From Microbacterium foliorum (lineage in GTDB: Bacteria; Actinomycetota; Actinomycetes; Actinomycetales; Microbacteriaceae), in assembly GCF_006385575.1 (NCBI RefSeq), contig NZ_CP041040.1, positions 62,001 to 126,000 of the forward strand: 64,000 bases of DNA, given 5' to 3'. Each line of letters opens with the position of its first letter. The first letter of the stretch is position 1. Both the position numbers and the translations under genes were made by a program. This document shows, one piece after another, positions 1-64,000 of this stretch. The notes beneath the pieces were generated by a model. The model searched no databases and was not told where the DNA came from. It worked only from the letters and a program-made list of their open reading frames with translations.

Positions 1-2295
1 GAACCACGCCAGGGTGGCTACGGCCCTCGCACCGATCGGCCCTGGTCGCGCAAGCCGTACGGCCACCCCGCCGCCGGGTGGGGCGCGGCGCTGTCGGTAG
101 GGCGGGTGGTGCTGGACCAGCGCGTGCCTATCGCCGGACCGCTCTCGATGCTGCAGATGAACCATCCCGTCTCGGGCTACGACTGCCCCGGATGCGCGTG
201 GCCCGACGACCCGGGCAATCTCAAGCTCGACATCTGCGAGAACGGCATCAAGCACGTCACCTGGGAGATGACGCGCAAGCGCGTCGATCGGCGCTTCTTC
301 GCCGAGCACACGGTCACCGAGCTCGCGACCTGGCCCGACTTCGACCTCGAAGATCAGGGGCGCCTGACTGAGCCGATGGTCTACGACGCGGCCACCGATC
401 ACTATGTGCCGATCACGTGGGACGACGCGTTCGCGCTGGTCGGTGACGAGATGCAGGCGCTCGACAGCCCCGACGAGGCATCGTTCTACACGTCGGGACG
501 ACTCAGCAACGAGGCCACGTTCCTCTACCAGCTGATGGTGCGCGAGTACGGCACCAACAACCTGCCCGACTGCTCGAACATGTGCCATGAGGCCTCGGGT
601 CGCGCGCTCAAGGCCTCGATCGCCACGGGCAAGGGCACGGTCGACCTGCACGACTGGGACGACTGCGACGCCCTCTTCGTGCTGGGCGTGAACGCGGCAT
701 CCAACGCTCCGCGCATGCTCACAGCACTGTCGGATGCCGTGAAGCGCGGCGCCCAGGTCGTGCACGTCAACCCGCTCGTCGAGGCCGGTGCCACCCGCAC
801 GATCGTGCCGCACGACTTCGTCGACATGGCGCGTTTCAAGGCGACGGGCACGAGCACCATGAACCTGCAGGTGCGCCCCGGCGGTGACCTCGCACTGATC
901 CGCGGCATGTCGAAAGTCGTCTTCGAGGCGGCAGTCGACGATCCATCCGTGCTCGACTCCGCGTTCCTCGCGTCGCTGACGACCGGCGCCGATGCGTACC
1001 GTGAGCTGGTCGAGGCCACACCATGGACCGACCTGGTCACGCAGTCGGGGCTCAGCGAAGAGCAGATCCGTGCGGCCGCCGCGGTCTATCTCGCCTCCGA
1101 ACGCACGATCATCAGCTGGTGCCTCGGCGTGAGCCAGCACGAGCATGGCGTCGACACCGTGCGAGAGATCGTCAACCTGCTGCTGCTCCGAGGCAACATC
1201 GGGCGCAAGGGTGCCGGTCCTTCGCCCATCCGTGGGCACAGCAACGTGCAGGGCAACCGCACCTGCGGAATCGATCACCACCCCACGGATGCTTGGCTCG
1301 ACCGACTCGCCGAGGCGTGCCGCATCGATCCGCCGCGGCATCCGGGACTCGACACCGTTCGCACGATCGAGGCCATGCACGACGGCCGCGTCAAGGTGTT
1401 CGTGGGCATGGGCGGCAACTTCGTGCTCGCGGCTCCCGACACCCCGTTCACGGCGCAGGGGCTAGAGAAGTGCCGCCTGACGGTGCAGGTGAGCACCAAG
1501 CTCAACCGCAGTCACCTCGTGCACGGTGAGAAGGCGCTGATCCTGCCCTGCCTCGGCCGCACCGAGCGCGACCAGCAGGCTCAGGGGCCGCAGGGCATCA
1601 CGGTCGAGGATGCGATGAGCATGGTGCACCTCTCGATGGGGCGCAAGCAACCGGCATCCGCGTATCTGAGGTCGGAGCCGGCGATCATCGCCGGGATCGC
1701 GAAGGCGACCCTGCCCCACACGGCCACGCCCTGGGACTGGTACGTCGGCGACTACGACAACATCCGCGACGTGATGGCGAGGGTGCTGCCCGGGTTCGAG
1801 GGGTTCAACGACCTGATCCGCGACAAGCATGGCTTCCGCATCCCGCAGCCGGCGCGAGACCGCGTGTTCGAGACCCCGTCGGGGCGCGCCGAGTTCTCGC
1901 ACCCGCCGCTGCCGAACGTCATCCCCGAGTCGACCGAGACCCTGGTGCTGCAGACCATGCGCTCGCATGACCAGTGGAACACGACGATCTACTCGAACGA
2001 CGACCGCTATCGGGGCGTGAAGAACCTGCGCGAGCTCGTGTTCCTGCACGAAGACGACATGCGCGACCGGGGACTCGTCGAGGGCGACCTCGTCGACATC
2101 GTGTCGACCTCGAAAGACGGATCGACGCGGATGCTGACGGCGTTCCGCGCCGTGCCCTACGACCTGCCTCGTGGCAGCGCCGCCGGCTACATGCCCGAGA
2201 TGAATGTGCTGATCGGGCGCAAGGACTTCAGCGCGCAGAGCGACCAGCCGCTCATGAAGAGCATCCAGGTGACCGTCGCGCGCTCGGGGTCGTGA
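1..2295 (+). CDS. YdeP/FdhF-family molybdopterin oxidoreductase, 5' end missing
   Basis: The reading frame is open from base 1, so the start lies left of the window; the ATG at 106 is internal. The frame upstream of it encodes family-like sequence, and then comes the cysteine motif DCPGCAWPD (residues about 27-35 counted from 106), which in this family holds a 4Fe-4S cluster. The rest matches the molybdopterin oxidoreductase and molydopterin-binding layout, with GRLSNEA, CSNMCHEASG, GHSNVQGNRT and a C-terminal dinucleotide-binding domain. Members are cytoplasmic formate-dehydrogenase-like oxidoreductases of mostly unknown substrate; E. coli YdeP is linked to acid resistance. The neighbouring MarR gene converges on it. 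Family assignment is firm; the substrate is unknown. Confidence 0.9.
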   Translation, partial: EPRQGGYGPRTDRPWSRKPYGHPAAGWGAALSVGRVVLDQRVPIAGPLSMLQMNHPVSGYDCPGCAWPDDPGNLKLDICENGIKHVTWEMTRKRVDRRFFAEHTVTELATWPDFDLEDQGRLTEPMVYDAATDHYVPITWDDAFALVGDEMQALDSPDEASFYTSGRLSNEATFLYQLMVREYGTNNLPDCSNMCHEASGRALKASIATGKGTVDLHDWDDCDALFVLGVNAASNAPRMLTALSDAVKRGAQVVHVNPLVEAGATRTIVPHDFVDMARFKATGTSTMNLQVRPGGDLALIRGMSKVVFEAAVDDPSVLDSAFLASLTTGADAYRELVEATPWTDLVTQSGLSEEQIRAAAAVYLASERTIISWCLGVSQHEHGVDTVREIVNLLLLRGNIGRKGAGPSPIRGHSNVQGNRTCGIDHHPTDAWLDRLAEACRIDPPRHPGLDTVRTIEAMHDGRVKVFVGMGGNFVLAAPDTPFTAQGLEKCRLTVQVSTKLNRSHLVHGEKALILPCLGRTERDQQAQGPQGITVEDAMSMVHLSMGRKQPASAYLRSEPAIIAGIAKATLPHTATPWDWYVGDYDNIRDVMARVLPGFEGFNDLIRDKHGFRIPQPARDRVFETPSGRAEFSHPPLPNVIPESTETLVLQTMRSHDQWNTTIYSNDDRYRGVKNLRELVFLHEDDMRDRGLVEGDLVDIVSTSKDGSTRMLTAFRAVPYDLPRGSAAGYMPEMNVLIGRKDFSAQSDQPLMKSIQVTVARSGS

Positions 2296-2317
2296 GCGGG
2301 GCCGCGCTCGCTGCGCC

Positions 2318-2767
2318 TCAGGCGTCGACGGTCACAGCCTGCAGCGCGTGCACGACGGGCGCGAGCTCTGGCTGCGTGACCGCCTCACCGAGCGCGCGTT
2401 CGAGTGTCTCGTCGTGGATCGGATGCGCCTGCTCGTAGAGCGCCTGACCGGCAGCAGTGAGCTCGGTGTAGATGCCGCGGCGGTCGTCGGCGCAGAGGAT
2501 GCGGGTGAGCAGCCCACGGTCTTCGAGGCGGGTCACGAGCCTCGTCGTCGCGCTCGGGCTCAGTGCCGTGGCGCGGGCGAGCTGCTGCATCCGCATGTGC
2601 CAGCCGTCCTGGCGGCTGAGCGCGTCGAGCACCGTGTACTCGACCACCGAGAGACCGACCGAGGCGCCGAGCGCCTTCTCGAGATCGGCCTCGATGATCC
2701 CGTGCAGCGCCGCGAGCGTGCGCCAGCCGCGCGCGCGGATCTCGACAGCATCGTCTGAGATGCCCAC
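2318..2767 (-). CDS. MarR-family transcriptional regulator
   Basis: A 149-residue protein with a winged helix: LARATALSPSATTRLVTRLEDRGLL is the recognition region, followed by the wing around CADDRRGIYTELT. I chose GTG at 2767 because GGAGG lies 5 nt before it; the frame is open further upstream to 2833 without a better start. It is divergent from the MFS exporter at 2881, and the spacer holds a TTGC-N4-GCAA dyad. MarR proteins usually repress themselves and a divergent exporter and are released by small phenolic or antibiotic ligands, so this one probably controls that exporter. The ligand cannot be read from the sequence. Confidence 0.9.
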   Translation of the reverse strand: MGISDDAVEIRARGWRTLAALHGIIEADLEKALGASVGLSVVEYTVLDALSRQDGWHMRMQQLARATALSPSATTRLVTRLEDRGLLTRILCADDRRGIYTELTAAGQALYEQAHPIHDETLERALGEAVTQPELAPVVHALQAVTVDA

Positions 2768-2780
2768 AGTGACCTCCGAA

Positions 2781-2860
2781 ATAGTTGCTTGCGCTGGATA
2801 GTTGCGTGTGCAATGATTATCCGTCGGACGCAATATCCCGCGTCTGCAACTACTTTAGCA
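2781..2860. promoter_or_regulatory. Divergent marR/MFS control region with TTGC-N4-GCAA dyad
   Basis: The 113-bp spacer has a dyad TTGCGTGTGCAA at 2802-2813. The word ATAGTTGC occurs twice (2781-2788 and 2798-2805), and its inverse GCAACTA lies at 2846-2852. MarR dimers bind palindromes of this size, so this is the likely shared operator of the regulator and the exporter. The binding assignment is inferred from position and symmetry. Confidence 0.5.
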
Positions 2861-2880
2861 GAGGACCACGGAACATACCC

Positions 2881-4068
2881 ATGCCACTCGGACTCATCGC
2901 ACTCGCCATCGGCGCCTTCGGGATCGGACTCACCGAGTTTGTGATCATGGGGCTGCTGCCGGAGGTCGCCACCGACTTCGGCGTCACCGAGGCCACGGCC
3001 GGCTGGCTCATCTCGGGCTACGCGCTGAGCGTCGTCGTCGGTGCCCTCGGCCTCACCGCGGCAACCACGCGCCTGCCGCGCAAACCCGTGCTGCTCGGCC
3101 TCCTCGTGCTGTTCATCGTGGGCAACGCGATCACGGCACTCGCCCCCGATTACACGGTCGCCATGATCGGCCGCATCATCGCCGCCCTGTGCCACGGAGC
3201 GTTCTTCGGCATCGGATCGGTCGTCGCGGCCGAGCTCGTCGCCCCCGAGAAGAAGGCGCGGGCCATCGCGATCATGTTCACCGGCCTCACGGCGGCCAAT
3301 GTGTTCGGCGTTCCCCTCGGCACGTTCCTCGGTCAGCAGTTCGGCTGGCGTTCGACGTTCTGGGTGATCTCGGCCATCGGTGTCATCGCCTTCGCGGGCA
3401 TCGCTCTGCTCGTCGCCGCCCCGAAGTCGACCGGTGCGCAGGTGAGTCTGCGCAGCGAACTGCGGGCCTTCCGCTCGGGTCAGGTGTGGCTATCGCTCAT
3501 CGTCACCGCTCTCGCGTTCGGCGGCATGTTCGGCGCCTTCACCTACATCGCGTACACGCTCACCGACGTCACCGGATTCGCCGACACGGCCGTGCCGTGG
3601 CTGCTCGTGCTCTTCGGCGTCGGGCTCGTCGCGGGCAACTGGGTCGGCGGGCGCCTGGCCGACCGTTCGATCGACCGCACCCTCCTCCTCTTCATCTCGG
3701 CCCTGGTGGTCGTGCTCGTGCTGTTCGGGTTCTTCGCCTGGTCGCAGCCCGTGACGACGGCGATCCTCGTACTGATGGGCGCGTTCGGATTCGGCACGGT
3801 GCCCGCGCTGCAGAGCCGCGTCATGCACTACGCCGGCGGAGCACCCACACTCGCCTCCGGCGCCAACATCGGTGCGTTCAACGTCGGCAACGCCCTCGGC
3901 GCCTGGGCCGGCGGCCTCGGCATCTCCGCAGGACTCGGCTACACCTCGCCCATCTGGATCGGCGCCGCGATCACGGCATCCGCTCTGGTCGTCATGGTGA
4001 TCGCCGTCGTCACGGCTCGGCGGTCGTCGCCCGTCGCGACCGGCTCCCTGCAGACCATCGCCGCGTGA
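2881..4068 (+). CDS. MFS transporter (DHA1, AraJ/Cmx-like exporter)
   Basis: A 395-residue protein with twelve predicted membrane segments, the usual size for 12-TM drug:H+ antiporters. The N-terminus runs straight into TM1 (MPLGLIALAIGAFGIGLTEF), the loop 2-3 region has TTRLPRKPVLL, and TM4-5 contain the antiporter-type motif GVPLGTFLGQQFGWR. It resembles the AraJ/chloramphenicol-exporter branch. The ATG at 2881 fits the topology; upstream starts would add a hydrophilic run encoded by the operator region. Regulation is probably by the divergent MarR gene. The substrate is not determined. Confidence 0.88.
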   Translation: MPLGLIALAIGAFGIGLTEFVIMGLLPEVATDFGVTEATAGWLISGYALSVVVGALGLTAATTRLPRKPVLLGLLVLFIVGNAITALAPDYTVAMIGRIIAALCHGAFFGIGSVVAAELVAPEKKARAIAIMFTGLTAANVFGVPLGTFLGQQFGWRSTFWVISAIGVIAFAGIALLVAAPKSTGAQVSLRSELRAFRSGQVWLSLIVTALAFGGMFGAFTYIAYTLTDVTGFADTAVPWLLVLFGVGLVAGNWVGGRLADRSIDRTLLLFISALVVVLVLFGFFAWSQPVTTAILVLMGAFGFGTVPALQSRVMHYAGGAPTLASGANIGAFNVGNALGAWAGGLGISAGLGYTSPIWIGAAITASALVVMVIAVVTARRSSPVATGSLQTIAA

Positions 4069-4093
4069 CCGCCGCGCGGCCTCCGCGCGGCCC

Positions 4094-4169
4094 GAGACCC
4101 GCGACGTCGTCCGAGACCCATGCCCATGAGAGAGGTCTCGGGCGCGAAAGCGGGTCTCACCGATGAACG
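4094..4169. repeat. Four-unit 19-bp direct/inverted element, core GAGACC (element 1)
   Basis: Core GAGACC occurs at 4094 and 4113 and its inverse GGTCTC at 4134 and 4153, giving start-to-start steps of 19, 21 and 19 bp. The first direct copy is part of a perfect 10-bp arm GCCCGAGACC (4090-4099) pairing with 4134-4143. It lies between two convergent genes, where an RNA hairpin could end transcription from both sides, but the strict 19-bp pitch is not needed for that. Confidence 0.7.
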
Positions 4170-4203
4170 GGCATGGCGGGCGGGGGCAATGCGGACGCAC
4201 TGG

Positions 4204-5022
4204 TCACTGCGCCCGCATGAACTCCTCGGCCGCCGCGACCTGTTCCGGGGTCGGGCGGATGCCGGTGTAGAGCACGAACTGCTCGAGCGCCTGCAGAGTC
4301 GCGACCTCGGCGCCGGTGATGACGGTCTTGTCGGCTGCGCGCCCCGCCGAGATCAGCGGCGTCTCGGCGGGCAGGGCGACGACGTCGAACACGACGGATG
4401 CCGTCGCGATCTGCTCCTCGGTGAACGACAGGGCATGCTCGTCTGCCCCGCCCGCCATGCCGATCGGGGTGATGTTCACGATGATGTCGGCGGTCACGGC
4501 ATCCGCGTCCGCCGTCCATGCGAATCCGTAGAGGTCGGCCAGCCCTCGACCGCGCTCTTCGTTGCGCGCAGCGATCGTGACCCGCGAGAATCCGGCGTCA
4601 CGGAAGGCGGCGGCCGTGGCCTTCGCCATTCCGCCCGAGCCGCGCAGCAGCACGGATGCCGCAGGGTCGAGCGAGTTTCGCTCGATCAGCTGGGCGATCG
4701 CGCTGTAATCGGTGTTGTAGGCCGTGAGCACTCCGTCGTCGTTCACGATCGTGTTCACCGAGTCGATCGCTGTCGCAGAGGGGTCCATGCGGTCGACGAG
4801 TGCGATGATGTCCTCCTTGAAGGGCATCGAGATCGCACAGCCGCGAATGCCGAGACCCCGCACGCCGGCGATCGCCTGGCCGAGGTCGGTCGGCGCGAAC
4901 GCCTTGTAGATCCAGTTGAGACCCAGCTCCTCGTAGAGGAAGTTGTGGAATCGCGTGCCGTTGTTGCTCGGGCGTGCAGACAGCGAGATGCACAGGGTCA
5001 TGTCCTTGTTCAGCATGGTCAC
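4204..5022 (-). CDS. Shikimate dehydrogenase-family protein (AroE-like)
   Basis: A 272-residue NADP-type oxidoreductase with the two-domain AroE layout. The substrate site has SLSARPSNNGTRFHN (residues 13-27), the catalytic pair is Lys69 (MPFK) and Asp105 (NTD), and the nucleotide loop is GSGGMAKA. In the shikimate pathway the family reduces 3-dehydroshikimate, but actinobacteria carry several AroE paralogues acting on quinate or other acids, and the usual SxS...H substrate motif is altered here, so I leave the symbol blank. A GTG start at 5022 sits 6 nt after a -10-like TAGCCT, suggesting a leaderless mRNA; ATG at 5016 is the alternative. Confidence 0.85.
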   Translation of the reverse strand: MTMLNKDMTLCISLSARPSNNGTRFHNFLYEELGLNWIYKAFAPTDLGQAIAGVRGLGIRGCAISMPFKEDIIALVDRMDPSATAIDSVNTIVNDDGVLTAYNTDYSAIAQLIERNSLDPAASVLLRGSGGMAKATAAAFRDAGFSRVTIAARNEERGRGLADLYGFAWTADADAVTADIIVNITPIGMAGGADEHALSFTEEQIATASVVFDVVALPAETPLISAGRAADKTVITGAEVATLQALEQFVLYTGIRPTPEQVAAAEEFMRAQ

Positions 5023-5565
5023 CGCACCAGGCTACTCGGGGACTCCCTTCTGCCCGACTCACTGATGACCGCGATCGTCAACCCCCCTTGGCGGGATCCG
5101 ATCGCCTCCCCTAGTGTGAAAGTGCATGCACAGGGGATTGATCGTCTTCGTCTTCCCCAGAGACGGACTGCCTTCCCCAGAGGCAAAGGCGATTCGTGCA
5201 TGCGATTGGGCCCTCTCGAGTAGTTCTGTCCCCAACGGATTGCTCGAGAGGGCCGCTATCGTTTGTGACCTCCTCACAAGTTTTCCAATTTGTCCCCCAA
5301 ATGGGGGACAAACGCGTGCCGGAGGGGTTAGGCTGGAATCTGACGCACCCTCCGGTCGTCTTCGGCCCTCATCGCTCCCCCCGCGGTGAGGGCCACACCA
5401 TTTTCTGGGCGCCTTCTTCTGCGCCGTCGTGTGACCGCGAATGACGGCTCATGCAACATTTGGGTTACGGGCTGACCTCGGGACTTCCGCTCAGCGCGTG
5501 CTCCACTAGCGTGGAGCACGTCGGGGCATCCTGCGTCGGCTTCTTTCCAGCAGAACAGGCAGTAC
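5023..5565. other. 543-bp non-coding spacer with four inverted repeats
   Basis: I find no convincing gene here. It holds perfect inverted repeats: GGCCCTCTCGAG at 5209-5220 with its complement at 5243-5254; TTTGTCCCCC at 5289-5298 with 5303-5312; GGCCCTCA at 5364-5371 with 5387-5394; and CGTGCTCCAC at 5497-5506 with 5511-5520. The right half probably contains the promoter and leader of the cold-shock gene; the left end is the promoter of the AroE-like gene. Confidence 0.6.
5289..5565 (+). promoter_or_regulatory. Putative cold-shock gene promoter and long structured leader
   Basis: A -10-like TAGGCT lies at 5329-5334, and the right arm of the 10-bp inverted repeat (5303-5312) occupies the -35 position, so a protein bound to the repeat would cover the promoter. 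A start near 5341 would give a leader of about 225 nt with two stem-loops (5364-5394 and 5497-5520). Long folded leaders that change with temperature are known for E. coli cspA; that this one behaves likewise is inference. TAGCGT at 5507-5512 inside the last repeat is a possible second -10. Confidence 0.4.
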
Positions 5566-5772
5566 ATGAGCACCCAGGGCACGGTTAAGTGGTTCAACTC
5601 GGAGAAGGGCTTCGGCTTCATCTCCCCCGACGACGGCGGCGCTGACGTTTTCGCGCACTACTCCGCCATCGAGTCATCCGGCTACCGCTCTCTTGAAGAG
5701 AACCAGCGAGTCGAGTTCGACGTGGCGCAGGGCCCCAAGGGCCTGCAGGCTGAGAACATCCGTCCGCTCTGA
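5566..5772 (+). CDS. Cold-shock protein (CspA family)
   Basis: A 68-residue single cold-shock domain. RNP1 is KGFGFI (residues 14-19) and RNP2 is VFAHYSAI (28-35), the aromatic surface that binds single-stranded RNA and DNA. The length is that of a complete family member. Such proteins melt RNA structure at low temperature or during growth transitions. It is monocistronic, with a long upstream region rich in inverted repeats and a strong hairpin after the stop. Which cold-shock paralogue it is cannot be told from this window. Confidence 0.95.
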
Positions 5773-5785
5773 GAGCGGACGTCAT

Positions 5786-5839
5786 AGAACTCCCCGACCG
5801 GAGGCACGCACTCGTTGCGACCTTCCGGCGGGGAGTTCT
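5786..5839 (+). terminator. Terminator hairpin after the cold-shock gene
   Basis: Arms AGAACTCCCCG (5786-5796) and CGGGGAGTTCT (5829-5839) pair perfectly, with an inner CCGGA/TCCGG extension. The tail is only weakly T-rich (TGCTTT). Confidence 0.7.
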
Positions 5840-5899
5840 GTGCTTTGTGGACTGATTTCGACGGTTCTCCCACCCGAGGCGGCGGGCACCGGACTGCCG

Positions 5900-5974
5900 C
5901 TCGGGAGGAGGACTGCCTCTCGGGAGGACAACTGCGCGCCGAGGCTCCTCCCGAAGGAGAGTTCTCCTCCCGAG
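5900..5974. repeat. Four-unit 19-bp direct/inverted element, core CTCGGGAGGA (element 2)
   Basis: CTCGGGAGGA occurs at 5900 and 5919, and the inverse TCCTCCCGA at 5946 and 5965, with steps of 19, 27 and 19 bp. It is flanked by a 15-bp direct repeat CCCGAGGCGGCGGGC at 5873-5887 and 5969-5983. The element lies between the convergent cold-shock and HAD genes, close to the HAD stop at 5991. Confidence 0.7.
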
Positions 5975-5990
5975 GCGGCGGGCGCCGAGG

Positions 5991-6656
5991 TCAGTTCAGC
6001 AGAAGCGCGCGAAGCTCGTCGGCGGATGCTGCGCGGAACGCAGCCTCGTCACCTTCATGCGTGTCGCTGAAGCCCCACTCGACGAAGATCACCGGGACGC
6101 CGTTCGCGTTGCCGCCCTCGACATCGTGGTGACGGTCGCCGATGAGCACGGGGCGTGAGATGTCGGCGCCACGGTCGGCCAGACGGCGCAGCGACTCGGC
6201 CACGATGTCGGTCTTCGACGCGAGGGTCGACTCATCCGGCGTCGCGCCGACGGTCGTGAGGAAGTACGGGCGGAGTTCGAAAAAGTCGATGATCGCGTCG
6301 ACCTGGATCTCGGGCTTCGAGCTCGCGGTCGCCTGCGGGACGCCGGCGGTGTGCAGGTCGCGGATGATCTCGGGCACGCCCGGGTAGGTCCTCACGTCGG
6401 TCGTGTAGCCGTCGGCCTTGCCGAGTGTGCGGTAGAACGCCACGGCCTCGGCGGACTGCTCGGGAGTCATCCCCGCCTGCGCCTGGAAGGACTGGAACAT
6501 CGGCGGCCCGATCCAGTGCACCAGCTGCTCGCGCGTGGGAGCGGGGTGACCGAAGTGCGTGAGGGCGACGTTCAGGCGGCGGAGGATGCCGACCGACGCG
6601 TCGGCGAGGGTGCCGTCGACGTCCCAGAGCACGCACGAGTAGGGGGAAGAAGCCAT
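5991..6656 (-). CDS. HAD-superfamily phosphatase (phosphoglycolate phosphatase-like)
   Basis: A 221-residue HAD hydrolase. Motif I is DVDGTLAD with nucleophile Asp12 and acid/base Asp14; motif II lies in ATASSKPE; motif III/IV is SKTDIV followed by LIGDRHHDVEGG. The helical cap between motifs I and II puts it with Gph/PgmB-type phosphatases acting on small phosphate esters. The product cannot be narrowed further. TAGGCT at 6664-6669 in the promoter orientation ends 7 nt before the ATG, so the mRNA is probably leaderless. It is not clearly co-transcribed with nucS (64-bp gap). Confidence 0.88.
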   Translation of the reverse strand: MASSPYSCVLWDVDGTLADASVGILRRLNVALTHFGHPAPTREQLVHWIGPPMFQSFQAQAGMTPEQSAEAVAFYRTLGKADGYTTDVRTYPGVPEIIRDLHTAGVPQATASSKPEIQVDAIIDFFELRPYFLTTVGATPDESTLASKTDIVAESLRRLADRGADISRPVLIGDRHHDVEGGNANGVPVIFVEWGFSDTHEGDEAAFRAASADELRALLLN

Positions 6657-6719
6657 GTCTTCCAGCCTATGGGCAGTGCGCGAAGCGACCGAACGCGGTG
6701 AACATCTGTGCAGCTCGCC

Positions 6720-7415
6720 TCAGAAGAGGCGGGGGATGCCGGACTCGATGCCCTTCATGTCGTCGTAGTCGAGCACGAGGCAGCGGATGCCGCGGTCTTC
6801 GGCCAGCACACGCGCCTGCGGCTTGATCTCCTGCGCGGCGAAGACGCCCTGCACGGGCGCGAGGTGCGGATCGCGGCCCAGCAGCTCGAGGTAGCGGGTG
6901 AGCTGCTCGACGCCGTCGATGTCGCCGCGGCGCTTGATCTCGACCGCGATGGCCGCGCCGTCGGCATCCCGCACGAGGAGATCTACGGGGCCGATCGCCG
7001 TGGGGTATTCGCGGCGCACCAGGGTCGCGCCATCGGAGATGCGGTCGACCTGCTCGGCGAGGAGGCGCTGCAGGTCGGCTTCGACGCCGTCCTTCTGCAG
7101 TCCGGGGTCGATGCCGAGGTCGTGGTTGGTGTCGTGCAGGATCTCGTAGATCTGCACGCGAAGCGCGTCACCGGTCTTCTTGTGCGTGACGCGCCAGACC
7201 TCGGTGACGCCGGCGATCGACTCCTCCTCACCAGGCTCCTCGGATGCGAGAGAGCAGGGCGGGCTCATCCAGTTCAGCGGCTTGTAGCTGCCGCCGTCGG
7301 AGTGCACGAGCAGACTCCCGTCTCCCTTGTGCACGAGCAGACGCGTGGCAAGCGGGAGGTGGGCATTGAGCCGGCCCGTGTAATCCACGGAGCAGCGGGC
7401 GATGACGAGGCGCAC
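6720..7415 (-). CDS. nucS: Endonuclease NucS (non-canonical mismatch repair)
   Basis: A 231-residue protein matching NucS, the mismatch-specific endonuclease that replaces MutS/MutL in most actinobacteria. It cuts both strands at G-T, G-G and T-T mismatches. The N-terminal DNA-binding half is followed by a RecB-like nuclease core with Asp145 (GPVDLL), Glu159 and Lys161 (VEIKR) and Gln171. The C-terminus IPRLF resembles a sliding-clamp-binding tail. GTG at 7415 lies 6 nt after TAGGCT (7422-7427, minus strand), suggesting leaderless expression. The length is normal for the family. Confidence 0.95.
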
Positions 7416-7568
7416 CCGTCGAGCCTACTTCGTCGTGCGCACTCCTTCTGCGGTGACGGAGGCCGGTGCCGGTGTTTCCACATCGACCGGGGTCTCGTCG
7501 TCCAGCGCGATCGTGCCGGAATGGATCCTGACATTCTGGGCGAGCAGGCCGAAGATGAGGAGATGACC

Positions 7569-7811
7569 GTGTCGATCGAACTGGTGACGATGATCGTGAC
7601 GGTCGCGTCCACGCTGCTGGGACTGGCTGCCGGGTTCGGGTGGATGATCACCCGGACGGATGCGCGGTTCGAGAAGTTCGAGCAACGTGTCGATGCGCGG
7701 TTCGGGCGCCTGGAGACGGATATCGCGGAGGTGAAGACGGAGATCGGCGAGGTGAAGATCGCGATCGCGCGACTCGAAGGCCCGGCGCCACGCCTTCTCG
7801 TCGCACGCTGA
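7569..7811 (+). CDS. Small membrane-anchored coiled-coil protein
   Basis: An 80-residue protein of unknown function: one membrane helix near the N-terminus (about residues 3-26), then a charged heptad-like stretch with repeated ARFEKFEQRVDARFGRLE and AEVKTEIGEVKI that should form a coiled coil. GTG at 7569 has GAGGAG about 7 nt upstream; an ATG at 7563 in the same frame would overlap that site. It ends 2 bp before the stop of the converging MFS gene. The amphipathic composition and clean ribosome site favour a real gene, but no family assignment is possible. Confidence 0.55.
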   Translation: MSIELVTMIVTVASTLLGLAAGFGWMITRTDARFEKFEQRVDARFGRLETDIAEVKTEIGEVKIAIARLEGPAPRLLVAR

Positions 7812-7812
7812 T

Positions 7813-9063
7813 CTACGAGGCTGACGTCGAGCCGGCGAACTCCGTCGACATCTCGTCTTTGCGCAGGGGCCGGGCGGCACCCGAGAACAGGCCCGACAGC
7901 ACGACCAGGCCGACCAGGATGTACAGAGTGTTGAGCAGACCGATGTGCTCGCTGATGAAGCCCAGCACGGGCGGGCCGCCGAGGAACGAGATGTAGCCGA
8001 TCGTCGCCGCGGCGCTCACACGCGCAGCCGCCTTGGCCGGGTCGTCTGCCGCGGCCGACATTCCGAGCGGGAAGCCGAGCGATGCGCCGACGCCCCACAG
8101 CGCCGCACCCACGAAGACGAGCGGGAGGCTCGGCGCCAGGATGAACAGCAGGATGCCGGATGCCGCCGCCACCGAGAGGATGCGCAGCACCGCGACGCGT
8201 CCGAACCGGTCGACCAGCGGGCCGCCGAATACGCGCACCACGGTCATCGCGACCGAGAAGGTCGCGAGCGCGGCCGCGCCGAGCGCGGTTCCGCCGCCGT
8301 GGTCCTCAGCGACGCCGAGAGCCAGCCAGTCGTTGGCGCCGCCCTCCGCGAACGACATGCCGAGCATCACCACGCCGATCGCGTAGGTGCGCGGTTCGCG
8401 CCAGGCCGACATGGCGACGTGCATCCGCTCGCGCCAGTGCACCTTCTCGCCGTCGTCCGCCGTCGGGTCGAGTGCTTCGGCACGACGGGGGACGCTGGTG
8501 ATGCTGATGACGCCGATGGTGGCGATCGCGATCGCGACGACGAGCGTGTGCGTGAAGACGTTGATCTGCAGCTGTGCGGCGAGGGCGCCGAGGCCGGCGC
8601 CGATCACTGTGCCGAAGCTGAAGAAGGCGTGGAAGAGGGGGAGGATCGTCTTGCCCGAGTGCTGCTCGATCGCGGTGGCCTCGACGTTCATTATGACGTC
8701 GACGCAGCCGTTGCCGAGGCCGAACAGCACGAGACCGATGAGCACGACGGCATAGGAGCCGAGAACGTTGGCGCCGATGCCGATCAGGGCGACGCCGGAG
8801 GCGAACGTGAAGATCGACACCATCATGCCGAGGCGTGCGCCGGTGCGCGCCATGATCGCCGGGCTGGTCGAGATACCGATGATCGAGGCGATGCCCGCAC
8901 CGAGCAGCAGCATGCCGACCTGCGCCTTGTCGACCTCGAGCGCGAGCTTGATGTCGGGGACACGTGAGGCCCAGGTCGCGATCGACAGACCGCTGGCGAG
9001 GAAGATCGCGAAGATCGCGGTGCGCCAGCGCACATACTGCGATCGAGAGAGAGCCGTGTCCAT
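7813..9063 (-). CDS. MFS transporter divergent from a LacI regulator
   Basis: A 416-residue, 12-TM major facilitator. Segments include ASGLSIATWASRVPDIK in TM1 and a central hydrophilic loop (DPTADDGEKVHWRER). The layout resembles the YbjJ/FucP-like group of MFS proteins, which often sit beside sugar regulators. I chose ATG at 9063; the longer frame to 9201 would run through the shared operator and into the neighbour. TATGCT (9071-9076 on the minus strand) is 7 nt before the start, so the mRNA is probably leaderless. The substrate is presumably the effector of the LacI protein; it is not known. Confidence 0.85.
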   Translation of the reverse strand: MDTALSRSQYVRWRTAIFAIFLASGLSIATWASRVPDIKLALEVDKAQVGMLLLGAGIASIIGISTSPAIMARTGARLGMMVSIFTFASGVALIGIGANVLGSYAVVLIGLVLFGLGNGCVDVIMNVEATAIEQHSGKTILPLFHAFFSFGTVIGAGLGALAAQLQINVFTHTLVVAIAIATIGVISITSVPRRAEALDPTADDGEKVHWRERMHVAMSAWREPRTYAIGVVMLGMSFAEGGANDWLALGVAEDHGGGTALGAAALATFSVAMTVVRVFGGPLVDRFGRVAVLRILSVAAASGILLFILAPSLPLVFVGAALWGVGASLGFPLGMSAAADDPAKAAARVSAAATIGYISFLGGPPVLGFISEHIGLLNTLYILVGLVVLSGLFSGAARPLRKDEMSTEFAGSTSAS

Positions 9064-9075
9064 GTCGCACAGCAT

Positions 9076-9116
9076 ATCGAATCGATTCGATGATCGGGAA
9101 CCCGGGGAGCTATCCT
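9076..9116. promoter_or_regulatory. LacI-type operator between divergent genes
   Basis: ATCGAATCGATTCGAT at 9076-9091 is a perfect 16-bp palindrome with a central CG, as in LacI-family operators. It abuts the leftward -10 (9071-9076) and covers the -35 area of the rightward promoter, whose -10 is TATCCT (9111-9116). One bound repressor would block both genes. Confidence 0.7.
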
Positions 9117-9122
9117 CGGAGT

Positions 9123-10184
9123 ATGACGAGCCACGACAGCCCGCGCCGAGCGACGATCGCCGATGTCGCACGACAGGCGGGAGTAGCGACGTCGACGGCA
9201 TCCGTCGTCTTCAGCGGCAAGGCCAACGTCGCGCCGGCCACGCGCGAGCGAGTGCTCGCCGCAGCGGCCGACCTCGGCTACGCCGGGCCCGACCCGCGCG
9301 CCGCCTCACTGCGCCGAGGACGCAGCGGCATCGTGGCCGTGGTGCTCGAGGGTCATCTGCGCGCGGCGTTCCTCGACCCGGTGACCACCGCCATGATGGA
9401 CGGCCTCACCGATGGGATGGCAGACCTGAGCGCCGGCATCCTGTTGATGCGCGACGAGCCGGGCGATGACGGATCGTCGCTCTCGAACGCGCCCGTCGAC
9501 GCGGTCGTGCTGATCGGATGCTCGGGACGCGCCAAGGCATCGCTCGACATCGTCCGCAGTCGAGGACTGCCGGTGGTCGTGATCGAGGGCGACGCCGGAG
9601 AGGGCATTCCGAAGATCATGCTCGACAACACCGCCGCCGCGGCGGACGTCGCTCGGCACCTGCGCGATCTCGGACACCGCGACGTGGCGCTCGTCACCCT
9701 GCCGCTCGACACGCGACGCGAGCGCGGCCCGGTCACGCAGGAGCGCATCGACGCGGCGACCGTGGATGTGACGATCGATCGTCTCGCCGGCATGCGCGAG
9801 ATCTTCCCCGACGCACCGGCGATCTCGGCGGGAGGCAGCTTCATCGATGAGGGCCTCCTCGCGGGGCGACGGCTGCTGGCGGACGCCGAGACGAGGCCGA
9901 CCGCGATCCTCGCGCAGAGCGACCTGATCGCGGTGGGCATCATCCGCGCGGCGGAGGAACTGGGGCTGCGCGTGCCCGAAGACCTGTCGGTCGCCGGTTT
10001 CGACGGCATCGCCGCCGACGGACTCGGCGACCTCGTGCTCACGACCAGCGTGCAACCGGCGGTCGAGAAGGGGCGTACTGCGGGAGAGCAGGTCGCGCGC
10101 ATGCTGCAGGGGGAGCCGGGCCTCACCCTGCACCTCACCTGCCGATTCCGCGAGGGAACGACCACGGCGGCGCCCGCCCGCTGA
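9123..10184 (+). CDS. LacI-family transcriptional regulator
   Basis: A 353-residue repressor. The N-terminal helix-turn-helix is ATIADVARQAGVATSTASVV with the hinge helix near GYAGPDPRAASLRRG, then a periplasmic-binding-protein-like ligand domain (DNTAAAADVARHL, GFDGIAADGL). The length is typical. ATG at 9123 follows TATCCT by 6 nt, so it is likely leaderless. A perfect palindrome between it and the divergent MFS gene is its probable site, making the MFS protein the likely target. The effector, probably a sugar or nucleoside, is unknown. Confidence 0.92.
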   Translation: MTSHDSPRRATIADVARQAGVATSTASVVFSGKANVAPATRERVLAAAADLGYAGPDPRAASLRRGRSGIVAVVLEGHLRAAFLDPVTTAMMDGLTDGMADLSAGILLMRDEPGDDGSSLSNAPVDAVVLIGCSGRAKASLDIVRSRGLPVVVIEGDAGEGIPKIMLDNTAAAADVARHLRDLGHRDVALVTLPLDTRRERGPVTQERIDAATVDVTIDRLAGMREIFPDAPAISAGGSFIDEGLLAGRRLLADAETRPTAILAQSDLIAVGIIRAAEELGLRVPEDLSVAGFDGIAADGLGDLVLTTSVQPAVEKGRTAGEQVARMLQGEPGLTLHLTCRFREGTTTAAPAR

Positions 10185-10196
10185 GCAGGCTGCCAG

Positions 10197-11696
10197 TCAG
10201 GAACGCTGCGGGCCCAACGGCAACGTCTCGGCTCCGAAGTCCAGGATCGAGTATCGACCGCAGTCGACGATCATCTCGGGGAGCAGCGCCTCGGGCAGGT
10301 CCCACGGCACGGTCTGCGCATCCTCGACGAGGAACGACACCTCGCCGGCCGCGAAGTCCGCGCGGTTCACCAGCCAGGCATACGCGTTGAGCTGATGATC
10401 GACCTGCACGAGTCGTGAGGGATCGGTCAGATGCAGCTTGGGCAGGCGCACCGTCCAGAACTGCCCGGCACCGGTGCGGCCGGAGGCATCGACCCAGTCG
10501 GCGACGCAGGTGAGATCCGCATCGGGCCGGGCGGCGGCATCCGCGAGTCGAGGGATGCTGAGGCCGCCGATGATGAGCAGCACGACCCCGGCCATCACCG
10601 CCGCGGTTCGCCGCACCCGCTCGCTGACCCGCAGGGCGTGCGGAGCGGCCACGAGTGCGAGCACCGGAGCGAAGGCGACCGGCTGCAGATAGCGTGCCGC
10701 GTGGGTTCCCAGGGCGATGGCTCCGATGACGACCACAGTCGGCGCCACCCAGGCCATCGCGGCGACCAGCCGCGAGCCGGGTTGCCGCGGCCGCACGGTT
10801 CGCACGACGGCCACGGCCAGGAGCGCGGCAGTGATCAGCAGCCCGATCGCCCCTGGAGGGCTCTGCATCCGTTCGCCGACGAGCCGTGCGTAGTAGTCGA
10901 TCGAGTCGTGCCATCGCTCGGGATGCACGTACTCGACGCCGGTCTGAGTGATCCATGCCGCGAACGGAATGCGTGCGAGAAAACCGATCATCGCGCCGGT
11001 GAGCAGCACGACGATGATGACCGACGTTCGCGAACGCAGCTCGGACGAGATCGTGGCGACGGCCAGGACGATCACGAGCGGAACCATCGCCCACGCAGCA
11101 TAGAGGGGGTTCGAGAGGGTCGACACGAGCGCGACGATGCCGAGGGCGATCAAGGGCCACGCCCTGAGCTCACGGTTGTCGACCATGCGCCGCACGATGC
11201 CGATCGTGACCACGACGCCGACGACGGTCGCCGAGTAGTACGTGGTGGTCAGCTGCAGTGACGCGAGGTCCAGCGCCTCGCGCGACGCGGAGACATCGGT
11301 CATCGCGAGTGCGCCGAACGCCGAGAGCGCGACCACGGACCAGGCCACGGGGGCACTGCCGGCGCGAGCACGTCCGGCAGCCAGACGGATTCCTCCGTAG
11401 AGGGCGAGCAGATTGACGACCGCGCTGATCGCGAAGAGAGCGTTCACGTCGGCCGGCAATCCTGCGTCGAGGGCCGTGAAGGCTGCGGACTCGGGCAGGA
11501 ACAGCACGCTCGACATCGCCCAGTCGAGCGGTTCCCCTGCGAGCAGCGAGCGGGCGAGCATCGCCACGACCAGGGAGTCGCCGTCGCGGAAGAGCAGATC
11601 GGCTCGGGGCGACGACGCGACCGCACCCGCGGTGACGAGCGCGACAGCGGCAGCGCTCAGCCAACCGGCCAGCTCCCGCACCCACGCCCGCGTCAC
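10197..11696 (-). CDS. Polytopic membrane protein, unknown function
   Basis: A 499-residue protein with about ten hydrophobic segments and a C-terminal soluble domain of about 110 residues (from about VADWVDASGRTGAGQFW to the end). Early loop DGDSLVVAMLARSLLAGEP contains acidic residues in the first extracytoplasmic loop, as in GT-C-fold glycosyltransferases that use lipid-linked sugars, but I do not see a diagnostic motif. The start is GTG at 11696. It converges on the LacI gene and no neighbour suggests a pathway. The call of a membrane glycosyltransferase-like protein is only a guess from topology. Confidence 0.7.
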   Translation of the reverse strand: MTRAWVRELAGWLSAAAVALVTAGAVASSPRADLLFRDGDSLVVAMLARSLLAGEPLDWAMSSVLFLPESAAFTALDAGLPADVNALFAISAVVNLLALYGGIRLAAGRARAGSAPVAWSVVALSAFGALAMTDVSASREALDLASLQLTTTYYSATVVGVVVTIGIVRRMVDNRELRAWPLIALGIVALVSTLSNPLYAAWAMVPLVIVLAVATISSELRSRTSVIIVVLLTGAMIGFLARIPFAAWITQTGVEYVHPERWHDSIDYYARLVGERMQSPPGAIGLLITAALLAVAVVRTVRPRQPGSRLVAAMAWVAPTVVVIGAIALGTHAARYLQPVAFAPVLALVAAPHALRVSERVRRTAAVMAGVVLLIIGGLSIPRLADAAARPDADLTCVADWVDASGRTGAGQFWTVRLPKLHLTDPSRLVQVDHQLNAYAWLVNRADFAAGEVSFLVEDAQTVPWDLPEALLPEMIVDCGRYSILDFGAETLPLGPQRS

Positions 11697-11958
11697 GGGG
11701 CTACTCTGCCACGACCCCTGGGAGAATTTCGGACTTCGCGCGGGTCACGCGATCTGTGGCGATCGACGCATCCGAATGACCGGATTCCTCGATTCGAATC
11801 ACGCAAAGTGCCCGGAATGCCGCGAAAAACGGGACATTTGGGCGGCTCGACGTCGGCATGATCCGCCCTGAAGAGCGAAATATCAAGGTAAACTCGAAAT
11901 TGACACCCGCCCGCCCGCCTGCGCCGCCCCGGCCGACGAGCTTTGAGGAGCCGCGTAT
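11697..11958. other. 262-bp divergent spacer upstream of the mrp operon
   Basis: No gene is seen. A perfect palindrome GATTCGAATC lies at 11791-11800, and TAAACT at 11889-11894 is a possible -10 for the mrp operon. The stretch just before the first mrp gene is C-rich and carries AGGAG 8 nt before the ATG. Confidence 0.4.
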
Positions 11959-14901
11959 ATGCTGACGCTCCTCGCCGTGTTCCTCCTCGGGTCGATCCTG
12001 ATGCCCGTCCTGGTGCGCTGGCTGGGGTCTCAGGCATTCGCCATCGCGGCTCTCATTCCCGCCGCGGCATTCATCCACGCCCTCGTACTCACCCCTCAGG
12101 TGCTCGACGGACCGACGCCCTTCGTCTCGGTCGCGTGGATTCCGCAGCTCGGCCTGAACCTGTCCATGAACATGGACGTTCTCGGCTGGGTCCTCACACT
12201 GATCGTCACCGGTGTCGGCGCCCTCGTGCTGTTGTACTGCCGGTGGTACTTCCACGACGACTCCGCGGGTATCGGCCAGTTCGCCGGGGTTCTGCTCGGC
12301 TTCGCCGGTGCGATGTACGGCCTCGTCCTGACCGACGACCTGGTCATGCTCGTCATGTTCTGGGAGGTGACGAGCATCCTCTCGTACCTCCTCATCGGCC
12401 ACTACCGACGGCGAGCGGCCAGCCGACGAGCCGCCCTCCAAGCGCTCCTGGTCACCACGCTCGGCGGACTCGTGATGTTCGTCGGAGTCGTGCTGCTGGT
12501 CGTCGATGCCGGCACCTCGAGCATCCGCGAGATCCTCGAGATCGCGCCCACAGGGGCGATCGTCGATGCCGCCGTGGTCATGCTGCTCGTCGGTGCCATC
12601 AGCAAGTCCGCGATCTTCCCGTTCCACTTCTGGCTTCCCGGTGCGATGGCGGCACCCACCCCAGTCAGCGCCTACCTGCACGCCGCGGCGATGGTGAAGG
12701 CGGGCATCTACCTGATCGCGCGATTCGCCCCGATCTTCGCGTTCACCGGTCCGTGGCGGCCGATCATCATCTCGCTGGGAATCGTGACGATGCTGCTCGG
12801 CGGCATCCAGGCCCTGCGAGAGACCGACCTCAAGCGCATCCTCGCCTTCGGCACGGTCAGCCAGCTCGGGTTCTTCTCGATCGTGATCGGCTACGGCACG
12901 CAGGCGAGCGCCCTGGCCGGTCTCGCACTCGTGATCGCGCACGCGCTGTTCAAATCGGCACTGTTCCTCATCGTCGGTGTGATCGACCGGCAGCTGTCGA
13001 CCCGAGACATCGATGAGCTGAGCGGCGTGGGGCGTCAGGCGCCGGTCATGGCCACTGCGGCATTCATCTCCATCGCGTCGATGGCGGGCATCGCGCCGAC
13101 CCTCGGATTCGTCGCGAAGGAGTCCACTCTCACGGCCCTCCTCGATGACGCGCTGCACGGGTCTCCGTGGGGACTCGTCGCCATCATCGGCGTCAGCGTG
13201 GGATCCATTCTCACTGCGGCATATGGCATCCGCTTCCTCTGGGGCGCCTTCTGGACCAAGCGCGACGCAGCAGGCGATCGCCTGCCGGACACGATGTGGC
13301 CCGATCCGCCGGTCGGGTTCCTCTCGGCGCCGATCATCCTCGCCGGCCTCACGCTCGCGGCCGGCATAGGTGCCCCGGCTCTCGACGTCGCTCTGCAGGG
13401 ATATGCGCTCACCGCCACGCCCGGCCTCGACGCAGAAGGGGTCCCCGCCGAGGGGCCGGGGCACCTCGCGCTCTGGCATGGCCTCGAGCCTGCTCTCGGC
13501 ATCTCGATCCTGTCGATCCTGCTCGGCGCCGCGGTCTTCCTTCTCACTCTGCGCACGGGGTGGGATCGCAAGGCGCGGTTGATCCGCTTCACCGCGGCGG
13601 ACGTCTACTACCTGGTCATGCGCGGCGTCGACCGGCTCTCGGTGCTGAGCACGACGCTCACGCAGCGAGGCTCGCTTCCGGTCTACGTCGGCACGATCTT
13701 CGTGGTCTTCGTCGCCGCCGAGATCACGGCTCTGGTCGCCAGCGACATCGACCGCTTCCAGCTCTCGGCCTGGCACACTCCCACGCAGCTCGTGGTCGCG
13801 CCCTTGATGGCCGCCGCCGGCGTCATGGCCGTGCGGGCGCAGAAGAGGTACACCGGCGTCGTGCTCGTCTCGATCACGGGCCTCGGCATGGTGGCGCTCT
13901 TCGCCACGAGCGGTGCGCCCGACCTCGCGCTCACGCAGATTCTCATCGAGACCGTGACGATGGTGACCTTCGCGCTCGTGCTGCGCCGCCTGCCCGCACG
14001 GATGGGCGAGCACAACGCGTCCGTCGGTCGCATCCCCCGAGCGCTGCTGGGAGTCGGAGTCGGACTCACGATGGCCCTGGTCGCGATCGTGGCGACGCAG
14101 TCGCGAGTCGCCGATCCGATCTCCGCAGTGTTCCCCGAGATCGCGTACGAGATCGGCCACGGCAAGAACGTCGTGAACGTGGCGCTCGTCGACCTGCGCG
14201 GCTGGGACACGATGGGCGAGCTCTCGGTGCTCGTGCTCGCCGCCACCGGCGTCGCATCGCTCGTTTTCGTCACGCATCGCGCCGACATGCTGTCGGCGAC
14301 CAAGACGCTCCCCAAGGCCCGTCGCCGCCGGACCCTCAGCCGCCCGCTGGTCGAGACGACCGAGGGCGTGCGGTTCCAGACGGACGAGAACGAGAGCAGC
14401 CCCCGCGCCTGGCTCGTCGGCGGCCCGAAGATGAAGCCCGAGAACAGGTCGATCCTGCTCGAGGTGATCGTCCGCATCCTCTTCCACACGATCATCGTCG
14501 TGTCGATCTTCCTGCTGTTCTCCGGTCACAACCTTCCGGGCGGCGGCTTCGCAGGCGGACTCGTCGCGGGCATGGCGCTCGTCATGCGCTACGTCGCCGG
14601 CGGACGCTGGGAGCTCGGCGCGGCCGCGCCCACGGACGCCGGCCGACTGCTGGGTGCCGGTCTGATCCTCGCGGTCGGCACCGCCGTCGTGCCGCTGTTC
14701 TTCGGCATGGCCCCGCTCACCAGCACGTTCTGGGAGTGGGATATCCCCTGCATCGGCCACATGGAGTTCGTGACCTCGACCATCTTCGACGTCGGTGTGT
14801 ACCTCGTCGTGATCGGACTCGTGCTCGACGTGCTGCGCAGCCTCGGTGCCGAGGTCGACCGTCAGGCGCAGGAGTTCCGCGAGCGGGGGGTGAGCATCTG
14901 A
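11959..14901 (+). CDS. mrpA: Na+/H+ antiporter subunit A with fused subunit B (MrpA/MrpB)
   Basis: A 980-residue inner-membrane protein. Residues about 1-500 are the NuoL/MrpA proton-translocating module, with the conserved TM5 glutamate Glu136 (FWEVTSI) and the lysine/histidine segment HALFKSALF. The middle is the MrpA-specific region. The last 160 residues are an MrpB domain recognised by GHNLPGGGFAGG, and no separate mrpB exists, so A and B are fused as in many actinobacteria. With C-G it forms a multi-subunit Na+/H+ antiporter for pH and salt tolerance. AGGAG precedes the ATG. Its stop overlaps the next start. Confidence 0.93.
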   Translation: MLTLLAVFLLGSILMPVLVRWLGSQAFAIAALIPAAAFIHALVLTPQVLDGPTPFVSVAWIPQLGLNLSMNMDVLGWVLTLIVTGVGALVLLYCRWYFHDDSAGIGQFAGVLLGFAGAMYGLVLTDDLVMLVMFWEVTSILSYLLIGHYRRRAASRRAALQALLVTTLGGLVMFVGVVLLVVDAGTSSIREILEIAPTGAIVDAAVVMLLVGAISKSAIFPFHFWLPGAMAAPTPVSAYLHAAAMVKAGIYLIARFAPIFAFTGPWRPIIISLGIVTMLLGGIQALRETDLKRILAFGTVSQLGFFSIVIGYGTQASALAGLALVIAHALFKSALFLIVGVIDRQLSTRDIDELSGVGRQAPVMATAAFISIASMAGIAPTLGFVAKESTLTALLDDALHGSPWGLVAIIGVSVGSILTAAYGIRFLWGAFWTKRDAAGDRLPDTMWPDPPVGFLSAPIILAGLTLAAGIGAPALDVALQGYALTATPGLDAEGVPAEGPGHLALWHGLEPALGISILSILLGAAVFLLTLRTGWDRKARLIRFTAADVYYLVMRGVDRLSVLSTTLTQRGSLPVYVGTIFVVFVAAEITALVASDIDRFQLSAWHTPTQLVVAPLMAAAGVMAVRAQKRYTGVVLVSITGLGMVALFATSGAPDLALTQILIETVTMVTFALVLRRLPARMGEHNASVGRIPRALLGVGVGLTMALVAIVATQSRVADPISAVFPEIAYEIGHGKNVVNVALVDLRGWDTMGELSVLVLAATGVASLVFVTHRADMLSATKTLPKARRRRTLSRPLVETTEGVRFQTDENESSPRAWLVGGPKMKPENRSILLEVIVRILFHTIIVVSIFLLFSGHNLPGGGFAGGLVAGMALVMRYVAGGRWELGAAAPTDAGRLLGAGLILAVGTAVVPLFFGMAPLTSTFWEWDIPCIGHMEFVTSTIFDVGVYLVVIGLVLDVLRSLGAEVDRQAQEFRERGVSI

Positions 14902-15662
14902 TGGATGTCTCGTTGACCCTGATCGTGATCATGGCCGTGCTGTTCGCGTGCGGCGTGTACGCGATGCTCGAGCGCAGCCTCACCCGCGTGCTGATCGGCT
15001 TCCTGCTGCTCGGCAACGCCACGAACCTCCTGCTCCTCATCGTGATGGGCGTGCCGGGAAGCGCGCCCTTCTACGGCGTCGAGGGCGAGGTCAGCGATCC
15101 GCTGCCGCAGGCGCTCACCCTGACGGCCATCGTCATCACCTTCGCCGTCTCCGCCTTCCTCCTCGCGCTCATCTACCGCTCGTGGCAGCTGGGCCAGGCC
15201 GACACGGTCGAGGACGACGAGGCCGACATCGCTCTCCGCGAGCGCACAGACGCCGACGAGGACCTCATGGACGACGAGGCCGACGCAGCCGACGACGAGG
15301 CGACCACCGACTTCGTCGGCGTGCAGACGTCGCCGATCACGGTGCTGCACATGCGCGATCACGCCGCGATCAACGACGACGCTCCGACCGACCGGCCCAC
15401 CGCTGCCCGTGCCCCCGAACGCGCGGAAGACGACGACGACGCGGATGCCGCAGCATCCGTCCTCACCGCCGAATCGGCCCCGTCTGACGATGACGGCGCA
15501 GACGACTCGCCGCCCTCCGACGACTTCCGAACGGATGCCGACACGCACGCGTCCGACGCTCACGAGACCGACGCGGCTGATGCCGCCCGAGACACGGCGG
15601 CCGACACGGCATCCGATGACAGCGCACCCGAGCACACCGACGACGAGGAGGACCGCCGATGA
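14901..15662 (+). CDS. mrpC: Na+/H+ antiporter subunit C with long acidic tail (MrpC)
   Basis: Residues 1 to about 97 are a normal MrpC/NuoK-like subunit with three membrane helices (GFLLLGNATNLLLLIVMG; ALTLTAIVITFAVSAFLLAL). Usual MrpC is about 110-120 residues, but this one has 253. Residues about 100-253 are a low-complexity tail dominated by Asp, Ala, Glu, Thr and Ser, with almost no hydrophobic residues. The frame is continuous and the stop overlaps mrpD by 4 nt, so the tail is encoded and not a frameshift. A cytoplasmic disordered arm is likely; its role is unknown. Confidence 0.9.
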   Translation: MDVSLTLIVIMAVLFACGVYAMLERSLTRVLIGFLLLGNATNLLLLIVMGVPGSAPFYGVEGEVSDPLPQALTLTAIVITFAVSAFLLALIYRSWQLGQADTVEDDEADIALRERTDADEDLMDDEADAADDEATTDFVGVQTSPITVLHMRDHAAINDDAPTDRPTAARAPERAEDDDDADAAASVLTAESAPSDDDGADDSPPSDDFRTDADTHASDAHETDAADAARDTAADTASDDSAPEHTDDEEDRR

Positions 15663-17212
15663 GCGCCCTCGTCCCCCTGCTCGTGGCCCTTCCGTTGCTC
15701 GGTGCCGCGGTGACCCTGATCTTCGGTCGCAACCCGCGCCTGCAGGCCTTCGTCACGGTCGCGACGCTCGCGACAGTCTCGGTGATCGCCGCCGTGCTGC
15801 TGGTCGTCGTCGACGCCGGCGAGCCGCTGGCGGTCTCGGTCGGCGGATGGCCCGTGCCCTTCGGCATCGTGCTCTACGTCGACAGGCTCGCAGCTCTCCT
15901 CGTGCTCATCTCGAGCATCGTGCTGCTCGCGGTGCTGCTCTTCTCGATCGGTCAGGGCGCGGCCGACGGCACCGACGAGACACCGATCTCGATCTTCAAC
16001 CCGTCGTACCTCATCCTCGCCGCGGGAATCTTCAACGCCTTCATCGCGGGCGACCTGTTCAACCTGTACGTCGGATTCGAGATCCTGCTCGTGGCGTCGT
16101 ACGTGCTGATAACCCTGGGGAGCACTGAGTCGCGCATCCGCACCGGTGCCGTCTACATCGTCGTCTCCCTGGTGTCGTCGATCCTGTTCCTCGCCTCGAT
16201 CGCGATGATCTACGGCGCGCTCGGCACCGTGAACATGGCGCAGATCGCCGAGCGCATGACCGAGCTCCCGCAGGAGACTCAGCTCGTGCTGCACCTCATG
16301 CTCGTGATCGCGTTCGGCATCAAGGCCGCGATCTTCCCGGTGTCGTTCTGGCTGCCCGACTCGTATCCGACGGCTCCGGCCCCGGTCACCGCGGTCTTCG
16401 CCGGCTTGCTGACCAAGGTCGGCGTCTACGCGCTGATCCGCACCGAGACGCAGCTGTTCGCCGACAACAGCATCGACACCGTGCTGTTGATCATCGCTCT
16501 CGCGACCATGATCGTCGGCGTGCTCGGCGCGGTGGCGCAGGCCGAGCTCAAACGAATCCTGTCGTTCACGCTCGTGAGCCACGTCGGCTACATGATCTTC
16601 GGCCTCGCGATAGCGACCCCGGCGGCGATCGGCGCGACGGTGTATTACATCGTCCACCACATCGTCGTGCAGACGACCCTGTTCCTCGCCGTCGGTCTCA
16701 TCGAGCGTCGAGCGGGGAGCACCTCGATCCTCCGTGTGAAGGGTCTGCTCAAGGTCGCGCCGGTGATCGCCGTGCTCTACTTCATCCCCGCGATCAACCT
16801 CGGCGGGCTCCCGCCGTTCTCCGGGTTCATCGGCAAGTTCGCGCTGTTCGAGGCTGCGGCATCCGTGGGCACCCCGCTGATGATCGTGCTGATCTTCGGC
16901 GGAATCGTCACCTCGCTCCTCACTCTCTACGCCCTGATGCGCGCGTGGAATCTCGCATTCTGGCGCGAAGAGGACGACTCGACCGAGACCGAGGGTCGCA
17001 TCTCGTATCTCGGCAACGCCCCGGCCGCAGACGAGCAGCAGGAGCGTCGCCGCATCCCGCGCATCATGACGATCGCCACCGCAGGCATGGTGGGGGTCAC
17101 CCTGGCTCTCACGGTGTTCGCCGGCCCGCTCTACGCCCTGTGCGATCGCATCGGTGCGGCTCTGCTCGACCCCGTCACCCTCGTGCAGCTGGAAGACGAG
17201 GTCGAAGGATGA
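15659..17212 (+). CDS. mrpD: Na+/H+ antiporter subunit D (MrpD)
   Basis: A 517-residue NuoL/M/N-family antiporter module with about 14 helices. Conserved parts include NLYVGFEILLVASYVL (glutamate in TM5), the helix with IKAAIFPVSFWLPDSYPTAPAPV, and LKRILSFTLVSHVGYMIFGL. It is the second proton-translocating subunit of the Mrp complex beside MrpA. The ATG overlaps the mrpC stop and its own stop overlaps mrpE, so translation of the block is probably coupled. The length is normal. Confidence 0.95.
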   Translation: MSALVPLLVALPLLGAAVTLIFGRNPRLQAFVTVATLATVSVIAAVLLVVVDAGEPLAVSVGGWPVPFGIVLYVDRLAALLVLISSIVLLAVLLFSIGQGAADGTDETPISIFNPSYLILAAGIFNAFIAGDLFNLYVGFEILLVASYVLITLGSTESRIRTGAVYIVVSLVSSILFLASIAMIYGALGTVNMAQIAERMTELPQETQLVLHLMLVIAFGIKAAIFPVSFWLPDSYPTAPAPVTAVFAGLLTKVGVYALIRTETQLFADNSIDTVLLIIALATMIVGVLGAVAQAELKRILSFTLVSHVGYMIFGLAIATPAAIGATVYYIVHHIVVQTTLFLAVGLIERRAGSTSILRVKGLLKVAPVIAVLYFIPAINLGGLPPFSGFIGKFALFEAAASVGTPLMIVLIFGGIVTSLLTLYALMRAWNLAFWREEDDSTETEGRISYLGNAPAADEQQERRRIPRIMTIATAGMVGVTLALTVFAGPLYALCDRIGAALLDPVTLVQLEDEVEG

Positions 17213-17817
17213 GTCCCACCGAGACCGGTCGCCACTTCTGGCGGGACATCCGGGTGCAGCTGCCGTTCCTGGCGTGGCTCGTCGTGCTCTGGATGCTGCT
17301 GTGGAGCCAGTTCACGGTGCTGGCGTTCATCTCGGGTCTCGTCGTCGCGGTGTTCGTCACGCGCGTCTTCCGGCTGCCGACCGTCGAGCTCTCCGGCCGC
17401 ATCAACATCTGGTACGCCGCGCTCCTGGTCGTGCAGTTCCTGTTCGCGGTGCTCCGAGGCGCGGTCGCGGTGACCGTGCAGGTGTTCGACTTCCGGCATC
17501 AGCCCGGCGCGGCGATCATCGCAGTGCCCCTGCGCTACGCAGACGATCTGATGATGACGCACGTGGCAGTCATCTCCTCGCTGGTGCCCGGGTCGCTCGT
17601 CGTCGAGGCCGACCGCGACCGTCAGGTGCTGTATCTGCACGTGATCGGGGTGCGCAGCATGGCCGACGTCGAGAGGCAGCGCGAAGGCGTGCTGCGGTGG
17701 GAGCGACGAGTCGTGCGTGCGCTCGGCGCCCCCGCGCAGTACCGTGCCCTCAAGGCCGACCTGCGCGCGACACGTGCCGGCGGTGCCGGCGGGCTGACCA
17801 GGGGAGGTGCCCGATGA
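17209..17817 (+). CDS. mrpE: Na+/H+ antiporter subunit E (MrpE)
   Basis: A 202-residue MrpE: short N-terminus, two to three membrane helices (about residues 14-75), then a cytoplasmic domain with the conserved MMTHVAVISSLVPGSL and a charged C-terminal helix (ERQREGVLRWERRV). It is a structural subunit needed for assembly of the Mrp complex. Start ATG at 17209 lies inside the mrpD stop and its stop overlaps mrpF. Slightly longer than some MrpE proteins because of a Gly/Arg-rich tail. Confidence 0.93.
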   Translation: MSPTETGRHFWRDIRVQLPFLAWLVVLWMLLWSQFTVLAFISGLVVAVFVTRVFRLPTVELSGRINIWYAALLVVQFLFAVLRGAVAVTVQVFDFRHQPGAAIIAVPLRYADDLMMTHVAVISSLVPGSLVVEADRDRQVLYLHVIGVRSMADVERQREGVLRWERRVVRALGAPAQYRALKADLRATRAGGAGGLTRGGAR

Positions 17818-18083
17818 ACGTCCTGATGCTGGCGATCATGGTCGTCTTCGGGGTGGCCGCCATCCTGACGATCGTGCGCATCGTGCGCGGCCCCTCGATC
17901 CTCGACCGAGCCGTCGCCTCCGACGTGCTGCTCACCGAGGTCATGTGCGTGCTCGGCGCCGAGATGGCGATCAACGGCCACACCCGCAACATCCCGGTGC
18001 TGCTGATCATCGCGGCCGTGGGCGTCTTCGGCTCGATCTCGGTCGCCCGATTCGTGGCCAGAAGGGACAACACGACCCCATGA
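17814..18083 (+). CDS. mrpF: Na+/H+ antiporter subunit F (MrpF)
   Basis: An 89-residue protein with three membrane helices and the family signature RIVRGPSILDRAVASDVL between TM1 and TM2. MrpF is a small integral subunit of the Mrp antiporter. The length is standard. It overlaps mrpE and mrpG by 4 nt each. Confidence 0.94.
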   Translation: MNVLMLAIMVVFGVAAILTIVRIVRGPSILDRAVASDVLLTEVMCVLGAEMAINGHTRNIPVLLIIAAVGVFGSISVARFVARRDNTTP

Positions 18084-18469
18084 ACGTGTTCGGTCTCGCC
18101 ATTCCCGACGCCGTCATCGACGTCGCCATACTCGTGCTGATCCTGCTCGGCGCGATTCTCTGCCTGTCGGCCGCGGTCGGGCTGCTGCGCTTCCGCGACG
18201 TGCCGTCGCGTCTGCACGCCGCGACGAAGCCCCAGGTGCTCGGTCTCATCCTGATCTGCCTCGCGATCGCCCTGTCGCAGCGCACCGTCGGCGGAATCCT
18301 CATCGGGCTCGCGCTCGTCTCGCCGATCGTCCTGATGCAGTTCGCCACAGCCCCGCTGTCGGCCCACATCGTCGGCCGTCAGGCCTATCGCAACGGCACG
18401 ACCGACCAGCGCAGCCTGGTCGTCGACGAGCTCGCCGAGTCGAAGCAGACTCCGCCGGCCGCCGGCTGA
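18080..18469 (+). CDS. mrpG: Na+/H+ antiporter subunit G (MrpG)
   Basis: A 129-residue protein with three helices and the MrpG motif GLLRFRDVPSRLHAATKPQ (about residues 37-55), followed by a short hydrophilic tail. It is the last subunit of the operon, which therefore encodes all Mrp parts (A/B fusion, C, D, E, F, G). The next gene starts 15 bp later and may be co-transcribed, but is unrelated in sequence. Confidence 0.94.
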   Translation: MNVFGLAIPDAVIDVAILVLILLGAILCLSAAVGLLRFRDVPSRLHAATKPQVLGLILICLAIALSQRTVGGILIGLALVSPIVLMQFATAPLSAHIVGRQAYRNGTTDQRSLVVDELAESKQTPPAAG

Positions 18470-18484
18470 GCAGAAGGAAGACGG

Positions 18485-19300
18485 ATGTCAGCACCACAGG
18501 GATGGTACGACGCGGGCACGCCGGGTCAGCAGCGCTGGTGGGACGGCGTGCAGTGGACCGCGCATGAGCGGATGGCGCCGCCGACCACCCCGCCGATGGG
18601 CTGGTACCAGGTGCCGGGGACCGCAGACGTCCGCTGGTGGGATGGCGTGATCTGGACGCCGTACCGCGTTCGCACCGGCAAGCCGCGGCCCGACGCCCTG
18701 GCGGTCGAGCCGCCGGCGGTGGGGCTGGTCCTCGGGATCGTGTTCTTCGTGCTCGCGATGCTGCAGCTGACTGCAGCGGTGATCACGCAGAACCCGGGCA
18801 ACTTCGCCCTTCCCGTGATCCTGATGTCCGTGGCCGTGATCTGGATCCTCGGCGCCGCGCACACACACGCCGTGCGCAGACTCCCCGCCCCGCAGTCCGC
18901 GCCGATCGTCGACGCATCCGTGCAACCGCTGCCCGGAGAGGTCGACGGGCCGGGCGCCGGGTGGTATCCGGTGACCGGGCAGGCCAGCCGCTGGTGGACC
19001 GGTTCCCGGTGGACCTGGTACCTCGGCACGAAGTTCGGCACGCGCCCCGGGCACGCCGGGCCGCGCGGCTATCTCGTGTCGATGATCGTCGGGTGGGGTG
19101 TGGTCGCGATCGCGGTGATCGGTGTGATCGCCGCTGTGGCGGGAAGCGTCATGGAGCAGAGCCTCGTCACCGGGTTCATGATCGTGTTCGGCATCATCTT
19201 CGCGCTGCTCTTCGGCGGTCTCGGGGCCTTCGTCCTTCTGCTGACGAGGTCGCGCCGCAACGCGATGCTTCTTCCGACCACACCCCCGCCGCTGCGCTGA
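18485..19300 (+). CDS. DUF2510 triple-repeat membrane protein
   Basis: A 271-residue protein with three copies of the actinobacterial DUF2510 motif (GWY...RWWDG..WT): residues about 6-27, 39-60 and 158-180. The third copy is divergent (RWWTGSRWTWY). Two hydrophobic pairs separate them (about 80-125 and 195-252). DUF2510 is a small Trp-rich, probably protein-binding module on envelope proteins; the function is unknown. The gene follows mrpG by 15 bp, so a link to ion homeostasis is possible but unsupported. Confidence 0.85.
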   Translation: MSAPQGWYDAGTPGQQRWWDGVQWTAHERMAPPTTPPMGWYQVPGTADVRWWDGVIWTPYRVRTGKPRPDALAVEPPAVGLVLGIVFFVLAMLQLTAAVITQNPGNFALPVILMSVAVIWILGAAHTHAVRRLPAPQSAPIVDASVQPLPGEVDGPGAGWYPVTGQASRWWTGSRWTWYLGTKFGTRPGHAGPRGYLVSMIVGWGVVAIAVIGVIAAVAGSVMEQSLVTGFMIVFGIIFALLFGGLGAFVLLLTRSRRNAMLLPTTPPPLR

Positions 19301-19310
19301 GGCGGGTGCG

Positions 19311-19326
19311 CCGCACGCCGGTGCGG
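19311..19326. terminator. Short hairpin between convergent genes
   Basis: CCGCAC (19311-19316) pairs with GTGCGG (19321-19326) across a 4-nt loop, in the 34-bp gap between two converging stops. It may serve both directions; there is no T-tract. Confidence 0.35.
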
Positions 19327-19334
19327 ATCTCGGG

Positions 19335-20096
19335 TCAGAGGTCGTCGGCGAAGCGCTGGATCAGGCGGGCCGCCGGCTCGGAGTCGCTGATCAGCGTGCC
19401 GTGCCCGTGGTCGGGGATGACGCGCAGGTCGGCGCCGGGGATCTCGTCGATGATCTCCTGGCACCAGCTCATCGGCGCGAGCGGGTCGTCTTCGCCGCGC
19501 AGCACCAGCACCGGCTGATCGATGCGAGCGAACGCCTTCTCCGGCTGGTGCACGATGGTCGCGCGGATCTTGCGGATCAGGTGCGGGCCGCCTCGGAGGT
19601 ACTCCCGGGCGCCACGCCAGATGACCAGCGGGCGCTCGCCGATCAGGTCGGTGAGGAGGTACCTCGCCTGGGAGGCGATGTTGCGCGCTGCCTTGTTGAC
19701 GGTGGGGCCCGCAAGCACGACGCCTTCGACGAGCGAGGGATGCCGGGCGGCGAGCTCTGCCGCGATCTGGCTGCCCATCGAATGGCCGATCACGACGACA
19801 GGACCTTCGCCGGTATGCCGCAGGTAGGCGGCGACGAGGTCGGCGTGACGCTCCATGGTGAAGGTGCGTGCGGGCTCGGGTGATTCGCCGAACCCGGGGA
19901 GGTCGAGCGCGATGACCCGACCCTTCAGTCGCTGCACGACATCGAGGTAGACGCTGCGACCCATGCCGATGCCGTGCAGCAGTAGAAAGGTGCGGGGTCC
20001 TTCGCCGAAGGTCTCTGCGATGAGCGTCGCCCCTGCGTGCTCGAACTCGAGCAGGGTGACGGGAGTGCCCTTCGGGGCGAGATAGCTGGAGACCAC
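19335..20096 (-). CDS. Alpha/beta-fold hydrolase
   Basis: A 253-residue cytoplasmic hydrolase. The oxyanion strand is LLLHGIG, the nucleophile elbow is GHSMGS with Ser106, the acid is in LRGEDDP (Asp203/204), and the histidine is in PDHGHGT (His230 or His232). It belongs with the MhpC/BphD-like group; the substrate is unknown. GTG at 20096 lies 6 nt after TAGCGT (20103-20108, minus strand), suggesting a leaderless transcript. Divergent from the following MFS gene. Confidence 0.85.
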   Translation of the reverse strand: MVSSYLAPKGTPVTLLEFEHAGATLIAETFGEGPRTFLLLHGIGMGRSVYLDVVQRLKGRVIALDLPGFGESPEPARTFTMERHADLVAAYLRHTGEGPVVVIGHSMGSQIAAELAARHPSLVEGVVLAGPTVNKAARNIASQARYLLTDLIGERPLVIWRGAREYLRGGPHLIRKIRATIVHQPEKAFARIDQPVLVLRGEDDPLAPMSWCQEIIDEIPGADLRVIPDHGHGTLISDSEPAARLIQRFADDL

Positions 20097-20199
20097 GCAC
20101 CCACGCTAACCGAGTGCAGGCGCGGCGGCTAACCCGAACGATGTGCGTCGTATGCCGGTGTGCGACGAGACGCGAGCGCGCGCCATGCGAGGATGAAGG

Positions 20200-21564
20200 G
20201 TGTCTTCGCCCAGCTCCGATCCCGATCAGATCGAGACAGGGGGCGAGACGCAAGGACGGTCGAAGGGGTTCATCGTCCGCATCGCAGAAGGGTTGAGCGA
20301 TCCGGTGCTGCGGGCGCTCGTCGCCGCGACCGCTGTGTCGCGCATCGGCCGCGGTGTCTTCCTCGCGGTCACGGTGCTGTTCTTCACGCAGATCATCGGT
20401 CTCTCCCCTGCACAGGCCGCCGTGGTGCTCGCGGTGTCGAGCGGGTGCGGTGTCGTGGGGTCGCTCCTCGGCGGCTGGCTCGCGGACCGGTGGAGCGCAC
20501 GACGCCTCGCATTCGGCTTCGAGTTGACCGGCGGCGTGCTGCTCGCCGCCTATGCGTTCGTCGGAGATTTCGTGTCGGCGCTGCTGCTCGCCAGCCTCTC
20601 CGGCTTCTTCGACTCGCTCGGATACTCCGCCAGGTCCGCGATCATCGCGCGAGGGTTCGCACCCGACAAGAGAGTGCACGCCCGCGCTGTGCTGCGCACG
20701 GTCACGAACCTCGCGATCGCGGCGGGCTCAGGTTTCGGCGCGATCGCCCTGGCGCTCGGAACCCCCGAGGCGTACCGGGTCGTCATCGCCGGTGCGGGTG
20801 CCGTCTGTGCGCTCGGCTCGCTCTCGCTCCTCCGGCTGACCGCGGCGGTCGACGCCCCTGCACGCGGTCGTGTCACGGCGCAGCTCACGGAGACGGGATC
20901 CATCGACACGGAGGCGACGGCCGCGGCATCCGCCGAACGCAAGGACTGGAACAGGCGCTCTCCTTGGCGGGACCCCCGGTACCTGCTGCTGAGTGCACTC
21001 TCGGCGATCTTCGGCATGCAGTTCGGGGTGGCGGAACTCGGAGTGCCGCTGTGGATCAGCGAGTACACGAATGCGCCTGATGCCACGTTCGCGGTGCTCC
21101 TGATCGTCAACACCGCGCTGGTCGTGCTGTTCCAGGTGCGTGCCTCGCGAGGCACGCATGACGTCCGGATCGCAGGACGGGTGACGATGATCGCGGGGTG
21201 GCTCATGGTCGGCGCCTGCCTGATCTACGCGCTCGCCGCAGGCCTTCCGACGTGGGCTGCGATCGTCATCCTCATCATCGGCATGATCACGCACACCTTC
21301 GCCGAGATCCTGTCGCAGGCCGGAGCCTGGGGGCTCAGCTTCGAACTCGCCGACCCGGTGCGGGCGGGCGCCTATCAGGGTGTGTTCGGCATGGGCTTCT
21401 CGCTCGGAGCCCTCGCGTCGCCGATCGTCGTGAACGCCACGGCGATCACCTTCGGCTTCGCCGGATGGGCGATGCTCGCGGCGATCTTCCTCGCCGCCGC
21501 GGTCGGCATCTGGGTGATCGCACGCCGCGCGGCCGCATCCGGTCCCACCCCTGTCGACGCCTGA
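20200..21564 (+). CDS. MFS transporter
   Basis: A 454-residue protein with 12 membrane segments, a hydrophilic N-terminus of about 35 residues and a central loop. Loop 2-3 has GGWLADRWSARR, and TM4 and flanks read KRVHARAVLRTVTNLAIAAGSGFG, as in MdtH/YfmO-type exporters. GTG at 20200 is preceded by GAGG. No regulator is adjacent, and the divergent hydrolase gives no clear substrate. It converges on the penicillin acylase gene with a 19-bp gap. Confidence 0.82.
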   Translation: MSSPSSDPDQIETGGETQGRSKGFIVRIAEGLSDPVLRALVAATAVSRIGRGVFLAVTVLFFTQIIGLSPAQAAVVLAVSSGCGVVGSLLGGWLADRWSARRLAFGFELTGGVLLAAYAFVGDFVSALLLASLSGFFDSLGYSARSAIIARGFAPDKRVHARAVLRTVTNLAIAAGSGFGAIALALGTPEAYRVVIAGAGAVCALGSLSLLRLTAAVDAPARGRVTAQLTETGSIDTEATAAASAERKDWNRRSPWRDPRYLLLSALSAIFGMQFGVAELGVPLWISEYTNAPDATFAVLLIVNTALVVLFQVRASRGTHDVRIAGRVTMIAGWLMVGACLIYALAAGLPTWAAIVILIIGMITHTFAEILSQAGAWGLSFELADPVRAGAYQGVFGMGFSLGALASPIVVNATAITFGFAGWAMLAAIFLAAAVGIWVIARRAAASGPTPVDA

Positions 21565-21583
21565 GGAACGGGCCGGGCCGCGC

Positions 21584-24229
21584 CTACTCGCCCGGCGTCA
21601 GCACCAGCGTGTTGCGCGTCGCCGCGTCGACTGCCTTCTCGGAGAACGCCCACGGCTTCTGCACGCCGGCCGCCCAGTCGGCGGTCTGATCGACGTAGTG
21701 CTCATGGAACGCATGACCTGACGCGCCGGTGAGGTGGATCCAGGTCGAGGCGTCGAGGTCGGCCAGGTCGACCACCATGCGCATGGACGGCACGGTGGTC
21801 GTCGCGTACGAGGACCCGAGGTCCCACCCGGTCGCGTTGACCACCGATGCGCCGCCGCCGACGGCGTACGGACCGCGGTTGAAGAGCATCTCGATCGGGG
21901 CGATCCCCGACGAGCCGAGAGTGTCGCTCGTGAGGGTGATCGCGTGCAGGTCGCCCCACCTCCATCCCGTGACGGCTTCGCCCTGCAGGGCGGAGAGCTC
22001 GTCGTACGCCTCTTCGGCCGACAGCGCCAGCATCTCGTCCATGCTCGCGACGTCGATGGCCGGGTTCGTCCAGAGCGGGTCGGAGGGGTCGTCGAGCAGG
22101 TCCGCGACGACCGTGAAGAGGCGGCCCTGGCCGTCGATCGGCAGAGGCTGGTCTCGTTCGGCGAACAGGTTCTGCACGAGGTTCGACCAGAGCACGTTCG
22201 CGTAGGCGGCTCCTGCCGACCCCGCGTCGTTCTGCGCATCCCACGAGCGCAGCAGGGCCACGGCAGCCTCGGTGCCTGCGCCCGTCACCTCGACATCGTC
22301 CATCGCGGATGCCAGGCGCTTGCCGATCCACATCTCGCTGTCCAGCTGGATATCGCGCATGTCCTGCGCGGTGAGCGGTGCGGCTGCCACGCGTCGTTCG
22401 ATCAGGTGGGCGATGCGATCCGCGCGGTAGCCGTAGTCCCAGTCCCGCGAGAGGAAGTACGGGTAGTCATCGGTGACGATCGCGTTGTTCGCGGTCACGA
22501 TATAGCCGGATGCCGGGTTGTACGACACCGGCAGCTCCCCGAAGGGGATGAATCCGGTCCAGTCGTAGCTGCTGTCCCACCCTGGTTGCGGCATCCACCC
22601 GTCGCCCGCGCCGCGCACCGGCAGGCGTCCGGGAGTCTGGTACCCGATGTTGCCCTCGACGTCTGCGTAGATGAGGTTCTGCGCCGGCACGTCGAACAGG
22701 GCGGCCGCCGAGCGGAACTCGTCGAAGTCCTGGGCGGTCGACAGCGCGAAGATCGCGGTGGCGGCGGTGCCGGGGTCGAGCGCTGTCCAGCGCAGACTCA
22801 CCGCGTATTCGGAGGCCTCGCCCGTGGGGGCCGCACCGGTCGCACCACCGGCGGCGAGGCCGGGCTCCGGGTCGTCGGCGATAGCCGTGAAGTCGTCGGT
22901 GAGCCCCGAGATGATGGGTCCGTGCACGGTCGACCGGATCGTCAGGTCGATGTCGTCGCCTCCGGCGACCCTGATCGTCTCGGTGGTCTCCTCGATCGGC
23001 ACCAGCGCTCCGTCGCGCCAGTACTGGTCGCCCTCGATCCGCTCGACGTAGAGATCGGTGACGTCGGTGGTCAGATTGGTGAAGCCCCAGGCGATCTGCT
23101 GGTTGTGGCCGATCACGATGCCGGGGAGTCCCGAGAACGAGAAGCCGCCCATGTCGAACGGGCACTCGTCAGTGACCTCGCTGCATCGCAGCTGCACCTG
23201 GTACCAGACCGACGGCAGCGATGCGCCCAGGTGCGGGTCGTTGGCGAGCAGCGGCATCCCGCTCTCGGTGAGGTCTCCCGACACCACCCACGAGTTCGAC
23301 CCGATGCCCTCGCCGACGTCGCCGACGAGCAGGCTCGCCGCTTCGATCACGTCGGAGGCCTCCTGCCATTCGATCGTCGTCGCGGCCTGCTGCATCTCCT
23401 CGTCGTTCGCATCGGACGTGAACGCGGCAGGCTCGGCTCCGGTCTCGAGAGTCGGCGCAGTCGTCAGCTCGGGCACGATCACCGGGTGCTCGTCGAACGG
23501 ATACGCAGGGTAGAGCTCGTCGAGCGTCGCGGCGATCCCGGTCGGGTCTGAGGTCTCCGAGAGCTGCGCGGTCAGCAGTGCGCGCTCGACCTCATCCTCG
23601 ATGTTGCCGCGGAGATCCCAGGCCATGGCCTTCAGCCAGGCGACCGAATCGGCGGGTTCCCACGGCTCGGGCTCGTACTCGGGGTTCTGTATTCCGAGCA
23701 CGGCATATTCGAGTGACCGCTCGGCACCCGACCGCGATGAGAGATAGGCGTTGACGCCATCGGCATAGGCCTCGTAGTAGCCGCGCGTCACGTCGTCCAT
23801 CGCCTCGACCTCGGCCTCGGCGACCTTGCGCCACCCGAGGGTGCGCAGAAAAGCATCCGTTGCGGCCTGCGATTCGCCGAACATCTCAGCCACGCGCCCG
23901 GCCGTCACGTGTCGTCGGAAGTCCATCTCGAAGAAGCGATCCTGCGCGTGCACGAATCCCTCGGCGTAGAAGAGATCGTCGCTCGAGTCGGCGGTGATGG
24001 TCGGGATGCCGCGATCGTCGCGCTGTACCGTGACGTCGGCCTGCAGACCCTCGAGCCGGAGGGTGCCGTCGGTCTGCGGGAAGGACCGCTGGATGGTCCA
24101 GGTCACGAAGAAGGCGGCGGCGACAGCGACCACCACGATGGCGGCGACGACGAGGAAGACGATGCGGCCGATGCGGGCGCCCAGTGAAGGGCGCGACGGG
24201 TCGACGATCTCGGTCGAATGGGTTGTCAT
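21584..24229 (-). CDS. Membrane-anchored penicillin acylase-family hydrolase
   Basis: An 881-residue N-terminal-nucleophile hydrolase precursor. A single membrane helix (about residues 23-45) anchors it with the enzyme outside. The alpha part contains GFVHAQDRFFEMDF. The autocleavage site is GIG/SNSWVVSG, placing the new N-terminal catalytic serine at residue 311; the beta part has ANDPHLG and the oxyanion-region asparagine. Family members hydrolyse amide bonds of penicillins, acyl-homoserine lactones and other acylated amines. The substrate is not predictable. Complete length; it follows the YhgE operon but a strong hairpin separates them. Confidence 0.9.
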   Translation of the reverse strand: MTTHSTEIVDPSRPSLGARIGRIVFLVVAAIVVVAVAAAFFVTWTIQRSFPQTDGTLRLEGLQADVTVQRDDRGIPTITADSSDDLFYAEGFVHAQDRFFEMDFRRHVTAGRVAEMFGESQAATDAFLRTLGWRKVAEAEVEAMDDVTRGYYEAYADGVNAYLSSRSGAERSLEYAVLGIQNPEYEPEPWEPADSVAWLKAMAWDLRGNIEDEVERALLTAQLSETSDPTGIAATLDELYPAYPFDEHPVIVPELTTAPTLETGAEPAAFTSDANDEEMQQAATTIEWQEASDVIEAASLLVGDVGEGIGSNSWVVSGDLTESGMPLLANDPHLGASLPSVWYQVQLRCSEVTDECPFDMGGFSFSGLPGIVIGHNQQIAWGFTNLTTDVTDLYVERIEGDQYWRDGALVPIEETTETIRVAGGDDIDLTIRSTVHGPIISGLTDDFTAIADDPEPGLAAGGATGAAPTGEASEYAVSLRWTALDPGTAATAIFALSTAQDFDEFRSAAALFDVPAQNLIYADVEGNIGYQTPGRLPVRGAGDGWMPQPGWDSSYDWTGFIPFGELPVSYNPASGYIVTANNAIVTDDYPYFLSRDWDYGYRADRIAHLIERRVAAAPLTAQDMRDIQLDSEMWIGKRLASAMDDVEVTGAGTEAAVALLRSWDAQNDAGSAGAAYANVLWSNLVQNLFAERDQPLPIDGQGRLFTVVADLLDDPSDPLWTNPAIDVASMDEMLALSAEEAYDELSALQGEAVTGWRWGDLHAITLTSDTLGSSGIAPIEMLFNRGPYAVGGGASVVNATGWDLGSSYATTTVPSMRMVVDLADLDASTWIHLTGASGHAFHEHYVDQTADWAAGVQKPWAFSEKAVDAATRNTLVLTPGE

Positions 24230-24276
24230 CTTCGAGAACTCTTTCGGGTGGCATGGCGGAACTCAGTCCCAGAGAG

Positions 24277-24309
24277 TCCCAGAGTGCGTCTCACCGACGC
24301 ACTCTGGGA
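24277..24309 (-). terminator. 14-bp perfect stem-loop after the YhgE gene
   Basis: TCCCAGAGTGCGTC (24277-24290) pairs with 24296-24309 across a 5-nt loop. It lies between the YhgE stop and the acylase start. A partial 10-bp direct repeat (AGTCCCAGAG) precedes it. There is no T-tract. Confidence 0.65.
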
Positions 24310-24364
24310 ATACTACCCACAACGGCGCTGCGGGCGGGGGAGTTCTCGGCCCCCGCCCGCAGTG

Positions 24365-26242
24365 TCAGCCGATCAGGCTCGGCTGCAGATCGCGCAGCGT
24401 GCGCCGGTGCGTCATGCGGGTCACCCCGATGGCGGCGAGCAGCAGGGCGCCGACCAGCCAGATCCCGAGCACCACCAGATCCCACCCGGCCCTGGCGAGA
24501 TTGCCCCCGTACATGAGCTGTCGCATGGCGTCGACCACGTAGCCGAGCGGCAGCACATGGTGCAGCGCGGCCAGTGGAGCGGGGAGCGTCTGCCAGGGGA
24601 AGGTGCCTCCGGCGGTGACGAGCTGCAGCACCATGAGCACCAGGCCCAGGAACTGACCGACTGAGCCGAGCCAGACGTTCAGGGTGAGGATGATCGCCGC
24701 GAACGTCGCCGACGCGAAGATCATCACACCCAGCGTGCCGATGGGGTTGTTGAACGTGAAGCCCAGGGTGATCGCGAGAATACCCATGAGCCCGACCATC
24801 TGCACCGCGCCCAGCATCGCGGGAGTCAGCCAGCCGGCCAGAGTCACCCGGATCGGGGAGTGCAGCGCGGTCACGGCGCGGCGAGAGACCGGCTTGACGA
24901 TGAGGAACAGTGCGTAGATGCCGATCCAGGCCGACAGTGCAGCGAAGAACGGTGCGAGGCCTGCGCCGTAGTCCTCGGCCGACGCGACCTTGTCGCTCGA
25001 CACCTTGACGGGGTCTGCGATCGTGTCGGCCTGCAGTGTTCGCAGTTCGGGGGTCGACACGGGGATCTGCTCCACCCCGTCGGAGAGACCGTCGCGCAGC
25101 TCGGCCGTGCCCGATGCGAGAGTGCTGAGCCCGTCGCGCAGTTGGGCCGCGCCGTCGTTCGCCGCAGCCGCGCCCGTCGCCACGGTCTGCGCGCCGCCGG
25201 CGAGGGTCTGCGCGCCGCTGGCGAGCTGTGAGGCACCGGATGCCAACGACTCGGCTCCGGCGGCGAGCTGGTCGACCTTGTCGACCGCGTTCTGCACGGT
25301 GGCGTTGCCCTCTTCGAGACGCGTGCGAAGCGGGTCGAGGGTCGCGAGGACCCGATCGATCTCCTCCTGCGTGAGGCCCTGATCCGTGAGGACCGTCGCG
25401 ATGTCCTGTCGCGCCTGGGGCAGAGCATCCGTCGCGTGCTGCACTGCCGACCCGGCGCGGTCGGCGACGTCGGCCAGCTGTCGGTTGCCGTCGCTGACCT
25501 GCTGAGCCCCCGAGGCGAGGGTCGCCGCGCCGCCGGCGAGCTCAGACGCGCCCCCTGCGAGCTGCGACGTGCCGTCGGCGAGCTGAGAGGTGCCGTCGGC
25601 AAGTGTGGCGCTGCCGTTCGCCGCGGTGTTGGCGCCGTCGGTGAGCTGGCTGGCCCCGTCGGCGGCGGTGACGAGGTTGTCTCGCACCTCGCTGAGTCCG
25701 GTGAGCAGGCGCTCTGCGGCTTCGCTGCCGACCATCTCGGCCACTGAGCTGCGGATCTTCTCGACCGCCTGGGTGCCCATGGACGACGCGAGGTAGTTGT
25801 TCGCGTCGTTGGTCTCGAGTTCGATGCGCGCCTGGTGGGGGTCGTCGCCCGCGGCCGAGGTCAGCGCCGCAGAGAAGTCATCGGGGATCGTCACGGTGAA
25901 GTCGACCGTGCCCTCGCGCAACGCGTCTGCGGCCTCGTCGGCCGACATCCGCTGCCAGTCGAAGGCATTGCCGTCGATGAGGTTCTCGGCGACGTCCTCG
26001 CCGTAGTTGACGGTCTCGCCGGTCTCGGCATCCGTTCCCGTGGTGGGGGCAGGTGCCCCGGCGTCATCGACGACCAGCGCCACCGGCACGTCAGGGAACT
26101 TCGCGTACGGGTCCTGGTTGGCCCAGAGGTACAGGCCGCCGTAGAGGATCGGCACGCACACGAGCGCGATCAGGGCGATGATGCCCATCTTGCTCGCGGT
26201 GAGGCGCCGCAGCTCGGCGGCGATCATGGCGGGAACCTTCAT
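24365..26242 (-). CDS. YhgE/Pip-family membrane protein
   Basis: A 625-residue envelope protein. TM1 is at about residues 17-40, followed by a large extracytoplasmic domain in which residues about 195-400 are built from 7-residue repeats of the type ADGTSQLA/AGGASELA, then five to six C-terminal helices ending near RMTHRRTLRDL. This is the YhgE/Pip layout (phage infection protein, ABC-2-like membrane domain), related to mycobacterial and firmicute secretion-associated proteins. It overlaps the upstream ABC-like gene by 4 nt (stop TGA inside ATGA), so the two are probably translated together and act as partners. Confidence 0.9.
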   Translation of the reverse strand: MKVPAMIAAELRRLTASKMGIIALIALVCVPILYGGLYLWANQDPYAKFPDVPVALVVDDAGAPAPTTGTDAETGETVNYGEDVAENLIDGNAFDWQRMSADEAADALREGTVDFTVTIPDDFSAALTSAAGDDPHQARIELETNDANNYLASSMGTQAVEKIRSSVAEMVGSEAAERLLTGLSEVRDNLVTAADGASQLTDGANTAANGSATLADGTSQLADGTSQLAGGASELAGGAATLASGAQQVSDGNRQLADVADRAGSAVQHATDALPQARQDIATVLTDQGLTQEEIDRVLATLDPLRTRLEEGNATVQNAVDKVDQLAAGAESLASGASQLASGAQTLAGGAQTVATGAAAANDGAAQLRDGLSTLASGTAELRDGLSDGVEQIPVSTPELRTLQADTIADPVKVSSDKVASAEDYGAGLAPFFAALSAWIGIYALFLIVKPVSRRAVTALHSPIRVTLAGWLTPAMLGAVQMVGLMGILAITLGFTFNNPIGTLGVMIFASATFAAIILTLNVWLGSVGQFLGLVLMVLQLVTAGGTFPWQTLPAPLAALHHVLPLGYVVDAMRQLMYGGNLARAGWDLVVLGIWLVGALLLAAIGVTRMTHRRTLRDLQPSLIG

Positions 26243-27168
26243 CGCGCGCCTCCGTTCTTCTCGGGGTCTGTGTCGGGCGTTTCGTCTCGGTCGGCTTCGC
26301 CGTCCTCGCTCAACGACCGGGGTTCTGTGTCTGGGTCGGGGGGCTCGCTCGACGAGCGGGGCTCGGGTTCTGGGGGAGAACCGAGAGGATCGGGCGTGTC
26401 CTCGGCGTGTTCGTCGTCGACACGCGGTGCCGTGGCGAGGTCGTCTGGGTTCTCCGGGACGGGGTCTGTGTCGGGCGTTTCGTCTCGGTCGGCTTCGACA
26501 CCATCGTTCGACGACCGGGGGGCGTGGTCGAGCACGAGCGGTGGGATCGGGCCGGACGCGTTGATCGCCTCGAGCTCATGCATGCGTTCGAGGGCGACCG
26601 CTGCGGATCCGCCGATGACGACGAGCATGGCGTAGCCGCGGTCGGCGAACTCCGATGCGATGCGCCACCAGCCGTCGGGGCTGCCGCCGTGGCGGTCGGG
26701 AGCGACGAGCACGATGCCTTCGGTGCCGTCGCGGAGGATCGCGAGCTCGCACAGGATCCGCACGCGTGCGGCCGGGTCGACGTTGCCGATCGGCACACCG
26801 GCGAGGTCGCCGAAGCCGAGCTGGTTCAGCCAGCGGCGTGCGTGCAGCGGCGTCGCCCCGAGGCCGGCGAACATGAGCTCTTCGCCCACCACGCCGGCGA
26901 GGGTGATGTCGGCGTGCGGGTCGCTGACATCGGGAGCATCGACGAGCGCGATCGTGCGGCGCAGGGCCTTGTTGTTCGAGTCTCCGTCGATCGTCACGCG
27001 CCCGGTGTCCGGCCGCATCCGTCCGCTGGCGATCAGGCCCAGCACGGTCGGTCGTTGCTCGGTCTCGGCGAGGGCGAAGCGCACCGCTCCGCTGTGGAAC
27101 TCCAGGCTCGTCGTCGGCAGCGACTGACCGCCGCGCCCCTTGCTCACCTCGTGCAGAGTGACTCTCAT
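26239..27168 (-). CDS. Degenerate ABC-type ATP-binding-like protein with acidic tail
   Basis: A 309-residue protein. Residues 1 to about 200 follow the ABC nucleotide-binding order: MRVTLHEVSKGRGG at the N-terminus, PDTGRVTIDG after the position of Walker A, a helical part, RVRILCELAIL at the signature position and GIVLVAPDRHGG at Walker B. However, no GxxGxGK[ST] Walker A, no LSGGQ and no Walker B DE pair are present. Residues about 215-309 are a Pro/Asp/Glu-rich tail with the 12-residue segment EADRDETPDTDP twice. GGAGG precedes the ATG; it overlaps the TetR gene and the YhgE gene by 4 nt each. Probably a non-hydrolysing partner of YhgE. Confidence 0.75.
   Translation of the reverse strand: MRVTLHEVSKGRGGQSLPTTSLEFHSGAVRFALAETEQRPTVLGLIASGRMRPDTGRVTIDGDSNNKALRRTIALVDAPDVSDPHADITLAGVVGEELMFAGLGATPLHARRWLNQLGFGDLAGVPIGNVDPAARVRILCELAILRDGTEGIVLVAPDRHGGSPDGWWRIASEFADRGYAMLVVIGGSAAVALERMHELEAINASGPIPPLVLDHAPRSSNDGVEADRDETPDTDPVPENPDDLATAPRVDDEHAEDTPDPLGSPPEPEPRSSSEPPDPDTEPRSLSEDGEADRDETPDTDPEKNGGAR
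26262..26497. repeat. 38-bp direct repeat within the acidic tail
   Basis: Bases 26262-26299 and 26460-26497 are identical (38 bp, starting CGGGGTCTGTG). They encode the repeated EADRDETPDTDP segment. Recombination between the copies would remove 198 bp in frame (66 codons). Confidence 0.85.
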
Positions 27169-27788
27169 GCGCTGACCTCCCGCGATTCGGCGATGTCTGG
27201 GTGCGCGTTCAGCAGCTCGTCGGCCTCGCGCCATGAGAGCCCGGCGATGCTGAGCAGCGTGCGCACGGCGAGGCCGGCCGCACCGGTGCTGTGGGCATCC
27301 GTGCGCGAGACGACCGTGCGCGCGACCTCTTCGATGAGGCGAGCGAGGGTCGGGGCTGAGAGGTCGGTGCGGAAGCTGCCGTCTTCCTGCCCGCGACGCG
27401 CGAGGGCGGCGACGGTGCGGCGCAGCGGGGCGAGGGCATCTGCGGTGTGCTGCACGTGGGCTTCGTCGAGGGCGAGCGCGGCGGCGACCTGAACGTGCGC
27501 GGCCTCGTGCCAGAGACGTGCGGCGAGGCGGGCCAGCGCGATGCGCGAGTCGGCGTCGGTGACGGACTCGGCGATCGCGTTGAAGCGCTGCGCTCCAACC
27601 GAGATCAGCTCGCGGATCAGCGCCTCGCGGTCGTCGAAGTGGCCGTAGAGCGTGCGGCGCGACAGGCCGGCGCTGCGGGCGATGACGTCGATCGAGGCGC
27701 GCGGGTCGGTTGCGAGGGTCGCGCGGGCCGCATCGAGGATTCCGGCGCGGTTCTCGACGGAGTCGCGGCGGGGAGCACGGGTGGTCAT
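27165..27788 (-). CDS. TetR-family regulator of the YhgE operon
   Basis: A 207-residue regulator. The N-terminal helix-turn-helix is SIDVIARSAGLSRRTLYGHFDDREALIREL (residues about 32-61), and the rest is an all-helical ligand domain. ATG at 27788 lies 6 nt after TAGAAT (27795-27800, minus strand), so it is probably leaderless. An inverted repeat TGCACA-N4-TGTGCA at 27808-27823 sits just upstream of that -10, where a TetR dimer would repress its own operon. It is the first gene of a three-gene coupled operon. Confidence 0.92.
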   Translation of the reverse strand: MTTRAPRRDSVENRAGILDAARATLATDPRASIDVIARSAGLSRRTLYGHFDDREALIRELISVGAQRFNAIAESVTDADSRIALARLAARLWHEAAHVQVAAALALDEAHVQHTADALAPLRRTVAALARRGQEDGSFRTDLSAPTLARLIEEVARTVVSRTDAHSTGAAGLAVRTLLSIAGLSWREADELLNAHPDIAESREVSA

Positions 27789-27807
27789 GCCCCCATTCTA
27801 CGTATTG

Positions 27808-27823
27808 TGCACAGTAGTGTGCA
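27808..27823. promoter_or_regulatory. TetR-type operator
   Basis: TGCACA-GTAG-TGTGCA inverted repeat 8 bp upstream of the -10 box TAGAAT of the TetR gene. Position and symmetry fit autoregulation. Confidence 0.6.
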
Positions 27824-27873
27824 AGATAACTCGGGGGACTCACAGGGTCGCAGTCCACCGCGCGGGCAGAAAG

Positions 27874-27905
27874 AGGGGGGCGGATGCCGCAGCATCCGCC
27901 CCCCT
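27874..27905 (-). terminator. argG terminator
   Basis: 14-bp perfect stem (arm 27874-27887 with 27892-27905, 4-nt loop), G/C rich, followed in the argG direction by CTTTCTG. It starts 17 bp after the argG stop. Confidence 0.8.
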
Positions 27906-27921
27906 CCAGAAGAATCGAGAG

Positions 27922-29843
<1,922 letters not shown>

Positions 29844-29897
29844 GGGATCCGCCTTCCGTTCCGGCTCATGGTCGCCATAGTATCCAGACGGTCACTA

Positions 29898-29932
29898 TGT
29901 ACCATCCATGACTGTACTTGTCTGAAGTGTAC
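29898..29932. promoter_or_regulatory. Three TGTAC repeats at exact 15-bp spacing
   Basis: TGTAC starts at 29898, 29913 and 29928, in the spacer between the HxlR gene and the MFS gene. The regular spacing suggests a regulator-binding array. It overlaps an upstream TTG start option of the MFS gene (29918), which favours the later start. Confidence 0.45.
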
Positions 29933-29953
29933 TCAGGACACGAGACTGATGCG

Positions 29954-31318
29954 GTGACCTTCCCGATTCCCACGGCATCCGCTCGACCGCGCACCGCCCT
30001 GCATCCGTGGCTCGCCATGATCCCGCTGCTTCTCGGCATCCTGATCGGGGCGCTCGCGATCAGCAGCATGTCGACCGCGCTGCCGGCGATCCGCGGCGAC
30101 CTCGCCCTCAGCGACAGCGGTGCGCTGTGGCTCGTCGACATCTATGCGCTCTCGTTGGCGGCGACCCTGATCATCGCCGCCCGGATCGGCGACGCGTTCG
30201 GTCGCAAGCGGATCGTGCTCGCAGGACTCGCGGGCTTCGCCGTGCTCAATCTGGTGGGCGGATTCGCTCACGACGGGATGCTGCTGATCGTCGTGCGCGC
30301 GCTGCTCGGCGTCGCCGAAGCCTTCGTGGTCGCGGGCGTCGTCGCCACGATCGGGGCGCACTATCACGCACGGCAGCGCGTGCTGGCCTACGGACTGTGG
30401 ACTGCGACCTTCGGTGCGGGCAGCGCACTCGGCCCCGTGCTCGGCGGGCTCGTCACCGAGGGGCCGGGATGGCGGTGGCTGCTGTTGGGCAGTGTGCCGC
30501 TCGCGGTCGCCGCCGGTGTGCTCGCGATCTGGCTCGTGCCTGATTCCCGCAGCTCCCGGCGACCGTCGTGGGACATCCTCAGCATCGTGTCGTCGATCGT
30601 CGCGCTCGGCGCCCTCGTCTTCGCCCTGCACGAGGTGCTCGCAGCCCCCGTCGCCGCGGGCATTGCCGGTGTGCTCGCGGTCGGCACGCTCGTGTTCTTC
30701 ATCCGACGCCAGCGCGCCCTCGCCGAACCCCTCATCGACATGCGGCTCTTCCGAGTCCCCGGCTTCAGCCCTGCGATCGTGCGCATCGTGGCGAGCGGCG
30801 GTGTGTCGACGGCATCCGTTCTGCTGGTGAGCCTGCACCTGCAGGATGCCAGGGGGTTCAGCGCGGCGGAAGCCGGCATCGCGATTCTTCCGCAGGCCGT
30901 GGCGATCGCGCTCGGCGGAGTGCTCGCGCCCCTGTTCCTGCGGTGGCTGAGCTCGCCCACGCTCACAGTGCTCGCCCTCGTGGTGCAGGGCGCGGGGCTC
31001 GTCTGGCTGTCGACCGGAGTCGATCTCGTCGCGTTCCCGCTCGTGCTGGTCGGAGTGGGGTTCGGGGTCGCAGCGACGCTGGCCGCGACCACGCTCTTCG
31101 ACGTGACGACCGAAGACGACGCCGGTCAGGTGGGGGCGATCCAGGAGGTCGGCTTCGCGCTCGGCGGCGGCCTCGGCATCGCGGTGCTCGGCACGATCGC
31201 CGTCATCGCCGGGTCTCGAGGTTTCGTCGTCGCCCTGCTCATCGCAGCCGGGGCGGTCGTCGCCGCGGCACTCCTGCCACTGTGTCGGCGCACAGCTCCC
31301 CACCCCGTCTACCACTGA
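29954..31318 (+). CDS. MFS transporter (DHA2, EmrB/QacA-like, 14 TM)
   Basis: About 454 residues with 14 membrane segments. SSMSTALPAIRGDLALSDSGALW in TM1-2, GDAFGRKRIVL in loop 2-3 and GPVLGGLVTEGPGWRW in TM5 are DHA2 hallmarks of proton-driven multidrug exporters. I prefer GTG at 29954 because an upstream TTG (29918) is inside the TGTAC repeats; both give the same membrane part. The next gene starts 14 bp later and is probably co-transcribed. Likely regulated by the divergent HxlR protein. Confidence 0.87.
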   Translation: MTFPIPTASARPRTALHPWLAMIPLLLGILIGALAISSMSTALPAIRGDLALSDSGALWLVDIYALSLAATLIIAARIGDAFGRKRIVLAGLAGFAVLNLVGGFAHDGMLLIVVRALLGVAEAFVVAGVVATIGAHYHARQRVLAYGLWTATFGAGSALGPVLGGLVTEGPGWRWLLLGSVPLAVAAGVLAIWLVPDSRSSRRPSWDILSIVSSIVALGALVFALHEVLAAPVAAGIAGVLAVGTLVFFIRRQRALAEPLIDMRLFRVPGFSPAIVRIVASGGVSTASVLLVSLHLQDARGFSAAEAGIAILPQAVAIALGGVLAPLFLRWLSSPTLTVLALVVQGAGLVWLSTGVDLVAFPLVLVGVGFGVAATLAATTLFDVTTEDDAGQVGAIQEVGFALGGGLGIAVLGTIAVIAGSRGFVVALLIAAGAVVAAALLPLCRRTAPHPVYH

Positions 31319-31331
31319 AGAAAGGCCATCC

Positions 31332-32123
31332 GTGTCAGCATCACGCCCGACCGTCCACTGGATCTACGCCCACCCGCAGGCGAACTCGTTCAACGCGCGA
31401 CTGTTCCGCGACGGAGTCGAAGCGCTCTCGCGCGACCACGACGTCGAGATCACCGACCTGTACGCTCAGCGGTTCGACCCCGTCCTCGCGTCCCAGGATC
31501 TGGGCCAGCCGCACGGCAGGGAAGGCAACCTCGTCGATCTGATGGGCGAGGCGTACGCGGCGGGGCAGCTGTCGCCGGATGTGATCGAGGAACAGCACAA
31601 GCTCGCGGCCGCCGATCTCGTCGTGCTGCAGTTTCCGCTGTGGTGGTACGGCCCGCCGGCGATCCTGAAGGGGTGGTTCGACCGCGTGCTCACCAACGGG
31701 TTCGCGTATGGCCCCTCCGATGCCGAGACCGGTCTTCCGCTGCGCTACGGCGAGGGGCCTCTCGCCGGGCGGCGAGCCCTCGTGATCGTCACGGCAGGCG
31801 AGGACGACCGTTCCATCGGAGAACGCGGCGTCAGCGGTGATCTGGACTCGCTGATGTTCCCGCTCACCCACGGAACCCTCTGGTACACCGGCATCGAACC
31901 GCTCGACCTGCACGTCGTCCACGATGCCGACGGGTTGGACTCGGCGGGCGTCGAACACGAGAGCGCCCGCCTGATCGAACGACTCTCGGGGGTCCGCGAC
32001 GAGTCGCCGAGCAGTCCGTATCGTCGGCTGCGCGACGGCGACTACCACGGCACCCGGGCGCTCCGACAGGATCTGCTCCCCGGTCGCACCGACCTCGGCA
32101 TCCACCGCGTGCAAATCGGCTGA
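31332..32123 (+). CDS. NAD(P)H-dependent flavin oxidoreductase (flavodoxin-like)
   Basis: A 263-residue protein of the MdaB/KefF/NQO1 family. The FMN phosphate site is YAHPQANSFN, and FPLWWYGPPAILKGWFDRVL is the characteristic flavin/quinone segment; TAGEDDRS lies near the nicotinamide site. Members reduce quinones or nitro compounds by two electrons. GTG at 31332 follows AAAGG. With the HxlR regulator and the exporter upstream it looks like a quinone or electrophile response cassette. It has about 60 extra residues at the C-terminus compared with short members. Confidence 0.87.
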   Translation: MSASRPTVHWIYAHPQANSFNARLFRDGVEALSRDHDVEITDLYAQRFDPVLASQDLGQPHGREGNLVDLMGEAYAAGQLSPDVIEEQHKLAAADLVVLQFPLWWYGPPAILKGWFDRVLTNGFAYGPSDAETGLPLRYGEGPLAGRRALVIVTAGEDDRSIGERGVSGDLDSLMFPLTHGTLWYTGIEPLDLHVVHDADGLDSAGVEHESARLIERLSGVRDESPSSPYRRLRDGDYHGTRALRQDLLPGRTDLGIHRVQIG

Positions 32124-32218
32124 ACGGAGCGCGCGGCGGCGGCGACGCGCAGGGCCAGCCGGATCCATCCGCGATTTTCCATCCCGACGGTGGCAGAGTT
32201 GCCCTGAAGGAGGTCGGT

Positions 32219-32926
32219 ATGGGTGCAGCGATCCTGTGGGGCGTCGTCGCGGCATCGCCTCTGATCATCGGAGCCGCGCTCGCCCTGCTGCGCACCTGGC
32301 CGCCGCGCTGGCTCGGCATCGTGCTCGGCTTCGGCGCCGGGGCGCTCATGGCCTCCATCGCGTTCGAGCTGTGGGAGGAGGGGCTGGATCTCGCCGGTCC
32401 GATCCCTCTCGTCATCGGCGTCGCGGCCGGAGCTCTGGCGTACTTCCTCGCCGACCGGATCCTCGACGCACGAGCCGCGAAGTCGAAAGATCAGGGGGCG
32501 GGGGCGCCGCTCGCGCTCGGCGCGCTGCTCGACGGCATCCCCGAGCAGCTCGTGCTGGGCATCGGCCTCGCCTCCGGTGAACCGGTGAGCATCGCGCTCG
32601 TCGTGGCGATCGTGGTCTCGAACCTGCCCGAGTCGATCGGCTCGGCCGCCGATCTGCTGAAAGGCGGCATGGCCAAGTCGCGCGTGCTGCTGCTCTGGGC
32701 AGGCATCTCGGTGATCTGCGCGCTCGCGACCGTCGCGGGCTTCGGCCTGGCGAGCGCGACCGGAGATGAGTTCCGTGCGGGCGCGAGCGGCTTCGCGGCC
32801 GGTGCCCTGCTCGTCATGCTCGTCGACTCGATGGTCCCGGATGCGCAGGAGAAGGCGAAGCAGGTGACGGGGCTTGCGACGGTGCTGGGATTCGCGCTCG
32901 CCGCGGGGCTCTCGCTCGCGAGCTGA
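32219..32926 (+). CDS. ZIP-like divalent metal transporter with altered metal motifs
   Basis: A 235-residue protein with eight hydrophobic segments in the ZIP arrangement. The TM4 and TM5 metal motifs, normally HNxPEG and H(N/E)xPEG, read LDGIPEQ and SNLPES: proline and glutamate are kept, but both histidines are replaced. TM7 has DSMVPDA. GGAGG precedes the ATG. Either the metal differs from zinc/iron or the protein moves something else. It is monocistronic. Confidence 0.75.
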   Translation: MGAAILWGVVAASPLIIGAALALLRTWPPRWLGIVLGFGAGALMASIAFELWEEGLDLAGPIPLVIGVAAGALAYFLADRILDARAAKSKDQGAGAPLALGALLDGIPEQLVLGIGLASGEPVSIALVVAIVVSNLPESIGSAADLLKGGMAKSRVLLLWAGISVICALATVAGFGLASATGDEFRAGASGFAAGALLVMLVDSMVPDAQEKAKQVTGLATVLGFALAAGLSLAS

Positions 32927-33061
32927 GGCCACGCCAACCGCCCGCCATCCGGCGGCCTCCCGGCCGCAGAACGGCCCTGTCTGGCGGGTTACGCTCGGGT
33001 GCGACCTCCTGGAGGCTGGCGGGACGCCGACATGACTGCGGCCGAGAACAAAGGAGTTCTG

Positions 33062-34030
33062 ATGACCGAAACAACCCTTCGCCCTCCGTTCGACCCCGAA
33101 CTGGAGGCCGCGCTCGCGCTTGTCGCAGACACGCTGCCTTCGACCCTGACTGCCGAGATGATTCCCCTGATGCGCCAGTCCCCCGTGAGCGGTGAGGATG
33201 AGATCTTCGCCGTGCTCGACGAGCGGGGCTTCACGCGCCGCGACGTGACCATCGCAGGGCATGGCGGCGACGAGATCATCGTCTCGGTGGTCGAGAAGGC
33301 CGGTCGCACCGGTACGGGGCCGGGCTTCTTCCATACGCACGGTGGCGGCATGATCATCGGCAACCGCTGGTTGGGGCTCGTGGGATTCCTCGACTGGGCG
33401 GAGCGCTTCAACGGTGTGATCGTGACGGTGGAGTATCGGCTGGCACCGGAGTTCCCCGATCCGTACCCGGTCGAGGACTGCTACTCGGGTCTCGTGTGGA
33501 CGGCCGAGAACGCTGCGGAGCTGGGCATCGACCCGAACCGGATCCTGATCGGCGGAGGCAGTGCCGGTGGCGGCCTGGCTGCCGGAACGGCCCTGCTCGC
33601 CCGGGACCTTCGCCGGCCGGCGCTCATCGGCCAGTTGCTGATCTACCCGATGCTGGATGACCGCGATGAGAGCGTCTCGACCCGGCAGATCGACGGGATC
33701 GGCGTGTGGGACCGCGGGTCGAACATCACGGGGTGGACCGCCCTGCTCGGCGAGCGCAAGGGCACTGACGACGTCTCGATCTACGCGGCCCCGGCGCGCG
33801 CCACCGACCTGGCCGATCTTCCGCCCGCCTTCATCGACTGCGGCAGCGCAGAGGTGTTCCGTGACGAGGACGTCGACTACGCCACCAGGCTCTGGGCGGC
33901 AGGCGTGCAGGCCGAACTGCACGTGTGGGCCGGTGGGTTCCACGGCTTCGACATGTTCGCACCGCATACGGCCGTCGCGCAGGCGATGCTGGCCGCGCGC
34001 GACGACTGGGTCAACCGGCTGCTCGGGTGA
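33062..34030 (+). CDS. HSL-type alpha/beta hydrolase (esterase)
   Basis: A 322-residue hormone-sensitive-lipase-family esterase. HGGG is at residues 93-96 (oxyanion hole), the nucleophile is Ser167 in GGGSAGGG, and the acid and histidine lie in the C-terminal part (FIDCGSAEVFRDED and GGFHGFDMF). ATG at 33062 is chosen because AAAGGAG lies 5 nt upstream; the frame is open to 32999. Substrates are usually short-chain esters. A perfect hairpin follows the gene. Confidence 0.88.
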   Translation: MTETTLRPPFDPELEAALALVADTLPSTLTAEMIPLMRQSPVSGEDEIFAVLDERGFTRRDVTIAGHGGDEIIVSVVEKAGRTGTGPGFFHTHGGGMIIGNRWLGLVGFLDWAERFNGVIVTVEYRLAPEFPDPYPVEDCYSGLVWTAENAAELGIDPNRILIGGGSAGGGLAAGTALLARDLRRPALIGQLLIYPMLDDRDESVSTRQIDGIGVWDRGSNITGWTALLGERKGTDDVSIYAAPARATDLADLPPAFIDCGSAEVFRDEDVDYATRLWAAGVQAELHVWAGGFHGFDMFAPHTAVAQAMLAARDDWVNRLLG

Positions 34031-34036
34031 CTTCGG

Positions 34037-34071
34037 CACCCTACGGGCTCGGTCGACGAACCCGTAGGGTG
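34037..34071 (+). terminator. 11-bp perfect stem-loop after the esterase gene
   Basis: CACCCTACGGG (34037-34047) pairs with CCCGTAGGGTG (34061-34071). The right arm contains TAGGGT (34065-34070), which could be the -10 of the following regulator, so the repeat may act as terminator, operator or both. Confidence 0.55.
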
Positions 34072-34084
34072 GAAGCCCCGCGCG

Positions 34085-35092
34085 ATGGAGCCCGACATGC
34101 AAGATCTGCTGGGGCGGCTCACCGCCCTCGACCCGGATGCAAGTGAGACCCTCAAGGTCGTCTCGTACTTCGACACGCTCATCGCCCGCGCCGTCGGCGT
34201 CGAGAGCATGCTGCGCGGGGCAGCGGTGCTGAGCGGTGCCACGGTGGGGCAGCGTGACGCCCGACAGATCATCCGGGTGCGCGCCGACGGGGTGCGCATC
34301 GATCCGATCGACCCCGGCGATCGATGGATGCTGCGCGAGAGCGGCCCGGATGCCGTCGCCTGGATCGAGCGCGAGGGGGCTCCCCATACCAACGACGCGA
34401 TGATCCTCGAGCGTCTCACTCTCGCGCTCGAGATTCTCCGCGCCCGCCGCGCAGGCGATGCGGGGAGCGCCGTCGAGCTGGCGATCAGCGAGTTCGCGGG
34501 TGAAGTCGAGCGCGCCTCGGCACTGGCGAGACTGCGGTTGCCGGTCGGATCGGTGGCGGTCGTGGCCTCTCCGCCCGATCCTGCGCCGCTGCCGCAGCAT
34601 CCTTCCGTCGTGGTCGCGACTCGGCATGGCCTGACCAGGGCGACGATCGTCGTCGCGGGCACGCCCGTGGATCGAGCGTGGACTGACGCGGCCGGCCTGC
34701 GTCTGGGCATCGGAACCGCGGGGCCCGGTGAGCACCTCCCCGATTCGTGGGCGGAGGCGCTGATCGCAGCTCGTCTGAGCACCGCCTCAGAACCCGTGGT
34801 AGCCGCGGACGACCTCGGTGCCCTGCTGCTGATCGCCGCCGCCGCGGAGTCCCGCGACGTGCATCCGGATGCTGCGGCACTCGGCCGCCTCGATGCCCGC
34901 AGTCGGGAACTGCTCGACGCCGTGGTCGACGAGCTGAGCGTACGTGCCGCCGCCGTGCGGCTGGGTCGTCACCACTCCAGCGTGCAGGATCGCCTCACCG
35001 CACTGATCGGCGTCCTCGGCTACGACCCGAGGTCGTCACGCGGGCACGCTCGGTATGTGCTGGCCCGCATGCTGCTCACGCTCTCCGCCTGA
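34085..35092 (+). CDS. PucR/CdaR-like regulator with C-terminal HTH
   Basis: A 335-residue protein. The last 70 residues (LDAVVDELSVRAAAVRLGRHHSSVQDR... to the end) match the PucR-type C-terminal helix-turn-helix, where RLGRHHSSVQDRL is the recognition helix. The N-terminal 250 residues are a helical/GGDEF-like sensory part that I cannot place. Start ATG at 34085, or 34097. Such regulators usually act on nearby catabolic genes; the closest unlinked candidate is the esterase upstream. Function unknown. Confidence 0.72.
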   Translation: MEPDMQDLLGRLTALDPDASETLKVVSYFDTLIARAVGVESMLRGAAVLSGATVGQRDARQIIRVRADGVRIDPIDPGDRWMLRESGPDAVAWIEREGAPHTNDAMILERLTLALEILRARRAGDAGSAVELAISEFAGEVERASALARLRLPVGSVAVVASPPDPAPLPQHPSVVVATRHGLTRATIVVAGTPVDRAWTDAAGLRLGIGTAGPGEHLPDSWAEALIAARLSTASEPVVAADDLGALLLIAAAAESRDVHPDAAALGRLDARSRELLDAVVDELSVRAAAVRLGRHHSSVQDRLTALIGVLGYDPRSSRGHARYVLARMLLTLSA

Positions 35093-35142
35093 AGGGCGCA
35101 AGGCCGCGTCGCGAGCGGAGCCGCCGGAACGGAGAAGAGGCG

Positions 35143-35559
35143 TCAGACCATCTCGACGTCGACCTTGAGCTTCGCATAGGTTCCGATCGCGCGCCGATCG
35201 CACGTGAGCAGCGTGAGCCCGGCCGCGCGCGCGGCCAGAGCCACCAGACCGTCGTAGACCGCGCCGCCCGCGATGCCCGCCTCGGCCAGCTCGGAAACTG
35301 CGCCCACCGCGTCTTCGGATGACAGCGCGACGGACCGAGGGAACTCCTGAGCGATCACTCGAGCCGCGGCCGCGGGGCTGAGACGGCTTCCGCCCGGCAG
35401 TCGGGTGAGCACGGAGTACGTCTCGAGCAGTGCGTGCCCCGCCAAGCCGAGAAGGAGTCCGGCGCATGCGGAGCGAACGAGCTCGTGCGCCTCGCTGTCC
35501 TCCAGCACGAGTGCGACCGCCGCGCTCGTGTCGAGAAGCAGGTCAGCGCTGGTCGGCAA
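35143..35559 (-). CDS. vapC: VapC-type PIN-domain toxin
   Basis: A 138-residue PIN-domain ribonuclease. The first acidic residue is in LLLDTSAAVALV, followed by the glutamate in HALLETYSVLTRLP and the final aspartates in YDGLVALAARA and LLTCDRRA, the three- to four-acid Mg2+ site. TTG at 35559 is used because GGGAG lies 7 nt before it; this start overlaps the antitoxin stop by 17 bp, the usual coupling. VapC toxins cut tRNA or rRNA. It is likely active only when the antitoxin decays. Confidence 0.85.
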   Translation of the reverse strand: MPTSADLLLDTSAAVALVLEDSEAHELVRSACAGLLLGLAGHALLETYSVLTRLPGGSRLSPAAAARVIAQEFPRSVALSSEDAVGAVSELAEAGIAGGAVYDGLVALAARAAGLTLLTCDRRAIGTYAKLKVDVEMV

Positions 35560-35776
35560 GACGAAGCTCCCTGATGTCGTCAGCCGAGAGGGGCGTGCCT
35601 CCGCCACGGATGACCAGGCGACCGTCCTTCTCCACGAGGTTGTCGGGCGCCGCGACCTCGATGCGGATGCCGGTGCCGTCGATCATGATGTCGACCGGCC
35701 CTGGCAGCATCCCGAGCCGCTCGCGGATCGACGCCGGTATGACGACGCGCCCTGCCTTGTCAATGGTCGCATGCAT
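35543..35776 (-). CDS. vapB: AbrB/MazE-fold antitoxin (VapB-type)
   Basis: A 77-residue protein. The N-terminus MHATIDKAGRVVIPASIRERLGM is a swapped-hairpin AbrB DNA-binding domain, and the C-terminus (GTPLSADDIRELR) would wrap the toxin. ATG at 35776 is 6 nt after TATCGT (35783-35788, minus strand), suggesting leaderless expression. The inverted repeat AATGGT...ACCATT (35762-35767 and 35788-35793) around the start is a likely autoregulatory site. Overlaps the toxin gene. Confidence 0.85.
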   Translation of the reverse strand: MHATIDKAGRVVIPASIRERLGMLPGPVDIMIDGTGIRIEVAAPDNLVEKDGRLVIRGGGTPLSADDIRELRLADQR

Positions 35777-35815
35777 GCCATGACGATACCATTCCGATGG
35801 CAAGCGCACCAGGAC

Positions 35816-36937
35816 TCAGAACCCGGGGTACTCCTGCAGCTTCTGCTCGAACTCGGCGCGGTCGGCGTCGCTGAGCACTGCGCTCGCGATGACGACCATC
35901 TGCAGCCCCTCGAGCGGTTCTCCGGTGCGGGCGCTCTGCGCCTCTCTGGTCTTCAGGAAGTCGCCGGACGGATCGTTCGAGAGGTCGAAGATGTTCGTGT
36001 AGAACCGCATCGGGTCGGGGTAGTTCTCGGTGTAGTACTCCCACGTGTGCTGCTCGCGGGGGTCCTCGCTGCCGTAGAGCTTCGCGATCATCGACGGATC
36101 GATGCCCGAATACTCACCGTTGAACGAGTACAGCGACGGCAGGCCGTGCTCGGCGACGACCTCGTCGATCGTGGCCATGACCTCGAGCTTCAGGCTGTAG
36201 TCCTGGATCGGCTCGCTGGTCGCCCAGCCGACGGACGTGTACTCGACGAGCATCGACTCTCCGCCGTAGCCGTTGCGCTCGGGGCGCAGATCCTCGTCGC
36301 CGACCTGCACCCACTCGTAGCCGTATTCGGCGGTGACGCGCTCGCGGATGTCGGCGAACAGGCTGTCGGCCTCGGCCTGCACGTCTTCGAGAGACTGCTG
36401 CCGCAGAGCATCCTGAGGATCCGTGCCCTTGATGCCGGGGTAGGCCTCTTCGTGCTTCTGCTCCTCGGTCTTCATGCCGTCATAGCTGCCCGAGGCCGAG
36501 GTCTGCAGTGCGCCGATGCCGCCCACCGTGGCGACGTTGAAGATCAGGGTGACCGCAAGGGCGACGGCTCCCAGGGTGCGTCCGCGGGCGGTGAACATCG
36601 CACCGATGATGACGGCGACGACCACGAGCTGCAGGGCCAGCATGGTCACGCCGTAGAGTGCGTCGGTCGCTCCGATCGCCAGGGTGATGAGGAGGATCAG
36701 AGCGAACAGGATGCCGACGACCAGGGCGACCCAGCCGAGTGTGTTCGCCGGTCTCTTCTCCTCCGCCGAGGCTTCGGCCGCGGTCACCGTGCCCGACATG
36801 GCCGGGGAGCCCGGATGCTGCACGACGGGACCGGCCTGACGGCGTGCGTTGCGATAGCCGCCGGGCGGCGGAACGGGCGGAGCCCCCTCAGTGCCGGCGA
36901 CGTAGCGGGCCCGCTGCTTCTCGTGATCCATCACCAT
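35816..36937 (-). CDS. Membrane protein ending the MoxR/VWA operon, unknown function
   Basis: A 373-residue protein: a Pro-rich cytoplasmic N-terminus (about 60 residues), three membrane helices (about 67-150) in a DUF4190-like arrangement, and an extracytoplasmic domain of about 210 residues without cysteines (YGYEWVQVGDEDLRPE, DYSLKLEVMATIDEVV). I recognise no catalytic motif. It is the last gene of the operon starting at 42267 and overlaps the TPR gene; ATG at 36931 inside the preceding stop is an equally good start. Confidence 0.7.
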   Translation of the reverse strand: MVMDHEKQRARYVAGTEGAPPVPPPGGYRNARRQAGPVVQHPGSPAMSGTVTAAEASAEEKRPANTLGWVALVVGILFALILLITLAIGATDALYGVTMLALQLVVVAVIIGAMFTARGRTLGAVALAVTLIFNVATVGGIGALQTSASGSYDGMKTEEQKHEEAYPGIKGTDPQDALRQQSLEDVQAEADSLFADIRERVTAEYGYEWVQVGDEDLRPERNGYGGESMLVEYTSVGWATSEPIQDYSLKLEVMATIDEVVAEHGLPSLYSFNGEYSGIDPSMIAKLYGSEDPREQHTWEYYTENYPDPMRFYTNIFDLSNDPSGDFLKTREAQSARTGEPLEGLQMVVIASAVLSDADRAEFEQKLQEYPGF

Positions 36938-37719
36938 GGCTTGTCCGTTCCCGAGCCGCCGCCGTCGTCGCCCTGCTGCTGATCGCGCTCCTGCGTGCCC
37001 TGCTCGAGCTTCTCCTCGAGCTCTTCGAGCTTCTCGTCCGAGGGCTGCGGCTCCTGCTCCTGCTCTTCCTCGGGGGGCGGCTGCTGCTCGTTCTGCTGCT
37101 TCTGCTTGAGACGGTCTTCGAGATCTTCCTGGCTCTGCTGCATGTCGCGGTCAGGGTCGGACGACTGCTCCTGCGCCTCGTCGCTGTTGCATTCCTCCGG
37201 CGTCTCGGTCGTGACGGTGAGCGCCTCGCCATAGAACTCGGCGGCTGCAGCGCCGTCGCCCTCGGCGCGGGCGGCGTCGCCCATGCGCTCGAGGACGAGC
37301 GCCAGGTTGATGCGCACCGTGCACACCTCGAGGCCGGTCGCGAGGTCGAGCGACTCCTCGAGCTTCGCCCGCGCCTCCGGCAGCTTCTCGGCCCCGGCCA
37401 GTGCGGTGCCCACGTTGAACGGCGCCTTGTAGGGCTCGAACCAGTTGAGGAACTCCTGGCCGCGGGCCGATGCTTCAGAACCCGAGTAGTCGTCGGCCAC
37501 GTAGGCGGTGATCGACTGGTGCGCGAACGCGTACATGCTGAGGATCTTGCCGACGAACAGCAGGGCGGCCAGCGCGAGGGGCAGCGTGCCGATCGCGATC
37601 CACCGACGGATGCTGCGTCGGCGACGATTCGAGGCGAGCAGTGCGGCGGCGGCTGACGCCCTCAGGTCTTCGGGGCTGCCGGATGGCGTCGCGCCTGCAC
37701 GGGAGGACAGATCGGTCAT
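36931..37719 (-). CDS. TPR-like membrane protein with Gln/Glu-rich tail (BatC/BatE-like position)
   Basis: A 262-residue protein. One membrane helix (about residues 40-62), then a helical repeat region resembling tetratricopeptide units (FNVGTALAGAEKLPEARAKLEESLDLA; INLALVLERMGDAARAEGDGAAAAEFYGEAL), and a C-terminal 80 residues made mostly of Gln, Glu, Pro and Asp. GGAGG precedes the ATG. It overlaps both neighbours. In Bat operons TPR proteins follow the VWA proteins and probably organise them at the membrane. Confidence 0.75.
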   Translation of the reverse strand: MTDLSSRAGATPSGSPEDLRASAAAALLASNRRRRSIRRWIAIGTLPLALAALLFVGKILSMYAFAHQSITAYVADDYSGSEASARGQEFLNWFEPYKAPFNVGTALAGAEKLPEARAKLEESLDLATGLEVCTVRINLALVLERMGDAARAEGDGAAAAEFYGEALTVTTETPEECNSDEAQEQSSDPDRDMQQSQEDLEDRLKQKQQNEQQPPPEEEQEQEPQPSDEKLEELEEKLEQGTQERDQQQGDDGGGSGTDKPW

Positions 37720-38741
37720 GCGGCACCTCCGGCGGTCGGCTTCTTCCGGCGGCGGGACGACGACGGCGCTCGCAGCAGACGCAGCCGGGCGACGAGCATG
37801 CTCGCCCTCGTGAGCTCCACGCCGAGCAGCGCCACCACGACGAGCGCCGCGATCCAGTACAGCTCGGTCACGTTGCCGACCGTTCCCGACTCGGCATAGC
37901 TCGTGGTGGTCGACGGAGCCTCGGGCAGGGTCAGCTCGGCATCCGCGGTGCGGTGCTGGTAGTCGACGCCGAGATCCGCGGCGATCGCCTCGAGGTTCGC
38001 CTCGTCGATCACCGACAGTGCGTTCGCCCCCTGATACTCGATGTACCCACTCGATGACCCATCCACGCTGCCCGTGTTGAGTTTCATCGGCCCGCCTTCG
38101 GCGGTGCCGTAGCCGAGCACCGCGCCGGCATCCGTGAGCCTCTCGCTGCCGTCGAAGGGCTCGGGCGGCGACGTCACCGTCTGCTCGCCGTCGCCGAAGT
38201 AGAACACCATGCGCGAGCGGTCGGGCGAGGCCTCGGCCGCGTTCGACAGTGTGTCGGCGAGCAGCTGGTTGGCGATGCCGATCGAGCTGCCGCGCGACTG
38301 ACTCGTCACCTCGGGCCGAAGCACCTCGAGCGACGAGACGAGCGCGGTCGTGTCGGTCGTGAGTGGCATGCGCAGGTCGGCAGAAGCGTCGAAGGTGATC
38401 AGGGCGAAGCGGGCACCCGGGTACTCGTCGACGATCGTCTGCACGTCGGCGCGGACGCCGTCCAGGCGCGGCTCGTCGCCGTTCCAGTCCTCGGCGACGA
38501 TGCTCGCGGTCGTGTCGACGACGAGCACGATGTCTGTGTCGGTCGCGAGCGTCTCGGTCGCGCCCCCGGGGATTCCCGGCCGCAGGAACATGACGAAGCA
38601 GGCCAGCAGCATGACCAGTCGCATGGCCCACAGCGCCTTGTCGCGTCCCTTGGCCTTCGTCAGCGCGATCACGGCGAGAGCGGCCACCGGCGCGCAGAGA
38701 AGCGCCAGGAGGAAGACGTTGAGCACGGGCTGGAAGATCAC
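37716..38741 (-). CDS. VWA-domain membrane protein (BatA/BatB-like), second copy
   Basis: A 341-residue protein: two N-terminal helices, a von Willebrand A domain and a C-terminal helix near residues 298-318. The MIDAS motif reads DTTAS (in VLVVDTTASIVAED) instead of DxSxS; the serine-threonine pattern can still hold a metal ion. GTG at 38741 lies inside the preceding stop (GTGA) with GGAGGGTGA just upstream. It pairs with the VWA protein before it; metal-dependent binding of partner proteins at the membrane is the likely role. Confidence 0.85.
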   Translation of the reverse strand: MIFQPVLNVFLLALLCAPVAALAVIALTKAKGRDKALWAMRLVMLLACFVMFLRPGIPGGATETLATDTDIVLVVDTTASIVAEDWNGDEPRLDGVRADVQTIVDEYPGARFALITFDASADLRMPLTTDTTALVSSLEVLRPEVTSQSRGSSIGIANQLLADTLSNAAEASPDRSRMVFYFGDGEQTVTSPPEPFDGSERLTDAGAVLGYGTAEGGPMKLNTGSVDGSSSGYIEYQGANALSVIDEANLEAIAADLGVDYQHRTADAELTLPEAPSTTTSYAESGTVGNVTELYWIAALVVVALLGVELTRASMLVARLRLLRAPSSSRRRKKPTAGGAA

Positions 38742-39724
38742 AGTCTCACCCTCCAGAGCACGACGATGAACGAGAGCATCGAGATCATCAGCACGACGAT
38801 CCAGAGGTTCGGGGCGTCGGTCCAGACGACCTGCGCCTGACCCTTCAGCGCGGCCGCCTCCTGCTCCTGCACCTGGGCGACGATGTCGCTCACGGTGGTC
38901 GTGTCGCGCAGGCCGAAGGCCTGGCCGCCCGTCGCCTCGGCGGCCTTCGTGAGCTCGGCGCTGACGTCGGCATCCTTGCCCTGCACCGGGTTGAGCGCGA
39001 AGACCCGGACCCCGTTCGAATCGGCGTACGCCGCAGCCTCGTCGAGAGTCACGATCGAGGCGCCGTTGACCTCGTTGTCGGTGGCGAAGATGATCGATCG
39101 CGACCGCTCGTCGTCGGGGTGGTCGAATGCCATGGCACATGCTGCCAGACCGTCGCCGATCAGCGAGGCGCCGTTGCCGTTGAGCGTGCCGACCCAGTGC
39201 TCGGGGATCGACTCGCTGAACTCGAAGCTCTCGCGGATGCTCCGCAGGTGGTCGCTGATGAACTCGTAGTCATCGGTCAGGGGGAAGATCTGCACGGGCG
39301 AGCTGTTGAAGATCGTGAGGCCGATGCGCTCGCCCTCGAAATCCTCGAGCAGCTCCTCGAAGACGGTGAGCACCTCGACGTCGACCTCGCTCATCGAGCC
39401 CGAGACGTCGAGACACAGCATGATGTCGCGGCTCGTGTTGACGGGCTGGATGGTCTGCGACGCCATCGGGCGCGCCGAGACGACTCCGGCAGCCAGAGTC
39501 GCGACCACGCCGATCAGCAGGATGCTCGACAACGCCAGCACACGTCGGTTCAGCGCCTGCCGGAAGGTCGGCAGCGCGCGCAGGCGTTCGGCGCGGGCGA
39601 CACGCGCCCGCTCGTGCTCCTCGGTCTTCGCATGGCTGCGCAGACCGATCACGATGCCGAGCGCGATCGCGACCACGACGACGCCGACGGCGACGAGGAT
39701 GAGCCACCCGTTCGCTAGTGCCAC
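38738..39724 (-). CDS. VWA-domain membrane protein (BatA/BatB-like), first copy
   Basis: A 328-residue protein with two N-terminal helices (about 6-27 and 58-80), a VWA domain with a canonical MIDAS (LCLDVSGSMSE), and a C-terminal helix. GTG at 39724 overlaps the stop of the preceding small gene. VWA proteins beside MoxR ATPases are thought to work with them in assembly or activation of metalloproteins or envelope complexes. The substrate complex is not known here. Confidence 0.87.
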   Translation of the reverse strand: MALANGWLILVAVGVVVVAIALGIVIGLRSHAKTEEHERARVARAERLRALPTFRQALNRRVLALSSILLIGVVATLAAGVVSARPMASQTIQPVNTSRDIMLCLDVSGSMSEVDVEVLTVFEELLEDFEGERIGLTIFNSSPVQIFPLTDDYEFISDHLRSIRESFEFSESIPEHWVGTLNGNGASLIGDGLAACAMAFDHPDDERSRSIIFATDNEVNGASIVTLDEAAAYADSNGVRVFALNPVQGKDADVSAELTKAAEATGGQAFGLRDTTTVSDIVAQVQEQEAAALKGQAQVVWTDAPNLWIVVLMISMLSFIVVLWRVRL

Positions 39725-40206
39725 GTGCGCACCACCGTTCTGGCCGCCTCGGCGCCTGCGATCGGATCGATCGCAGGGCCGGGTCGGAAGATGCTCGGGT
39801 AATAGTGGCGCCCCATCGCGTCGACGAGGGCGGGGTGCACTCCGCGAGAAACGAGATCGTCGAGCGCGAGCACCGGGGCCTCGAGACCGCTGTACTCGTT
39901 CACGAACGTGCGCACCACCCGGCTGAGCTCGAGGTTCGCGTTGCGGGCCGAGAGCGTGCGCGCGCGGTAGTCGTCTTCGATGTGCTGGATGCGGTCGAAG
40001 TACTCGACCCTCAGCTGTGACAGCACATCGGTCGTGAGCAGAGTGGGTCCCTGCGCGTCGCGGGTCAGCGTGAGGTCGCGCCGTGGACGCGTCAGAGCGA
40101 CGATCAGCCACGCCGCCGCGATCATCAGCAGCAGGATGCCGAAGGCGAGCAGGAGCCATCCCCAGCCGTACTGGAACGGCGGGTAGAGCTCATCGGAGCC
40201 GGGCAT
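39715..40206 (-). CDS. Small membrane protein of the MoxR/VWA operon
   Basis: A 163-residue protein with one N-terminal membrane helix (GWLLLAFGILLLMIAAAWLIVAL) and a cytoplasmic helical domain (YFDRIQHIEDDYRARTLSARNANLELSR). It resembles the DUF4381-like small proteins found between DUF58 and VWA genes, though I cannot name a family with certainty. It overlaps DUF58 by 17 bp and the VWA gene by 10 bp. Confidence 0.7.
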   Translation of the reverse strand: MPGSDELYPPFQYGWGWLLLAFGILLLMIAAAWLIVALTRPRRDLTLTRDAQGPTLLTTDVLSQLRVEYFDRIQHIEDDYRARTLSARNANLELSRVVRTFVNEYSGLEAPVLALDDLVSRGVHPALVDAMGRHYYPSIFRPGPAIDPIAGAEAARTVVRTWH

Positions 40207-41080
40207 TCGACCTCCGATTCAGCAGCTGCAGCAGCTGCGAGACGGCGTCGTCCTGACCGGCCAGAACGCTGTGGCTGATCTCCATGCGCTTGAGCAGCTC
40301 TGCCAGACGCGCGGCGTCGGCCTCGGTCTGCGCGGCGAGCTCACGGATGATGTCGGGGTCGCCCTGCACGAAGTCGGGCACCTCCCACATGCTGTCGACA
40401 TCGCTGCGGACGGTGCCCGTCGCGTGGTCGAGCACCGGGTCGGCATCGCTCACGGTCAGCCACAGCACGTCGTGCTGCACGCGCAGTCGGCGCAGCATCC
40501 GCTCTGTCTCTTCGGTGACCGGAGCCTCGTCGGTGATGACGACGACGATCATGCGCCGCGCGATCGTGCGGGTGACGTACGACAGCAGCGCGTCTCGGTC
40601 GCTCGACGCCGTGCTCGCGTCGATCGACTGGTCGATCGTGCGCAGGGCGTGTTCGAGCGCGCCCTCGCTGCGGCCCGGCGCGCGCCGGCGGATGCGGTCG
40701 GAGTCGCCGTAGACGAGAGAGAAGTCGTCACCGTGCCGCAGCGCGAGCACACCGAGCACCCCGGTGGCGAGGATCGCGAGGTCCTTCTTCGACTTCTCGT
40801 CGTGCGCGAGCGCGGCCATCGAACGGCCGGTGTCGACCACGAACAGGATGGTGTGCATGCGCATCGCGCGGTGTCGCTTGACCAGCGGGGTGCCCAGTCG
40901 CGCCGTGGCGCGCCAGTCGATGTCGCGCACCTGATCGCCGTACTCGTACTTGCGCAGATCCTCGAAGTCGAGGCTGCGGCCGTGCAGCAGCGACGCGTAG
41001 GCGCCGTCGAGCGCGTGCAGCGACTTGCGCGACGAGTGGATGAAGAGCTTGCTCTTCACCTGGGCGATCAGGCTGGACAT
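40190..41080 (-). CDS. DUF58-domain protein
   Basis: A 296-residue cytoplasmic protein. It carries the DUF58 signature GRSLDFEDLRKYEYGDQVRDIDWRATAR (residues about 34-61) and then a VWA-like fold in which the metal motif is DTGRSM. DUF58 proteins always travel with MoxR ATPases. ATG at 41080 is 29 bp after the moxR stop. Role inferred from the operon: adaptor between the ATPase and the membrane VWA proteins. Confidence 0.92.
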   Translation of the reverse strand: MSSLIAQVKSKLFIHSSRKSLHALDGAYASLLHGRSLDFEDLRKYEYGDQVRDIDWRATARLGTPLVKRHRAMRMHTILFVVDTGRSMAALAHDEKSKKDLAILATGVLGVLALRHGDDFSLVYGDSDRIRRRAPGRSEGALEHALRTIDQSIDASTASSDRDALLSYVTRTIARRMIVVVITDEAPVTEETERMLRRLRVQHDVLWLTVSDADPVLDHATGTVRSDVDSMWEVPDFVQGDPDIIRELAAQTEADAARLAELLKRMEISHSVLAGQDDAVSQLLQLLNRRSNARLR

Positions 41081-41109
41081 GGTGGGTGGGTCCCTGAGCG
41101 TGTCGAAGG

Positions 41110-42267
41110 TCAGGGTGTGGGCACTGCGGCGAAGATCTGGTCGATGATCTCCTCGCTGCGGATGCCGTCTGCGTCGGCCTCGAAGGTCAGCAGCACGCGG
41201 TGGCGCAGCACGAGGTGGCGCAGCGAGCGGATGTCCTCCGGGATCACGTGGCCACGACCGTTCAGCAGCGCCAGGGCTCGGGAGGCCTGCAGGAACGCGA
41301 TGCTCGCCCGGGGGCTCGCGCCGTACTTGATGAAGCGGGCGCGCTCCTCGCCGATGTACGGCGCGGGGTTGCGGGTGACGTAGGCGATCGAGACGATGTA
41401 GTTGCGGATCGCCGGGTCGACGTAGATGCGGCTCGCGACGTCCTGCAGCATGTGCACGTCGTCGAGGCTGATCGCGCTCGAGACGTGGCGGTCGGGGTCG
41501 AGCACACCCGAGTCGATGCGCCCGAGGATCTCGAACTCCTCGGCGGGGCTCGGGTACTCGACGATCTCCTTCAGCAGGAAACGGTCCATCTGCGCCTCGG
41601 GCAGCTCGTAGGTGCCCTCCTGCTCGATCGGGTTTTGCGTCGCGATCACGAGGAAGGGCTTGGGCAGGTGGTGCACCTCGCCGCCGATCGTGGTCTGGTG
41701 CTCCTGCATCGCCTCGAGCATGGCGCTCTGGGTCTTGGCGCTCGAGCGGTTGATCTCGTCGAGCAGCACGAAGTTCGCGTGCACCGGGCCGAGCACGGTG
41801 CGGAACGATCCGGTCGCCGCGTCGTAGATCTGGTTGCCCGTGATGTCGCTGGGCAGCAGATCGGGCGTGCACTGGATGCGCTTGAACTGCGCCCTGACGG
41901 TGTCGGCGAGCGTGCTCGCAGCGGTCGTCTTCGCGAGCCCCGGAACGCTCTCGAGCAGGATGTGCCCACCCGCGATCAGCGAGATCAGCAGGCTCATGCG
42001 CAGACGCTCCTGGCCGACCATCTTCGCGGAGTAGGCGTCTGACACGGTCTTGAGCACGGCGGTCGCGCGCTGAAGCTCAGCCTCGGTGGGGGCTTCTGAT
42101 TTCTTGCTCGCCGACGTCGACGCCGCGGGTGCCGTGGGTGCGGATGCTGAGGCGGCGGCGCGGGTCGCAGGAGCGGGCGGGGCCGGTGGGGCTGCCTGGG
42201 TGGAGGGCACGGGCGGAGGCGGCGGCGTCGAACCTGCAGAGGGGCCGGGCGCGTAGGGCTCGTTCAT
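41110..42267 (-). CDS. moxR: MoxR-family AAA+ ATPase
   Basis: A 385-residue AAA+ ATPase. The first 60 residues are a Pro/Ala/Ser-rich leader; then Walker A ESVPGLAKTT, Walker B LLDEINR, sensor 1 ATQNPIEQEG and the arginine-finger and lid region follow. Typical MoxR is about 320-330 residues, so the Pro/Ala-rich N-terminus is an extension. AGGAG precedes the ATG at 42267. It heads a seven-gene operon (MoxR, DUF58, small TM, VWA, VWA, TPR, membrane protein) resembling Bat operons, which act as chaperone-like systems for envelope or metalloprotein complexes. Confidence 0.93.
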   Translation of the reverse strand: MNEPYAPGPSAGSTPPPPPVPSTQAAPPAPPAPATRAAASASAPTAPAASTSASKKSEAPTEAELQRATAVLKTVSDAYSAKMVGQERLRMSLLISLIAGGHILLESVPGLAKTTAASTLADTVRAQFKRIQCTPDLLPSDITGNQIYDAATGSFRTVLGPVHANFVLLDEINRSSAKTQSAMLEAMQEHQTTIGGEVHHLPKPFLVIATQNPIEQEGTYELPEAQMDRFLLKEIVEYPSPAEEFEILGRIDSGVLDPDRHVSSAISLDDVHMLQDVASRIYVDPAIRNYIVSIAYVTRNPAPYIGEERARFIKYGASPRASIAFLQASRALALLNGRGHVIPEDIRSLRHLVLRHRVLLTFEADADGIRSEEIIDQIFAAVPTP

Positions 42268-42360
42268 CGGTATGTCTCCTCGTTCCCACGGGGGACGCGT
42301 CGACGACCCCCCGTCGACCAGCGTAACCGCATCCGGTCTCGCCGCTCCGGCCCGGCGACG

Positions 42361-42433
42361 GATGCAGGTCGAGCTCACAGATGCATGCTCAGAACGGCCC
42401 GTGCGGCATGCATCGGTGATCTGCGCATGCAGG
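42361..42433. repeat. Four-unit 19-bp direct/inverted element, core GATGCATGC (element 3)
   Basis: Direct copies GATGCAGGT at 42361 and GATGCATGC at 42380; inverted copies GCATGCATC at 42406 and GCATGCAGG at 42425. Steps are 19, 26 and 19 bp. It lies between the Pr6Pr stop and the moxR start, upstream of the MoxR operon. The inner pair is a perfect 9-bp stem. Confidence 0.6.
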
Positions 42434-42463
42434 TGTCACGGCGTACCGGCTCCGCGCGTCGGA

Positions 42464-43168
42464 TCAGGCCGTGAGGGGGACTGCCGCACTCCGTCTGCGG
42501 CCGACCCACACCACGAAGCAGGCGACGCCGATGATCGCGATGGCGATGCCGACGATGTAGCCCGCGACGCCGAGGTAGCCGCCGGGCACGATGTGCGGGT
42601 TGAGGAACGGATACGGGTACCACCAGGTCTCGCCGGTGGCGGGGGCGATGATGAGGTTCGCGCGGATCATCGTGTACACGACCCACGCGATGGGGAAGAT
42701 CGTGGCGATGGCGACCGCGCTCCAGCGCAGTGCGCGTCGGCGTGGTGCGAACAGCAGATCCGCGAGCAGGAACAGCGGGATGACGACGTGCAGCACTTCG
42801 TTCGACCAGGGCACGGTGACGCCCTGGGGCAGCTCGACGCCTCTCAGCAGCGTGTTGTAGACGATGCCGGTGACGATCATGTAGGTGCTCACGCAGGCCA
42901 GGATGATCGCGAACCAGGTCGGCTCCGGCTCGGTGCCGCGGCGGTGGCGCAGCGACCAGATCGCGCCGATCGCCAGAACGATCACCGCGAGCACGTTCGA
43001 CAGGATCGTGAAGAAGCTGAAGAAGTTCGCAGCGACAGTCGGCAGGTGCTGACCCCACTCGGTGGTGGATGCGAGAGCGTTCTCGATGCTGCGAGCGAGC
43101 TGCGCGATGATCGCCGCGAGTCCGAGCACGGCTGCTGCGAGTCGTGCAAAGGGCCACCAAGTCGTCAT
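42464..43168 (-). CDS. Pr6Pr-family membrane protein
   Basis: A 234-residue protein with six predicted membrane helices, matching the Pr6Pr (FAR-17a/AIG1-like) family by WGQHLPTVAANFFSFFTILSN, YNTLLRG and WWYPYPFLNPH. Function of the bacterial members is unknown. ATG at 43168 is chosen because GGAGG lies 6 nt upstream. Monocistronic; a dyad TATCGGTC...GACCGATA (43189-43196, 43216-43223) lies in its promoter region and TACAGT may be the -10. Confidence 0.82.
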   Translation of the reverse strand: MTTWWPFARLAAAVLGLAAIIAQLARSIENALASTTEWGQHLPTVAANFFSFFTILSNVLAVIVLAIGAIWSLRHRRGTEPEPTWFAIILACVSTYMIVTGIVYNTLLRGVELPQGVTVPWSNEVLHVVIPLFLLADLLFAPRRRALRWSAVAIATIFPIAWVVYTMIRANLIIAPATGETWWYPYPFLNPHIVPGGYLGVAGYIVGIAIAIIGVACFVVWVGRRRSAAVPLTA

Positions 43169-43285
43169 ATTCGCCTCCGCGCACACTGTATCGGTCGGGA
43201 TGCGTCTGATCGCCAGACCGATATATCGATACGCGAGACCGCCGACGACAGGACTTCCCGAGGCTCGACGGGAGAGTCGCGATCG

Positions 43286-44218
43286 TCAGGCGCGACGCCC
43301 CCACTTCATCCGGGTCACGAGCACGCCGAGCAGGCACAGCGCGCCGCCGATGAACATGAGCGGGGTCGGCACCTCGCCGAGGATCGCCCACGACATCAGG
43401 ATCGCGATCGCCGGCACGACGTAGGTCGTCGCCGACGTCTGCCCGGCGGTGCTGCGCTGCAGCACGTACGCCCATGTCGTGAAGGCGACCGCCGTCGGGA
43501 AGATGCCGAGATACACGACCCACAGTGTCGAGCCCAGCGGAGCCGTCTGCAGGACTCCGATCAGGTTGCCCGCCCAGGGAATCAGCGCGACGGTGCCGGC
43601 CGCTGCGCCGAGGAACGTCAGGGTCGTCGCGTCGGATCCCGCGCTGAGCAGGTGTTTCTGCAGCAGAGTGCACCCCGCGTACAGCACGGCGGCGAGCAGC
43701 GCGAGGAGGAGGCCGGTGATGTCGGGACCCTCGCTCGTCGACGAGTTCATGCCGATCAGCACCACGCCGAGGAAGGCGATCGGCGCCCCGATGACGAGCG
43801 GCTTGGGGAAGCCCTCGCGCAGGAACAGTCCGCTGAAGACCACGACCATGAGAGGCGCGAGGTTCACGACCATCGCCGCCGTGCCCGCGTCGAGGGTCCG
43901 CTCGGCGGCGTTGAGCGCGAGGTTGTAGACGCAGAACCAGCCGATGCCCCACACCGCCACGAGCCACCAGTGCCGGCGGTCGGGAAGCCGGATGCCGTGG
44001 CGCACCGCGATGATCGCGAGCACGGCAGTGCCCACCGCCATGCGCAGCAGCGCGAGCGCGCCCGGATCGAAGTGCTCCCCTGCGCCGCGGATGCCGATGA
44101 ACGCCGACGCCCACAGCACCACCGTCACCAGGGCGGCGACGAGCACGAGCGGTCCCTGCTTTCGGGGTGTCGCTGTGATCAGGGTGTCGTCGCGGCTCTC
44201 GCGACCGGTCTTCGGCAT
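43286..44218 (-). CDS. EamA/DMT-superfamily transporter
   Basis: A 310-residue protein with ten membrane helices in two EamA repeats. The first has [30 protein letters not shown] and the second begins near [20 protein letters not shown]. The group exports amino acids and other metabolites (RhaT/YdcZ-like). The start at 44218 is the first before the membrane part with a GGAG sequence nearby. No neighbour hints at a substrate. Confidence 0.85.
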
Positions 44219-44341
44219 TCTCCGATCGTGCCACCGGCCACCGACATCGGCGATGCGCGCGAGCGACAGCATCCGATGCTTTTCCGCCGGCAGCGACGCA
44301 TCGCCAGTCCACAGCCCGGAGGGTCGGCGAACGACCTTCGA

Positions 44342-44412
44342 TAGGATGGAGCCGCCCGAAGAGGGCCAGCTCATCAGCCGGTGCAAACCCGGCGAAAGCA
44401 AGGGGGATACCC
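44342..44412 (+). promoter_or_regulatory. purA promoter and short structured leader
   Basis: TAGGAT at 44342-44347 is a good -10; a start near 44355 gives a leader of about 58 nt. It can form a hairpin GCCGG...CCGGC (44377-44381 with 44389-44393), followed by GAAAGCAAGGGGG before the ATG. I could not match the leader to a known riboswitch class. Confidence 0.4.
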
Positions 44413-45699
44413 ATGCCAGGAATCGTTATCGTCGGCGTCCAGTGGGGCGATGAGGGCAAGGGCAAGGCCACCGACCTGCTCGGCGAGCGCACCGACTGGG
44501 TCGTCAAGTTCAACGGCGGCAACAACGCGGGCCACACCGTCGTGGTCGGCAACGAGAAGTACGCGCTGCACCTGCTGCCCTCCGGCATCCTGTCGCCGGG
44601 AGTGACCCCGGTGATCGGCAACGGCGTCGTGATCGACCTCGAGGTGCTCTTCAGTGAGCTCGAGGCGCTCGGCGCCCGCGGCATCGACGTCTCCCGCCTC
44701 AAGGTGAGCGCGAACGCGCATCTGATCACGCAGTACCACCGCACGCTCGACAAGGTCACCGAGCGCTTCCTCGGCAAGCGCATGATCGGCACGACCGGCC
44801 GGGGCATCGGCCCGGCCTACGCCGACAAGATCAACCGCGTGGGCATCCGCGTGCAGGACCTCTTCGACGAGAACATCCTGCGCCAGAAGGTCGAGGGCGC
44901 CCTCGACCAGAAGAACCACCTGCTGGTGAAGATCTTCAACCGCCGCGCGATCACCGCAGACGAGATCGTCGAAGACCTGCTGTCGTACGCCGAGCGTCTG
45001 CGTCCGATGGTCGCCGACACCGGATACCTGCTCGACGAGGCCCTGCGCCGCGACGAGGTCGTGGTGTTCGAGGGCGGCCAGGCCACCATGCTCGACGTCG
45101 ACCACGGCACCTACCCGTTCGTCACGTCGTCGTCGGCCACGGCCGGTGGCGCGTCGACCGGATCGGGCATCGGACCCGGCGCTCTCGACCGCATCGTCGG
45201 CATCGTCAAGGCCTACACGACCCGCGTCGGCTCCGGTCCATTCCCGACCGAGCTGTTCGACGAGCAGGGCGAATGGCTGCGCTCGCGCGGCTTCGAGTTC
45301 GGCACCACCACCGGCCGGCCGCGCCGCGTCGGCTGGTACGACGCCCCGATCACGCGCTACGCGACCCGGGTCAACGGCATCACCGACCTCGTGCTCACCA
45401 AGCTCGACATCCTGACCGGACTCGAGCAGATCCCGGTGTGCGTGGCCTACGACGTCGACGGCCGGCGCTTCGACGAGGTGCCGGTCAACCAGACCGACTT
45501 CCACCACGCGACGCCCGTGCTCGAGTACTTCCCCGGCTGGAGCGAGGACATCTCGACCGCGCGCACCTTCGACGACCTGCCGAAGAACGCGCAGGACTAC
45601 GTGATCGCGCTCGAGGGCATGAGCAACACGCGCATCTCGGTGATCGGCGTCGGCCCTGAGCGCGACCAGGTCATCGTGCGTCACGACCTGCTCGACTGA
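44413..45699 (+). CDS. purA: Adenylosuccinate synthetase
   Basis: A 428-residue GTP-dependent enzyme converting IMP and aspartate to adenylosuccinate in AMP synthesis. GDEGKGK (residues 12-18) is the GTP loop with the catalytic Asp13; the partner histidine His41 is in [23 protein letters not shown] and GPFPTEL are also conserved. Full length. It stands alone, with a 7-bp gap to the lactonase-like gene, which may be co-transcribed. Confidence 0.97.
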
Positions 45700-45706
45700 G
45701 CGCCCG

Positions 45707-46816
45707 GTGACACGCTTCTGGCTCGGCGGGTACGGCCCCGCCATGGACGGCTCCGCCGACGGAATCGGCCTGCTCGCCGGTGACGAGAGCGCGCCGACCG
45801 CGCTCGAGTATCGCGGCGCGGTCACGCAGACCGCCTCGCCCTCGTGGCTGGCGCAGCATCCGTCGCTCGATGTCGTCTATGCGGCGCTCGAGGCGGATGC
45901 CGGCGTGCAGGCGTTCGCCCGCAGTGGCGAGTCGGCCCTGCGGCCGCTCGGCGAGCCGGTCGCCGCGGGTGACGGCGTGTGCCACGTGGCGGTCTCGTCG
46001 AGCGGATCGTTCCTGATCGCGAGCTGCTACGGAGACGGACGAGTCGTGCGCATCGGCATCGACGCGCAGGGACAGCTGGTGCCGGATGCCGTGAACAAGG
46101 CCGCCGAGCTGCGGGCAGCGCTCCTCGGCGAACCGCTCGAGGAGACGGCGCCGGCCGGTGTCGCCGCCGCGGCATCCGATCCGTACTCCGGAGAGCTCAC
46201 CGCCACCGGCGATGCGCGCTCCTCGCATGCGCACTCCGCGGCGTTCCTCGCCGATGGGCGCATCGCGACGACCGACCTCGGATTCGACCTCGTGCGCATC
46301 TGGCGTCCGATCGCCGGAGGCCTGGTGCTCGATCACGAGGTCGTGCTGCCCGTCGGCACCGGTCCGCGTCACATGGTCGTGCACCCCAGCGGCCACCTGC
46401 ACGTGGTGACCGAGTACTCGTGCGAGGTGTTCACGCTCGCCGCCGGGCGCGACGGCACGTGGGCTGTCGTGTCGTCGGTGCTCACGAGCCCCATCGCAGA
46501 GATCGGCGTGGACTTCCCCGCCGAGCTCGCCCGCACCCGTGATGCTCAGTTCGTCTACACGGCCCTGCGAGGCAGCAACACGATCGCGGCGCTGCGCGTG
46601 CGCGGCGGAGGCGAGGCGCTCGAGCCGATCGCGCTCGCCGATTCGGGGGTCGACTGGCCACGTCACCACCTCGTGCACGAGGGCAAGCTGCTCGTCGCGG
46701 GGCAGCGCTCCGACACCGTGGCGCTCATCGACCTCGACGAGCGCACAGGGGCTCCGCTCGACATCCGTCACATCGCGCAGGCTCCGGCGCCCACGCACAT
46801 CCTGCCGGTGCGCTGA
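45707..46816 (+). CDS. Lactonase-family seven-bladed beta-propeller protein
   Basis: A 369-residue protein of the YbhE/Pgl-type lactonase family (6-phosphogluconolactonase-like or carboxymuconolactonase-like propellers). Blade repeats include FWLGGYG, SSSGSFLIASCYGDGRV, SAAFLADGRIATTDLGFD and GTGPRHMVVHPSGHLHVVTE, the last being the conserved active-site blade. GTG at 45707 is 7 bp after the purA stop. The true lactone substrate is not known. Confidence 0.85.
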   Translation: MTRFWLGGYGPAMDGSADGIGLLAGDESAPTALEYRGAVTQTASPSWLAQHPSLDVVYAALEADAGVQAFARSGESALRPLGEPVAAGDGVCHVAVSSSGSFLIASCYGDGRVVRIGIDAQGQLVPDAVNKAAELRAALLGEPLEETAPAGVAAAASDPYSGELTATGDARSSHAHSAAFLADGRIATTDLGFDLVRIWRPIAGGLVLDHEVVLPVGTGPRHMVVHPSGHLHVVTEYSCEVFTLAAGRDGTWAVVSSVLTSPIAEIGVDFPAELARTRDAQFVYTALRGSNTIAALRVRGGGEALEPIALADSGVDWPRHHLVHEGKLLVAGQRSDTVALIDLDERTGAPLDIRHIAQAPAPTHILPVR

Positions 46817-46835
46817 GGCGGTCGACGGGCGCAGC

Positions 46836-46866
46836 TTGACCTCAACCTTTGTTGAGGTTCTACGGT
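46836..46866 (+). promoter_or_regulatory. SoxR-type promoter, 19-bp spacer with CCTCAA-N6-TTGAGG box
   Basis: -35 TTGACC (46836-46841) and -10 TACGGT (46861-46866) are 19 bp apart. The dyad CCTCAACCTTTGTTGAGG (46840-46857) lies between them. It matches the enteric and Streptomyces SoxR box CCTCAA-N6-TTGAGG, and long spacers are the hallmark of MerR-family activation. The start codon is 7 nt after the -10. Confidence 0.75.
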
Positions 46867-46873
46867 CGAGCCT

Positions 46874-48247
46874 ATGACCATCGACACCGATGCGGTTCCG
46901 ACCGCGAAGCCCGCCGCCGGCATCCTGAGCGGCGCCTATGTCTGGATCACGATCGGCGCGTGTGCGCTCGTGTTCCTCGGGGCGTTCGAGTCCCTCGCCG
47001 TCACGACGGTGATGCCGGCGGTGAGCGCCGACCTCGACGGCGAGCGCCTGTACGCCCTCGCGTTCGCGGGCCCCCTGGCCACCGGAGTCATCGGCATGGC
47101 CGTGGCGGGCAACTGGGCGGATCGCCGCGGACCCGTGGTTCCCCTCTACGCCTCGGTGGGCCTGTTCGTGATCGGGCTGATCGTCGCCGGACTCGCGCCC
47201 AGCATGGAGGTGCTCGTGGCCGGGCGCTTCGCGCAGGGCCTCGGCAACGGCGGGCTGATGGTGGCGCTCTACGTGGTCGTCGCCCGCGTCTACCCGCGCG
47301 ACCTGCATCCGGCGATCTTCGCGGGCTTCGCCGCGGCCTGGGTCGTGCCCTCGCTCGTCGGACCCACCGTGGCCGGTGCCGTCACCGAGATCTGGAGCTG
47401 GCACTGGGTGTTCCTCGGCGTCGTCTTCCTGGTCGTGCCCGCGCTGCTCATGGTCGTCCCGGCGCTCCGAGGACTCTCGGGTGACGGCGACGCCACCACG
47501 CCGTGGGCCTTCGGGCGGCTCGGCTGGTCGGTGCTCGCCGCGATCGCCGTGCTCGCGCTGAACCTCGTCGGCGATCTGCCGGGCGCCGGGCCCGTGCTCG
47601 CGGCCGCCGCCGTGGTCGTGGCGCTCGTCGCGGTTCGTGCGCTGCTGCCGAAGGGCACGCTGCGCGCGCAACGGGGTCTGCCGTCGGTGCTGCTCGTGCG
47701 CGGTCTCGCCGCGGCAGGGTTCTTCGGCGCTCAGGTCTACATCCCCTACCTGCTGACCGAGCGCTACGAGGTCTCGCCGACCATCGCCGGACTCTCACTC
47801 ACGGGCGGTGCGCTGGCCTGGTCGGCTGCGGCGACCGTGCAGGGACGCATGGGAGCCAGACTCTCAAGTGTGCTGGCCGTGCGCATCGGAACGGTGCTGG
47901 TGGTCGCGGGGGCGGTTCTGGCACTCGTCGCCACCGTGCTCGCCGCGCCGGTGGTCGTCATCATCGTCGCGTGGGTCGTCGCAGGAGCGGGTATGGGCCT
48001 GATGAGCCCGAGGACCAGCGCCCTGACGCTCGAGATGTCGGCACCCGAGAACCAGGGCTTCAACAGCTCGGCCATGACCGTGGCCGACTCGTTCGGCAGT
48101 GCGCTGGCGCTCGCGATCACCGGCGTGCTGTTCACCGGGCTGGCGGCGGCGGGAGACCCGTTCATCGCGGTGTTCGCCTTCGCCGCGATCATCGCGCTCG
48201 CCGCGGCGGTGCTCGCCGTTCGTGTCGCGCCCCGGCAGCCGGCCTGA
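46874..48247 (+). CDS. MFS transporter under a SoxR-type promoter
   Basis: A 457-residue protein with about 14 hydrophobic segments. MPAVSADLDGERLYALAFAG, ADRRGPVVPLYAS in loop 2-3 and VGPTVAGAVTEIWSWHWVF in TM5 resemble the EmrB/QacA group. The ATG is 7 nt after the -10 box, so the mRNA is probably leaderless. The upstream SoxR box predicts induction by redox-cycling compounds, which fits a pump for phenazine- or quinone-like molecules. No soxR gene is present in the window. Confidence 0.87.
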   Translation: MTIDTDAVPTAKPAAGILSGAYVWITIGACALVFLGAFESLAVTTVMPAVSADLDGERLYALAFAGPLATGVIGMAVAGNWADRRGPVVPLYASVGLFVIGLIVAGLAPSMEVLVAGRFAQGLGNGGLMVALYVVVARVYPRDLHPAIFAGFAAAWVVPSLVGPTVAGAVTEIWSWHWVFLGVVFLVVPALLMVVPALRGLSGDGDATTPWAFGRLGWSVLAAIAVLALNLVGDLPGAGPVLAAAAVVVALVAVRALLPKGTLRAQRGLPSVLLVRGLAAAGFFGAQVYIPYLLTERYEVSPTIAGLSLTGGALAWSAAATVQGRMGARLSSVLAVRIGTVLVVAGAVLALVATVLAAPVVVIIVAWVVAGAGMGLMSPRTSALTLEMSAPENQGFNSSAMTVADSFGSALALAITGVLFTGLAAAGDPFIAVFAFAAIIALAAAVLAVRVAPRQPA

Positions 48248-48432
48248 CCGACGCCGGGCCTGACCGACGCCGGCCGGATGGGGTCGTCCGCTTGCAGGAC
48301 CGACGCACGGATGCAGGACGAGAAGGCGGATCGGTCCTGCAGACGTGCCTCGGTCCTGCAGACCGATCGGGTGGGATCAGGTCGGATCGGGGCCCCGACG
48401 CGCCCCCCCGACGCGCCCGGCGACGCGCCCAA
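48242..48432. repeat. Two further short tandem repeats around element 4
   Basis: GCCTGACCGACGCCGG is repeated in tandem at 48242-48257 and 48258-48273; the first copy contains the MFS stop codon. Three 12-bp units beginning CGACGCGCCC follow at 48397, 48409 and 48421. No gene is seen in 48248-48488. Confidence 0.6.
48293..48368. repeat. Four-unit 19-bp direct/inverted element, core TGCAGGAC (element 4)
   Basis: TGCAGGAC occurs at 48293 and 48312, and its inverse GTCCTGCA at 48334 and 48353. The steps are 19, 22 and 19 bp, so the whole 76 bp divides into four contiguous 19-bp units. The outer arms TGCAGGACCGA and TCGGTCCTGCA pair perfectly over 11 bp. It sits downstream of the SoxR-type MFS gene and about 130 bp before the flavoenzyme gene, in a same-strand gap. 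Confidence 0.75.
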
Positions 48433-48457
48433 GGAACAACCACCCCGTGACTCGACG

Positions 48458-48471
48458 TTGCTCTTGAGCAA
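48458..48471 (+). promoter_or_regulatory. Short palindrome before the flavoenzyme gene
   Basis: TTGCTC-TT-GAGCAA, 26 bp upstream of the ATG at 48498. A possible operator; no regulator is linked to it. Confidence 0.3.
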
Positions 48472-48497
48472 GACTGGGCGACGGAGAGGTGCACCTC

Positions 48498-49931
48498 ATG
48501 ACTGCTGAGAAGACCGACGAATACGACCTGATCGTGCTGGGCGGCGGACCGGTGGGCGAGAACGTCGCCGACCGCGCCGTGCAGAACGGGTTGACCGCGA
48601 TCATCGTGGAGAGCGAGCTGGTCGGCGGCGAGTGCTCGTACTGGGCCTGCATGCCGTCCAAGGCACTGCTGCGTCCGGCCCAGGCGCTGCGCGCGGCGCA
48701 GAAGGTCAAGGGCTCGGCCGAGGCGGTGACCGGAAAGCTCGACGTGCGTGCGGTGTTCGACCGTCGCGACTCGTTCACGAGCAACTGGTCCGACGACGGG
48801 CAGGTGAAGTGGCTCGACTCGGCCGGCATAGACCTCGCTCGCGGTCACGGCCGTCTCACGGGTGAGCGCGAGGTGACCGTGACGGACGCCGACGGCGGCA
48901 CCCGCGTGCTCCACGCGCGCCACGCTGTCGCGATCAGCACGGGGTCGGATGCCGTGATCCCGCCGATCGACGGGCTGCGCGAGGCCTCGCCCTGGACCAG
49001 CCGTGAGGCCACCAGCGCCGAGGAGCTTCCGGTGTCGCTCGCCGTGATCGGCGGCGGAGTGGTCGCCGTCGAGATGGCCACGGCCTATGCGGCGCTCGGT
49101 TCGACGGTGACGATCATCGCCCGCAGCGGTCTGCTGGGTTCGATGGAGCCGTTCGCGGGTGAGCGGGTCGCGGCCGGGCTGAAGGAGCTCGGCGTCGACG
49201 TGCGCACCGACACCCGCACCACGAGCGTCACGCGCGGCGACGACGGCGTCTCGATCGTGCTCGACGACGGATCCACGGTCACTGCGGCGGAGGTGCTCGT
49301 GGCGACGGGGCGCTCGCCGCGCAGCGGCGACATCGGCCTCGACGTCGTGGGCCTCGAGGCGGGCCGCTGGATCACCGTCGACGACACGCTGCGCGTGCCC
49401 GGGTCGGACTGGCTCTACGCGGTCGGCGATGTCAACGGACGGGTCCTGCTCACGCACCAGGGCAAGTACCAGGCCCGCGCTGCCGGAGACGTGATCGCCG
49501 CACGCGCCCAGGGCGACGACGTCGACGACGCCCCCTGGGGCAAGCACGTCGCGACCGCAGACCGTGCGGCGGCCCCGCAGGTGACCTTCTCGTTCCCGGA
49601 GGTCGCGTCGGTCGGGCTCACCGAGGCAGACGCCCGCAAGGCGGGCACGGACGTGGCCGTGATCGACTACGACCTCGGCTCGGTCGCAGGAGCGAGCCTC
49701 TACGAGGACGGCTTCGAGGGTCAGGCTCGTCTCGTCATCGACAAAGAGCGCGATGTCATCGTCGGTGCGACATTCGTGGGCCCCGAGGTCGCTGAGCTCG
49801 TGCAGACGGCGACCGTGGCGATCGTCGGCGAGGTGCCGATCGCCCGGCTCTGGCACGCGGTTCCGGCCTACCCCACGATCAGCGAGATCTGGCTGCGGCT
49901 GCTCGAGACCTACGGGCGGGATTCGGCATGA
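48498..49931 (+). CDS. Flavoprotein disulphide reductase-family oxidoreductase
   Basis: A 477-residue FAD/NAD(P)-dependent enzyme of the dihydrolipoamide dehydrogenase/mercuric reductase group. FAD site GGGPVGENVAD, redox pair Cys46/Cys51 in GGECSYWACMPSK, NAD(P) site VIGGGVVAVEMA, and the C-terminal interface histidine-glutamate in WHAVPAYPTISE. The electron acceptor (thiol, quinone or metal) is not predictable; there is no neighbouring lipoyl or mercury gene. GGAGAGG is 8 nt before the ATG. Confidence 0.88.
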   Translation: MTAEKTDEYDLIVLGGGPVGENVADRAVQNGLTAIIVESELVGGECSYWACMPSKALLRPAQALRAAQKVKGSAEAVTGKLDVRAVFDRRDSFTSNWSDDGQVKWLDSAGIDLARGHGRLTGEREVTVTDADGGTRVLHARHAVAISTGSDAVIPPIDGLREASPWTSREATSAEELPVSLAVIGGGVVAVEMATAYAALGSTVTIIARSGLLGSMEPFAGERVAAGLKELGVDVRTDTRTTSVTRGDDGVSIVLDDGSTVTAAEVLVATGRSPRSGDIGLDVVGLEAGRWITVDDTLRVPGSDWLYAVGDVNGRVLLTHQGKYQARAAGDVIAARAQGDDVDDAPWGKHVATADRAAAPQVTFSFPEVASVGLTEADARKAGTDVAVIDYDLGSVAGASLYEDGFEGQARLVIDKERDVIVGATFVGPEVAELVQTATVAIVGEVPIARLWHAVPAYPTISEIWLRLLETYGRDSA

Positions 49932-50132
49932 GCGCGTCGGACGGATGCGGAGAGCGGGTGCCGCTCGGCGCCATCCGTTCCGGCATCCGCTCCGAACAGT
50001 CCGTGAGAGACCTGGCGCGATCGGCGCGCCCGGAGCAGGATTGTTTCCCACATTGACGGCCCCGGGCACAACCCCCGACCGAATGTCGCACACCTCTTAT
50101 ACGCTCGAACCCACATCCGAGGAGGCAGGACC
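49932..50132. other. 201-bp spacer, no gene
   Basis: GC-rich with an imperfect hairpin around 49940-50000 (GGATGCGGAG against CATCCGCTCC), a likely terminator, then a pyrimidine-rich stretch with TTATAC near 50097-50102 as a possible -10 for the DUF427 gene. Confidence 0.4.
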
Positions 50133-50435
50133 ATGAAGGCTGTACTCGCAGGAACCGTCATCGCCGAGGCAGACGAGAGCGATCTCGCCCGCATCGAGGG
50201 CAACTGGTACTTCCCGCCGGCGTCGATCACCGAGGGAGCGCTCGTCGAGAGCCCGACCCAATACACGTGCCCGTGGAAGGGCGACGCCCAGTACTTCTCC
50301 GTGCAGGCCGGAGGCGAGCTGCACACGGATTACGCCTGGTCGTATCCGACTCCTTTCCCGAGTGCGTTCGATCGCGTCGGCAAGGACTTCTCGGGCTTCG
50401 TCGCGTTCGACCCGCGGGTCGAAGTCTCCGCATGA
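50133..50435 (+). CDS. DUF427-domain protein
   Basis: A 100-residue single DUF427 domain (NWYFPPASI, YTCPWKGDAQYFSV, DYAWSYPTPFPSAF), a small beta-barrel-like fold of unknown biochemical role found widely in actinobacteria. GAGGAGG precedes the ATG. The next operon begins 64 bp later on the same strand. Confidence 0.9.
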   Translation: MKAVLAGTVIAEADESDLARIEGNWYFPPASITEGALVESPTQYTCPWKGDAQYFSVQAGGELHTDYAWSYPTPFPSAFDRVGKDFSGFVAFDPRVEVSA

Positions 50436-50499
50436 CCTCTGTATGCCGCAGCCGCGGCGCTGACGCCCGTCTCGTCGATCGACCGACCGGAGAGTAATC

Positions 50500-51387
50500 G
50501 TGATCGAGTTCCGCAACGTCACCAAGCAGTTCCCCGACGGCACCACCGCCGTGAAGGACTTCAGCCTGGTGCTGCCGTCACGCAAGACGACGGTGTTCGT
50601 CGGATCCTCGGGATGCGGCAAGACCACTCTGCTGCGCATGATCAACCGCATGGTCGAGCCGACCTCGGGCGAGGTCGAGATCGACGGCGAGAGCGTGCTC
50701 GGCGGCGACCCCGTCGCGCTGCGTCGCCGCATCGGATACGTCATGCAGAACTCCGGACTGATGCCCCACTTCACGGTGATCGACAACGTCGCCACAGTGC
50801 TGCGCCTCACGGGTGTCAAGAAGGGGCCGGCACACGAGCGCGCGCGCGAGCTGCTGAAGACCGTCGGCCTCGACCAGTCGCTGGCCGAGCGGTATCCGAG
50901 TCAGCTCTCGGGCGGTCAGCAGCAGCGCGTCGGTGTGGCCCGCGGGTTGGCGGCAGATCCGAACATCCTCCTGATGGACGAGCCGTTCGGCGCGGTCGAC
51001 CCGATCGTGCGAGCCGACCTGCAGCAGGAGACGCTGCGGCTGCAGCACGAGCTCGACAAGACCGTGGTGTTCGTCACGCACGACATCGACGAGGCCTTCC
51101 TGCTCGGAGATCAGGTCGTGATCCTCGACAAGGGCGCGCGCATCGTGCAGGTGGGCAGCCCGAGCGAGATCATCGAGAACCCGGCAGACGACTTCGTCGC
51201 CTCGTTCATCGGCGCCGACCGAGGGCGTCGCGCTCTGCACCTCAAGGAGACCCCGCACGGCACTGTCGTGGTCGACTCCGAGGGCCGCACGCAGGGTGCG
51301 ATCGTGGCCGACGTCGAGAAGTCCGACGGTCCGCTGGCGGGGCCGGATGCCGCCGCCCTCGGCGCAGTGCAGGGCGAGCGCGCGTGA
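50500..51387 (+). CDS. ABC transporter ATPase (glycine betaine/choline/carnitine type)
   Basis: A 295-residue ATPase like OpuCA/ProV. Walker A GSSGCGKTT, signature LSGGQQQR, Walker B LLMDEPFGAVD and switch histidine THDIDEA are intact. It lacks the C-terminal CBS pair that senses ionic strength in OpuA/OpuC ATPases; a short C-terminal extension is present instead. GTG at 50500 has GGAGAG upstream. Its stop overlaps the first permease gene by 4 nt. Confidence 0.93.
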   Translation: MIEFRNVTKQFPDGTTAVKDFSLVLPSRKTTVFVGSSGCGKTTLLRMINRMVEPTSGEVEIDGESVLGGDPVALRRRIGYVMQNSGLMPHFTVIDNVATVLRLTGVKKGPAHERARELLKTVGLDQSLAERYPSQLSGGQQQRVGVARGLAADPNILLMDEPFGAVDPIVRADLQQETLRLQHELDKTVVFVTHDIDEAFLLGDQVVILDKGARIVQVGSPSEIIENPADDFVASFIGADRGRRALHLKETPHGTVVVDSEGRTQGAIVADVEKSDGPLAGPDAAALGAVQGERA

Positions 51388-52064
51388 ACTGGGTCACCGA
51401 CAACCTCGGGTTGATCTTCGACCTGACTCTGGTGCATCTGCGTCAGAGCATCATCCCGATCGTGCTCGGCTTCGTGCTGTCGCTTCCGCTCGGCTGGGTC
51501 GCGTGGCGCTTCCGACTGGTGCGTGGACCCATCATCGTGCTCACCGGACTCCTGTACACGATTCCGTCGCTCGCGCTGCTGATCCTGCTCCCGGCCGCGC
51601 TCGGCTACTCGGCCATCAGCGAGTCCAACCTCGTGATCGCACTGACGATCTACGCCGTCGCGATCCTTGTGCGTGCCGTCTCAGACGGCCTCGACTCGGT
51701 CGACGACGATGTGCGTCAGGCGGCGACCGCGACCGGATTCGCCGCCTTCCGCCGCTTCTGGGCAGTCGAGTTCCCGCTCGCGGGTCCGGTGATCCTCGCC
51801 GGTCTCAGAGTCACAGCGGTCAGCACCATCTCGCTCGCCACCGTCGGCATCCTGATCGGGGTCACGAACCTCGGCTATCTCTTCACGAACGGCCTCGAGC
51901 GCCGCATCATCGCCGAGGTGTTCGCCGGAGTCATCGCCGTCGTGGTGATCGCGCTCGTCATCGATCTGATCCTGCTCCTCCTCGGCCGGGCTCTCATGCC
52001 GTGGACCAGGGCGGCCGCGAAGCCCGCAGCAGCCCGTGCTCTCGCTGTGGGGGCTCCCGCATGA
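51384..52064 (+). CDS. Betaine/choline-type ABC permease, first
   Basis: A 226-residue permease of the OpuCB/ProW type with five to six helices and the EAA-like loop (QAATATGFAAFRRFWAVEFPLAGPVILAGLRV). GTG at 51384 lies in the ATPase stop; its stop overlaps the second permease by 4 nt. It forms a heterodimer with the next gene product in the membrane. Confidence 0.92.
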   Translation: MNWVTDNLGLIFDLTLVHLRQSIIPIVLGFVLSLPLGWVAWRFRLVRGPIIVLTGLLYTIPSLALLILLPAALGYSAISESNLVIALTIYAVAILVRAVSDGLDSVDDDVRQAATATGFAAFRRFWAVEFPLAGPVILAGLRVTAVSTISLATVGILIGVTNLGYLFTNGLERRIIAEVFAGVIAVVVIALVIDLILLLLGRALMPWTRAAAKPAAARALAVGAPA

Positions 52065-52795
52065 ACCTCTTCCTCGAAGCCATCGCGTGGATGGTCGCGC
52101 CCGAGCAGTGGCAGGGGCGTTACGCGCTGCCGGTTCTCCTGGGGCAGCACCTCGCCCTGACCGTGATCTCGGTGGTGATCGCCGCGCTCATCGCCCTGCC
52201 GATCGGCTGGCTGATCGGCCACACGGGTCGCGGTCGCGAGATCGCCGTCGCCGTCTCGGGAGCGGCCCGCGCGATTCCGGCCTTCGGCCTCATGGTCCTT
52301 CTCGTGCTGCTGCTCGGGGTGCTCCGCATCCCCGAGGCCGCGATCATCACGTTCGTCCTGCTCGCCATTCCCTCGCTTCTCGCCGGGGCTTACACAGGAC
52401 TCGAGGCGATCGATCGTCGTGTGATCGACGCCGCGAAGTCGATGGGAATGACCGGCTGGCAGGTTTTCTGGAAGGTTGAGGTGCGGCTCGGTCTCCCTCT
52501 GCTCGTGGGCGGCATCCGTGCGGCGCTGCTGCAGGTCATCGCGACCGTCACGATCGCGGCCTACGTCAATCTCGGCGGTCTCGGGTGGCCGATCATCCAG
52601 GGGATCCCCCTGCGTCGGTTCGACCAGGTGCTCGCCGGCGCGATCATCGTCGCCGTGCTCGCCCTGATCGTCGACCTGATCTTCGCGGCCCTGCAGCATG
52701 CCGCCGTGCCTGCGGGCCTGCGCACCGGTCGCCCCACCAGACGCCGGGCGCGGGCATCGGCTCGCCCCGCCGCAGTCGAACCGGCCACAGCCTGA
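52061..52795 (+). CDS. Betaine/choline-type ABC permease, second
   Basis: A 244-residue permease of the OpuCD type. Six helices, the EAA loop is DAAKSMGMTGWQVFWKVEVRLGLPLLVGG, and there is an Arg/Ala-rich C-terminal tail (RPTRRRARASARPAA). The ATG overlaps the previous stop. The substrate-binding lipoprotein gene follows after 53 bp. Confidence 0.92.
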   Translation: MNLFLEAIAWMVAPEQWQGRYALPVLLGQHLALTVISVVIAALIALPIGWLIGHTGRGREIAVAVSGAARAIPAFGLMVLLVLLLGVLRIPEAAIITFVLLAIPSLLAGAYTGLEAIDRRVIDAAKSMGMTGWQVFWKVEVRLGLPLLVGGIRAALLQVIATVTIAAYVNLGGLGWPIIQGIPLRRFDQVLAGAIIVAVLALIVDLIFAALQHAAVPAGLRTGRPTRRRARASARPAAVEPATA

Positions 52796-52848
52796 ATCGT
52801 CCATCATCCGTGATGTCCCCCACAGCAGTCCCAGAGAAGAGGAAGTCC

Positions 52849-53772
52849 ATGTTCACAGCACGAGGCAAGCGTTCTGTCTTCGCCGTCGGTCTTGTCGCCG
52901 CGGCAGCACTCGCCCTGACCGCCTGCTCGTCGAGCAACCCGCTCGACGAGCCGTCCGACTCCGGCGAGAGCTCGGGCAGCGGCGACACGATCGTCGTCGG
53001 CTCGCAGGCGTACTACTCCAACGAGATCATCGCCGAGATCTACGCCCAGGCGCTCGAGGGCGCGGGCTTCGATGTCGAGAAGAAGCTCAACATCGGTCAG
53101 CGCGACGCCTACATGCCTGACGTCGAGTCCGGCGATATCAATGTCTTCCCCGAGTACACCGGCAGCCTGCTCGAGTACATCTCGGACGACGAGGTCGAAG
53201 TCACAAGCCCCGACGACGTCTACGCCGCGCTGCAGGAGGCGCTGCCCGAGAGCCTCACGGCTCTCGACTTCGCCGAGGCGTCCGACCAGGACTCGTACAC
53301 GGTGCTGAAGAGCTTCGCCGAGGAGAACGATCTGACGACGATCGGCGACCTCGCGAACGTATCGTCCGAGGTCACGATCGGCGCGGCCCCCGAGTTCGAA
53401 CAGCGTCCATACAGCCCGGCTGCGGCCAAGGAGGTCTACGGCGTCGACCTGACGTTCTCGGCCACCGGCCCGACCACGCTCGAGTCGCTGCTCGCCGGCC
53501 AGATCCAGGTCGCCGACATCTACACCGCCGACCCCGCGTTCGAGACGGAGGAGATCGTCGCTCTCGAAGACCCCGAGAACCTGATCATCTCGTCGAACGT
53601 GGTGCCGATCGTCTCGAGCGACATCGCCGATGACGTCTCCGATGTGCTGAACGCCATCAGCGCCAAGCTGACCGGCGAAGAGCTCGTCGCCCTCAACGTG
53701 CTGAGCACCGTCGAGGAGCAGTCGTCCGCCGACATCGCGAAGAAGTGGCTCGAGGACAACGACCTCGTCTGA
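52849..53772 (+). CDS. Osmoprotectant-type substrate-binding lipoprotein
   Basis: A 307-residue lipoprotein with a lipobox LTACSS (Cys about residue 25), then a type II binding-protein fold of the OpuAC/ProX/QuaT group: VGSQAYYSNEIIAEIYAQALE, PEYTGSLLEYI and YTADPAFETEE. It captures glycine betaine, choline or carnitine for the upstream ATPase and permeases. A strong terminator hairpin follows. Which quaternary amine is taken up cannot be decided here. Confidence 0.92.
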   Translation: MFTARGKRSVFAVGLVAAAALALTACSSSNPLDEPSDSGESSGSGDTIVVGSQAYYSNEIIAEIYAQALEGAGFDVEKKLNIGQRDAYMPDVESGDINVFPEYTGSLLEYISDDEVEVTSPDDVYAALQEALPESLTALDFAEASDQDSYTVLKSFAEENDLTTIGDLANVSSEVTIGAAPEFEQRPYSPAAAKEVYGVDLTFSATGPTTLESLLAGQIQVADIYTADPAFETEEIVALEDPENLIISSNVVPIVSSDIADDVSDVLNAISAKLTGEELVALNVLSTVEEQSSADIAKKWLEDNDLV

Positions 53773-53794
53773 CACTGAGCCGTCTTCACACGAG

Positions 53795-53824
53795 AGTGCC
53801 CGGACCCTCAGGGGTCCGGGCACT
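53795..53824 (+). terminator. Terminator of the osmoprotectant importer operon
   Basis: AGTGCCCGGACCC (53795-53807) pairs with GGGTCCGGGCACT (53812-53824), 4-nt loop, followed by TCTGTGTGCTTT. Confidence 0.82.
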
Positions 53825-53839
53825 TCTGTGTGCTTTCGT

Positions 53840-53915
53840 GAGACCGCGGTCCGTGGACGAGACCCACGTCTAGGGCGTGGGTCTCGTGCGGGATGGGGGG
53901 TCTCGCGGGAGGGGG
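53840..53915. repeat. Four-unit 19-bp direct/inverted element, core GAGACC (element 5)
   Basis: GAGACC at 53840 and 53859, GGTCTC at 53880 and 53899: steps 19, 21 and 19 bp, identical to element 1 and with the same core. The inner copies form a 12-bp stem (53857-53868 with 53876-53887). It lies between convergent genes, after the importer terminator and before the AI-2E gene stop. Confidence 0.75.
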
Positions 53916-53944
53916 CGAGAGGGGGAAGGAGTGCGGGCAGGCGG

Positions 53945-55225
53945 CTAGACCCGGGCATCCTGCCGCGGCACCAAGACCTGTTTGATGATGATGAGGATGG
54001 ATGCCGCGACCGGCACTGCGACGAGTGCACCGAGCAGGCCGAGCAGCGTGCCGCCGGCGAGTGCGCCGATCACTACGAGCGCTCCGGGCACTGCGACGGC
54101 ACGGTTCATCACGCGCGGTGTGATCACGTAGGCCTCGATCTGCATGTAGACCACATAGATGAGGGCGAACACCAGTGCCGCGAGGGGGTCGCTGAAGAGC
54201 GCGAGACCACTGCCGATGATCCAGAAGATCACCGATCCGACCAGCGGGATCAGAGTGATGCAGAATGCGACGGTCGCCATCAGCGGCGGGAACGGCAGAC
54301 CGAGGAAGAGATACAGCAGGAACGTGAGTACGGCATTGCAGAAAGCGAGCACGACCATCCCCATGACGTAGGCGCCGACCGAGTCGGTGATCTGCTCGGT
54401 GATGTCGCCGGCGCGAGCGCGATCGCGAGCGGGGGCGAGGCGCAGCATCCCGGCCTTGATCGAGGGCAGTGTCGCGACGAAGTAGAGCGTGAGCACCAGA
54501 ACCACGATGATTCCCGAGATGGCGTTGGCGATCGAGGCGCCGACCTGCAGCGCGCCTCCTCCGATCGTGGCGATGTTGCCCGGGTCGGTGAGGAACTTCT
54601 GCACATCGGCGACCAGGGACTCGAACTGGTCGCCGAACTGGGTCTCAAGGGTCGCGTAGATGTCGCTGCGGGTGAACTCGCGGATCATCCCCGGCACGGA
54701 CTGGATGAAGCTCGCGACCTGTTCGATCACGACGGGCAGCACCGTCCACACCACGAGACCTGCCACGACGACGAGTCCGAGGATCGCGACGACCACGGAG
54801 ATGGCGCGCGAGAGACCTCGTCGTTCGAGGAAACGCACGGTGGGGTCGAGTCCGAGGGCGGCGAAGAGGGCGAGCGCGATGTAGATGAGCACCGTCGACA
54901 GGTTCGCGACGGCCAGGCCGAGCACGATGGCGGCGAGGGCGCCGAGCGTCACGAGGAACCCGAACACGAAGGGGCGGTCGATGCGCGTCCAGAACGACCT
55001 GCTCGGCGTCATCGGCTCGACGACGCCAGCGCGAGGGCTGGGCGATGTCGTCGCGTCGTGCGGGGCGGTCGTCGCGACCGCGGTGGCCGCTGATGCAGGG
55101 GAGTTCGCGGTCGCGGAGGCGTCGGCGGATGCATCGGTCATCGGGGCCTCGCGTTCGGACGCCGGGGACGGGTCGGATGCGGCGGCGGACGCGCTCGACG
55201 ACGGTTCGTGCTCTTCTCGGCTCAT
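53945..55225 (-). CDS. AI-2E-family membrane transporter
   Basis: A 426-residue protein with an Ala/Ser-rich N-terminal tail of about 90 residues, then eight helices in the AI-2E (PF01594-type) order with LDPTVRFLERRGLSRA and the C-terminal YITPRVMNRAVAVPGALVVIGALAGGTLLG. Members are proposed to move autoinducer-2 or act as Na+/H+ exchangers. ATG at 55225 is 6 nt after TATCGT (55232-55237, minus strand), suggesting a leaderless mRNA. Confidence 0.85.
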   Translation of the reverse strand: MSREEHEPSSSASAAASDPSPASEREAPMTDASADASATANSPASAATAVATTAPHDATTSPSPRAGVVEPMTPSRSFWTRIDRPFVFGFLVTLGALAAIVLGLAVANLSTVLIYIALALFAALGLDPTVRFLERRGLSRAISVVVAILGLVVVAGLVVWTVLPVVIEQVASFIQSVPGMIREFTRSDIYATLETQFGDQFESLVADVQKFLTDPGNIATIGGGALQVGASIANAISGIIVVLVLTLYFVATLPSIKAGMLRLAPARDRARAGDITEQITDSVGAYVMGMVVLAFCNAVLTFLLYLFLGLPFPPLMATVAFCITLIPLVGSVIFWIIGSGLALFSDPLAALVFALIYVVYMQIEAYVITPRVMNRAVAVPGALVVIGALAGGTLLGLLGALVAVPVAASILIIIKQVLVPRQDARV

Positions 55226-55319
55226 GTGCTCACGATAGCGTCCGATCGGCGCCCGGCCCGGGAGCATCCGCGTGGTCACGAACGGTGCTCCAGCCCCGTG
55301 TTTCCGTAGAGTAGGGGGC

Positions 55320-55619
55320 ATGACCGCCGCCGAAGACCCCCGGGCTGAACTCCTCCGACTGCGCTCGAGCATCGACAACATCGATGCGGCACTCATCTTC
55401 ATGCTCGCCGAGCGCTTCCGCGCCACGCAGCAGGTCGGGCAGCTCAAAGCCGAGCACGAGATGCCGGCATCCGATCCGGGACGCGAGGAGCAGCAGGTCG
55501 CACGCCTCAAGGCGCTGGCCGAGGACGCGCACCTCGACCCGGAGTTCGCCGAGAAGTGGTTCAACTTCGTGGTGGCTGAAGTCATCCGCCATCACACCGA
55601 AGCCGCCGAGGGGCGATGA
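55320..55619 (+). CDS. Chorismate mutase (AroQ class)
   Basis: A 99-residue all-helical chorismate mutase, converting chorismate to prephenate for phenylalanine and tyrosine synthesis. LRSSIDNIDAALIFMLAERFRATQQVGQLK holds the conserved arginine and lysine of the first helix and ASDPGREEQQVARLK the catalytic-site residues. There is no prephenate dehydratase domain, so it is monofunctional. The ATG lies 7 nt after TAGAGT (55307-55312). A hairpin follows. Confidence 0.92.
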   Translation: MTAAEDPRAELLRLRSSIDNIDAALIFMLAERFRATQQVGQLKAEHEMPASDPGREEQQVARLKALAEDAHLDPEFAEKWFNFVVAEVIRHHTEAAEGR

Positions 55620-55628
55620 TCCGGCCTT

Positions 55629-55667
55629 CCGGGCGAGTGACAGTGTGTGCAGCACTCACCCGCCCGG
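55629..55667 (+). terminator. Terminator after chorismate mutase
   Basis: CCGGGCGAGTGA (55629-55640) pairs with TCACCCGCCCGG (55656-55667) with one mismatch. It begins 10 bp after the stop. Confidence 0.6.
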
Positions 55668-55678
55668 GGACCGAACTA

Positions 55679-55695
55679 AGTTTATTGAATAAACT
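55679..55695. promoter_or_regulatory. Perfect palindrome upstream of the ROK regulator
   Basis: AGTTTATTGAATAAACT, 17 bp with a central G. It is AT-rich like Mlc/NagC operators and overlaps TAAACT, a possible -10. The octamer GAATAAAC recurs at 60490-60497 in the promoter region of the sugar genes. Confidence 0.65.
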
Positions 55696-55757
55696 ATGAC
55701 TGAGGGTACGCAGAACCACCAGGTCTGTCAACCAATTCCGACTCCGGGACCGGCACC

Positions 55758-56924
55758 ATGCTGAACGGCGACGACGCACTCGACACGCAGGCGTCGGTTC
55801 GCCGCGCGAACCTGCGTCGGGCGCTGCAGCTGGTGTTCCGCAACCCGGGCTCTGAGACGAGGGCGGGGATCGCCCGCGCCACCGGTCTCACGGCAGCGAC
55901 CGCCTCATCTCTCGTCGCGGAGCTCATCGACCTGCAGCTGATCGTCGACGGCGAGCAGGCTGCGAGCACCGGCGGCAAGCGGGCGACGACTCTGAGCATC
56001 GCGGCCGAACATCACGTCATCCTCGTGCTCGTGATCCGACCGACCGATGCGCGCATCGCGCTCGTCGCGCTCGATGGCACCGAGGTCGAGACGCGCAGGG
56101 TCGCGTTCTCCGACGCGTCACGGGATCAGATGCTCGACGACGCCGTGGCCGACATCGCGGCCGAGTACTCCGGTCGACTGCTCGTCGCCGGAGTGCAGCT
56201 GCCGGGCACGACCGACGGACGCCGGGTGTTCGAGAGCGTGCAGCTCGGCTGGACGGATGTTCCGCTCGCCGATCGTTTCGAAGCAGTGCTCGGGATTCCC
56301 GTGCTGCTCGTCAACGACGTGGATGCCGAGGCGATCGCCGAGGCGGCAAGAGAAGGCGAGTCCTCGGGGTACCGGCTGTTCGTCCACATCGGCACCGGCA
56401 TCGGCGCGGCGGTGACTCTCGATGGCGAGCTGGCTCCGGGGCCTCGCGATCGCGCGGGCGAGATCGGTCACGTCCAGGTGGAGTTCGGCGATGACGCGCG
56501 CACGTGCCGTTGCGGCCGGCGGGGCTGCCTGGAGTCGGCCTCGTCGATGACGGCCATGCTCGGCGACGACTTCGATGACGCCATGGACGACGAGACGATC
56601 GCCGCGCTCGCCGCGTCTGCCGACGACGAGCATCTGGCTGAAGCAGCCCGGGCTCTCGCCCGCACCATCAAACTCATCGCTGCAGTGCTCGACGCGGCCG
56701 AGGTCGTGATCGGCGGGCCCGCACGGGCGCTGGGCGAGCGGTTCCTGCCACTCGTGCAGGAAGAGGTCGACTACACCGCGACCGGCACCGCGAACGTGCC
56801 GGTGCGATACGCCGACTCGGATGCATCGATCTCGACGGGCGTCGCCCAGGTGGCGCTCTCGAGCGCGTTGGGCGTGCGCTGGAGTCCGGCGCAGCTGCGC
56901 GCGGCATCCGCTCTTCGCGACTGA
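55758..56924 (+). CDS. ROK-family transcriptional repressor
   Basis: A 388-residue regulator: winged helix at the N-terminus (GIARATGLTAATASSLVAELIDLQLI, residues about 37-62), then a ROK sugar-kinase-like domain with HIGTGIGAAV, GEIGHVQV and the zinc motif CRCGRRGCLE. Members bind a phosphorylated or free sugar and release operators. It starts a sugar locus: ABC importer on the opposite strand and catabolic operon. A perfect palindrome 62 bp before the ATG is its likely autoregulatory site. Confidence 0.9.
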   Translation: MLNGDDALDTQASVRRANLRRALQLVFRNPGSETRAGIARATGLTAATASSLVAELIDLQLIVDGEQAASTGGKRATTLSIAAEHHVILVLVIRPTDARIALVALDGTEVETRRVAFSDASRDQMLDDAVADIAAEYSGRLLVAGVQLPGTTDGRRVFESVQLGWTDVPLADRFEAVLGIPVLLVNDVDAEAIAEAAREGESSGYRLFVHIGTGIGAAVTLDGELAPGPRDRAGEIGHVQVEFGDDARTCRCGRRGCLESASSMTAMLGDDFDDAMDDETIAALAASADDEHLAEAARALARTIKLIAAVLDAAEVVIGGPARALGERFLPLVQEEVDYTATGTANVPVRYADSDASISTGVAQVALSSALGVRWSPAQLRAASALRD

Positions 56925-56953
56925 GGTGCCGACCCAGCGCCACCGCCGTTCGT

Positions 56954-57027
56954 AATTCAGCATGAACGGTGTCGACACGCCGGTTTGCGACCGAGGTCGC
57001 GCGGATCCATCGACCTCATGCTGAATT
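56954..57027. repeat. 74-bp element with 12-bp inverted ends
   Basis: AATTCAGCATGA (56954-56965) and TCATGCTGAATT (57016-57027) are perfect inverted repeats 50 bp apart. Inside are a GTGTCGACAC palindrome and a GCGACC/GGTCGC stem. It lies between the ROK gene and the ABC permease gene (convergent). Its length matches the 19-bp-pitch elements, but no inner copies are seen. Confidence 0.55.
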
Positions 57028-57029
57028 GT

Positions 57030-57077
57030 GAACGCGGGCTGGGCGTGCTCCATGCGGAGGACGCCCAGCCCGCGTTC
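57030..57077. terminator. 17-bp perfect stem-loop between convergent genes
   Basis: GAACGCGGGCTGGGCGT (57030-57046) pairs with ACGCCCAGCCCGCGTTC (57061-57077); the loop can add CTCC/GGAG pairing. It lies 40 bp after the permease stop and can terminate transcription from either side. Confidence 0.8.
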
Positions 57078-57116
57078 CGAGATCTCGTCTCGTGTCGGGG
57101 TGATCGCGAGCCGGTT

Positions 57117-58037
57117 CTACTTCACGCTGCCGGCGGTGAGGCCGCCGACGAGGCGCTTCTCGATGAGCATGAACAGGATGACGACGGGCAGGATCGCGAC
57201 GATCGAGACGCCGAACACGTACTGCCAGCTCGTCTCGTACTGACCGACGAACTTGGTCAGCGCGACCGACAGGGGCTGGTTCTTGTCGGTGGAGAGGATG
57301 ACGAGCGATGCGGCGAACTCGTTCCAGCAGGCGACGAACGTGAACACGATCGCGGTCACGATGCCCGGCCAGACCAGCGGCAGGTTGATCTTGAAGAGCA
57401 CGGTGAAGCGTCCGGCGCCGTCGATCTGAGCGGCCTCGTCGATCTCCTTCGGGATGCCCGCGAAGAACGAGTGCATGATCCACACAGCGAACGACAGGTT
57501 GAACGCGGCGTTGATGAAGATCATCGCGGCCCACGTGTCGCTGAGTCCGAGCACCGTGAACTGGCGGAACAGACCCGAGGTGAGCACGGCCGGTTGCAGC
57601 ATCTGCGTCACGATCACCAGGAACAGGAACACCATGCGCCCGGGGAACTTGAAACGGGCGGTGTAGTACGCGGCCGGCAGCGAGACCAGCAGCACGAGCA
57701 GCGTCGCGAACACGGCGATGATGATGGTCGAGATCAGGTTGTAGGGCAGCGGGGTCTCGGGGGTCGACCACATCGAGATGTAGTTCTCCCAGTGCCACTC
57801 GATCGGCAGGTAGGTCGGGTCGACCGAGCGGATCTGCGACTTCGTCTTGACGGAGCCGAAGAACATGATCAGATACGGCAGCACGAAGATCGCGAGCACC
57901 AGGATGCCGGCGGCCATGCGCAGGATGACGCGGGGCAGCGTGACCTGGTCTTCGGTGTATCGGCGCTTGCGCCCGGGGATGCGGGGTGCGGCGTCGTCGC
58001 CTGCGGTGGTGACGAGGGCGGTCTCGGTCAGGGTCAT
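57117..58037 (-). CDS. Carbohydrate ABC permease (MalG-like)
   Basis: A 306-residue permease with six helices and the EAA loop (EIDEAAQIDGAGRFTVLFKINLPLVWPG). It carries a hydrophilic N-terminus of about 30 residues. AGGAGGTCTGATC before the ATG is a strong ribosome site. It follows the MalF-like gene by 2 bp. With it and the binding protein it forms a CUT1-type importer; no ATPase is encoded here, so a shared ATPase such as MsiK is expected elsewhere. Confidence 0.93.
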   Translation of the reverse strand: MTLTETALVTTAGDDAAPRIPGRKRRYTEDQVTLPRVILRMAAGILVLAIFVLPYLIMFFGSVKTKSQIRSVDPTYLPIEWHWENYISMWSTPETPLPYNLISTIIIAVFATLLVLLVSLPAAYYTARFKFPGRMVFLFLVIVTQMLQPAVLTSGLFRQFTVLGLSDTWAAMIFINAAFNLSFAVWIMHSFFAGIPKEIDEAAQIDGAGRFTVLFKINLPLVWPGIVTAIVFTFVACWNEFAASLVILSTDKNQPLSVALTKFVGQYETSWQYVFGVSIVAILPVVILFMLIEKRLVGGLTAGSVK

Positions 58038-58039
58038 GA

Positions 58040-59014
58040 TCAGACCTCCTTCATGGGCTTGACGGCCTTGACGTAGATCGCGACGATCACGATCACGATG
58101 AGGAAGGCGACGACCGAGAGAGCGCTCGCGACGTCGACCTTCTTCTGCAGCTCGATGTACTTGAAGATCATCGTCATGATCGTGTCGGCGCCGTAGCCGG
58201 GGATCGATCCGGTCATCACCTTGAGGATCGGCAGCGAGTTGAAGACGTTGATGATGTTGATGAGCACCGCGACCGCGAGGGCGCTGCGCAGTTGCGGCAG
58301 CACGATGGTCCAGTAGGTGCGCGTCGCTCCGGCGCCGTCCATCTTGGCGGCCTCGAGAGTGTCGGCCGGAACGGTCTGCAGCCCGGCGAGGATCGTGTAG
58401 GTCGTGAACGGCAGTGATACGAAGATCGCGATCACGATCGACCACGCGAATGCGGTGGCCGGGTTCTTGGTCCAGCCGTAGCCGACCGCGTCATCGGACA
58501 GCCCGATGTCGTAGAGGAACTTGTTGAAGACCCCGAAGTACGGCTCGAGGCTGTAGTAGAAGACCATCGTCGTCATCACGACGGATGCCGCCCACGGCAC
58601 GATGACCGCCATGCGCACGATCTGCCGACCCGGGAAGGCCTTGTTGAGGATCTGCGCGAGTCCGAGCGAGATCAGCACTGTGAAGGTCACGACCGCGACG
58701 ACCCAGATGATCGTGCGGAAGATGATCGGCCAGAACTCGGCGAACGTGAACACCGTCACGAAGTTGTCGAAGCCGACCGAGCCCTTGTCGAGGCCCGAGA
58801 GCGAGATGTCGCGGGTGGAGTTGAAGAACATCACCCCGGCGGGGAACAGCACCACGCCGATGATGAGCAGCAGCGCCGGGGCGATCCAGGGCAGCGCCTG
58901 GAGGAGGTCCTTCCCTCCGGGCTTGCCGCGGGTCGCGCCTGGTCGGCGCCCCGGGGTGCGGGGGCGGCCGGTGGCCGCCCCCGCGAGGTTCGAGGATTCT
59001 TTCGTCTGGCTCAT
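58040..59014 (-). CDS. Carbohydrate ABC permease (MalF-like)
   Basis: A 324-residue permease: an Arg/Gly/Pro-rich N-terminus (about 35 residues), six helices and the EAA loop (DTLEAAKMDGAGATRTYWTIVLPQLRSALAVA). It is the first permease of the CUT1-type importer. Co-transcribed with the binding protein upstream (51-bp gap) and the MalG-like gene downstream. Confidence 0.93.
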   Translation of the reverse strand: MSQTKESSNLAGAATGRPRTPGRRPGATRGKPGGKDLLQALPWIAPALLLIIGVVLFPAGVMFFNSTRDISLSGLDKGSVGFDNFVTVFTFAEFWPIIFRTIIWVVAVVTFTVLISLGLAQILNKAFPGRQIVRMAVIVPWAASVVMTTMVFYYSLEPYFGVFNKFLYDIGLSDDAVGYGWTKNPATAFAWSIVIAIFVSLPFTTYTILAGLQTVPADTLEAAKMDGAGATRTYWTIVLPQLRSALAVAVLINIINVFNSLPILKVMTGSIPGYGADTIMTMIFKYIELQKKVDVASALSVVAFLIVIVIVAIYVKAVKPMKEV

Positions 59015-59064
59015 GGGAAAACCCGAACCTCTCCGTCGCTTGGTGTGGGCAGTGTCAGCGGGAC

Positions 59065-60309
59065 TCAGCCCGCGTCGACCTGTGCCTGGATCTCGGTCAG
59101 GACATCCTGAGCCGGCTTCGACTGCAGCTGGCCGAACAGCGCCTTGAAGGCTCCGTCGGTGGCCGACCACTTCTCGTTCGTCGACGGGTAGAACTGCGCG
59201 TCGGGCAGCACCTCGAGGAACGGCGCGAGCGCCTCCTCGCCGGCGAGCTGCTCGGCACCAGACTTGGTGACGGGCAGGAAGCCCTCGGCCTGCACCCACG
59301 GCACGTACACGTCGGCCGAGTAGTAGTAGTCGAAGAAGGCGGTGATCGCCTCCTGCTTGTCGCCGTCGTTCTGGAAGGCCATCAGCTGGTCCATGACGCC
59401 GAGCGTGAACGGCGAGCCGTCTTCGGTCGGGATCGGGACGATCGAGTAGTCGAGCTCGGGGTTGCCCTCTTCGATCTGGCCCACTGTCGGCGGCAGGCCG
59501 ACCTGCATGCCGATCTTGCCCTGGATGAAGATGTCCATCAGGGGCGAGCGCTGGGTCGAACCGGGGTCCGCCTGGGTGGCACCGGCGTCGATCATCTTCT
59601 TGATCTGCTCAGCACCTGCGAGGTTCTCGGGGGTGTCGATCGTGATCTCCGAGGCATCGCCGAACGAGCCGCCGCCGCCCCACAGCCACACGGCCGCCTC
59701 GGCCTGAGCCTCTTCGGAACCGAGCGGCATGCCATAACCGGCCACGCCGCCGCCGAGCGCCGACACCTTGGTGGCGGAATCGAGCAGCTCGTCCCAGGTC
59801 GTCGGAGCCTCGACACCCGCCTGCTCGAGCAGCGCGTTGTTGACGAACAGTGCACGGGCGGATGCGATCAGCGGCAGCGCGTAGGCGGTGCCGTCGACCT
59901 CGGCGTTCGCGAGGAACGCGTCCTGGAAGTCGGAGTAGGTCTCCTCCGAGACCACGTCCTCGACCGGGTAGAGCAGCTCGTCGCCGACGAATCCGGCGAA
60001 CGGTCCGCCGTTGTAGATGTCAGGAGCCTCACCGGCCTGGATCTTGGTGGAGACGACCTTCTCGAGGTTGTCCCACGACTGCACCTCGAGGTCGACTTTG
60101 ATGTCGGGGTTCTCTTCCTCGAACCCTTCGATCACGTCTTCCCACAGGCCCTTGGTGGCGTCGGAGTAGCTGGGCACCAGAAGGTTGAGCGTCGTCTCGC
60201 CGTCGGCGTCTCCGCCGCCTCCTGTCGAGCCGCCGAACCCGCACGAAGCGAGCGTGAGCGTGGCGGTTGCCGCCAGGGCAACGGCGCCGAATCGCAGTGA
60301 CTTCTTCAT
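59065..60309 (-). CDS. Sugar-binding lipoprotein of the ABC importer
   Basis: A 414-residue extracellular binding protein with a signal peptide and lipobox LASCG (Cys about residue 23), then a MalE-like fold (NLLVPSYSD, EVQSWDNLEKVVSTKIQAGEAPDI, GKIGMQVGLPPTVGQI). Ligand class is a carbohydrate; the neighbouring kinases and aldolase make N-acetylgalactosamine or galactosamine a reasonable guess. ATG at 60309. First gene of a three-gene operon divergent from the catabolic operon. Confidence 0.9.
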   Translation of the reverse strand: MKKSLRFGAVALAATATLTLASCGFGGSTGGGGDADGETTLNLLVPSYSDATKGLWEDVIEGFEEENPDIKVDLEVQSWDNLEKVVSTKIQAGEAPDIYNGGPFAGFVGDELLYPVEDVVSEETYSDFQDAFLANAEVDGTAYALPLIASARALFVNNALLEQAGVEAPTTWDELLDSATKVSALGGGVAGYGMPLGSEEAQAEAAVWLWGGGGSFGDASEITIDTPENLAGAEQIKKMIDAGATQADPGSTQRSPLMDIFIQGKIGMQVGLPPTVGQIEEGNPELDYSIVPIPTEDGSPFTLGVMDQLMAFQNDGDKQEAITAFFDYYYSADVYVPWVQAEGFLPVTKSGAEQLAGEEALAPFLEVLPDAQFYPSTNEKWSATDGAFKALFGQLQSKPAQDVLTEIQAQVDAG

Positions 60310-60600
60310 GTGTATTGCATTCCTCACTGTGTAGGTGGTGCACAGTCGCAAGCACAACTCACGCGACGGTGCGTGTGATCGCCTTCCCTTGGTGGCTGGG
60401 CGATCGGTTCAAGCCGGATCGGCTCGAGGAACCCTTCATGGACCGGATCTCCGGAGGGGCGGTGAAACTTGTTCGATTATTTGTCAGGAGAATAAACAAA
60501 TCAAGAGGAACCTTGCATGATTTCCTCGTGTCGAAATACTATGATCGAATCGACAGCTAAACGATCACAAACTTGCAACATCTGGTCCGGAGGGCCCGAC
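60310..60600. promoter_or_regulatory. Divergent control region of the sugar locus
   Basis: No gene is seen. Rightward: -35 TTGCAT (60513-60518) and -10 TACTAT (60537-60542), 18-bp spacer. Leftward: -35 TTGATT (60499-60504) and -10 AATAAT (60476-60481), 17-bp spacer. A 28-bp imperfect dyad (60475-60502, GATTATTTGT... ACAAATC) lies inside the leftward promoter and contains GAATAAAC (60490-60497), as in the palindrome upstream of the ROK gene. The leftward leader would be about 160 nt. Confidence 0.5.
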
Positions 60601-61497
60601 ATGACCGAACTTCTGCCCGGCGCACACATGCGCGAAGAACTGAACTCGCAGCCCGAGACCTGGGCTCGCGCGGCCGATCTCCGTGATGCGCAGGCGCTGC
60701 TGCCGGCATCCGGAGCCCGCATCGCGGTCGTCGGATGCGGCACCTCGTGGTTCATGGCGCAGTCGTATGCGTTCCTCCGCGAGACCGCGGGGCAGGGCGA
60801 GACCGACGCGTTCGCGGCATCCGAGTCGTTCGTCGACCGCGGCTATGACGCCGTCGTCGCGCTGACGCGCTCGGGCACCACGACCGAGGTGCTCGAGCTG
60901 GTCGAGCGCATCAAGGGCCGTGTGCCCACGATCGGCGTGATCGGTGACGAGACCTCGCCGCTCGTCTCACTGGTCGACGACGCCGTGCTACTGCCGTTCG
61001 CCGACGAGAAGTCCGTCGTGCAGACGCGCTTCGCGACGACCGCTCTGGCACTTTTCCGTGCATCGCTCGGCGAAGACCTCACGGGTGCGATCGACGATGC
61101 CGCCGCCGTGCTCGCCGCAGACTACGACGACGAGCTGCGCGATGCCGAGCAGTACTCGTTCCTCGGTCGCGGCTGGACCGTCGGCCTCGCGCACGAGGCC
61201 GCCCTGAAGATGCGCGAGTCGTCGCAGTCGTGGACCGAGTCGTACCCCTCGATGGAGTACCGCCACGGTCCGATCGCGATCGCCGCACCCGGCCGCGTGA
61301 CGTGGCAGTTCGGCCAGGCGCCCGAGGGACTGGCCGCGCAGGTCGAGGCCACGGGGGCGCGTTTCGTGCAGCATCCGGTCGACCCGCTCGCCGACCTCGT
61401 GCGCCTGCACCGTGTCGCCCTCGACCGCGCCGTCGCCAAGGGTCTCGACCCCGATCAGCCTCGCAACCTCACGCGATCCGTCATCCTGGATGCATGA
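60601..61497 (+). CDS. SIS-domain sugar isomerase/deaminase (AgaS-like)
   Basis: A 298-residue protein with two SIS domains. GCGTSWFMAQ is the first phosphosugar loop, LTRSGTTTEV the second, and HEAALKMRESSQSWTESYPSMEYRHGP resembles the isomerase-deaminase part of GlmS/AgaS proteins. In aga loci AgaS converts galactosamine-6-phosphate to tagatose-6-phosphate with ammonia release. ATG at 60601 has GGAGG 8 nt upstream. First gene of a four-gene operon. Confidence 0.87.
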   Translation: MTELLPGAHMREELNSQPETWARAADLRDAQALLPASGARIAVVGCGTSWFMAQSYAFLRETAGQGETDAFAASESFVDRGYDAVVALTRSGTTTEVLELVERIKGRVPTIGVIGDETSPLVSLVDDAVLLPFADEKSVVQTRFATTALALFRASLGEDLTGAIDDAAAVLAADYDDELRDAEQYSFLGRGWTVGLAHEAALKMRESSQSWTESYPSMEYRHGPIAIAAPGRVTWQFGQAPEGLAAQVEATGARFVQHPVDPLADLVRLHRVALDRAVAKGLDPDQPRNLTRSVILDA

Positions 61498-61521
61498 CCC
61501 GATCCACCCGCGGAGATCTCG

Positions 61522-62514
61522 ATGACCAGCCCTGAGGATGCCGCGAGCATCACCGACGTCGTGAGCGACGCATCGAGCGAGAGGCTCGCGGCCGCACGTC
61601 CACTGGGCAGCGGCGCTCCGGTGCTGGCCTTCGACGTGGGGGGCACCGACATCAAGTCGGCGCTGTTCGACGCAGACGGTACGGCCCTCGGCCTGCGCCG
61701 CACGCCGACCCCGGTGGCCGACGGCGATCGCACCGAGGTGCTGATCGAGCGGCTCGGGGTGCTCGCCGCCGAGCTGCGGGCGGACCACCCCGACGTGGTG
61801 CCGCAGGCGGCCGGGCTCGTCGTGCCGGGGATCGTCGACGCGGATGCCGGGCTCGGCGTCTTCGCCAGCAACCTCGGCTGGCACGACTCGCCGCTGCGAG
61901 ATCTCGCTTCGGCGAAGCTCGGCCTGCCCGTGGCGTTCGACCACGATGTGCGCGCGGCGAGCTGGGCCGAGCACCGCCTGGGCGGCGCTCGCGCGTACTC
62001 GAACTCGGTCGTGCTGGTGATCGGCACCGGCATCGCGGGCGCGCTGCTCGTGGGCGGAGAGCCCTACACGGCGGGCGGCTATGCGGGCGAGATCGGTCAT
62101 TCGCCGATCGCCGACGGACCCGTGTGCGCGTGCGGCGCCCGAGGCTGCCTCGAGGTCGTCGCGTCGGCCGGTGCCATCGCGCGCCGTTATCGCGAGGCGA
62201 CCGGCATCACCCCCGACGGCGCCAAAGACGTGATCGCCCGCGCCGCTGCCGGCGATCGGATCGCCTCGGAGATCTGGAACTCGGCGCTCGACGCCCTCAC
62301 TCTGTCGCTCGCGCAGCTCACCGCGGTCATCGCACCCGAGGCGATCGTGATCGGCGGGGGGCTCTCCCGCGCCGGCGGAGCGCTCTTCGACGAGCTGCGA
62401 GCCCGACTGGCTGAGCGGCTCAGCTTCCATCGCCTCCCCGAGCTCGTGCCCGCCGAGCTCTCGGGCAACGCCGGCATCCTGGGCGCGGCACTGCGCGCGA
62501 GGGAGCTCGCATGA
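61522..62514 (+). CDS. ROK-family sugar kinase
   Basis: A 330-residue kinase. The ATP phosphate motif is FDVGGTDIKSALFDADG, the substrate motif GEIGHSPI and the zinc motif CACGARGCLE are present; no HTH is found, so it is an enzyme and not a repressor. In the pathway suggested here it phosphorylates the imported amino sugar at position 6 (AgaK-like), which is needed because uptake is by ABC transport and not PTS. An N-terminal extension of about 30 residues precedes the domain. Overlaps the next gene by 4 nt. Confidence 0.9.
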   Translation: MTSPEDAASITDVVSDASSERLAAARPLGSGAPVLAFDVGGTDIKSALFDADGTALGLRRTPTPVADGDRTEVLIERLGVLAAELRADHPDVVPQAAGLVVPGIVDADAGLGVFASNLGWHDSPLRDLASAKLGLPVAFDHDVRAASWAEHRLGGARAYSNSVVLVIGTGIAGALLVGGEPYTAGGYAGEIGHSPIADGPVCACGARGCLEVVASAGAIARRYREATGITPDGAKDVIARAAAGDRIASEIWNSALDALTLSLAQLTAVIAPEAIVIGGGLSRAGGALFDELRARLAERLSFHRLPELVPAELSGNAGILGAALRARELA

Positions 62515-63452
62515 TCCTCACCGTCACCCCGAACCCCGCCCTCGACCTCACCTGGCACGTCGAGCGACTCACTCTCGGCGAGACGCACAGAGCGGATGCC
62601 GGTGCGGTGCGCGCCGGCGGCAAGGGGCTCAACGTCGCCAGGGTCGCGCACGCTCAGGGCGCCTCGGTGCTCGCGGTGTCGACTGCCGGTGGCCGCAGCG
62701 GCGTCGAGCTCGCGGCTGAGCTCGGTGCCAGCGGGGTGCCTCACCGACTCGTGCCTGTGGTGGGAGCGACTCGGCAGAGCATCGCCCTGGTCGACGAGGC
62801 GCTCGGAGACACCACGGTCGTCAACGAGCGGGGTATGAACCCGACCGATCCCGAGTGGGCCGCGCTGCTCGGCGAGGTCGTCGACGCTCTGCCCGGCGCG
62901 CAGGTGCTGGTGATCTCGGGCAGCCTTCCGCCCGGGGCGCCCGAGACGCTGCTCCCTCTGCTGATCGGCACGGCGCGAGACGCGGGCGTGCCGGTGATCG
63001 TCGACACGTCCGGTCCTGCGATGTTGCACGCGGCGGATGCCGGAGCATCCGTGCTCAAACCCAACGCCGCCGAGCTCGTCGAGGCGACCGGCATCACCGA
63101 TCCGGTCGAGGGCGCCCGCTCGCTGATCGAGCGCGGCGTCGACCTCGTGCTGCTGTCGCTCGGCGCCGAGGGGATGCTCGCGGTCACGGCATCCGAGGTG
63201 CTGCACGCCCGCCTCGACGCTCCGCTCGCCGGCAACCCGACCGGTGCCGGTGACGCCGGAGTGGCCGCCTGCGCGGTGCTCTATGCCGACGGCATCCGTG
63301 ACCCGGCAGCCATTCTGCGACGCGCGACCGCCTGGTCGGCTGCCGCTGTGCTCATGCCGCTCGCCGGCGAGATCTCCGACGAGTGGGAGGCGCTCGAGCA
63401 GCGTCTGCTCGTCGCCCCCTACGACCCCACCGTTCGAGAGGACCCTCTGTGA
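62511..63452 (+). CDS. PfkB-family kinase (tagatose-6-phosphate/1-phosphofructokinase type)
   Basis: A 313-residue ribokinase-fold kinase. The N-terminus MILTVTPNPALDLTW and GGKGLNVARVA match the fructose-1-phosphate/tagatose-6-phosphate kinase branch; the catalytic GTGAGD motif reads NPTGAGDAGV. It would make tagatose-1,6-bisphosphate for the aldolase encoded next. The ATG overlaps the ROK kinase stop; its own stop overlaps the aldolase start. Confidence 0.9.
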   Translation: MILTVTPNPALDLTWHVERLTLGETHRADAGAVRAGGKGLNVARVAHAQGASVLAVSTAGGRSGVELAAELGASGVPHRLVPVVGATRQSIALVDEALGDTTVVNERGMNPTDPEWAALLGEVVDALPGAQVLVISGSLPPGAPETLLPLLIGTARDAGVPVIVDTSGPAMLHAADAGASVLKPNAAELVEATGITDPVEGARSLIERGVDLVLLSLGAEGMLAVTASEVLHARLDAPLAGNPTGAGDAGVAACAVLYADGIRDPAAILRRATAWSAAAVLMPLAGEISDEWEALEQRLLVAPYDPTVREDPL

Positions 63453-64000
63453 CCCTGGTCTCCGCCCGCGAACTGGTGACGGATGCCGCAGCACGCGGCA
63501 TCGGCATCGGCGCGTTCAACGTGATCCACCTCGAGACCGCCGAGGGGCTCGTGCGCGCCTCCGAGGCGGCGCACCTGCCGGTGATCCTGCAGATCTCGCA
63601 GAACTGCGCCGACTATCACGGCGGTCTCGAGCCGATCGCGCTGGCGACTCTCGCGATCGCCCGCCGGGCAGCGACGCCGGTCGCGGTGCACCTCGATCAC
63701 GCCGAGCGCCCCGAGCTCGTCGACGAGGCCATCGCCCTCGGATTCGGCTCGGTCATGTTCGACGGCGGCGCGCTGCCCTACGACGAGAACGTGGCGATCA
63801 CGGCTGCCGTCGCCGAGCGGTCCCACGCGGCCGGCGTCTACATCGAGGGCGAGCTGGGCGAGGTCGGCGGCAAAGACGGCGCCCACGCTCCCGGAGTCCG
63901 CACCGACCCCGACGAGGCGCGGGCGTTCGTGGCCGCGACCGGCGTCGACGCGCTCGCCGTGGCCGTGGGTTCGTCTCACGCGATGACCGACCGCACGGCA
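63449..64000 (+). CDS. Class II fructose/tagatose-bisphosphate aldolase, 3' end missing
   Basis: 184 codons are visible; the gene runs off the window. GAFNVIHLETAEGLVRASE and the zinc-binding PVAVHLDHAE, then FGSVMFDGG and GELGEVGGKDG, are as in class II aldolases (KbaY/GatY/FbaA). The context with AgaS-like, ROK and PfkB genes favours tagatose-1,6-bisphosphate. GTG at 63449 overlaps the PfkB stop by 4 nt. Confidence 0.88.
   Translation, partial: MTLVSARELVTDAAARGIGIGAFNVIHLETAEGLVRASEAAHLPVILQISQNCADYHGGLEPIALATLAIARRAATPVAVHLDHAERPELVDEAIALGFGSVMFDGGALPYDENVAITAAVAERSHAAGVYIEGELGEVGGKDGAHAPGVRTDPDEARAFVAATGVDALAVAVGSSHAMTDRTA

Follow-up and report, generated by a model that had tools for sequence, protein, structure and literature searches.

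Elements of the window

The window analysed is a 64,000-nucleotide stretch of the Microbacterium foliorum genome (contig NZ_CP041040.1, positions 62,001 to 126,000), and coordinates below refer to this window unless genome positions are indicated. The flagged element (48293..48360) belongs to the TGCAGG family and is composed of four copies of TGCAGGAC/GTCCTGCA in the order direct, direct, inverted, inverted. Two copies of TGCAGGAC lie on the plus strand (48293..48300 and 48312..48319), and two lie on the minus strand (48334..48341 and 48353..48360), where the plus strand reads GTCCTGCA. The original prediction described this element as four contiguous 19-mers, which is incorrect given that the central step is 22 bp (steps 19-22-19).

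All five sites reported in the window were found in place, each with a 19-bp step in both halves. GAGACC-family elements of 65 bp are present at 4094..4158 and 53840..53904, both with steps of 19-21-19. An CTCGGGAGGA-family element with steps of 19-27-19 occupies 5900..5974, and a GATGCA(GG/TGC) element at 42361..42433 was assigned to the TGCAGG family. Four of the five copies sit just past a stop codon, and two (4094 and 53840) are located between convergent genes. In the related genome G001, the place orthologous to 4094 carries no element, the copy orthologous to 5900 has GGCGGA in place of GGAGGA in most cores, and the 42361 site holds two tandem copies with the core GATGCATGCTCAGA.

A strict test was used that accepts cores of at least 6 bp arranged as direct-direct-inverted-inverted, with equal pitch in both halves and pitches of 10-60 bp. 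It recovered four sets from the window (4094, 5901, 48293 and 53840), all with a pitch of 19, and no others, while 20 order-3 Markov shuffles of the window together yielded three sets, with no instance of pitch 19. Site 42361 was not recovered, as the cores differ between its outer copies (GATGCAGG/GCATGCAGG) and inner copies (GATGCATGC/GCATGCATC), although a 19-bp spacing is seen there for both GATGCA and GCATGCA. In 864 kb of the genome (24% of the 3.62-Mb contig), 15 sets occur at 19 bp versus seven at the 50 other pitches combined, and two shuffled copies of these 864 kb gave seven sets with none at 19. The excess at 19 bp therefore withstands the shuffled control.

The further copies sought elsewhere in the genome are also present. 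GAGACC-N13-GAGACC occurs 30 times and TGCAGG-N13-TGCAGG 12 times, with no occurrence of either reversed pattern. The core families of this genome are GAGACC, CTCGGGAGGA, TGCAGG/GATGCATGC, TGGCTGGCTGA and GTGCGCTTCCGAAGTCC, each with a 19-bp unit. The claim of a variable core at constant pitch is thus confirmed, and the core varies between sites because several families coexist. Counting of 19-bp units with five mismatches was uninformative, as the reversed control gave 68 clusters versus 44 for TGGCTG and 36 versus 36 for GTGCGCTT. The number of units also varies, with up to five 19-bp cores in one arm at positions 12671-12795 of locus L018 (G000:352671-352795, where G000 is the genome of this study) and a further case at locus L217 of genome G140. 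Among relatives, GAGACC-N13-GAGACC has at least one copy in 38 of 58 genomes, and the reversed pattern at most one per genome. High counts (up to 44) are found within the same genus, compared with 0 to 2 in other families.

Size, fold and covariation

A GTDB scan for GAGACC sets with a centre of 10-30 bp returned at least 120 stretches, and 94 of those listed come from Microbacterium. The 130 elements in the listed stretches comprise 77 of 64-66 bp, 51 of 76 bp and two others (61 and 68 bp), with 21 lengths allowed. The centre thus has two sizes, with length classes that differ by 11 bp, or about one turn of DNA.

The 76-bp class (51 elements) exhibits covariation, with 249 two-sided cells versus 119 after shuffling and 78-98 with slid partners, and it folds as one hairpin in which an internal loop separates an outer from an inner helix. 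When partners were shuffled within strains, covariation in this class (28 elements) was evident in the middle (0.82 versus 0.60) and hardly so in the spacers (0.65 versus 0.61). The 65-bp class (20 elements) covaries in the spacers (0.70 versus 0.58) and slightly in the middle (0.55 versus 0.49), and the 66-bp class (eight elements) revealed no covariation. Compensatory changes among aligned copies demonstrate that a long predicted hairpin is kept in the 76-bp class.

A double-hairpin RNA had been offered as one of three explanations for the geometry. This proposal is not supported by a covarying fold made up of a single long hairpin interrupted by an internal loop, and no sign of RNA action was seen. 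G-T mismatches (31 cells) are about as frequent as A-C mismatches (33 cells), and a G.U preference cannot reveal an RNA role here because the palindrome has no fixed strand.

A family of putative nuclease genes adjoins the elements

In both M. foliorum and genome G014, one gene is bordered by clusters of GAGACC elements. In the products of this partner family, an AbiEi-type DNA-binding domain at the N terminus is followed by a DUF559/Vsr-like (PD-(D/E)XK) nuclease domain at the C terminus. Pfam places DUF559 in five other genes of the genome, which encode AbiEi-type domains as well; the sixth DUF559 gene is L125. Among seven proteins scanned, PF13338 (the AbiEi-type N-terminal domain) scores above the cut-off in three, below it in three more and is absent from one. 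PF04480 (DUF559) scores above the cut-off in five of the seven and has no match in the two GAGACC-type proteins, and the C-terminal domain also matches PF18741, below the cut-off. The GAGACC partner protein has no Pfam match, and its membership in the family follows from its alignment with other members and from the invariant Asp residues that they share. Two Asp residues and one Gly are conserved in 73 of 73 proteins, and one Glu in 72 of 73. The DUF559/MTES domain match and the conserved acidic residues are features of Vsr-like PD-(D/E)XK enzymes, and they make cutting activity a prediction for this family. A PDB sequence search matched no solved structures, and an AlphaFold prediction from four sequences reached a pLDDT of 43 and was left unused.

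A profile built from the six known family genes of this genome and the G014 protein detected no convincing seventh member in the genome (next match E = 0.003). Five of the six genes adjoin pitch-19 repeats with five different cores, which are of the GAGACC, CTCGGGAGGA, TGGCTG, GTGCGCTTCC and CGGACGGATCACGGA types, and the sixth has a long flanking palindrome with no direct repeats. At locus L123 (G000:1178262-1179113), CACTTCGGGGGCCGACGCGCCAGATGCCGA-type palindromes are present on both sides of the gene with no 19-bp direct repeat. No element was seen in the flanks of L125, which counts against the mobile-element interpretation developed below.

Gene-flank association in the genus and order

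The partner family was found in all 29 genomes of the genus searched (this one included), with 1 to 10 matches each. The 73 loci assembled comprise the six of this genome from which the hypothesis arose, 27 supplied with the search output and a further 40 chosen, not strictly in order, from among the higher-ranked matches listed. The 450 bp to the left of each gene were compared with the 450 bp to the right, against 480 control ORFs of the same genus. A palindrome common to the left and right flanks exceeds the control 95th percentile at 66 of the 73 loci and the 99th at 59 (p = 7e-37), and the median score is 62 for gene loci versus 25 for control ORFs. With the exclusion of L179, whose flank contains a run of N, 65 of 72 loci exceed the 95th percentile (5% expected) and 58 of 72 exceed the 99th. 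Seven of the 73 loci miss the 95% limit, including two (L128 and L166) where elements are visible by eye. As read from these flanks, family genes are demonstrably enclosed on both sides by elements of their own family.

An earlier version of this test used the flanks of other loci as the control, some of them orthologous and high-scoring, and placed none of 33 loci above the 99th percentile. When ORFs replaced these flanks as the control, with scoring unchanged, 19 of the 33 passed 95% and nine passed 99%; stricter scoring and 40 more loci then gave the 73-locus result. The partner family was also detected in 66 of 79 genomes of the order. Among 25 loci taken from other families in that order, 21 clear the 95% threshold used above, for which the control ORFs come from this genus. 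The gene-flanking palindromes of loci L279 and L283 (family f5) share GTTGATCACGTTCAGTGGGT, perhaps a long-lived core.

The best internal pitch over 10-40 bp in the shared elements (n = 65) is 19 at 28 loci and 18 at 14, with other values represented by at most three loci each, and shuffled sequence has no such peak at 18/19. A first exact-pitch test on 33 gene loci had returned eight at 19, two at 18 and one at 15, while 330 random stretches returned 17 at 19. The 23 of 65 gene-flanking elements that lack an 18/19 pitch count against the mobile-element interpretation. One protein sub-clade (L151-L154, L180 and L184) has long flanking palindromes that contain inner CGGCGTGTCG or GGATGCCGCG-like motifs and lack direct repeats at 18/19 bp.

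Pitch follows the protein tree. With labels assigned by a mechanical rule, pitch changes between 18 and 19 seven times on the tree of 73 proteins versus a shuffled mean of 11.8 (2 of 500 as low), and the states 18, 19 and none change 19 times versus 29.3 (0 of 500 as low). Elements are more alike where protein identity is higher (Spearman 0.185; no value as high in 500 permutations). This correlation is strong only in the six pairs above 0.70 identity, and therefore cores diverge fast.

Dispersed copies and the orphan TGCAGG family

Four of the five dispersed families match the elements that flank their own gene. Two of the 15 strict sets in the 864 kb are the flank of the GAGACC gene itself, and 13 are dispersed. 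The best match is a gene flank of the same genome for 12 of the 15 sets and for 10 of the 13 dispersed ones; this genome contributes 6 of the 73 loci. The other three sets match G001 loci best. Two of these are TGCAGG elements that modestly match L164 of G001, with scores of 35 (the flagged element) and 47, and one is a GTGCGC element that scores 74 with L134 of G001 versus 67 with its own L130. The G001 gene L166, from the clade of the CTCGGGAGGA gene of this genome, has GGGCGGA in most flank cores where M. foliorum has GGGAGGA. GGCGGA likewise predominates among the cores of two dispersed G001 copies at orthologous sites.

The TGCAGG family is the exception, as no gene with this core was found in this genome. 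The flanks of L164 in G001 contain TGCATGC/TGCAGG, and the same locus holds the TGGCTG gene in M. foliorum. Neighbouring sequences at this locus align at 88-91%, but the L164 gene aligns with the TGGCTG gene over only 304 bp at 77%. Genome G167 lacks a gene at this locus but retains three of the four cores of one TGCATGC element. Specificity at this locus therefore differs between species. The core switch may reflect cassette replacement or a change in place, and the low gene alignment would point to replacement. These observations support the view that the 48293 element is an orphan left behind after gene loss or a change of core.

Gain and loss of elements

Comparisons with close relatives reveal differences in element content. 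Among four TGCAGG-type copies compared with G167, those at genome positions 275590 and 432770 are present, that at 104361 is partly present, and that at 110293 is absent. None of the three TGGCTG copies compared (genome positions 274363, 281418 and 316255) occurs as such in G167. At genome position 335078, G001 has three copies, M. foliorum has one, and G167 has none. For the 53840 locus, 15 loci were fetched and 11 sequences were aligned; the element is present in M. foliorum, G167 and G140 and is absent from 8 of the 10 relatives. A terminator-like hairpin at 53795-53825, which adjoins the 53840 element, is kept in all 11 sequences aligned.

The TGGCTG copy near genome position 316,255 lies inside kdpB (TIGR01497, E = 3.6e-178), within an extra in-frame segment of 117 bp, or 39 codons, that is absent from kdpB of G167 and G001. 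Judged from this alignment, insertion in the lineage of M. foliorum would be the simpler reading. The extra segment is longer than the element itself (~74 bp), which counts against the mobile-element interpretation. No target-site duplication was read at the compared sites, where the exact edges of insertion are not readable. At the level of sequence comparison, the gain and loss of elements between related genomes is established.

In genomes G167, G001 and G149 (loci L231, L233 and L238), the gap orthologous to that of the 48293 element contains another palindrome, GTTCACAACTCAG...CTGAGTTGTGAAC. Such intergenic gaps may be hot spots for unrelated families of elements.

Comparison with known systems

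The elements and genes resemble the REPIN/RAYT system. As set out in the text of PMC3116915, the dispersed small palindromes of that system have conserved ends and a variable, compensating middle, form tandem clusters, and fall into several families per genome that each lie beside their own single-copy gene. The elements studied here are likewise dispersed palindromic doublets with a compensatory middle, a feature that within strains is clear in the 76-bp class, slight in the 65-bp class and absent from the 66-bp class, and element families lie beside their own gene. The systems differ in the partner, which here is an AbiEi-like and Vsr-like protein, and in the two direct units per arm spaced at 19 or 18 bp. 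An association with a RAYT-type transposase had been suggested; a search of the whole genome with PF01797, the Y1 (HUH) tyrosine transposase/RAYT family, gave no matches at E 0.001, with 5 of 14 control genomes positive, and a different protein occupies the partner role. Because no Y1 transposase was found, the elements cannot be placed within REPIN/RAYT. In addition, GTAG is found within 15 bp of a GAGACC-element end, on either strand, at only 5 of 252 ends (3/150 plus 2/102).

CGTC-tagged REPs are also short palindromic repeats, and this class apparently lacks a dedicated transposase according to the main text of PMC3733652. They differ in shape and are reported from other phyla, with Actinobacteria unnamed in that main text (PMC3733652). 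At 60 of 252 GAGACC-element ends, CGTC is present on either strand at a distance of up to 15 bp, a raw count without a chance control.

Regarding the partner proteins, AbiEi and Rv2827c share the PF13338 N-terminal domain, and AbiE binds paired inverted repeats with one monomer per repeat and gaps of 3 or 13 bp, as described in the text of PMC7319586. These gaps differ by 10 bp, which resembles the 11-bp size difference of our elements. Distinct from AbiE, the genes examined here add a nuclease domain and sit between two elements, and the elements occur genome-wide. The C-terminal domain resembles Vsr/DUF559 through its matches to PF04480 and, below the cut-off, PF18741. Vsr repairs T:G mismatches beside a methylase. 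Here the nuclease domain is instead fused to a DNA-binding domain and encoded by a gene with repeats on either side. Limited and incomplete literature searches found no description of this pairing of gene family and repeat.

Alternative explanations

The possibility that the proteins are homing- or defence-type nucleases, with elements that serve as recognition marks or protective decoys and spread by break repair rather than transposition, draws on the Vsr-like domain with acidic residues conserved in all 73 proteins, on the behaviour of the gene and its flanks as a cassette, and on the relative that keeps most of one element without the gene. Searches with one family member as the query gave no phage match and two plasmid matches, and we regard this explanation as unlikely. 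A second proposal is that AbiEi-type proteins autoregulate from the flanking copies and that the dispersed copies form an immobile regulon of operators. Precedent exists in the autoregulation of AbiEi and Rv2827c via inverted repeats in their own promoters, as described in the text of PMC7319586, and elements are indeed present on the 5ˊ side of family genes. However, elements flank the gene on both sides, the 4094 and 53840 copies lie between convergent genes, and presence varies among near relatives. A fixed operator is also unlikely because one copy resides inside kdpB, and overall we consider this proposal improbable.

It is more doubtful still that the elements are intrinsic terminators or mRNA 3ˊ-end hairpins of unusual shape, even though a stop codon closely precedes four of the five copies in the window and the 76-bp class has a well-folding, covarying palindrome. 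The 53840 element as a sole terminator is refuted by the separate hairpin found in M. foliorum and all 10 relatives, eight of which lack the element. Another element lies inside kdpB, and terminators leave the cognate gene, the 18/19-bp direct repeats and the two sizes unexplained. Finally, chance formation by tandem duplication and fold-back repair, with no protein involved, could account for arrays in which the number of 19-bp units varies (genome position 352671; G140), but it is scarcely credible given that unrelated cores share 19 or 18 bp, that slippage offers no reason for such a pitch, and that pitch follows the protein tree.

A proposed mobile system

We conclude that these elements are probably miniature, non-autonomous mobile palindromes of several families, most of which are paired with a gene for a putative AbiEi-like and DUF559/Vsr-like nuclease. 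The REP-like mobile element with co-evolving halves was among the three options of the original prediction, and it offers the best fit to the dispersed copies, their presence and absence between species, the kdpB copy, the compensatory changes and the flanked cognate gene. The option of a dimer-of-dimers protein site is probably also right with respect to predicted binding, as suggested by the AbiEi-type domain and the two centre sizes 11 bp apart.

By analogy with AbiE, each 19-bp unit of the direct, direct, inverted, inverted array would most likely correspond to the footprint of one AbiEi domain, such that four protomers assemble on the duplex. Each protein presumably reads its own core, which would be why the core differs between families, while geometry would remain constant because the protein architecture is shared, in keeping with the agreement between pitch and the protein tree. 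Presumably, the nuclease introduces cuts or nicks in its cognate elements and thereby drives their copying, much as RAYTs are thought to move REPINs. Loss of the gene, or a change in its core, would leave earlier elements behind as orphans. By analogy, the data are best read as a mobile system that resembles REPIN/RAYT but relies on an unrelated nuclease, which would be responsible for moving the elements.

With somewhat less assurance, we lean towards the broader view that these are representatives of a new trans-mobilised class of miniature elements common in Actinomycetes, in which an AbiEi and Vsr-like protein would recognise and spread its own tetrapartite palindrome of 19/18-bp pitch. 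Such a class would be convergent with REPIN/RAYT through an unrelated enzyme, and its switchable core would leave relics.

Palindromic repeats that lack a known mover remain puzzling, and a widespread gene family here gains a likely substrate that can be read from the DNA on either side of the gene. The family may thus offer dozens of natural protein-target pairs for decoding how AbiEi-type domains read DNA, and a testable case of miniature elements driven by a nuclease rather than a transposase.
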